Virus record (IMG/VR): IMGVR_UViG_3300030406_003188
Span: 1 to 26,109 of that record
Reading direction: 5' to 3' (one strand)
DNA length: 26,109 nt
Source of the DNA: a virus
Shown in pieces: positions 1-26,109 of the stretch. The stretch's first letter is position 1. Each line of letters begins with the position of its first letter. The notes below the pieces were generated by a model. It saw nothing but the letters and a program-made list of their open reading frames with translations. It did not search any database and was not told the origin of the DNA. The position numbers and the translations under genes are program-made.

Positions 1-15
1 GCAGAGAATACAACA

Positions 16-672
16 ATGAGAATGGTACAGTACTTGTACCCAGTCATTAAGAACTCTGTAGAGATGTTAGAAGCACTCTGTAAGGAAACAGACGTACAAG
101 TTCCTACAGATTTAAAAGATAATATGGAATTTCTAAAGACAGTCTATAACACACAGATAGACTGGCATCCAAGGACTATGTATGGTGACGAGGCAGCGGA
201 GGAGCTTAATGCTCGTCTCACCTTGCATGAGGAGTGGGCTACTGACGACAATGCACATCACAGCGTATTGAATTGGAAGAATCCGTACGGAAGCGATGGT
301 CAACTCCAGCAAGCTCCTGCCGTGACTCAACAACCAATGATGCCAAACCCATATATGCAGCAGCAGATGCCTATGCAGGGCGGCGCAAGTATGTTCAAAC
401 CGTGGACATGGTTCGGAGTCGGTACAGCAGCCGCCCAACCTCAAGCTTGGCAGTTACCACCTCCAGCTATAGACACACTAGCTAATGGAGAACAGTTTTA
501 CACAGCAAACGGCGGAGGGCCTCCACCATTGGCACAACAGCAAGGATACCTTACGTTACCAGTTGGAGCAATCGGCTGGAACATGGCAGGACAACCTATC
601 GACATGAATGGTATGGTTGTAGCAACTACTGGCGAAAAGTTGATGAATACAGCGCTCAGTAGGATATTGTAA
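16..672 (+). CDS. Virion-region protein of unknown function, possibly 5'-truncated
   Basis: The reading frame is open to the left window edge (bases 1-15 carry no stop), so the ATG at 16 may be an internal methionine of a longer protein. The first ~95 residues are mostly helical and charged. Residues ~97-180 are rich in Pro, Gln, Met and Trp (for example PNPYMQQQMPMQGG), followed by a Gly/Met-rich tail. It overlaps the connector gene by one base (TAATG) and is the first gene of the head-tail block. No HK97 capsid motif is visible. It could be the end of a capsid-associated protein or a separate decoration protein; I do not recognise it. Its base composition looks richer in G+C than the next genes. 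Confidence 0.6.
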   Translation: MRMVQYLYPVIKNSVEMLEALCKETDVQVPTDLKDNMEFLKTVYNTQIDWHPRTMYGDEAAEELNARLTLHEEWATDDNAHHSVLNWKNPYGSDGQLQQAPAVTQQPMMPNPYMQQQMPMQGGASMFKPWTWFGVGTAAAQPQAWQLPPPAIDTLANGEQFYTANGGGPPPLAQQQGYLTLPVGAIGWNMAGQPIDMNGMVVATTGEKLMNTALSRIL

Positions 673-1421
673 TGCCAAGTTATTGTACAGCAAACGATGT
701 AGCAGCTTTTTTACAAGTTGACGATTTTAGTGGTAGTACAACTCCAACTAGTACAGATGTAGAAGCGTTTATTGATATGGCAGAAGGCCGTATTGAAGAA
801 CTTACAAATCACGCATGGTCTACAGCTAAAGTAAGAACTGTAACTGATGAACGTGTAAGAGTACAAACAGTACGTTCTAATGCAGTAAATGTACGTGGTA
901 GAATACAATTAGCTCATTATCCTATCAACAATTTTTCTACAAATGCAACGCCTAATTTTACTAACACTAATGGTAATGTAAAAATCTGGGAAGGTAGTGC
1001 GTATGTAGATTACTGTGATTCTGCAAATGGTAAAGATATTGGCACTTCTGTTACAGATGTTGATGGTGACATGTGGGTAGACACAGAACGTGGTATAATC
1101 TATATAGAAAACTATGCTACACATAATATGTTAAACAGCAGTCCAGCAGGTGTAGACGCTTATGTTTCTTATGAATATGGTGATGCTACAACTCCACAGG
1201 ACATAAAACTAGCAACTATTTACTTTACAGCAGCAACGATTGCTATGAACGATGATTTAAATCTAATGCAAGAGGCAGATGATTCTATGGACAATGCTGC
1301 AAAGTCTCAAAGGTTTGAGGATATGGCAATGAAAATACTTACAGATAACGGTAGATTAGACAGAGACATGCCAATGGCAAGAGCTATTGGTGGGTTTGGA
1401 GTAGGCAGGGTGGTTGATTAA
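672..1421 (+). CDS. Head-tail connector (adaptor) protein
   Basis: 249 residues. The N-terminus reads YCTANDVAAFLQ, then after a short insert DVEAFIDMAEGRIEELTNHAW. This is the helical opening typical of head-tail connector proteins of the HK97 gp6 / SPP1 gp15 type, which bind below the portal. The middle (~residues 60-170) is a beta-rich insertion with aromatic repeats, longer than in the ~100-residue classical proteins, and the C-terminus returns to helices (DDSMDNAAKSQRFEDMAMKI). It sits between the capsid end and a neck/terminator-like gene, which is the expected place. The ATG overlaps the upstream stop (TAATG) and its own stop overlaps the next start. Function is inferred from the N-terminal pattern and position. 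Confidence 0.7.
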   Translation: MPSYCTANDVAAFLQVDDFSGSTTPTSTDVEAFIDMAEGRIEELTNHAWSTAKVRTVTDERVRVQTVRSNAVNVRGRIQLAHYPINNFSTNATPNFTNTNGNVKIWEGSAYVDYCDSANGKDIGTSVTDVDGDMWVDTERGIIYIENYATHNMLNSSPAGVDAYVSYEYGDATTPQDIKLATIYFTAATIAMNDDLNLMQEADDSMDNAAKSQRFEDMAMKILTDNGRLDRDMPMARAIGGFGVGRVVD

Positions 1422-1888
1422 TGTCAACTACATACGCACAATTAGATGACCCTGTTACTACTATATCTAAATTACTAGATGATAATTGGACAAGTGCTAG
1501 AACAGATAGTACAAAACCATCTATTGGCGATTCATGGGATTTAAACAAAGTTAATTTAAAAGATACAGATGTGGTTAGATGTTACGAAATAGCATCTAGT
1601 CACGATTTTCTAGGCGTTGGTAAAGGCGTTGATAGAACTAACTCACGTATTTCAATCGACATAGCAACTAAGGTAAGTAGGTCAAGACTTAGAAAATTAT
1701 ATTCAGAAGTTGTTTCTATAATAAGAAACATTAGGGCAGGTGCTATAACTCTTGATAATACAAGTGAATCTAATGGCACATATTCCGAGATAAAATTATT
1801 ATCTCGTATAGACCAGTCTGACAAACAACGTCGCTGGTATCGTTATGTTCTCGATTGTGAACTCACAAGTTACGAGGCGGTGATATAA
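1421..1888 (+). CDS. Neck / tail-terminator-like protein
   Basis: 155 residues, directly between the connector and the tail tube gene, with one-base TAATG-type overlaps on both sides. The pattern of N-terminal helix, central strands with DVVRCYEIASSHDF and a basic helix SRSRLRKLYSEVVSIIRNIRAG, then a strand-rich end (SEIKLLSRIDQSDKQRRWYRYVLDCEL) resembles small tail terminator or neck proteins, which fold as an alpha/beta sandwich and form a ring at the head-tail junction. The final strand of the form 'RWYRYVLDCELTSYE' is characteristic of a structural subunit with inputs coming from a basic protein. I infer the role mainly from gene order; there is no diagnostic residue motif. Confidence 0.55.
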   Translation: MSTTYAQLDDPVTTISKLLDDNWTSARTDSTKPSIGDSWDLNKVNLKDTDVVRCYEIASSHDFLGVGKGVDRTNSRISIDIATKVSRSRLRKLYSEVVSIIRNIRAGAITLDNTSESNGTYSEIKLLSRIDQSDKQRRWYRYVLDCELTSYEAVI

Positions 1889-3225
1889 TGGTAAGATTAG
1901 CACAAACTGTAGAAGCGGCATTTGAAGTCGAAAGCACGTATGGCGACCCACCGGGTACGGCATTAACACATTTAGGTCTACTGGACACATTTGACCCAAG
2001 AGCGGTAGAGATGAATATAACTCCTGTTCCAAGTATTGGGCAGTCAACTGATGCACATCATGCAGCAGGGCCGATTGCAGTTACTTTACCTCTTAAAGTT
2101 GCATGTCAGGGAACTGGCTGGCAGCAATTACTTGGTAGGGCTATAGGTAGTACTACTGAATATGGTTCTACAAAGAGTCCATCTAAACTTACAAACACTG
2201 CAGATTCATTAGCAATATTAGCAAGGGACACTGCAGGAGATTATTCTTTAGTTACAGGAGTTGTTCCTAATGAAGTTACATTAGAAGCAGACTACACTAC
2301 AGGAGGATACATTACATTAGATTCACAGTGTACTGCATTTTATGCACAAGATGACAGTGATGCTAATTTTGCAGGATTTTTACAACCTGATGGTGGCGGA
2401 GGTGCAGATTATTCTGCAGTAGCATGGCCATCACCACCTACTGCTGACCCATTAGTGCCAACTGATTTAGTTGTAAGTTATTCTACTGCAACTACAAATG
2501 GTATATCTATAAACAGAACATTAGGACATTCTGTAGAAGTAGGTGAGCGATACATGAAAATATTTGACACTGCAGGCACATTAGATTCAGGATATGGTTC
2601 TGGAGACCACGCTGCAATCGTAAATAATGGAGTAATAGATTTAGACCACTCTGATACTGAAACAATCACAGAGCTTACAACAGTCCTTAACGCAGGAGTT
2701 ACTAGTTCTGCAACCGCAAATGCAGGAAGTGCAAACCCTCAGAATTTACTAAAAGGTATTTACAAAATGATTGGCAGTGATGTTGCAATCCCTGTTGTTA
2801 ACGATGCAGATGAGACACTTACAGCTTTTAATAATATAAAAACTGTATCTTTAAAAATTGCAAACAATAATATGCCTGTGCCAGCAAGAACACTTGGTCA
2901 AGACGCTTCAACTATAAAATGGTTGCAACACAGCAAGATGAGGCGTGGTAAAGCAGATATTACATTAGACCTTACAATGACTGCAGAAAACGAAGATTTG
3001 TATGACATATATAGAGGCGATACAAACAATGGAGTCATTCCTTTAGTTAGATTAGATTTCGGTACAAATGGTTCAATAGCACTTACAAACGGAACCATTA
3101 CTTCTTTCTCACGACCTGTTACCGCAGGTGGCGAAACTACAGAAACAGTTTCAATAAAGTTTAGAGGTAATGGAGATTTCCTTAACTACAGTGCTTATGC
3201 AATCAGTGCTGATTGGTCATTATAG
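1888..3225 (+). CDS. Major tail (tail tube) protein
   Basis: 445 residues, rich in Thr, Ser, Ala, Gly and Asp with few charged residues, as expected of a beta-sandwich virion subunit. The N-terminal part (to ~residue 75) has FEVESTYGDPPGT and PSIGQSTDAHHAAGPIAV, resembling archaeal and phage tail-tube proteins that start with a reference to a seed sequence and then a strand-rich core. The C-terminal ~130 residues (NIKTVSLKIANNNMPVPART..., KADITLDLTMTAENEDLYDI..., TETVSIKFRGNGDF) look like the tube fold. It follows the neck gene and precedes the chaperone-like and tape measure genes, the standard position. The length suggests one or more inserted surface domains (~residues 110-290). A major capsid protein was considered and judged less likely. 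Confidence 0.7.
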   Translation: MVRLAQTVEAAFEVESTYGDPPGTALTHLGLLDTFDPRAVEMNITPVPSIGQSTDAHHAAGPIAVTLPLKVACQGTGWQQLLGRAIGSTTEYGSTKSPSKLTNTADSLAILARDTAGDYSLVTGVVPNEVTLEADYTTGGYITLDSQCTAFYAQDDSDANFAGFLQPDGGGGADYSAVAWPSPPTADPLVPTDLVVSYSTATTNGISINRTLGHSVEVGERYMKIFDTAGTLDSGYGSGDHAAIVNNGVIDLDHSDTETITELTTVLNAGVTSSATANAGSANPQNLLKGIYKMIGSDVAIPVVNDADETLTAFNNIKTVSLKIANNNMPVPARTLGQDASTIKWLQHSKMRRGKADITLDLTMTAENEDLYDIYRGDTNNGVIPLVRLDFGTNGSIALTNGTITSFSRPVTAGGETTETVSIKFRGNGDFLNYSAYAISADWSL

Positions 3226-3233
3226 GTAGGTAA

Positions 3234-3806
3234 ATGGTAAGCGTTAGAGGTCAGTTAGACGCCCCTCTGCTTGATATAGGGCAGGTTGAGAAAGAATACT
3301 GGGACCGAAAAGTAGTTCATCTACACAGTCTCGCTAAGTTTAACAAACCTAAAGGATGGCGTAAATATATTAAAAAAGAGAAAGCTCCTGTAATAGTCCT
3401 TAAAAGGCTTACGGCGGAAGATTGGGATAAAATAGATGTTAAGTTTCATGACATTAAAGTACAACTTACAAAGGATGCACCAGTACTACGTAAGATAACT
3501 AACAAGATGATGGAGACTAAAGAGTTAATGACTAAGGAGGACTACACAGTTTTAGCAGATGCAAAGATGCGAACTATTCCTATTTACATCGGTATGTTAG
3601 AGTTGATGATAGAAGAACCAAAGATGACTTATGAGCAAGTGCATAAGATGTGGGATTGCATAGATGAGTATGACAGAGATACGCTAGCTAGCTTTGTGAA
3701 TATGTTAACATCAGAACATATGGCCGTTGCAAATCATGTTAATAAAAAACGTTTAGCAGAGTTTGACCAAATAAAAGCGGAGGCAATAACTAAGTATGGC
3801 AGATGA
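3234..3806 (+). CDS. Putative tail assembly chaperone
   Basis: 190 residues, highly charged and predicted helical (KGWRKYIKKEKAPVIVLKRLTAEDWDKIDVKFHDIKVQL; MTYEQVHKMWDCIDEYDRDTLASFVNMLTSEHMAV is the helical C-terminal half, given here only as short motifs in the same order). It sits between the tail tube and the membrane-like tape measure gene, where tail assembly chaperones normally lie, and its 3' end overlaps the tape measure start by 11 bases. Many tail chaperones are made in two forms through a ribosomal frameshift; I see no obvious slippery site in the overlap. The assignment is from position and composition only. Confidence 0.5.
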   Translation: MVSVRGQLDAPLLDIGQVEKEYWDRKVVHLHSLAKFNKPKGWRKYIKKEKAPVIVLKRLTAEDWDKIDVKFHDIKVQLTKDAPVLRKITNKMMETKELMTKEDYTVLADAKMRTIPIYIGMLELMIEEPKMTYEQVHKMWDCIDEYDRDTLASFVNMLTSEHMAVANHVNKKRLAEFDQIKAEAITKYGR

Positions 3807-4497
3807 GTATGTAGTTAGGATTGTTTTAGATGGTGTTGACAATGCTTCAGATGATATTGAAAAGGTAGGCGATGAAATAGAAGAATTAGGAAATAGTACA
3901 AAAGGTCTTAATTTTGACATGATGGCATTTACAGGAGGTATGGCTCTAACTGTTGGTGCTTTGAATCAGTTTACAGGAGGTCTTAGAAAGTCTCTTGGTG
4001 CGGCTGAAAGATTAGGAGTAGGTACTGAAGAATCAAGAGAGCAGTTAGCCACATATTTAGATTTGATTGAATTGTTTGTTGGTCCACTTGAGGCTATCAT
4101 TGCATTGTTTGTTTTAGTTGGTGGTGCTATGACGGTAGTAGGTACAACTGCGTTTCAAACAACTGCAGCAAGTATAGGACTTACAAGTGCGGCGACAGCG
4201 CTTGGTTTGACTTTAGGAAGTTTAGTTGCAATTATTGTTGGTGTAACTTTAGCTGTAGTAGCATTAGGAGTAGCTTTTGTTTTCTACAGAGATGAAGTTA
4301 ATGCTTTTGCTAGAGAACTTCGTCAAATGGCAGACTATTCAGATGAATTAGATGCTGCGTTAAAACGTGTTATAGATACTATTAATGGTGTTGGAAATGC
4401 TATTCGTTCTTCTGGCGGTAACCTTGTAGAAAGTTTTGACAATAAATTAAGAAATGGTATTGGTGGTGCAGGAGGGTCTATTACTAGACTAGCATAA
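3796..4497 (+). CDS. Short tape measure protein
   Basis: 233 residues. The first ~40 residues (VLDGVDNASDDIEKVGDEIEEL) are the usual tape-measure opening, in which short amphipathic helices precede a Gly/Ala-rich body. Two long hydrophobic stretches follow at about residues 90-115 and 140-165 (IIALFVLVGGAMTVVG and VAIIVGVTLAVVALGVAFVF), then a soluble C-terminus. Tape measure proteins fill the tail tube and set its length; at the usual ~0.15 nm per residue this one would give only a ~35 nm tail. It overlaps the chaperone-like gene by 11 bases and the next gene by one base. A small membrane or holin-like protein is an alternative, but the position argues for tape measure. Confidence 0.65.
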   Translation: MADEYVVRIVLDGVDNASDDIEKVGDEIEELGNSTKGLNFDMMAFTGGMALTVGALNQFTGGLRKSLGAAERLGVGTEESREQLATYLDLIELFVGPLEAIIALFVLVGGAMTVVGTTAFQTTAASIGLTSAATALGLTLGSLVAIIVGVTLAVVALGVAFVFYRDEVNAFARELRQMADYSDELDAALKRVIDTINGVGNAIRSSGGNLVESFDNKLRNGIGGAGGSITRLA

Positions 4498-7400
4498 TGG
4501 GACAAACTGCAGATACTAGTGGCGCTAAAATACCAATACCGTCAACAACATGGTTGGATGAAGGGTCTAAAGGCACTAACAATGACGATTCTGTTTTGAG
4601 CATACGTGCAGATACAGGTAGCACTACTGAAGATGTTGCGCTTTTGTCTTTTGTAGTTGCAGATGTTGAAACATTAGGCATTCCTTCAAACGCAATATTA
4701 AGAAAAATACATATTGATATTCGTAGATTAACTGCTGGGCCTGCTGCATGTGTAGGGCAAATGTGTTTTTTAAATGAAGGCTTTACAGAAAATCAAGCTA
4801 ATTGGTATGGGCCTGATGACGCAAGTAACAGCGCTGTAATATGGGAACCTGCATTTGATGGTGCTTCTGAAACTACAATCAATCCCGGCCCTTTAAGGGG
4901 TGCAGTGCTTGATAGTTTTAATCTAAATGCACCTAGTACAGATACTTTAGTAATAGATGAAGTGGCAGTACAAAATGAAAATCTAACATTTGGTTCTACT
5001 GTAAATGTTGGGTTATGGGCAACAAGTGGGTCTATGACTATAGAAGATGATTCTGACGCAGGCAGCTCAGGACTTGTACCTAAGTATTTTGTAACATATG
5101 AGATACCAACTCCCTCTTCTCCTAAGATTGCCATCACTGCAAATCCTGATGGTGCAACAGGAAAGATTACAATTAATCAAGATACTGATTCGGAGGATTT
5201 ACAAAAGTATAGTATAGTTTGGTCAACGTCAGACCCAACACCAGACCATGCAGATGATAATGTAACAGATTTTACCGACACAGGTAAGACATCTTTTGAT
5301 ACAAGTACACTTACTGGAAGCGCATTAGCTAACGATAACACCACATATTACTTTAGATTATTTGCAGAAGATTCAGTTAATACAGATGATAATGGAGGTG
5401 CGTCTAATGTTATTGCAGTAACCAGACCAGAGGTTGCAAACAGTAGTGCTATATCTCCATCTACATTAGCAATAGGTGAAGAGACAACATTAACTGTAGC
5501 ATCTACATCTATTGGAGCTGCTGAATTTGGTGGTAAGTTTTCTAGTGTTTTAGTAAACTGGGATGCTGGTGCAAGTGATACTGATGCAGATTATAGTGAG
5601 TATTTCTTTGACCAAGCAACAGCTCCAGCTACTACCACTAGCGGTAATCTTACAATAACTCATAGATATGATACAGATAGTGCAGGTAGTACAAAGACAA
5701 TAAAGGTAAGAGTGAGAGACCCTAATGGCTTTGTAAGTGAAAAACACCCATTAGCAACAGGTGCAACAGTCAATGAGTCTAATCCTGTTTCCAGATTAAC
5801 TACTAGCAGACGTAAAGTATTGTTTTCTAAGTTTGCAGATTTAAATAATATGTTAACTATTAGCTCCGCACAGAGTAGGGCTATTGGAAGTAATAAAGAG
5901 ATACAGAATCATTTATTTGCTTGTAAGTCTGGTAATGCTAACACATTGTCTACAATGGGGGCATTTAGTAATAATAATGAAGTGTTTGATACAGGCACCA
6001 AAAGAGTTGCACTCATACAATTAGATGATGGTAACATGTCTACTATGAGACTTAAGGTGTATGGTCTAGCTTCGTTTAAAGCAGATGGTTTGCCTGTCAA
6101 TGACAAAGATTCTACCTTTTCTCATTATGATTATGTTAGTGAAGAGTTAAGATTAATAGACGGTATTGATGCTGCAGTTGTTTTGAAAGAAGGAACTGAT
6201 GCAGGTGGTGACGGTGTAGCTGGTAACTATACTTATAATTTTTATAAAAGTGTAGAAGTAGCAGTTGTAAGTACTGCAGACACTACAGATACTAATGGCA
6301 GCCGCTACATCTTAGCTGCGTTGAATGCAGATTGGACAACTAGATTGTCTGGTGTTTTGATTAATGAAGCACTTAACAATTCTGAAATGATGATAGATGT
6401 AGACAATACACAGATATTCAAAGCAGGTCAAGTAATTAAAATAGATACAGAGTATATGAAAATAATACGTACTGACTCTGCAAATAACCGTCTTTATGTT
6501 ATAAGAGGTTATTACTTCAGTACTAAAGCAAGCCATAGTGACGACGCAGACATACAGATTGTAGACCCTTTCATTGTAAATAATGAATTACGATATGTAT
6601 CAGATACTACTGTGCCTGTTGATGACCCTGAAGAAAGATATAGGTGGGGTGGCTTTGCTAGATTAAAAGGATTGAATAGTGGTGGTAAGATTGATTTTGC
6701 TGTGCATGATGGCTCTGGTTCTGGTACAGGAGATTCAATACTTGTACAATCTGCTGATGCTAATAGTAGTTCTGCTAATGATACTTGCTGGGTAAACAAC
6801 GGTTTTTTTGAAGATGATATAATTGTAGTAGGCAATACATCTAACAATGGTAGTTACGCTACGCCAAAGTACTACAAGCTCGCTGGATTTGAATCATCAG
6901 GCAGCGGTATATTTGACAAAGCATATGTTTACGGTAGTGATGTAGACGACTTCGTAACTGCAGGGGTTGCTACTGAAGATAACCAAGAAGCTGATATTGT
7001 TAGGATTGTTACGAATCCAAATAGAACGGTAGGCTTTACTACAAGTGGAACATACACTGATACTGTAAGTTTTGAATCACACGTCATAGATGATGATACT
7101 ACATCCTTTTTAGTAAATAATGACATCTCATTTAACTCTATAGTAGTAGCACAACCTCATGTATTAGATTTGATTACCACAACCGATTATGATACTAACA
7201 CTACAGAGAACACACTTACTAGTAATGATATAGCTATATTAGACATGAGAAAGAATAGAGAGGGTGGTGTTGTAGGCCTTATGCCATTAGGCAACCGTAA
7301 ATATCCTGCAAATGTAACACGTAATAAAATGGGATTACCTACTATGACTTTGAATGTTAGAATACTATCACAGACAGGATTACGTAAGATGAGGTCTTTG

Positions 7401-7580
7401 ATTGAAGGTGACACTTATGATTATGTCTTTTTAGATAATCGTAGGATTGATGCTGTCAATGCTATTGATGTTACATATAGAATGAAATTTGTAAACGGTT
7501 CTATAACTAAACGACCTGAATTAACTAATGAGTACTTAGCAGAGTTACAGTTTATTATATTGGGTGAGGATGTTTCTTAG
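4497..7580 (+). CDS. Large tail tip/fibre protein with beta-sandwich domains
   Basis: 1027 residues, the largest protein in the window. Residues ~1-205 look like a jelly-roll domain (TWLDEGSKGTNNDDSVL..., ILRKIHIDIRRL). Residues ~205-310 have a fibronectin-III-like pattern (YSIVWSTSDPTPDHADD, TTYYFRLFAEDS). Residues ~320-430 look PKD/Ig-like (GEETTLTVASTSIG, VNWDAG, ITHRYDTDSAGSTKTIKVRVRD in short motifs). The C-terminal third ends with a distal-tail-like strand set (TMTLNVRILSQTGLRKMRSLIEGDTYDYVF, again as separate short strands). Position after the tape measure and before the hub supports a tail tip or receptor-binding role. Ig and FnIII domains on virions usually bind cell-surface polymers. 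No catalytic motif is visible. Confidence 0.7.
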   Translation: MGQTADTSGAKIPIPSTTWLDEGSKGTNNDDSVLSIRADTGSTTEDVALLSFVVADVETLGIPSNAILRKIHIDIRRLTAGPAACVGQMCFLNEGFTENQANWYGPDDASNSAVIWEPAFDGASETTINPGPLRGAVLDSFNLNAPSTDTLVIDEVAVQNENLTFGSTVNVGLWATSGSMTIEDDSDAGSSGLVPKYFVTYEIPTPSSPKIAITANPDGATGKITINQDTDSEDLQKYSIVWSTSDPTPDHADDNVTDFTDTGKTSFDTSTLTGSALANDNTTYYFRLFAEDSVNTDDNGGASNVIAVTRPEVANSSAISPSTLAIGEETTLTVASTSIGAAEFGGKFSSVLVNWDAGASDTDADYSEYFFDQATAPATTTSGNLTITHRYDTDSAGSTKTIKVRVRDPNGFVSEKHPLATGATVNESNPVSRLTTSRRKVLFSKFADLNNMLTISSAQSRAIGSNKEIQNHLFACKSGNANTLSTMGAFSNNNEVFDTGTKRVALIQLDDGNMSTMRLKVYGLASFKADGLPVNDKDSTFSHYDYVSEELRLIDGIDAAVVLKEGTDAGGDGVAGNYTYNFYKSVEVAVVSTADTTDTNGSRYILAALNADWTTRLSGVLINEALNNSEMMIDVDNTQIFKAGQVIKIDTEYMKIIRTDSANNRLYVIRGYYFSTKASHSDDADIQIVDPFIVNNELRYVSDTTVPVDDPEERYRWGGFARLKGLNSGGKIDFAVHDGSGSGTGDSILVQSADANSSSANDTCWVNNGFFEDDIIVVGNTSNNGSYATPKYYKLAGFESSGSGIFDKAYVYGSDVDDFVTAGVATEDNQEADIVRIVTNPNRTVGFTTSGTYTDTVSFESHVIDDDTTSFLVNNDISFNSIVVAQPHVLDLITTTDYDTNTTENTLTSNDIAILDMRKNREGGVVGLMPLGNRKYPANVTRNKMGLPTMTLNVRILSQTGLRKMRSLIEGDTYDYVFLDNRRIDAVNAIDVTYRMKFVNGSITKRPELTNEYLAELQFIILGEDVS

Positions 7581-8663
7581 ATGTCAACCCTTGAGAGAAA
7601 TAACTTATTCTCAGATATAATAGATATAGAATGTTTTGTAGATAACATACCTTTTCCATTTATTACAGGAATTGATTTTGACCATAAAGTAGATGCAGCT
7701 AGAGTAGTCAAGGTATTTGTAGGAGGAATAGAATCTACATCATTATTGCGTATTGGTTCTAATATTACTATAAAGGTAGGTACTAATGAGACTAATCATA
7801 ATTTAGACTTTCAAGGAATCATCACTGAAATAAATCCTTCGTATAATGAATCTTCTTTTACAGCGTTTGATTTAGTAACGCAGCTCCAATCATCAGAGAT
7901 AGTAGAATACAAACGTAATGATGTAATAGGAGAAGACTTGTATATGCTTGCATCAAATGCTTGTAATTACAAAGACATTGATACTAGTGAGTTAGTAGAA
8001 GGCAGTGGTATCCTTGCCACTGATGATATGGATTTGACTGGTTTAATGACAAGAAGAAATTTTATAGATAAATGTTTTAGATATTTAGTAGATGTAAGAG
8101 ATGATAATTTTCATAAAAGTGTAGTAGCTTTACAATGGAGATATGCAATACGCCGTAATAACATAATGGATTTTTGGTTAGAGGACCCTACTAATCTCAC
8201 TACTAAACCTTTAATGACTGTTTCGGATGATAGTAATTTTTTGATTGGTGCAGGAGTTCTTGCTAATATAAATTCTAGTACAATGGTAAACAGCGCTACA
8301 TATCAAAGTAGTAAAGACCCTAGTTTATTCGTAACAGTTACAGATGATGATAGTGTAGCAAGACATGGAGTCTATGGTAAGGTATTCAAGTTAAGTACCT
8401 CTCGTAGAGATAGATTAGAAGAGTTAGCTTATCAAACAGTGCTATTACATAAAGAACCTACACTTACATATAATATTGTAATGAATGGTGGTGAACACAT
8501 CACACTAGGAGATTATATTGAAGTAAGAGTTCCTACTTTAGGTAAAAAAGAAATACTGCCAGTAGTAGCAGTTAAACATACATTTACAGATAGTGTAAGT
8601 AGTACTATTACTTTAGGAAACCCATCTCTAAGTATAGCTCAACTAATAGCTTCTCAAGAATAA
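7581..8663 (+). CDS. Tail hub protein (gpD / XkdQ-like)
   Basis: 360 residues. It starts at the base after the previous stop. The N-terminal half has ITGIDFDHKVDAARVVKVFV, then IKVGTNETNHNLDFQGIITE, then FDLVTQLQSSEIVEYKRND, a layout close to phage late-control D / XkdQ-type baseplate hub proteins, in which two small barrel domains describe 'coordinate system, offset, path' elements of the tail tip. The C-terminus carries YNIVMNGGEHITLGDYIEVRVP and a strand pair typical of the hub end. It is the last gene of the structural transcript and is followed by the long inverted repeat. No lysozyme or peptidase motif is present, so it is likely structural only. Confidence 0.65.
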   Translation: MSTLERNNLFSDIIDIECFVDNIPFPFITGIDFDHKVDAARVVKVFVGGIESTSLLRIGSNITIKVGTNETNHNLDFQGIITEINPSYNESSFTAFDLVTQLQSSEIVEYKRNDVIGEDLYMLASNACNYKDIDTSELVEGSGILATDDMDLTGLMTRRNFIDKCFRYLVDVRDDNFHKSVVALQWRYAIRRNNIMDFWLEDPTNLTTKPLMTVSDDSNFLIGAGVLANINSSTMVNSATYQSSKDPSLFVTVTDDDSVARHGVYGKVFKLSTSRRDRLEELAYQTVLLHKEPTLTYNIVMNGGEHITLGDYIEVRVPTLGKKEILPVVAVKHTFTDSVSSTITLGNPSLSIAQLIASQE

Positions 8664-8670
8664 ATAGAGG

Positions 8671-8818
8671 GACAGACACCTTCATTTCCACTGGAACTTT
8701 TTAGATATAAGTAAGACAAACTATACTATAGCTAATAAGCCGCCGTACCTCTCTAAAAAAATAAAAAAAAAGTTAGAGACACCTTTGCATAGTTCCAGTG
8801 GAAACAAAGGTGTGTGTC
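8671..8818. repeat. Long imperfect inverted repeat between converging operons
   Basis: Arms of 28 bases at 8671-8698 and 8791-8818 are reverse complements at 25 of 28 positions (shared core TTTCCACTGGAACT). They enclose 92 bases. A second, nested pair (TCTCTAA at 8750-8756 and TTAGAGA at 8773-8779) brackets an A-rich run. The element begins 8 bases after the tail hub stop and ends 20 bases before the last gene of the opposing operon. It may act as a bidirectional terminator or RNA-stabilising hairpin. The arm length and the large loop would also fit a small inverted-repeat mobile element or a DNA-processing site. Confidence 0.8.
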
Positions 8819-8837
8819 TCTTTTACTTAGGTATTAT

Positions 8838-8912
8838 TTATTCAATTACTTTTCCACACTCTAAACATACCCAACCTTTAGAGGTGCATTTCTGTGCGCC
8901 GTGTTTACACAT
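8838..8912 (-). CDS. Zinc-binding microprotein, 24 residues
   Basis: A 24-codon frame, MCKHGAQKCTSKGWVCLECG plus four residues. Its ATG overlaps the stop of the upstream 77-residue gene (GGATGTGTAA), as do other genes in this operon. The spacing C2-H4-C9-C16-C19 gives enough ligands for one zinc ion, and CLECG is a typical zinc-ribbon knuckle. It is the last gene of the eight-gene minus-strand operon, next to the inverted repeat. A frame this short can occur by chance; the ligand pattern and stop-start overlap are what support it. Function unknown; such proteins often act as small adaptors for DNA or RNA polymerase. Confidence 0.5.
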   Translation of the reverse strand: MCKHGAQKCTSKGWVCLECGKVIE

Positions 8913-9138
8913 CCAATCTTTTACCTAGATGACTTATCTTAGCTTCGATAGCTTTGGAATGACCTACTACATATATCATACTATCAGTATGATTGTAACC
9001 TTTTCTTCCGTAAGACTGTCTAGGTCTTTCCCATATCCCTAGTCTCTTATGATGATTAGGATGATAGCTTTCTTTCATTTGCTCAAGCCAACGTTTGGCA
9101 ACAGTTAATGAGTTTACTTTAACCATTTTTGTTGCCAT
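8905..9138 (-). CDS. Hypothetical basic protein, 77 residues
   Basis: Basic, His- and Arg-rich protein. It starts MATKMVKVNSLTVAKRWLEQM with a likely amphipathic helix, then a His-rich stretch SYHPNHHKR, and ends with an Ile/Lys helix (IEAKISHLGKRLDV). The start at 9138 is supported by a GGAG ribosome site 6 bases upstream (GGAGTTCAACATGG). It overlaps the previous gene by 20 bases and the next by 8. I do not recognise a family. The charge suggests nucleic acid contact, but no defined motif is seen. Confidence 0.65.
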   Translation of the reverse strand: MATKMVKVNSLTVAKRWLEQMKESYHPNHHKRLGIWERPRQSYGRKGYNHTDSMIYVVGHSKAIEAKISHLGKRLDV

Positions 9139-9334
9139 GTTGAACTCCTTTCTCTGCGTCAGCCATTGCTTCTAGTAACATTATCTTGGCTTTGTTTCTG
9201 ATACGTTTCCAATCCTCAGCAAAGGTTTCTTCATCCATTGTAAGTTCTAATTCAATGTCTGCCCTTACAGATTCATATTGCCTTGCTGTAGGTCTAGTAG
9301 CTCCAACCTTTACTTTAATCTTCTCTAACTTCAT
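9119..9334 (-). CDS. Hypothetical protein, 71 residues
   Basis: Begins MKLEKIKVKVGATRPTARQY and continues ESVRADIELELTMDEET, an alternating strand pattern, then a helical C-terminal half (AEDWKRIRNKAKIMLLEAM). The ATG has a strong upstream AAAGGAGT site at a normal distance. This 'two strands with an RADIELEL-type strand, then helix' layout recalls small phage proteins found near single-strand DNA-binding or recombination genes, but I cannot name a family. It overlaps the zinc-ribbon gene upstream by 20 bases and the basic 77-residue gene downstream by 20 bases. Confidence 0.65.
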   Translation of the reverse strand: MKLEKIKVKVGATRPTARQYESVRADIELELTMDEETFAEDWKRIRNKAKIMLLEAMADAEKGVQHGNKNG

Positions 9335-9473
9335 CTTTACTCCTTTTCATAAATTGTTTATCTACAATGATACCACACTTACTACAATTAAGCATAAGAC
9401 AATCATATGCCTTATCACTACTAGTAATAACATCAAGTTTGAAAGAACCGCCACACTTCGTACAACTACCCAT
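9315..9473 (-). CDS. Zinc-ribbon protein, 52 residues
   Basis: Translates as MGSCTKCGGSFKLDV, a 15-residue linker, then LNCSKCGIIVDKQF and a basic tail ending KDEVRED. The two CxxC knuckles (C4/C7 and C30/C33) separated by ~22 residues define a classic four-cysteine zinc ribbon. The start overlaps the stop of the upstream 73-residue gene by 8 bases and the 3' end overlaps the next gene by 20 bases. It is one of three zinc-type microproteins in this operon. Zinc ribbons of this size usually contact nucleic acid or polymerase; the actual partner is not visible from sequence. Confidence 0.7.
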   Translation of the reverse strand: MGSCTKCGGSFKLDVITSSDKAYDCLMLNCSKCGIIVDKQFMKRSKDEVRED

Positions 9474-9687
9474 TCAATGATTTCTCCTCTACATCTAACC
9501 ATTGCTTTACTTTGAGTATTCGTTCTATACGATACTTGTAACGCTCGACATCAGCTAACTTATCTCTATGATACAGCGCAGCATCATTAACTGCGAATAG
9601 ATGCTCTTTAAGCACGTCTGTATCCATAGCGAATAGTTCGTACAGGAAATGTCTTTCGACACCCGTAGTCTCTTTCTTACGAGGCAT
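9466..9687 (-). CDS. Hypothetical helical protein, 73 residues
   Basis: A charged, almost entirely helical protein (HFLYELFAMDTDVLKEHLFA, then DKLADVERYKYRIERILKVK), probably a short coiled coil or helical hairpin. The basic N-terminus MPRKKETTG could contact DNA. It overlaps both neighbours (11 bases with the 50-residue gene, 8 with the zinc-ribbon gene). No known family recognised; reading frame and compact operon position are the evidence that it is real. Confidence 0.65.
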   Translation of the reverse strand: MPRKKETTGVERHFLYELFAMDTDVLKEHLFAVNDAALYHRDKLADVERYKYRIERILKVKQWLDVEEKSLNG

Positions 9688-9829
9688 CGGTCATTGCCTC
9701 TTTTACACGCTTTACATGCCAAGCGTGATTGGCATTATCTTCAACCATCTTATGATAGTCTTTGATTTCTTGCAGGCTCATCCGCATCATTTCATCAACG
9801 GACACTAGTTCTTTGTTTGTTTTACTCAT
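9677..9829 (-). CDS. Hypothetical protein, 50 residues
   Basis: Short helical protein starting MSKTNKELVSVDEMMRMSLQ and ending VKRVKEAMTDAS. The ATG is preceded by AGAAGGAG seven bases upstream and overlaps the stop of the zinc-binding gene before it (the ATGA arrangement). Its stop lies inside the start region of the 73-residue gene. No family recognised. The ribosome site and the overlap on both sides argue that it is translated. Confidence 0.6.
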   Translation of the reverse strand: MSKTNKELVSVDEMMRMSLQEIKDYHKMVEDNANHAWHVKRVKEAMTDAS

Positions 9830-9999
9830 TTGTTTTCTCCTTCTAGGATGTAAATCTCTTCATCTATAATATATATCTCAGTGTTCTCATAACAGTCACC
9901 ACAGATTCCCATTGACTGATTGATAACATATAACAAATCCTCAATACTTTCTCCACAAGCATCGCACTCTTCACAGAAGTAATCTTTCCATTTACGCAT
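9826..9999 (-). CDS. Zinc-ribbon protein, 57 residues
   Basis: Sequence opens MRKWKDYFCEECDACGESIE and later has GICGDCYENT, then an acidic tail EIYIIDEEIYILEGENK. Cysteines C9, C12, C15 and the pair C33/C36 supply a CxxC ... CxxC zinc ribbon with one spare cysteine. The start codon shares bases with the stop of the nuclease gene (TAATG), and its own stop overlaps the next ATG. It is probably translated by coupling to the nuclease and might work with it, but this is inference. Confidence 0.7.
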   Translation of the reverse strand: MRKWKDYFCEECDACGESIEDLLYVINQSMGICGDCYENTEIYIIDEEIYILEGENK

Positions 10000-10886
10000 T
10001 ATTTAAACTTCCTTCCTTTACTTCTATGTGGTAAATCTAATTCATCGCATAATTGTTTCATAACTCTCCAGCCAACTTTAACTGATTTATAAATCTCAGT
10101 TCGTGGCAAACCTGCATCCCATAGTCTTAGTATCTCTTTCTTAAGGTCTTCAGTATCGCCATCAAAGTAACGGTATTGTTTTCTTTTGTATTTGCCACCA
10201 CCTACATCAATACCAAACTTTCTTCTATATTTAATAATAGGACTTCTACCTAAATTAAAATACTTCATAGCCTCATCAATAGTTACATGCTCTTTTTTGA
10301 AAAAAGCAATAAATTCTTTTTTAAATTCTTTCTTACAATCTTTTTCAAACTGTAATAACTTTTTAGTTACTGTGTTTTTCCTGCGAGTAAAACTTGATTT
10401 ATTGTCATTTGTAAATATGTCAAAACCAATGTTCCTACAAGAATCAAATCTCATATAAGAATCACATAATGAAAAGCGACCCTTTTCTTTACTGGCACTT
10501 ATCTTATAGCCACGCAGTCCTCTTTCATGTATATAATTTTGTGGTATAATATAAATAACATTTATTGTATCATCACGATTGAAACCTAAACAGACAGCAT
10601 AATCAAACGCATCTTTCATACGCTGTTCTTCTGAGAACTTAAAAGTAAATACTTTAGTTCCTGACTTTCGAGTTCTAAGATAAGAAGTTTTAACTTCTAT
10701 TCTATGATTACGTTGCCACAAATAAAGGTCAAAGGTCTTGTCTATACTTATAGAATCAACACCTACTTTAGTAAGTTCTGATTGAACGTAGTATTCACCT
10801 AGTCTACCTATTAACTCTTTACGTAACATTTCAGCTTGTCTTTCCAAGCGGCTGGCTTTTGTTTGTGTGTCATGATTTTGTTTCAT
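9999..10886 (-). CDS. PD-(D/E)XK nuclease with C-terminal DNA-binding helices
   Basis: I start the gene at the ATG at 10886 (295 residues), because a TATA box (TATATAAGG on the plus strand, 10911-10919) lies ~28 bp upstream; an upstream ATG at 11018 would add 44 residues that span the promoter. Nuclease core: GRLGEYYVQSEL (E31), then FDLYLW (D53), then RIEVKTSYL (E64, K66), the E...D...ExK arrangement of PD-(D/E)XK enzymes such as archaeal Holliday-junction resolvases and restriction-type endonucleases. The C-terminal half has a basic region and two helix-turn-helix-like stretches (TIDEAMKYFNLGRSPIIKYR at ~205-225; AGLPRTEIYKSVKVGWRVMK at ~262-282). It heads an eight-gene operon. Likely roles are recombination, genome resolution or a homing/defence nuclease. 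Confidence 0.75.
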   Translation of the reverse strand: MKQNHDTQTKASRLERQAEMLRKELIGRLGEYYVQSELTKVGVDSISIDKTFDLYLWQRNHRIEVKTSYLRTRKSGTKVFTFKFSEEQRMKDAFDYAVCLGFNRDDTINVIYIIPQNYIHERGLRGYKISASKEKGRFSLCDSYMRFDSCRNIGFDIFTNDNKSSFTRRKNTVTKKLLQFEKDCKKEFKKEFIAFFKKEHVTIDEAMKYFNLGRSPIIKYRRKFGIDVGGGKYKRKQYRYFDGDTEDLKKEILRLWDAGLPRTEIYKSVKVGWRVMKQLCDELDLPHRSKGRKFK

Positions 10887-10904
10887 GTTATTAGGCTTAT
10901 ACAA

Positions 10905-10943
10905 ACCCAGTATATAAGGTTTATGTAAACCCTTTATCGTCGA
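10905..10943 (-). promoter_or_regulatory. Promoter of the nuclease operon with upstream CGACGATAAA element
   Basis: Read on the minus strand: CGACGATAAA (10943-10934), 13 bases, then CCTTATATACTGGG, with the ATG ~28 bp after the TATA centre. The transcript would therefore be leaderless or have a leader of a few bases. The same CGACGATAAA plus CCTTATATA combination occurs at 14186-14211 with a 7-base gap, pointing to a shared regulator that binds just upstream of the TATA box. Confidence 0.65.
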
Positions 10944-10963
10944 GAATCGTTGTAGACAGGCAG

Positions 10964-11059
10964 TTCTATGGGTTAAACAAAATACCCTGTAGGGTCTTTT
11001 TTGTGTATTTTTGGTCATCCTAGGCCTATTTCTATGGGTTAAACAAAATATCCTGTTGG
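10964..11059 (+). repeat. Two-copy direct repeat, 66-bp period
   Basis: TTCTATGGGTTAAACAAAAT plus A at 10964-10984 recurs exactly at 11030-11050. The match continues through CCTGT and GG with two substitutions, about 28 of 30 identical. The pair lies just upstream of the nuclease promoter in noncoding DNA. This could be a binding site pair for a replication or regulatory protein. No matching third copy was seen. Confidence 0.8.
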
Positions 11060-11374
11060 CCCAAAATCAAGTACATTCAAGATGTAAATCAATAAATCAA
11101 ATAAAATTAGATAATTATTGATTGATAAATTATAGTGAAATCTAAAAAGATGCGCTAGGAGCGCCGCTATTGGCTTGAAATGTGTCTGGACTATGTTGGT
11201 ACTCTGGGATAATATAAACCCTATTAGCGTTCGTTTAACAGTATCAGAAATGGATTTCTGTATTGGATTAATTACCCTAGTTGATAAATTAGATTTTGGA
11301 TTTATCCTATGCGTACGATAAAACCGAGGATAAAGGCGAGCCTCAAGGCTAACGCTAATTGAAGTTAAAATGGG

Positions 11375-11399
11375 GTCGGGAGACCCTAGAACTCCCGAC
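11375..11399. terminator. Perfect 8-bp stem-loop
   Basis: GTCGGGAG pairs with CTCCCGAC across a 9-base loop. The right arm merges with a CGACGATAGA element (11396-11405). It could be the second of two hairpins ending the minus-strand 13685-11484 operon, or part of a structured regulatory region. No T-run follows on either strand, so a simple intrinsic terminator is uncertain. Confidence 0.4.
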
Positions 11400-11436
11400 G
11401 ATAGAATTAGATTTTCTAGGTTTTCAGGGGGGTTCT

Positions 11437-11462
11437 GCTAGAGCTGCGCTGATTGCTCTAGC
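11437..11462 (-). terminator. Perfect 8-bp stem-loop downstream of the 142-residue-frame gene
   Basis: GCTAGAGC and GCTCTAGC form an 8-bp stem with a 10-base loop, 21 bases after the stop of the last gene in the minus-strand module. The position suits 3'-end formation or protection of that transcript. There is no long T-run after it on the minus strand. Confidence 0.4.
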
Positions 11463-11483
11463 TATCGACGACAAAAGACCCAA

Positions 11484-11903
11484 TTAATTGCCCCCGAATT
11501 TTTCATTAAACCAGTCGTCGAGGTCCTCGTCAATCCATGCGTTTACTTCTTGCTCGATGTAGCAATAAACCGCTACTCCCTCGATACCAAGCACAAAACT
11601 ATCTGGATTCTTAAGGACCTCATCGACGCTACAAATTCCCGCATCCTCAAAGGCTTCCATTAAGGTCCATTTGTGGACGAACATTAAGGCTTCTAGCTCG
11701 TGAGTATAGACAGGCACCGCACCGTCTATAATTTCGTGCTTGGTTCCGTCATACTCTAGCACTTCCATTATGCTGTCATTGTCCATGCTCTCGTCTATTT
11801 CTCCCTCACTTACAAGCCAAGCAATAGCCCGCTTAATTTCGTCTATTGTATCGTCTACAAGTTCGGTTAAATCCTGCTTGATTTCTACGGTGTAGCTTCT
11901 CAT
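11484..11903 (-). CDS. Acidic protein of unknown function, 139 residues
   Basis: The ATG at 11903 overlaps the stop of the preceding gene (CTATGA), so I prefer it to a GTG three codons upstream. The protein is strongly acidic throughout (DDTIDEIKRAIAWL, EGEIDESMDNDSIMEVLEYD, and an end EQEVNAWIDEDLDDWFNEKF). A middle segment (YTHELEALMFVHKWTLMEAF) resembles a helix-rich core seen in small plasmid and phage proteins. Such acidic proteins sometimes mimic DNA and block restriction or repair enzymes, but I see no motif of a known inhibitor family (ArdA was considered). It is the last gene of a four-gene operon. Function unknown. Confidence 0.7.
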   Translation of the reverse strand: MRSYTVEIKQDLTELVDDTIDEIKRAIAWLVSEGEIDESMDNDSIMEVLEYDGTKHEIIDGAVPVYTHELEALMFVHKWTLMEAFEDAGICSVDEVLKNPDSFVLGIEGVAVYCYIEQEVNAWIDEDLDDWFNEKFGGN

Positions 11904-13267
11904 AGTTTCCACCTTGCCCTATTGGCGTTTTCTGTTAAATCTGACTCCGTTATGTAATGCTCCTCATTAGACACTTTCACCTGAATAAACGGTGTTTTCT
12001 TGTACCTGTTCATAGCTACGTTTTGCTGATGTCGGATTGAGTTTACATACTTCATAATTTCGGCCATTCTTCCAGCGCTTGAAATGGTGTATATTTTGCC
12101 CTGTTCTAGCATTTCGTTTAGTGCTTGATTGAATGTCTTTCTGTCTTCTGGTCTGGAGTAGTGGGAAGAGTGCAAAATCTCCTCAAGTGGGTTCCATTCA
12201 TCAGCACGATAAAAGCCGCTTCTCTCATAATCTGAAATAGATTTATACATAACTTGACCGCTTAAAACGACCTCAGAATCTTGTGAGTTGTAGTATCTCG
12301 ATTTTATGCCAAATCTCTTTCTAAAATCTAGCAGATAAATTAAGAATCCCTGATAATCAAAATTAGCAAGGGTCACTATGTCCACATGATGCCAATAAGT
12401 GAAGGCTTTTTCGGTCCCCATTTCAGAAAGGCGGAGAGGCGCATTTAGAGCCGTTCTTAATCGCTGTAGCTCGTCGGCTATAGGTTCCCATAGCTCGAGC
12501 CATTCTTTAGCGTATTCTAGCTGCCTAAAACCAGAAGTTAAAGCGTGCTTAGGATAAAGCGGGTTTCTGTCTGAACTTCGGCTATTTGCTAACCTCTCAA
12601 AACTACCCCGACCTATTGACCCGTGAATATCGTTTATATCTTCTCTAAATCTGTCTTTTCTAGCTTCAAAAAGGTCAATAAATTTATAGAAAAATTGAAC
12701 CCTTCTTACAAACTCAGAACGGGCCTTTTTATCTTCGGCTTTTTCGTTCGTTTTTCTCACCCAATTTTCATACTCCTTTACCTCTTCCTCTATCTCAGGG
12801 CTTATTTTCTCTCTAAATAAATCCTTGAGTTTAGACACGGTTAACTTGTGTTTGTATCTTCGGTCGTAGCTCTTAGATGTATCAGACTCAACAAAGCCGA
12901 GCGCCTCGATTCTCTCGTCTAAAAGGGCCTGAATGGTTTTAATTTTCTCGTGGTTATTCTCGACTTCTTCGCCTTTTTTCCTCAATTCCTCCTCTATCTG
13001 ATGGCGATAAAAGTTCCTGAAAGCGTGGGCAATATCGCTCTTATTTTCAGCCCATTTTAGACGCTCGTTTATTGGGTCGTATATCGTGCTGAAATCATCC
13101 CAATATCTCTTATGCAAAAACACCGAAGGTTCACCGTAGGTTTTTACCTTAAAATTCTTGCCTGCTTCGTTGTCTTCGAGGTGGCTAAATTCGACGTGTT
13201 TTTGGTAATGGTTCTCTATCCTGTAAGCTCTTGCCCTGCGTAGCCTTTCTTTCTCAGTATAAGCCAT
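11900..13267 (-). CDS. Large charged protein of unknown function, 455 residues
   Basis: The ATG has GGAGGAG eight bases upstream. The protein is rich in Lys, Glu and Arg; residues ~85-250 are long charged helices, probably coiled coil (HQIEEELRKKGEEVENNHEK; ISPEIEEEVKEYENWVRK). Residues ~265-340 are more globular (FTYWHHVDIVTLANFDYQGF, then LLDFRKRFGIKSRYYNSQD), and the C-terminal ~100 residues resemble a small winged-helix-like part (DRKTFNQALNEMLEQGKIYT). I recognise no family. It is the biggest gene of a module that lies between two repeat-rich noncoding regions, so a replication-initiation or genome-maintenance role is possible. No Walker, primase or clear HUH endonuclease motif is visible. 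Its G+C content and codon choice seem higher than those of the tail genes. Confidence 0.75.
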   Translation of the reverse strand: MAYTEKERLRRARAYRIENHYQKHVEFSHLEDNEAGKNFKVKTYGEPSVFLHKRYWDDFSTIYDPINERLKWAENKSDIAHAFRNFYRHQIEEELRKKGEEVENNHEKIKTIQALLDERIEALGFVESDTSKSYDRRYKHKLTVSKLKDLFREKISPEIEEEVKEYENWVRKTNEKAEDKKARSEFVRRVQFFYKFIDLFEARKDRFREDINDIHGSIGRGSFERLANSRSSDRNPLYPKHALTSGFRQLEYAKEWLELWEPIADELQRLRTALNAPLRLSEMGTEKAFTYWHHVDIVTLANFDYQGFLIYLLDFRKRFGIKSRYYNSQDSEVVLSGQVMYKSISDYERSGFYRADEWNPLEEILHSSHYSRPEDRKTFNQALNEMLEQGKIYTISSAGRMAEIMKYVNSIRHQQNVAMNRYKKTPFIQVKVSNEEHYITESDLTENANRARWKL

Positions 13268-13269
13268 GT

Positions 13270-13518
13270 TTAGAACTCCTCCTTTTGGTTTTCTTCATCG
13301 GCCCATTTTGCCAGCTTCAATAGTTCGTTTTTTGCCTCTTGGATTGAATCGGGTTTGGCGTCGGGATTTCTCAATATTTCGATGTAGACTTTTGTAGCAA
13401 AAACCCAAGAAATATTTATCTTAACTTTTCGGGTTTCTTTTTCACTTACAGGCTTTAGAACTTCACGAATATTGTAAATGTTATCAGATAAAGCGGTTTT
13501 TTCTCTTCCGTAGTTCAT
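13270..13518 (-). CDS. Hypothetical protein, 82 residues
   Basis: I use the ATG at 13518, with AAGGAGGG about ten bases upstream, rather than the TTG nine bases earlier. Sequence opens MNYGREKTALSDNIYNIREV, then a Lys-rich strand VSEKETRKVKINISWVFATK, then a helix with KNELLKLAKWADEENQKEEF. The strand-helix layout is compact but matches no family I know. It lies two bases before the 455-residue gene, so the pair is probably cotranscribed and may act together. Confidence 0.65.
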   Translation of the reverse strand: MNYGREKTALSDNIYNIREVLKPVSEKETRKVKINISWVFATKVYIEILRNPDAKPDSIQEAKNELLKLAKWADEENQKEEF

Positions 13519-13520
13519 AC

Positions 13521-13685
13521 TTACCAACCCTCCTTTCTGACGTAGAACCTAAAGCCATAATCGTACCTAAAAAGTAGACTATCTCCAAAGGCTGCGCACT
13601 CTTCATGAAATTGTGCCATGCTGTCCAATTCATCGGTTGGGGCCTCATTGCTTGCGTATTCAGTTATTTTTGTTTGTGTATTCAT
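13521..13685 (-). CDS. Hypothetical protein, 54 residues, first gene of the module
   Basis: Opens MNTQTKITEYASNEAPTDEL and continues DSMAQFHEECAAFGDSLLFR, ending with the aromatic-rich YDYGFRFYVRKEGW. The ATG lies ~30 bp after the palindromic TATA element at 13712-13723. The stop overlaps the ribosome site region of the next gene. No family recognised. The promoter distance and tight spacing to the next gene support a real coding sequence. Confidence 0.6.
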   Translation of the reverse strand: MNTQTKITEYASNEAPTDELDSMAQFHEECAAFGDSLLFRYDYGFRFYVRKEGW

Positions 13686-13711
13686 TTTTATCACTCGAGG
13701 TTTTTTGTCCT

Positions 13712-13786
13712 CACTATATAGTGTCTGAATTTTGGACTTTCTATTATAGTATAATATTTGTTTGTGCTTGCTATCGTCGACAAAAA
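13712..13786 (-). promoter_or_regulatory. Promoter of the 13685-11484 operon with palindrome and CGACGATA element
   Basis: The perfect 12-bp palindrome CACTATATAGTG (13712-13723) contains the TATA sequence, ~30 bp before the first ATG, so a repressor binding the palindrome would block TBP. A further TATA-like run (TATTATACTATAATAG, minus strand) lies upstream near 13741-13757, and the element TATCGTCGACAAAAA is at 13772-13786. The latter matches TATCGACGACAAAAG at 11463-11477 at 13 of 15 positions, so copies flank the module. Confidence 0.55.
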
Positions 13787-14185
13787 TTTGTATGCCCTAT
13801 ATAAATGTATTAAAAATCTAAAACAGTGGTCTACAACCTCAGGTTGTCTACCCGCTCGCAGTTGGGAAGAGGCCGCTATTTAAGTAAAAAATCCAAAACA
13901 AAAATATTTAGCTTTGAGGTTTATATAAGGCCATATTGAAAATTTTTTAATTATCACAAAGTTGTTACGGCGTTATGTGTACTTTTTCATTTATATAAGC
14001 CCAGCTAGAAAGCCAAAAACAGCCAAAAACGCCGCAGCTCAAAAAGAAATATCGAGTATATAAATAAATAAGGTTTTTATCGAGGAGAAAGAACCTAATG
14101 TTTAGGGAACCCTAATAAAATTCTATCTCATTTTTGACCCCTTTGGTTTAATTTTCTATTGCACTGCATAAGTAAAATTCTTTCA

Positions 14186-14246
14186 CGACGATAAATTAAA
14201 CTCCTTATATAAACCTCATCGACGATAAACACTTTTTCAAAAAGTG
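14186..14246 (+). promoter_or_regulatory. TATA box flanked by two CGACGATAAA elements, followed by a dyad
   Basis: CGACGATAAA at 14186-14195 and again at 14220-14229, same orientation, 34 bp apart. Between them is CCTTATATAAACC (14203-14215). Directly after the second copy is the 17-bp dyad CACTTTTT-C-AAAAAGTG. The arrangement suits a repressed or activated promoter, yet no open frame starts at the expected distance, so any product would be a noncoding RNA or a primer transcript. Confidence 0.55.
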
Positions 14247-14429
14247 ACATAATTGAAAACTTACAGAATTAACAAAAATAACAGTAGAAACAGTAGTTAG
14301 AATAGTAGCACATTCAATAATCATTTAGAGCCAAAAGAAGCCCCAAAGAATCAACAAAAATAATGAATTTCAAAAGTACTATTGGAAGCAATCAAATTAC
14401 TATAAACCTTCAAGCACAAAATCAGGTTT

Positions 14430-14580
14430 AGAAGTCACCAAGGGGCGCTATCGTTTCGGCTCTTCCTCGGGCGAGGCTAGAGGGTGGCGTTGCATGTCAA
14501 GGGGTACGGGGTACGGTTCGGAGGTAGGTAATCTATATTTTTTCTAATATTTTGAAACGTGAGCTGCTAATTTTTTTTTT
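14430..14580 (+). ncRNA. Candidate small structured RNA
   Basis: A TATA-like TATAAACC (14401-14408) lies ~27 bp before the proposed start. The body includes a GC-rich island in AT-rich surroundings, a hairpin with loop GGGC (TCTTCCTC-GGGC-GAGGCTAGA, 14461-14481), a tandem GGGGTAC GGGGTAC (14501-14514), and then T-runs ending in ten Ts at 14571-14580, the type of oligo-T signal at which archaeal polymerase stops. No tRNA cloverleaf or other known RNA family fits. Speculative. Confidence 0.25.
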
Positions 14581-14588
14581 GGAGTAGG

Positions 14589-14617
14589 TTTATATTGAGG
14601 GGGCTTATAGCGACCTT
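14589..14617 (+). promoter_or_regulatory. Leaderless promoter of the terminase operon
   Basis: TTTATATT (14589-14596) is centred 26 bp before the ATG at 14618, the archaeal TATA-to-start distance, and there is no ribosome site upstream of that ATG. Transcription would begin at or within a few bases of the start codon. A run of ten Ts directly precedes the TATA region. Confidence 0.65.
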
Positions 14618-14812
14618 ATGGTAGGATATGCAAAAGACAAGCCTAAACCAGAGACATTCTTACTTAGTGTAGGAAGGTATGAGGATAGGATAGACACGTT
14701 AGAGACATTACGCAAGCTAGCTAGGAAGGAATCGGTTACGATGCAAGAACAGTTGTGGGATGCGTTATGGGCTTATGCAGAGTTGAAGAAAGGAGAGTTG
14801 AATGACGACTGA
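14618..14812 (+). CDS. Small protein, possible ribbon-helix-helix DNA binder
   Basis: 64 residues, first gene of a long operon with a leaderless start. After a basic N-terminus (KDKPKPE), a strand-like FLLSVGRY leads into helix DTLETLRKLARKE, turn SVT, and helix MQEQLWDALWAYAELKKGE. Strand-helix-turn-helix with that spacing is the outline of an Arc/CopG-type ribbon-helix-helix repressor. If so, it may regulate its own promoter. The glycine turn common in the family is not clear, so this is tentative. It overlaps the next gene by 11 bases. Confidence 0.6.
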   Translation: MVGYAKDKPKPETFLLSVGRYEDRIDTLETLRKLARKESVTMQEQLWDALWAYAELKKGELNDD

Positions 14813-15383
14813 TAGGCGCAAGAAGCTGTTACAACAGATGAAAGGCATGAGGGTTGCTGATGCAGTTGTGGACAAGAAGCCGATTAAAAACAAGGTTTAT
14901 AGCATGGCTGTAAAAAATGCGGCAATGGAGTTGTATTTGCAGGGCATAGATATGCGGCAGATTGCGGAGGAGTTGGCGTTACGTTTTGACGAGGTTAAGA
15001 AGATAGACCAGAGTACGATTAGTGGTTGGGCTAGGAAGCTTGGCTGGGATGAGTTAAAGGGTGAGGTGCAGTATGAGATAAATCAGGAGACTAAGCATAG
15101 GGTCAAGGATTACATTGGCAAACAGTTAGAGGAGATAGAAGAGGTACGTCAGGAGTATTTAGAAAGAATGCGAGAGAAAGAGGGTACTGATATTCGAGGT
15201 CATGAGTTTGCTAAGTTGACAGAGATGCAGAGTAAGTTGCAGGCGTTAGATTCGGGTAGACAAGGTGTAATAGAGCATATTAGTGAATGTATAGAGTATG
15301 CTTTAGATGCAAGTGAGATGCCTATGGGTTTACGTCAGAAGTTTTTGATGGCGTATGTTAGTAGATTGGAGGATGGTGCATGA
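14802..15383 (+). CDS. Probable terminase small subunit
   Basis: 193 residues. A helix-turn-helix at ~residues 38-85 reads AMELYLQGIDMRQIAEEL and then DQSTISGWARKLGWDELKGE, closely resembling the DNA-recognition domain of phage small terminases, where 'ISGWARKLGWDEL'-type sequence is typical. A long charged helix follows (~95-165), suited to oligomerisation, with a compact C-terminus. It lies at the start of the operon that ends with the large terminase. The small subunit would recognise the packaging site and pass viral DNA to the motor. A transcription regulator is the alternative. Confidence 0.65.
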   Translation: MTTDRRKKLLQQMKGMRVADAVVDKKPIKNKVYSMAVKNAAMELYLQGIDMRQIAEELALRFDEVKKIDQSTISGWARKLGWDELKGEVQYEINQETKHRVKDYIGKQLEEIEEVRQEYLERMREKEGTDIRGHEFAKLTEMQSKLQALDSGRQGVIEHISECIEYALDASEMPMGLRQKFLMAYVSRLEDGA

Positions 15384-15601
15384 GTGACATATCAGACAGT
15401 CTTAAGGCCATTATTGGTGTAGATATAGATACAGAATATATGTTGGTAAAAGGCAACATTGACAACATTCTTAAGAAAGGTTGGCAACAGGTAGAGGAGC
15501 GTATAGAGGTGCTTCGTGAATTAGAGGCAGTAAAAGAAGAGATGGATAATAAATGGGAAGAGTATGACGAGTTAAAATGGAAGGTAGAAGATGAGCGATA
15601 A
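15380..15601 (+). CDS. Hypothetical coiled-coil protein, 73 residues
   Basis: Begins MSDISDSLKAIIGVDIDTEY and ends in a long charged helix (EERIEVLRELEAVKEEMDNK) likely to form a coiled coil. It overlaps the preceding stop with an ATGA start and overlaps the next gene by 11 bases, so it is part of a translationally coupled chain. No family recognised. Confidence 0.6.
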   Translation: MSDISDSLKAIIGVDIDTEYMLVKGNIDNILKKGWQQVEERIEVLRELEAVKEEMDNKWEEYDELKWKVEDER

Positions 15602-15827
15602 AGTATGGAACAAGGGCCATGTATGGACTAAGAAGCATTTAGATGCTAAGTTACGATTGGTAGATGTAAGGAATTTTGCAAAGCGAAAGATGGCAGGTTT
15701 GGCAGATGATATACATGACAAGGACTGGGGTCCAATAGGCGATACGAGTTTGAAAGACTATTTGACAGGTTATCATGCAGCGTTAGATGATTTGACTAAG
15801 TGGGTTATGGAGAGTGTTAATGACTGA
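15591..15827 (+). CDS. Hypothetical helical protein, 78 residues
   Basis: Contains KKHLDAKLRLVDVRNFAKRK and a C-terminal helix after SLKDYLTGYHAALDDLTKWV. The last part resembles the next protein (ELKAYTTGLGMMAVLMKKMI), with a shared LKxYxTG turn, which may mean the two arose by duplication. It overlaps genes on both sides by 8-11 bases. Function unknown. Confidence 0.6.
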   Translation: MSDKVWNKGHVWTKKHLDAKLRLVDVRNFAKRKMAGLADDIHDKDWGPIGDTSLKDYLTGYHAALDDLTKWVMESVND

Positions 15828-16017
15828 GGCTTTGGATTTATGGATAGTGCAGTTAGATAATCTTCTTGGCCATGTACAGAAGTTTGTAGATGACAATCCT
15901 ATGGAGTATGATGGTAAGGAGTTGAAGGCATACACGACAGGTTTGGGTATGATGGCAGTATTGATGAAGAAGATGATAGAGGACATGCTGAAGGAGAAAG
16001 AGGATGTGGAGGTGTAA
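15820..16017 (+). CDS. Hypothetical helical protein, 65 residues
   Basis: I take the ATG at 15820, inside the end of the previous gene, over a GTG two codons upstream. Mostly helical and acidic (LDLWIVQLDNLLGHVQKFVD; a final Lys/Glu-rich helix ending EKEDVEV). The segment ELKAYTTGLGMMAVLMKKMI is similar in layout to the preceding protein. No signal peptide, membrane segment or known domain. Confidence 0.55.
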   Translation: MTEALDLWIVQLDNLLGHVQKFVDDNPMEYDGKELKAYTTGLGMMAVLMKKMIEDMLKEKEDVEV

Positions 16018-16093
16018 GGCATGTGGTATGGTAATAACGCCAGTGGATGTAGACATGCACGGTTCATTTTGCAAGGAGTGTCGCAATGATTGA
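16004..16093 (+). CDS. Zinc-ribbon microprotein, 29 residues
   Basis: Starts at the ATG at 16004, within the end of the previous gene, with AAGGAG about ten bases upstream. It reads MWRCKACGMVITPVDVDMHG and ends SFCKECRND. The two CxxC pairs (C4/C7 and C23/C26) form a complete minimal zinc ribbon, including the CKACG knuckle and CKEC partner. The stop overlaps the next start region by eight bases. At 29 residues it is below the length limit of most gene finders. Role unknown. Confidence 0.65.
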   Translation: MWRCKACGMVITPVDVDMHGSFCKECRND

Positions 16094-16220
16094 GGACATA
16101 GGTGATTTTGTAGACGGCAGTGGCTTAGTAGAATGTGATGGTTGTGGTGAAGTAGTAGAAACGGTAGACATAGACAAGTGTCCGTATTGCGATTATTATC
16201 CGCATGGTGATATGGTATGA
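16086..16220 (+). CDS. Zinc-ribbon microprotein, 44 residues
   Basis: Acidic N-terminus MIEDIGDFVDGSG, then ECDGCGEVVETVDIDKCPYC and DYYPHGDMV. The CxxC pairs (C17/C20 and C32/C35) are 11 residues apart, a tight zinc ribbon. It overlaps the preceding microprotein and its stop overlaps the next ATG (ATGA). It is the second of several cysteine-pair proteins in a row. Confidence 0.65.
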   Translation: MIEDIGDFVDGSGLVECDGCGEVVETVDIDKCPYCDYYPHGDMV

Positions 16221-16318
16221 ATACGTTTTTGGCAATATTCTTGATGTTTGTGTTTTTCATAACTGGTTTTTGGTTAGGAGTACAATCGTATAGAGATTTG
16301 TTAAGGAAGAAGTTATGA
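16217..16318 (+). CDS. Single-pass membrane microprotein, 33 residues
   Basis: MNTFLAIFLMFVFFITGFWL is an uninterrupted hydrophobic segment, followed by GVQSYRDLLRKKL, a positively charged tail. This suggests one transmembrane helix with the C-terminus in the cytoplasm. It starts with an ATGA overlap and ends in one. Small membrane proteins of viruses can act as holins or membrane anchors; there is no lysis enzyme gene next to it, so I leave the role open. Confidence 0.6.
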   Translation: MNTFLAIFLMFVFFITGFWLGVQSYRDLLRKKL

Positions 16319-16455
16319 GAAAGAAACATGCACCTAGTATGGTACATCATATGACGATGTGTGGTCACGAGACTACGTATCAGGAGTTTGAGAAGATGAA
16401 GAAGATGAATCCCAAGTATATTAATTGTAAGAAATGTTTGGAGTTGTTAAAATGA
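16315..16455 (+). CDS. Zinc-binding protein, 46 residues
   Basis: Begins MRKKHAPSMVHHMTMCGHET and ends KYINCKKCLELLK. Probable zinc ligands are C16 and H18 (CxH) with C38 and C41 (CxxC), separated by a Lys/Met-rich helix. The His-rich start adds further possible ligands. ATGA overlaps at both ends place it in the coupled gene chain. Function unknown. Confidence 0.6.
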   Translation: MRKKHAPSMVHHMTMCGHETTYQEFEKMKKMNPKYINCKKCLELLK

Positions 16456-16787
16456 AAGAGTGGTTTAAAGATTTAGATACGGTAAAGAAGCTAGCAATAA
16501 AGTGTTTGAAGGAGTTTCCGCATACACGAGACAGTGATATGGAGTTGTTTTATATGATTTTGAAGGATTACTATAGGGCAATACCTGTTGATAAGAAGCA
16601 TAGTTTGTACGAGGAGCAGTTTTTGGCGGACTTGTATTTGTTGTTGAAGTTTGCACCTAGTAAGAGTAGTGTAAGTCGGATGCGCAGGAAGATACAGAAC
16701 GATGATGGTATGTATCAGAGTACAGAAGAGGTACGCAAACAGCGACGAGAGTTAGAAGCTAAGTTTATGGAGTGGGCTTCCCAATGA
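16452..16787 (+). CDS. Conserved-looking phage protein of unknown function, 111 residues
   Basis: The ATG at 16452 overlaps the stop before it (AATGA) and is preferred to one 18 bases upstream. The C-terminal part reads APSKSSVSRMRRKIQNDDGM, then YQSTEEVRKQRRELEAKFM. The 'S.RR(K)IQN..G.Y.PT..VR..R' pattern is common in tailed-phage proteins found near packaging or nuclease genes, whose activity I cannot name with confidence. N-terminal helices carry a Lys-rich surface. DNA binding is likely from the Arg-rich motif. Confidence 0.65.
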   Translation: MKEWFKDLDTVKKLAIKCLKEFPHTRDSDMELFYMILKDYYRAIPVDKKHSLYEEQFLADLYLLLKFAPSKSSVSRMRRKIQNDDGMYQSTEEVRKQRRELEAKFMEWASQ

Positions 16788-16951
16788 AGTGGAAGTTTAA
16801 TTGTCATTCATGTGGTACAGTATATCAGATAGAACACAGGCAGTTACACAAGACTGTGTTTTATACTCCAGAAAAAAAAGGCAGGCCGACATTATCATGT
16901 CGAGAATGCAGTACGAAGGTAGTAGGTGATTTAGTTGGTGGGCGTTCATAA
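16784..16951 (+). CDS. Zinc-ribbon protein, 55 residues
   Basis: MKWKFNCHSCGTVYQIEHRQ starts the protein and the partner knuckle is LSCRECSTKVVG. C7/C10 and C39/C42 are separated by a ~28-residue basic insert containing KKGRP, an AT-hook-like tripeptide core. The ATG overlaps the end of the previous gene, and the 3' end overlaps the next gene by about 14 bases. Probably nucleic acid binding. Confidence 0.65.
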   Translation: MKWKFNCHSCGTVYQIEHRQLHKTVFYTPEKKGRPTLSCRECSTKVVGDLVGGRS

Positions 16952-17285
16952 TCAAGCAAGGCGCAACGAGGTATCTCGGTTATTGCGTATGAGTAATCGC
17001 AACAGGAATGCGATGCGATGGAGTAAAAACGAAACAGAGGCGCATATTGACATGAAGTTTGCGATTTGTAAGCAACTTAAGAAGTGGGGACACGAGTTTT
17101 ACACTGAGGCAGTGTTTGACGACTCAGGATTACGAGCAGATGTGATAGATGCAGATGCTAAAGTGATTTATGAGGTAGTAAATACAGAAGATGAGGCCAG
17201 TATATTGCGAAAAAACCGTCATTACCCGCTTGAAATACGTGTTATTAGGGCAGATACAGCGTTTTCAGAGGACTTATTGCTATGA
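16938..17285 (+). CDS. PD-(D/E)XK-fold nuclease-like protein
   Basis: 115 residues from a GTG at 16938 (a TTG at 16935 is also possible; an internal ATG at 16989 would remove 17 residues). A basic N-terminal tail leads to NETEAHIDMKFAICKQLKKW, then YTEAVF, then RADVIDADAKVIYEVVNTED. The order helix-with-E, strand, D, strand-with-E is that of PD-(D/E)XK enzymes, but the usual ExK is EVV, so the catalytic lysine is missing or has moved. It lies directly before an intact nuclease of the same fold. It could be an inactive partner, a DNA-binding subunit, or an enzyme with a relocated residue. Confidence 0.55.
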   Translation: MGVHNQARRNEVSRLLRMSNRNRNAMRWSKNETEAHIDMKFAICKQLKKWGHEFYTEAVFDDSGLRADVIDADAKVIYEVVNTEDEASILRKNRHYPLEIRVIRADTAFSEDLLL

Positions 17286-17788
17286 ATTACAACTTTGATG
17301 ACGATTTGAAAGACGGAAAAAAGGGTGAACAGGTAATTAGGTTCTTTGTCGAGTCGACATTAGGACAAAGATACATTAAGGACAACGATACGAGTGCGTA
17401 TGACCTTCTTTTTGAGGATGAGAACATAGATTTGATTACTTACGAGGTCAAGACAGACCTTTGGGAGAAGGATTGGGACAAAGGAGGGTCAGGAAACATG
17501 GCAATAGAGTACAAATGTCGTGGAAAATCCAGCGGTATCAGTGTTACGAAGGCAAAATACTTTGTTTATTACTTAGTAAACGTGTCAGATAAGCAGATTT
17601 GGCTTATAGAAACCGAAAAACTGCAGGAATTATTGCTACGAGAGAAGTTTCCGAGCAAAACAGTAGGGGAAACTCACTACGACAGCGATGAAAAGGTGGC
17701 AAAATGTTATATGATTCCACGTTTTGAGTACAAAGATGAGTTTGACATCTATACATTTGACGGTGAGAGGTGGTTACGAGAGTTATGA
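17282..17788 (+). CDS. PD-(D/E)XK endonuclease
   Basis: 168 residues. GKKGEQVIRFFVES (E16), AYDLLF (D41) and ITYEVKTDL (E55, K57) form a complete PD-(D/E)XK site. It is followed by NMAIEYKCRGKSSGISVTKA and KYFVYYLVN, the 'E...GK.SGI..TKA' pattern of phage-type nucleases related to restriction enzymes. A four-base overlap couples it to the inactive-looking homologue. It sits two genes before the large terminase, so roles in genome trimming, branch resolution before packaging, or host DNA breakdown are plausible. Confidence 0.75.
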   Translation: MNYNFDDDLKDGKKGEQVIRFFVESTLGQRYIKDNDTSAYDLLFEDENIDLITYEVKTDLWEKDWDKGGSGNMAIEYKCRGKSSGISVTKAKYFVYYLVNVSDKQIWLIETEKLQELLLREKFPSKTVGETHYDSDEKVAKCYMIPRFEYKDEFDIYTFDGERWLREL

Positions 17789-17937
17789 TTAGAATTTATA
17801 AGGATGGTAAGCAGGTATTTTTTTCAGAAGAGTTGTATCAGATAGCAGAAGAGTTAGTAATTAGGGATGCCGAAGTCAAAAGCATAGAAGTTACTTTAAA
17901 GACGGAGGCAATCTTAGAACGAGATGGACACCTTTGA
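17785..17937 (+). CDS. Hypothetical protein, 50 residues
   Basis: Reads MIRIYKDGKQVFFSEELYQI and then AEELVIRDAEVKSIEVTLKT, ending EAILERDGHL. Strand-helix-strand, acidic, probably a small ferredoxin-like or SH3-like fold. The start overlaps the nuclease stop (TTATGA) and the 3' end overlaps the large terminase by 14 bases, so it should be cotranslated with it. No family recognised. Confidence 0.6.
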   Translation: MIRIYKDGKQVFFSEELYQIAEELVIRDAEVKSIEVTLKTEAILERDGHL

Positions 17938-19399
17938 GCTAGATAATAAAACGAGGAATGCTGCGATAACTTCAGCATACAATATGATGCGGGAGACTCC
18001 GCAGACGTTAGGCGAGTTTATTAACGAAACATTGGAAAATTACATGGAACAAGAACCCGGTGAGTTCGTTCCTCTAGGGGAAATGCACTCAGAATGGGAA
18101 AAAACGTTCAATAAAGGCACTCATACAGCGATAATATGCGCAAGAGGTCACTTGAAAACGAGTTGGGCGCTGTCTAATTTAGCATATCACATGCTTACAA
18201 ATCAAAATTTTAGAGCATTATATATTTCTGCAACGTTGGAACAGGCATGGGATAAGTTAGAACAGTTTGAGGAATTGTGTCGCAGGTCTTGGCGGTTGCG
18301 CAATATGATGAAGAAGAAAAGCAGTGATGAGGTAGGAGCTTGGCGTAAGGGTGCTAAGTATTTCAATAATGGAAGTAGGGTTCACGCTGCAAGTATTGGT
18401 AAAGCACTTGAGGGTCCACACGTTCATATGATTATTTTGGATGACGTTTTGCAGGAGTTTCCGTCTATAACAGACGAGAATGTGATACATTACATAAAAA
18501 GGGTTGTCATGCCAATGCGTTTACCAGACGAAAGAATCTTGTTAGTAGGAACGCAGAAGAGAGTTAACGATGCGACGGATTGGGTAACAGAAAGTCCGCA
18601 GTGGAATGTCGTGCGGCACCCTGCGCTTTTAGATGATGAAACACCGAGATGGCCTGAGTATTGGACCTTAGATAGATTAGAAGAAGAGAAGTACACTATG
18701 GGAAGTAGGGCGTTTGAGTCTGAGTATATGTTAAATCCATTGGACCCAGAGAGTGCAGTTATACCTTACGAGGTGTTGAACAGTTGTTTAGATGCGGGTG
18801 CAAATATGGGATTAGCGCCTGAAGGTTGGGAAACAATCATGGGAGTTGACCTTGCGGTTGGTATGGACACGATGAATGATGAAACGAGTTATACAGTCGT
18901 TGCTTTTAATCGAGATACAGGAATGCGTCACATACTTTACAACTGGACTGGTAAGATACAGGCTCAGGGAAATGCTTGGTTAGATGCGCAGTTACTTACG
19001 TTACGTCAATTAAGTGAGCGATTTAAGCCGTTTAAAATCATTGTAGAGTCGAATGGGTACCAAAGATTGGTAGTACATGCGGCTCAAAGACTAGAAAATG
19101 TACCAGTAGAAGGACACAATACTGGTAGAGAAAAGCATAGAGTAGACACAGGAATCCCGGGAATTGCAATTAGAATGGAGCAAGGCAAGTACGTTATACC
19201 GTGGGACAAGACATCGAAAGAGAACTCAAAACCGGGAATGAGAAAGTTAGTAGACGGGTTGAGTAGATTGGTTTACGGAAAGAACGGAAGATTGGAAGGA
19301 CATACTCCAGATAGCGTTATGTCGCTTTGGATGTGCGAATTAGCGATACAAGAGATGGAAAGAAAACGTTTACATTTTACACGTTGGGACTACATTTAA
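17924..19399 (+). CDS. terL: Terminase large subunit
   Basis: 491 residues, the expected length. ATPase domain: Walker A at residues 73-80 (ARGHLKTS, a variant GxxLKT form), Walker B MIILDDVL at ~169-176 with the catalytic acidic residue after the Asp pair, and coupling motif VGTQKR at ~208-213. Nuclease domain: MGVDLAVG (~306-313) with the first metal-binding Asp, IIVESNGYQ (~370-378) with Glu, and HTPDSVMSLW (~469-478) with the last Asp. All three acidic residues of the RNase-H-like nuclease are present. The enzyme cuts and pumps viral DNA into the prohead through the portal. It ends the operon that begins with the likely small subunit. Confidence 0.93.
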   Translation: MDTFELDNKTRNAAITSAYNMMRETPQTLGEFINETLENYMEQEPGEFVPLGEMHSEWEKTFNKGTHTAIICARGHLKTSWALSNLAYHMLTNQNFRALYISATLEQAWDKLEQFEELCRRSWRLRNMMKKKSSDEVGAWRKGAKYFNNGSRVHAASIGKALEGPHVHMIILDDVLQEFPSITDENVIHYIKRVVMPMRLPDERILLVGTQKRVNDATDWVTESPQWNVVRHPALLDDETPRWPEYWTLDRLEEEKYTMGSRAFESEYMLNPLDPESAVIPYEVLNSCLDAGANMGLAPEGWETIMGVDLAVGMDTMNDETSYTVVAFNRDTGMRHILYNWTGKIQAQGNAWLDAQLLTLRQLSERFKPFKIIVESNGYQRLVVHAAQRLENVPVEGHNTGREKHRVDTGIPGIAIRMEQGKYVIPWDKTSKENSKPGMRKLVDGLSRLVYGKNGRLEGHTPDSVMSLWMCELAIQEMERKRLHFTRWDYI

Positions 19400-19407
19400 T
19401 ATAAACC

Positions 19408-19438
19408 GATTATATAATCCCGTAAACTTATATGTACC
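19408..19438 (+). promoter_or_regulatory. Portal operon promoter with 12-bp palindrome
   Basis: The perfect palindrome GATTATATAATC (19408-19419) touches the element CCGTAAAC-TTATATG-TACC (19420-19438). TTATATG is the TATA box, centred ~29 bp before the ATG at 19460. A near-identical CCGTAAA plus TTATATG-N-ACC core is found on the minus strand at 23417-23397. The palindrome is a natural operator for the ribbon-helix-helix protein encoded just downstream. Confidence 0.6.
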
Positions 19439-19459
19439 CTTTATTTGTGGCTTACCCAT

Positions 19460-19609
19460 ATGGCAAGGTTTGAGCTTTATGGCATCCGCAAGGAAACTAA
19501 AATTAAGATGCAAACAGTAGCAAGGGAAAAAGGAGTGTCTGTAGGGCGACTTGTAGAGTCTATAATGAATAGATATATAGAAGAGCCACAGATTAAGAAG
19601 AGGCTTTAA
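19460..19609 (+). CDS. Ribbon-helix-helix (Arc/CopG-type) DNA-binding protein, 49 residues
   Basis: The frame opens MARFELYGIRKETKIKMQTV and continues AREKGVSVGRLVESIMNRYI, ending EEPQIKKRL. The pattern strand (RFELYGI), helix A (KETKIKMQTVAREKG), turn with Gly-Val-Ser, helix B (VGRLVESIMNRYIEE) is that of Arc/MetJ/CopG regulators, which dimerise and insert their strands in the DNA major groove. The start is ~29 bp from a TATA box, beside a palindrome. The stop overlaps the portal ATG (TAATG). It probably controls its own promoter and hence portal expression. Confidence 0.75.
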   Translation: MARFELYGIRKETKIKMQTVAREKGVSVGRLVESIMNRYIEEPQIKKRL

Positions 19610-21081
19610 TGGGAATTTTTGATAGATTCAGGAGCAAGCCAGTTAGAAAGGCAACTGGCATAGAAGCATTCTTACAGGATGCAACAGCAGATGTTTCTAA
19701 GGATGCTAGAACTCCAGTATATTCAGGTGTAAGCACAGATACAGCGTACAGACAAGCCATAATTCCACAAGTTGACCAATTTTATTTAGAACAATTAGCT
19801 GACAGGTATTCTCATCTTCGTACTGTAATCACAAGGATAGCTTCGCAGTCGGTCGCCAAAGGGTGGGAATACCAAGCCATTGGCAACGGAGACGCAGAGC
19901 AACGCAGAATGGTAGAGAGATTATTACGTAATCCAACAAATGGCAGCAGCGATATGACTGGTTCAGAGTTTTTTAAAGCGATGATTAGACAGTTAGAAGT
20001 CTTTGATGACTGCTGGGTAAGTATCGTATATGACCGAGTTGCAGATGGCGAAGGTAAAGTTACAAACAAAATAGTAAAAGAACTCTGGGTAGAAGATGCG
20101 AAACACATGCGATTTCATGTAGATGAGTATGGTAGATTTAGAGAAGATGAGAAGTTTGACCCTGTAACAAGGGAGTTTATGGAGGGTGCAGTAAATCCAA
20201 AGACAGGTGTAGAATTAGAATACATGGCTTACTATTACGAATATGATGATGGTAAGATACCTTTTGCACGTGATGAGATTATACATTTTAACAAATACAG
20301 TGCGAATGCTCGCTTGTATGGGCAGTCGCCGATTATAGGTCTTTCTAAAAAAATCGAAACAGCATTGGCCATAGAGTCATTTCAAAACAAAATCTATAGA
20401 TTAGAAAGGCCACCTAAAGGATTCTTAGACGTTCCCGGTCATGATGAGGAGTCACTTAACCGATTAGGCGAGTATATTGCAGAAGAAACTCGTCGAAATC
20501 CTAACTTTGTACCTATTTTAAGTAGCAGAGATGGCGGAAACACGGCGAAATTCGTTCCTGTCATGCCTAATATGGATGAATTAATGATGTTACCTTACAT
20601 GGATAGGATAAATAATGACATCAATGCGTCGTATGGAGTCATGCCTTTAGTCGTAGGACAGATGCAAGGCGTAGGCGGACTTAACTCAGAAGGCGAACAG
20701 ATTACAATATTTGACAGAACTATAAGAGAAACACAGCAATGTTTGGAGATGGGTTTCCTAAAACCGCTGTTGAAAATTATGCAAGTAGATACTTGGAAGA
20801 TTAGATTTAACGACATTAACGAACGTGATGAGACGAAATATCTAAACAATATGAATCTAAAAGCACAGATAATTACACAAATGCAGAATGTAGGTGTAGA
20901 GATGGACTTGGATTCAGACGGTAATTTAGTATTGCCACAAGCTCCAGAGGTGGTGCGTCAGGATTTTCGAAAGCCGTTGCAGGAATCGCTGGAGGCCGAG
21001 GAGCAAGAAGAGCCTCGTCGTATATGGAATCGGCAGCCAATGAGTTACGCAGAGTTATTACCAGAGAGTTCCGAGAATTAA
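19609..21081 (+). CDS. Portal protein
   Basis: 490 residues. Start MGIFDRFRSKP is the usual portal opening. Recognisable parts are DRYSHLRTVITRIASQSVAK with GWEYQA, DDCWVSIVYDRV, the segment DEIIHFNKYSANARLYGQSP, then IIGLSKKIETALAIESFQNK and PPKGFLDVPG, and the helical stem region near NDINASYGVMPLVVGQMQGV. The protein forms the 12-subunit ring through which DNA enters and to which connector and tail attach. It follows the large terminase and overlaps the MuF gene by 58 bases, more than the usual overlap. The C-terminus is acidic. Confidence 0.88.
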   Translation: MGIFDRFRSKPVRKATGIEAFLQDATADVSKDARTPVYSGVSTDTAYRQAIIPQVDQFYLEQLADRYSHLRTVITRIASQSVAKGWEYQAIGNGDAEQRRMVERLLRNPTNGSSDMTGSEFFKAMIRQLEVFDDCWVSIVYDRVADGEGKVTNKIVKELWVEDAKHMRFHVDEYGRFREDEKFDPVTREFMEGAVNPKTGVELEYMAYYYEYDDGKIPFARDEIIHFNKYSANARLYGQSPIIGLSKKIETALAIESFQNKIYRLERPPKGFLDVPGHDEESLNRLGEYIAEETRRNPNFVPILSSRDGGNTAKFVPVMPNMDELMMLPYMDRINNDINASYGVMPLVVGQMQGVGGLNSEGEQITIFDRTIRETQQCLEMGFLKPLLKIMQVDTWKIRFNDINERDETKYLNNMNLKAQIITQMQNVGVEMDLDSDGNLVLPQAPEVVRQDFRKPLQESLEAEEQEEPRRIWNRQPMSYAELLPESSEN

Positions 21082-21734
21082 AACAAGCAAGGTCTGTCAA
21101 CGATTTAGAAGATTCTGTAAACGACATATCTATAATGGTCGCTAACAGAATGAAACAAGCGTTAGAAGATGACATTGAAGATGCGTATAGACATGGCGTT
21201 AGGTCTGCGTTTGGTGAGCCAAACATTACAAAAGCAGAACCAACCTTTGATGGAGATGATGCTGAGTTTCTTAGAACCATGAAGAACGGAGGCATCTTAG
21301 CTAAGAACTATGCAACTTTTGCTACACAGCTAACTGACGGTTTAAGGGCCGCTATTGTTACTGGGATTGCTGCAGGTAGTAGCGTACCAGTAATAGTAGA
21401 TAGCATGCGGCAAGTGGCCAATGCGTCGACTTTTAAGCTAGTTAGGATTGCTAGAACTGAAATCAACGCAATTTACAATGAAGGTAGACTAAGAGGTTAT
21501 GCAAAAGGTGAGGCATTATCAGGTAGACAATACAAGTACAAATTGATTGTAGGTAATGATAGCAGAACTTGTCAAGCACATAACGAGTTAGCTCGTAGGA
21601 TTCCCAAAGAAGGATTGTACATGAATGATTTAATTTTATTACAAAAAGAAATAGCAGCAAGATATAATCTAAAACTATTAGGTACATCATTGTTGCATCC
21701 AAATCAAAGAACAGTTTTAGCGAGGGTTGTATGA
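21024..21734 (+). CDS. MuF-type minor head morphogenesis protein (SPP1 gp7-like)
   Basis: 236 residues. The N-terminal half is helical with many charged residues. The C-terminal domain has RIARTEINAIYNEGRLRGYA (~141-160), then LIVGNDSRTCQAHNELARRI (~174-193), and closes with HPNQRTVLARVV (225-236). RTE, DxRTC..H and HPN.R are the conserved markers of the Mu gpF / SPP1 gp7 family. These proteins sit inside the prohead next to the portal and help load DNA. The final motif reads HPNQR where HPNCR is usual. No toxin domain is fused to it. Confidence 0.85.
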   Translation: MESAANELRRVITREFRELKQARSVNDLEDSVNDISIMVANRMKQALEDDIEDAYRHGVRSAFGEPNITKAEPTFDGDDAEFLRTMKNGGILAKNYATFATQLTDGLRAAIVTGIAAGSSVPVIVDSMRQVANASTFKLVRIARTEINAIYNEGRLRGYAKGEALSGRQYKYKLIVGNDSRTCQAHNELARRIPKEGLYMNDLILLQKEIAARYNLKLLGTSLLHPNQRTVLARVV

Positions 21735-21826
21735 GTAGGATGCCTGACCATATCAAAATACATATAAGCAATGCAAAGTATGGTCATCACGGAAACGGAA
21801 AGGAGAAAGATGAGCAAACAGTGTAA
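21731..21826 (+). CDS. Possible microprotein, 31 residues
   Basis: MSRMPDHIKIHISNAKYGHH plus GNGKEKDEQTV. The ATG overlaps the stop of the MuF gene (GTATGAG) and its end overlaps the start of the zinc protein, matching the coupling style seen across this genome. It is His- and Lys-rich with no clear fold. It may only serve to carry ribosomes to the next gene. Confidence 0.4.
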   Translation: MSRMPDHIKIHISNAKYGHHGNGKEKDEQTV

Positions 21827-22049
21827 GAAATGTTTAAGGGGAGCAATGACAGTCCATATAGCGGCTAACGGATTATGTGAAGAGTGTGAGTCAGATAGGG
21901 CGTGGAAAAACGCACGTACTCAAACTATTTTGCAAGCGCAAAAGAAACAACGTATGGATTATTACGAAAAAGCGCAGAAGTATGTCAATAAGAAATGGAA
22001 AGAAAAGTACGGTGACGAGCATATAGAAAACGTCAAGATGTATAAATGA
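21810..22049 (+). CDS. Zinc-ribbon protein with helical tail, 79 residues
   Basis: I start at the ATG at 21810, with AAAGGAG six bases upstream, rather than the ATG at 21771. MSKQCKKCLRGAMTVHIAAN leads to GLCEECESDRAW, giving C5/C8 and a second pair C23/C26, 14 residues apart. A long Lys/Gln-rich helix follows (TQTILQAQKKQRMDYYEKAQ). Placed between MuF and gp10-like genes, it may assist head completion or bind DNA there; there is no direct evidence. It overlaps the next gene by four bases. Confidence 0.65.
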   Translation: MSKQCKKCLRGAMTVHIAANGLCEECESDRAWKNARTQTILQAQKKQRMDYYEKAQKYVNKKWKEKYGDEHIENVKMYK

Positions 22050-22612
22050 GTGCTAATCTAAAAGTAAACATAAAGATAAGCGATAACGCACGTAAGATAT
22101 TTGATGAAATAGGCGTTAGTTTAGAAGATGCAGTTAATATTGCAATGACAGATACAGCAGACAGAATGGCAAACGATGCCAATTCTAATCTAGCAGATAG
22201 CATTGGTGTAAACAGTACATTGTTTGGCAGTGTGATGGTAAAAGATAAACCGTTTAGAAAAGAGATTACAACAAATGTAGACTATGCGGGCTATGTAGAA
22301 TTTGGAACAGGACCATCTAAGCGAGATATGAAAGGCAGAAAGACTGGTGCAAAAAAGTATTGGCCGCCTAAGTTATCTAAAAAGAATCCGTGGCCTAGTA
22401 AGCACACAGTAAAAGCAGAAGCACTAGAAGAATGGAGAGATAAAAAAAGTAAATTCAAATCTTATGATGATTTACGATTTGCTATTTTCAAAAAGGGAAC
22501 TAAGCCACAAAGATATATGGCTAAGGCATTACAAAAAAACAAGACTGCCTTTGTCGAAATGATTGGCAAGGAGTTAGCTCGCCAATCAAACGGCAAGATA
22601 GTAAAGCGCTAA
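22046..22612 (+). CDS. HK97-gp10-like tail/head completion protein
   Basis: 188 residues. The central VDYAGYVEFGTGPSKRDMKG and the later FKKGTKPQRYMAKALQKN are the hallmarks of HK97 gp10-like proteins ('YA.yVEfGTG ... G..pqPfm..A'), which join at the neck or tail end during assembly. An insert between them (KKYWPPKLSKKNPWPSKHTV) is longer and more basic than usual. It ends the portal transcript and its stop overlaps the stop of the converging cysteine protease gene by four bases. Confidence 0.75.
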   Translation: MSANLKVNIKISDNARKIFDEIGVSLEDAVNIAMTDTADRMANDANSNLADSIGVNSTLFGSVMVKDKPFRKEITTNVDYAGYVEFGTGPSKRDMKGRKTGAKKYWPPKLSKKNPWPSKHTVKAEALEEWRDKKSKFKSYDDLRFAIFKKGTKPQRYMAKALQKNKTAFVEMIGKELARQSNGKIVKR

Positions 22613-23124
22613 CGTCTTTCTACTACAAACAATTCTTGCATCTTTGCTCTTTTCATCCAAGTAATTTTAGTAATAGGACATCCTTTTTCTGGTGTAGATG
22701 TGTCCCATACTTTGTTACCTTTGACTACCATGTAATGATTACCTGCAACAACTAGATACCATGTCTTACCACGTTTACCATGTGTTGCTCTAACCCATTG
22801 TCTGAATGTTTGATTAGCTCCATGATTGTCTGACCGATACATCTTGTAACCATATCGTTTCAATGCTCTACGCATTTGACCATTAGACATTCCTTTGATT
22901 TGTGTTTCTTTCTTGGCAGGAATAAACTTCCTTTGACCAGTCCACCAATCTAAACGCATTGTGCCTCTGTTCTTTACATTATGATTTACTTCTTTTAGTA
23001 AGTCCTTTTCTACAATGTCGTATCGCTTACCAGTAAGAACAGTTAATGCAACGGGTCCGCAATATGAGTTGCCTGTTGCACGCTTACTAATCTGTCCTTT
23101 CTTATTGCGAATCACTTTAACCAC
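22609..23124 (-). CDS. C39/papain-like cysteine protease
   Basis: 171 residues, on the opposite strand to the head genes around it. RATGNSYCGPVALTVLTGKR contains the nucleophile (C22, in the SYCGPVA context of C39- and papain-type peptidases). The likely catalytic pair is H130 in VVAGNHYMVVKG and D141 in KVWDTST. The linker is very basic. No signal peptide is visible. It may cleave a viral or host protein, or a cell-wall peptide if released by lysis. The pair with the 89-residue gene has its own promoter and looks like an independently acquired insert. Confidence 0.75.
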   Translation of the reverse strand: MVKVIRNKKGQISKRATGNSYCGPVALTVLTGKRYDIVEKDLLKEVNHNVKNRGTMRLDWWTGQRKFIPAKKETQIKGMSNGQMRRALKRYGYKMYRSDNHGANQTFRQWVRATHGKRGKTWYLVVAGNHYMVVKGNKVWDTSTPEKGCPITKITWMKRAKMQELFVVERR

Positions 23125-23381
23125 TCCTCGAATGGGATAAATGTTTTCTTACCTTTGAGAACTTGTTTGATAACTTTAACTTTTCTAACGTTATGATTGT
23201 AGATTCTTCTCTTATATTCTAAGTTAAGATGTCCAACCTTTACGTATCTAATTTGCCCTTTGTTTGGGCCTCTTTGATATACTGCTACATCTAATACTTT
23301 AGCAAAACGCCATGCGTATTTTGGCTTAAAGTAGTAGACAAACTTGCCGACTAAATCTTTGTATGTCTGACTTTGTGTCAT
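23112..23381 (-). CDS. Hypothetical basic protein, 89 residues
   Basis: Very basic (FVYYFKPKYAWRFAKVLDVA, then RGPNKGQIRYVKVGHLNLEY), with alternating strands that suggest an SH3- or KOW-like barrel. The ATG is ~24 bp from a TATA box and also has AGGAGTG just upstream. It overlaps the protease gene by 13 bases and is its transcription partner. No family recognised. Confidence 0.65.
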   Translation of the reverse strand: MTQSQTYKDLVGKFVYYFKPKYAWRFAKVLDVAVYQRGPNKGQIRYVKVGHLNLEYKRRIYNHNVRKVKVIKQVLKGKKTFIPFEEWLK

Positions 23382-23396
23382 ACACTCCTATAGGCG

Positions 23397-23417
23397 GGTG
23401 CATATAAACCTTTACGG
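23397..23417 (-). promoter_or_regulatory. Promoter of the cysteine protease pair
   Basis: Read on the minus strand: CCGTAAAGGT then TTATATGCACC. TTATATG is centred ~24 bp before the ATG at 23381. The core matches the portal operon promoter (CCGTAAA, 1-3 bases, TTATATG-N-ACC), so the two units may share a regulator. Confidence 0.6.
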
Positions 23418-23422
23418 TGTAA

Positions 23423-23452
23423 AATATACGGAGTTTTGATTTCCTTTATATA
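23423..23452 (+). promoter_or_regulatory. Leaderless promoter of the prohead protease, AATATACGGAGT class
   Basis: AATATACGGAGT (23423-23434), 10 bases, TTTATATA (23445-23452), with the GTG start 25 bp after the TATA centre. The scaffold promoter at 25704-25733 has the same two blocks and the same 10-base gap, 26 of 30 positions identical. No ribosome site precedes the GTG. Confidence 0.75.
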
Positions 23453-23473
23453 TGACATGCTATAATTTGGGCC

Positions 23474-25705
23474 GTGGCAGACGAAAGTAACGCTGGTTGG
23501 AAAATCTACCGACCAGAGTGGTATAATGACAGAATAATGGAGACATATATTTCCGCTCCAGTCGTCGACAAACAGAACGATATGATACCCACAGAGACTA
23601 TCAAAGAAGCTATGGATTTTTACATGCGCTACGGCGTATATTCTTATCGTCACGAAGAGATGCCAATCGGTTTACCTTTGGCTTACAAAATCAAAGATGG
23701 CAAAGTTAAGATTAGAGTTGGCATACACAATAAAATCGGAATGCACGATAAAGTATGGGATGAGATTAAACAATACGGACACACAGGAGCAAGCAGCATA
23801 CGTGGAGAAGCCACGAAACAAGAGAAGGTTTGTCATTCAGAAAACGACTGCCACAATCGTATAAACGAACTTTCTCTTTGGAGCATATCTTGGGTTGGCG
23901 ATAATCCTGCTAACCCAGAGGCCAAGGTCACGGATGTTGCTATGGTCAAATCTAAAAGTGTACAAGTCACTTTAGACGAAGTAGAATCTATGGTAGAAAA
24001 AATCATAGAGCGTAAAAACGGCAAATACTGTTTGTACGCTAAAAAGGACCGAAAGCTTCTGGGCTGCCATGATACTAAGGCTGGAGCTATAAGGCAGGAA
24101 AGGGCCATACAAGCGAGAAGATTCAGTAAATCAGATGTCCTTAATGAAATAGTTACAAAAGTCGAACAGTACAAAATTCCACAAGGAGTAAAAAAAGAAG
24201 CAATCGCAGGTAGAGAACTACGTAAGAAGTTTGGATACGGTGGCGGTAAAGTTACAAAATCTATAAACAATCACTTAATCAACAAACAATATGTATCATA
24301 TAGTATGGCAATGAAGATTCATAAGTACTATAGAAGACATGAAAAGGTAGACCCTAAAGGTAAAAACTTTGACAATAAGAAAAGACCTAGTAAGGGTTTG
24401 ATTATGTGGAAGATGATGGGTGGCGATGCAGGCCATAGCTGGAGTAAGAGTTTACAAGACAAAGTAAAAGCTGCACCTTGTTGGTCTGGGTTTGAGATGG
24501 TAGGATTTAAAAACGAAGGAGGCAAGCGAGTGCCAAATTGTGTACCTGTAAGTAAGAGTAGACATCCACAGACTCCTGCAAAGCCTAGTGAAAGGCGCAC
24601 AGGCAGTACTAGAAATCCAAGAGGTTCAGCAGGCGGACAACGTGGCGGAATCAAACTTAGTGAAGCAAACATAAAAACACTTAAGAATTATATCAAAGAA
24701 CATAACGAAAAAGTAGGTGATGCAAAAGGCAAGAGAGCAAATCTAGGAGCATTAAAAGCTGTATTCCGTAGAGGAGCAGGTGCATTTTCAACAAGTCACA
24801 GACCAAGTGTAAGAAGCCGTGACCAATGGGCGTTAGGCAGAGTCAAAGCATTTTTACGATTACTAAGTTCTGGTAGACCATCTAATCCAAAATATACTAC
24901 AGATTATGATTTGTTACCAAAAGAACATCCTAAATCTACAAAAAAATCTAAAGAAGAAACTGTAAGAGTAAATCCACCTAAAGGTTATCACTGGATGCAG
25001 ACTAGAGAAGGTCCAGTATTGATGGAAGGAGACTACGAGCCACATGATGGTGCAGTAGAGGCGTTTCCATTTACAGTATTAGAAACACATGAAGATGAAA
25101 GAATTATAAAAGCAGAGTATCAAGGTCGCAAAGTAGAGCTTAACAAACCACGCAGGCTGTCTGGAGAAAACAAAAAGTTTGGAGTTTATGTCAAAAACGA
25201 TAAAGGCAACGTAGTGCAAGTTAAGTTTGGCGACCCTAACTTAGACATAAAACGAGATGACCCAGAAAGGCGTAGAAACTTTAGGGCAAGACATAATTGT
25301 TCTAATCCCGGACCTAAACACAAGGCAAGATACTGGTCTTGTAGAATGTGGAGTGCAAAAAATGTATCAGATATACTTGCAAAAAGCAATGAACATATAG
25401 ATGATATAATGCACATAATTAAAAAAAAAGAAGATAAAAAAGTGCCACCGCCAAGTGCGGGCGAAAATCCACCAAAGGCGTGGTTTGATAATTGCAGAAT
25501 GGCTGCACGCAGAATCTCAAATGACAAAGACCCATTTGGCGGACCACGAGGTACAATTAGAGATAATAGGGCATGGTGTTCTGAACTTTGGTACAATCCC
25601 GGTAGGTTTTCACAATCATACAATAAACCTGACGGTTCAAAGGGCAGAACTGACGGTTACAAATTAAGAAGAATGGTTGGTGACGCTAGCTGGCGACCTG
25701 ATTAA
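23474..25705 (+). CDS. Multi-module prohead protease (XkdF-type) with fused capsid-associated domains
   Basis: 743 residues from a leaderless GTG. Residues ~20-160 are the XkdF-type protease: SYRHEEMPIGLPL (H60), VWDEIKQYGHTGASSIRGEA (candidate Ser107/108) and LSLWSISWVGDNPANPEA. ~182-217: KYCLYAKKDRK...AIRQERAIQARR. ~235-325: a domain common in phage proteases, with RRHEKVD, RPSKGLIMWKMMGGDAGHSW. ~335-360: CWSGFEMVGFKN...PNCVPVSKS. ~395-487: a helical module with VFRRGAGAFSTS, RDQWALGRVKAF and TTDYDLLPKEHP. ~565-627: KFGDPNLDIKRDDPERR, RARHNC and ARYWSCRMW. ~660-743: NCRMAARR...RAWCSELWYNPG. Only the first is needed for head maturation; the rest are likely DNA- or capsid-binding modules. Confidence 0.82.
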   Translation: MADESNAGWKIYRPEWYNDRIMETYISAPVVDKQNDMIPTETIKEAMDFYMRYGVYSYRHEEMPIGLPLAYKIKDGKVKIRVGIHNKIGMHDKVWDEIKQYGHTGASSIRGEATKQEKVCHSENDCHNRINELSLWSISWVGDNPANPEAKVTDVAMVKSKSVQVTLDEVESMVEKIIERKNGKYCLYAKKDRKLLGCHDTKAGAIRQERAIQARRFSKSDVLNEIVTKVEQYKIPQGVKKEAIAGRELRKKFGYGGGKVTKSINNHLINKQYVSYSMAMKIHKYYRRHEKVDPKGKNFDNKKRPSKGLIMWKMMGGDAGHSWSKSLQDKVKAAPCWSGFEMVGFKNEGGKRVPNCVPVSKSRHPQTPAKPSERRTGSTRNPRGSAGGQRGGIKLSEANIKTLKNYIKEHNEKVGDAKGKRANLGALKAVFRRGAGAFSTSHRPSVRSRDQWALGRVKAFLRLLSSGRPSNPKYTTDYDLLPKEHPKSTKKSKEETVRVNPPKGYHWMQTREGPVLMEGDYEPHDGAVEAFPFTVLETHEDERIIKAEYQGRKVELNKPRRLSGENKKFGVYVKNDKGNVVQVKFGDPNLDIKRDDPERRRNFRARHNCSNPGPKHKARYWSCRMWSAKNVSDILAKSNEHIDDIMHIIKKKEDKKVPPPSAGENPPKAWFDNCRMAARRISNDKDPFGGPRGTIRDNRAWCSELWYNPGRFSQSYNKPDGSKGRTDGYKLRRMVGDASWRPD

Positions 25706-25733
25706 TATACGGAGTCTGAATTTTCTTTATATA
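25704..25733 (+). promoter_or_regulatory. Leaderless promoter of the scaffold gene, AATATACGGAGT class
   Basis: AATATACGGAGT (25704-25715) and TTTATATA (25726-25733) with a 10-base gap, the ATG lying ~27 bp after the TATA centre. It begins one base before the end of the protease gene's stop codon, so scaffold and later genes can be made at a higher level than the protease. Confidence 0.75.
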
Positions 25734-25756
25734 CTAAGTTCTATAACTGGGGTTTT

Positions 25757-26109
25757 ATGAGCGCATGCAGTTGTGGAGGCACACATGAAGCACCTACCGA
25801 AACAGAAGAGGTAGTAGAGGCTGAAAAAAGTGAAGCCTTAGAAGAGCCAGTTATGGAATCTGACATAGATAAGTCAGAGGAATTATACAAAGACATGGAA
25901 GCCACTCTTGGTAAACTCAAAGAAATCATGGCCTACCTTGAAGAAATGAAAGACGAAAAAATGGACCACGAAGAAAAAGAGGAAGAAGAGAAAGCCGAAC
26001 ACGAAGAAAAGATGGAAGACGAAGAAAAGGCTGAACATGAAGAAGAAGAGGAAGAAGAGGATGAAGAAGAAAAGATGGACCACAAGAAAAAGGACACCAT
26101 TGATGAACT
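25757..26109 (+). CDS. Acidic scaffold-like protein, truncated at the window end
   Basis: 117 residues are visible, with no stop before the edge. After MSACSCGGTHEAPTETEEVV comes a coiled-coil-like stretch (YKDMEATLGKLKEIMAYLEE), then an extremely Glu/Lys-rich low-complexity run to the end. The location right after the protease, the coiled coil and the acidity fit a scaffolding protein or an internal capsid protein. If the window ends are joined, the frame runs for five more codons and stops at 17-19, overlapping the ATG at 16. The CxC and Gly-Gly-His at the start are unusual for a scaffold. Confidence 0.65.
   Translation, partial: MSACSCGGTHEAPTETEEVVEAEKSEALEEPVMESDIDKSEELYKDMEATLGKLKEIMAYLEEMKDEKMDHEEKEEEEKAEHEEKMEDEEKAEHEEEEEEEDEEEKMDHKKKDTIDE

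Follow-up and report, generated by a model that had tools for sequence, protein, structure and literature searches.

What does a four-gene operon do in an archaeal tailed virus? The question was raised by positions 11,484 to 13,685 of a 26,109-base stretch of viral DNA (hereafter, the window), which constitutes a whole IMG/VR virus record. The initial annotation had proposed that the operon is a novel replication or maintenance system or, given the acidic last protein, an anti-host module. The analysis presented here favors the second proposal: the cassette probably serves mainly in counter-defence. A role in overcoming host immunity is considered likelier than one in genome copying because a putative relative of Ocr, the DNA-mimicking protein with which phage T7 disables bacterial restriction, ends the cluster and a knotted RNA borders it.

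The window represents only part of a larger genome: contigs of relatives are up to 34 kb long, and their gene order points to a genome of ~35 kb. Judged from its protein matches and sequence signals, the virus is a marine archaeal tailed virus. For the capsid protein of L011, a close relative, all matches are to haloarchaeal tailed viruses apart from a single Methanofastidiosa virus, with E values down to 2e-35; the best matches of the portal protein are haloarchaeal, and those of TerL are phiH and PhiCh1. TTTATAT-type boxes are located ~25 nt ahead of the start codon at several operon heads. The terminase relatives are IMG/VR contigs with JGI sample numbers, which we take to be marine. A provirus search by TerL scan of GTDB genomes, intended to name the host, found nothing. 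The comparison set consisted of eight viruses with TerL proteins 92-100% identical; viruses with TerL identity of ~70% are referred to as sister viruses.

The four genes are real and are organised as a single transcription unit on the minus strand, marked by a TATA box, by Shine-Dalgarno sites, and by one ATGA overlap. The open reading frames (54, 82, 455, and 139 codons) follow one another head to tail and encode p54 (13,521-13,685), p82 (13,270-13,518), p455 (11,900-13,267), and p139 (11,484-11,903). The intergenic gaps are 2 nt, the ATGA overlap joins p455 and p139, AGGAGG-type sites are found 5′ of p82 and p455, and a GGTGG is found 5′ of p139. Syntenic homologs of p54, p455, and p139 are present in most of the seven other virus contigs, bearing out the four-gene operon described initially. 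The first gene is the most regularly kept, with p54 homologs of 53-96% identity in six of the seven relatives. By comparison, the second position is occupied by different small genes: p82, a small accessory protein, has a close homolog (95% identical) only in L002 among the seven relatives, and other small ORFs fill its slot in L006, L008, L011, and L017. The TATA box, CACTATATAGTG, lies at 13,712-13,723 on the minus strand, ~27 nt 5′ of p54. It had been described as a palindromic promoter; the palindrome is present and the TATA core, GTCCTCACTATATAGT, is kept in six of the eight sequences, but conservation does not extend to the palindrome's right half. A distinctive G+C content, also noted at the outset, was not confirmed: the operon (41.1%) is close to the terminase-portal block (40.3%) and to the whole window (38.6%; tail genes, 35.7%), and thus is not marked as foreign by its composition. 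The observation that the four proteins match no known family stands insofar as none reaches a curated Pfam or NCBIfam cut-off, but not for p139, which is Ocr-like (see below).

The largest protein, p455, is an orphan, whose central part is mostly helical according to a low-confidence model. When 2.9 million viral contigs and the GTDB genomes were scanned, the family was seen in the eight related viruses only, and no homologs were found in phage or plasmid records. Comparison with Pfam, NCBIfam, the PDB, and known folds gave no match for the protein, and it lacks a Walker A motif as well as any recognisable catalytic, ATPase, initiator, helicase, or primase signature. Its structure model is poor (pLDDT 55), and Foldseek and VIA-align returned similarities that were weak or confined to long helices and were not used. 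The models of both p455 and p139 are poor because just eight and seven homologs, respectively, are available. A PADLOC match to BnzA (E 0.0035) covered residues 91-176 of one family member only, was absent from two others scanned, and was treated as chance.

The cassette changes much faster than the virion genes. Among the eight viruses, identities range from 31 to 90% for p455 and from 55 to 89% for p139, compared with 92-100% for TerL, and the genes do not diverge together. In L006, the identities of TerL, p139, and p455 are 99, 89, and 32%, and the corresponding values in L002 are 100, 68, and 90%. L008 lacks p139 and has three other small genes instead, and the small genes between p54 and p455 vary among the relatives. 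A search with the p455 profile (A1) of 50 sister-virus records with the same remaining gene set found no homolog; many of these records are fragments, and several cover the region with other genes. Near the operon's place, sister viruses carry Amidoligase_2 (PF12224; E 6e-15) and class II glutamine amidotransferase (GATase_6) genes, for example at 5438-6346 and 2889-3818 of L037, upstream of the small terminase, and also in L031, L046, L056, L043, and L053. The pair suggests the synthesis of an amide-linked product. Because sister viruses lack p455 and have other genes near there, p455 is not a shared replication gene; as read from these comparisons, turnover of this kind characterises accessory genes that evolve under antagonistic selection and not a core replication gene.

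The last gene provides the main clue to function. With considerable confidence, p139 can be regarded as a distant relative of T7 Ocr, a relationship that was detected by profile methods in both directions. Six of seven p139 homologs match phrog_2568 ("ocr-like anti-restriction"; best E 0.0042), and shuffled (n = 9) and reversed (n = 1) copies of the homologs gave no Ocr match. When p139 was compared by tblastn with 50,697 phage records (E ≤ 10), Ocr or Ocr-like genes made up most of the best 20 matches, and these came from two unrelated phage groups, Streptomyces phages and T7-like phages. Alignment of the p139 family by hhalign gave probabilities of 90.8% with T7-type Ocr and 88.7% with the Streptomyces-phage Ocr-like family, compared with 0.8% for the neighbouring p455. 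None of 300 column shuffles, which preserve composition, reached either Ocr score (highest 28.6 vs 42.3). In the reverse direction, 3,433 distinct ORFs from this group of viruses were searched with the Ocr profiles: p139 homologs took the first six places with the T7-type profile (E 1e-4 to 2e-3; the following ORF, 0.25) and the first seven with the Streptomyces Ocr-like profile. The motif HE[IV][IV]DGxVPxYxHE is common to p139 and the Ocr proteins. The small size and extreme negative charge of Ocr proteins are also present in p139, which has 35 acidic and 8 basic residues among its 139, a pI of 4.05, and a net charge of -27 (T7 Ocr: 117 residues, net -28), and which is predicted to be a DNA mimic.

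Some tests did not recover the relationship. PF08684, the Pfam ocr family, matched neither p139 nor any of its homologs, whereas a T7-type Ocr control scored 112 bits; since no curated cut-off was reached, p139 is named Ocr-like and not a member of PF08684. When PDB sequences were searched with a profile combining p139 and Streptomyces Ocr-like proteins (A14), T7 Ocr was not recovered. The dimer-interface residues F54 and A58 of T7 Ocr (PMC7261183) are not kept in alignment A6, which is uncertain at these positions and in which the natural Ocr set itself varies. The p139 structure model consists of helices only but is poor (pLDDT 54), and Foldseek and VIA-align searches with it matched no structure, returning only weak or long-helix similarities.

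It was also claimed initially that structured noncoding DNA lies on both sides of the operon. This was substantiated on the left, where covariation supports an RNA, but not on the right, where the sequence is conserved without such support. The left flank is, by comparative sequence analysis, a new structured RNA at 11,366-11,482 on the 3′ border of the operon, composed of an H-type pseudoknot and a hairpin. Hairpin S1 pairs 11,375-11,382 with 11,392-11,399 (8 bp), pseudoknot helix S2 pairs the S1 loop (11,385-11,391) with 11,414-11,420 (7 bp), and hairpin P3 pairs 11,437-11,444 with 11,455-11,462 (8 bp). The structure is very likely real. In the alignment of eight viruses (A9), compensatory changes occur in all three helices, standard pairs are formed in 95.9% of cells, and both sides change in 10 of 23 pairs; none of 500 shuffles was as good, and controls in which the structure was slid along the alignment were 30-43% paired. 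One S1 pair varies among G-C, C-G, A-U, and U-A across the relatives, and three S2 pairs are compensated. RNAalifold recovered S1 and P3 unprompted, and S2 separately on a longer alignment. An alternative pairing of AGAACUCCC with GGGGGUUCU, taken from the minimum-energy fold, is lost in L012 and L017 on reading the alignment, and a GATAG/CTATC closing helix, broken in three sequences, was dropped.

No Rfam covariance model matches the element, even at E 10. An exact pattern scan of IMG/VR found it in the other seven viruses and none beyond, a covariance search of 38 sources (the window and relatives) found no further copy, and it is thus present in the same eight viruses as p455. Wobble counts (six G-U pairs on the plus strand, five on the minus) do not decide its strand. 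A loop of 1-2 nt can cross the deep groove of a 7-bp helix, and the element has a 1-2-nt loop, a 7-bp S2, and a 14-nt A-rich loop; on the minus strand, the short loop would be required to cross the shallow groove. The plus strand is preferred because the H-type loop geometry would fit that strand only. A plus-strand reading frame (TIE..FLGFQGG..ARAALIALAIDD) at 11,371-11,480 overlaps the element and is open in seven of the eight viruses over the 3′ half, with third codon positions varying more than the others (p 0.019). The RNA reading is preferred over a coding one because a stop codon interrupts the frame in L017, neither start codons nor frame agree among the sequences (the S1 loop carries a 1-nt indel), and the S1 changes are radical at the protein level. 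A short peptide may overlap the 3′ half of the element.

The right flank is 0.9 kb long and AT-rich, and it contains a conserved noncoding stretch before the small-terminase operon (14,398-14,617, plus strand), in which strong sequence conservation is accompanied by no covariation support (covariation term -0.62 kcal/mol). The motif TATCGTCGA is enriched in the window, with nine sites at up to one mismatch compared with 3.3 expected; sites at 10,935, 11,395-11,473, 13,772, and 14,185-14,227 include several within the operon flanks. Further to the left, a 30-base repeat, TTCTATGGGTTAAACAAAATAyCCTGTwGG, occurs at 10,964-10,993 and 11,030-11,059, before a nuclease-like gene; its core, CTATGGGTTAAAC, is invariant in relatives and also occurs near position 5253 of the sister virus L037. 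The nuclease-like gene is a 339-codon ORF (9999-11,018) whose start is probably near 10,886, as in its homologs, and which has a PD-(D/E)XK-like core (D53, E64-x-K66).

Could p455 instead be a replication initiator of a new type, melting an origin within the AT-rich flanks and their motifs under the control of the other genes? Polymerase, helicase, primase, and initiator genes were seen neither in the window, as the initial annotation had already remarked, nor elsewhere in the near-complete relatives (by ORF lists, selected Pfam scans, and a Walker A scan), and p455 is the largest non-structural protein in this virus and its near-complete relatives. A replication role for the operon does not follow from this, because viruses without p455 likewise lack replication genes. 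Sister viruses of the same genome plan should either share an initiator or show a visible replacement for it, whereas p455 was found in none of 50 sister records, is mosaic, and diverges far faster than virion genes; nor does it have a recognisable catalytic or ATPase motif, family, or fold match. The replication or maintenance system proposed initially is thus considered very unlikely, and the proposal of an anti-host module gains support from the Ocr-like last protein and the fast turnover of its neighbours.

Within an anti-host function, anti-restriction need not be the activity. As a DNA mimic or an acidic binder, p139 could be directed at the RNA polymerase of the host, at nucleoid proteins, or at CRISPR complexes, with p455 acting as a transcription or metabolic regulator. 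T7 Ocr also binds the host RNA polymerase (PMC7261183), acidic DNA mimics act on many targets, and the amidoligase and GATase genes near this place in sister viruses look metabolic. The sequence link of p139 is specific to Ocr-type proteins, however, rather than to acidic proteins generally, and host takeover without anti-restriction is regarded as unlikely. It is quite improbable that the Ocr resemblance reflects a short motif or composition and that the operon is unrelated to defence. The matches do span only ~60-70 residues, mainly around DGAVPVYTHE, with curated cut-offs unmet and T7 Ocr missed in the PDB, but composition-preserving shuffles never reach the score, and two independent Ocr profiles rank p139 homologs first in the reverse search.

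The preferred explanation treats the four genes as an accessory cassette of early type with which a marine archaeal tailed virus would neutralise host defence. Folded into an acidic, DNA-like helical surface, p139 would bind DNA-recognising defence enzymes, by analogy with T7 Ocr the methyltransferase complexes of type I restriction-modification (R-M) or BREX systems, before these reach the viral DNA. The p455 and small proteins might act on other host-defence or host-takeover targets, an assignment to which association and fast evolution point weakly. Anti-defence genes reportedly cluster, according to one study. The RNA at 11,366-11,482, if on the plus strand, would be transcribed towards the p139 end and could be a separate viral RNA or a regulator of the convergent operon end. 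A bolder reading, which we consider rather doubtful, is that it represents a new pseudoknotted viral RNA family that acts in virus-host conflict, for example as a decoy of nucleic-acid-sensing defence, co-inherited with the counter-defence cassette, and that p455 is a new counter-defence class.

Other genes of the window and its relatives were noted in passing. By eye, the ORFs at 16,935-17,285 and 17,282-17,788 also resemble the PD-(D/E)XK nuclease fold. A minus-strand ORF at 22,609-23,124 has SYCGPVAL and NHYMVV motifs resembling those of papain/C39-like cysteine peptidases, with no Pfam match at E 0.01. L048, from a related clade, has a TSPPYWGL-motif gene beside the large terminase, read from this motif as DNA methyltransferase-like, which would fit general pressure from restriction systems; L048 also encodes a PAPS-reductase-like PP-loop protein (SYGGGINSTALLLEW), and the coordinates noted for this pair of genes are 9034-10,005 and 11,455-12,282.

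In the present searches, Ocr-type DNA mimics were otherwise found only in phages of bacteria, and a search of the open-access literature for Ocr together with archaeal viruses found no report. If p139 is an Ocr relative in marine archaeal viruses, DNA-mimic anti-restriction would span both host domains, and in uncultured marine archaea immunity of the restriction or BREX type would exert enough pressure to favor an Ocr-like protein. The mosaic genes around p139 supply a small set of candidates for archaeal counter-defence proteins, and the pseudoknot adds a new viral RNA that is open to testing.

Comparison with known systems places each part of the locus. The RNA shares the S1-L1-S2-L3 topology and A-rich long loop of H-type pseudoknots in Rfam, such as riboswitches and frameshift elements, but it differs from them in having no Rfam match and in that its nearest genes are on the opposite strand. 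The amidoligase and amidotransferase genes of sister viruses share with the operon the genome plan, a place near the small-terminase genes, and the minus strand, but the enzymes are unrelated, and p455, p139, and the pseudoknot were not found there. Both type I R-M and BREX are susceptible to T7 Ocr, and archaea are among the organisms that carry BREX (PMC7261183). With T7 Ocr (gene 0.3) and the Ocr proteins of Autographiviridae (PF08684, phrog_2568), p139 has in common its size class, a charge near -27, and the D[GN]xVPxY motif; like T7 Ocr, it sits in an operon of small accessory genes, and a low-confidence model predicts it to be helical. It differs in its low identity (22-27%, below the Pfam cut-off), in its longer N-terminal part, in the T7 dimer residues, which are not kept in the uncertain alignment there, and in being encoded by an archaeal virus as the last gene of an operon containing the orphan p455. 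The Ocr-like proteins of Streptomyces phages (phrog_4239, "OCR-like antirestriction protein"), whose function is assigned by annotation, have bacterial hosts and an N-terminal stretch absent from p139, but p139 resembles them in its length of ~140 residues, its acidity, and the motif EIxDGAVPVYTHE, at 15-28% identity.
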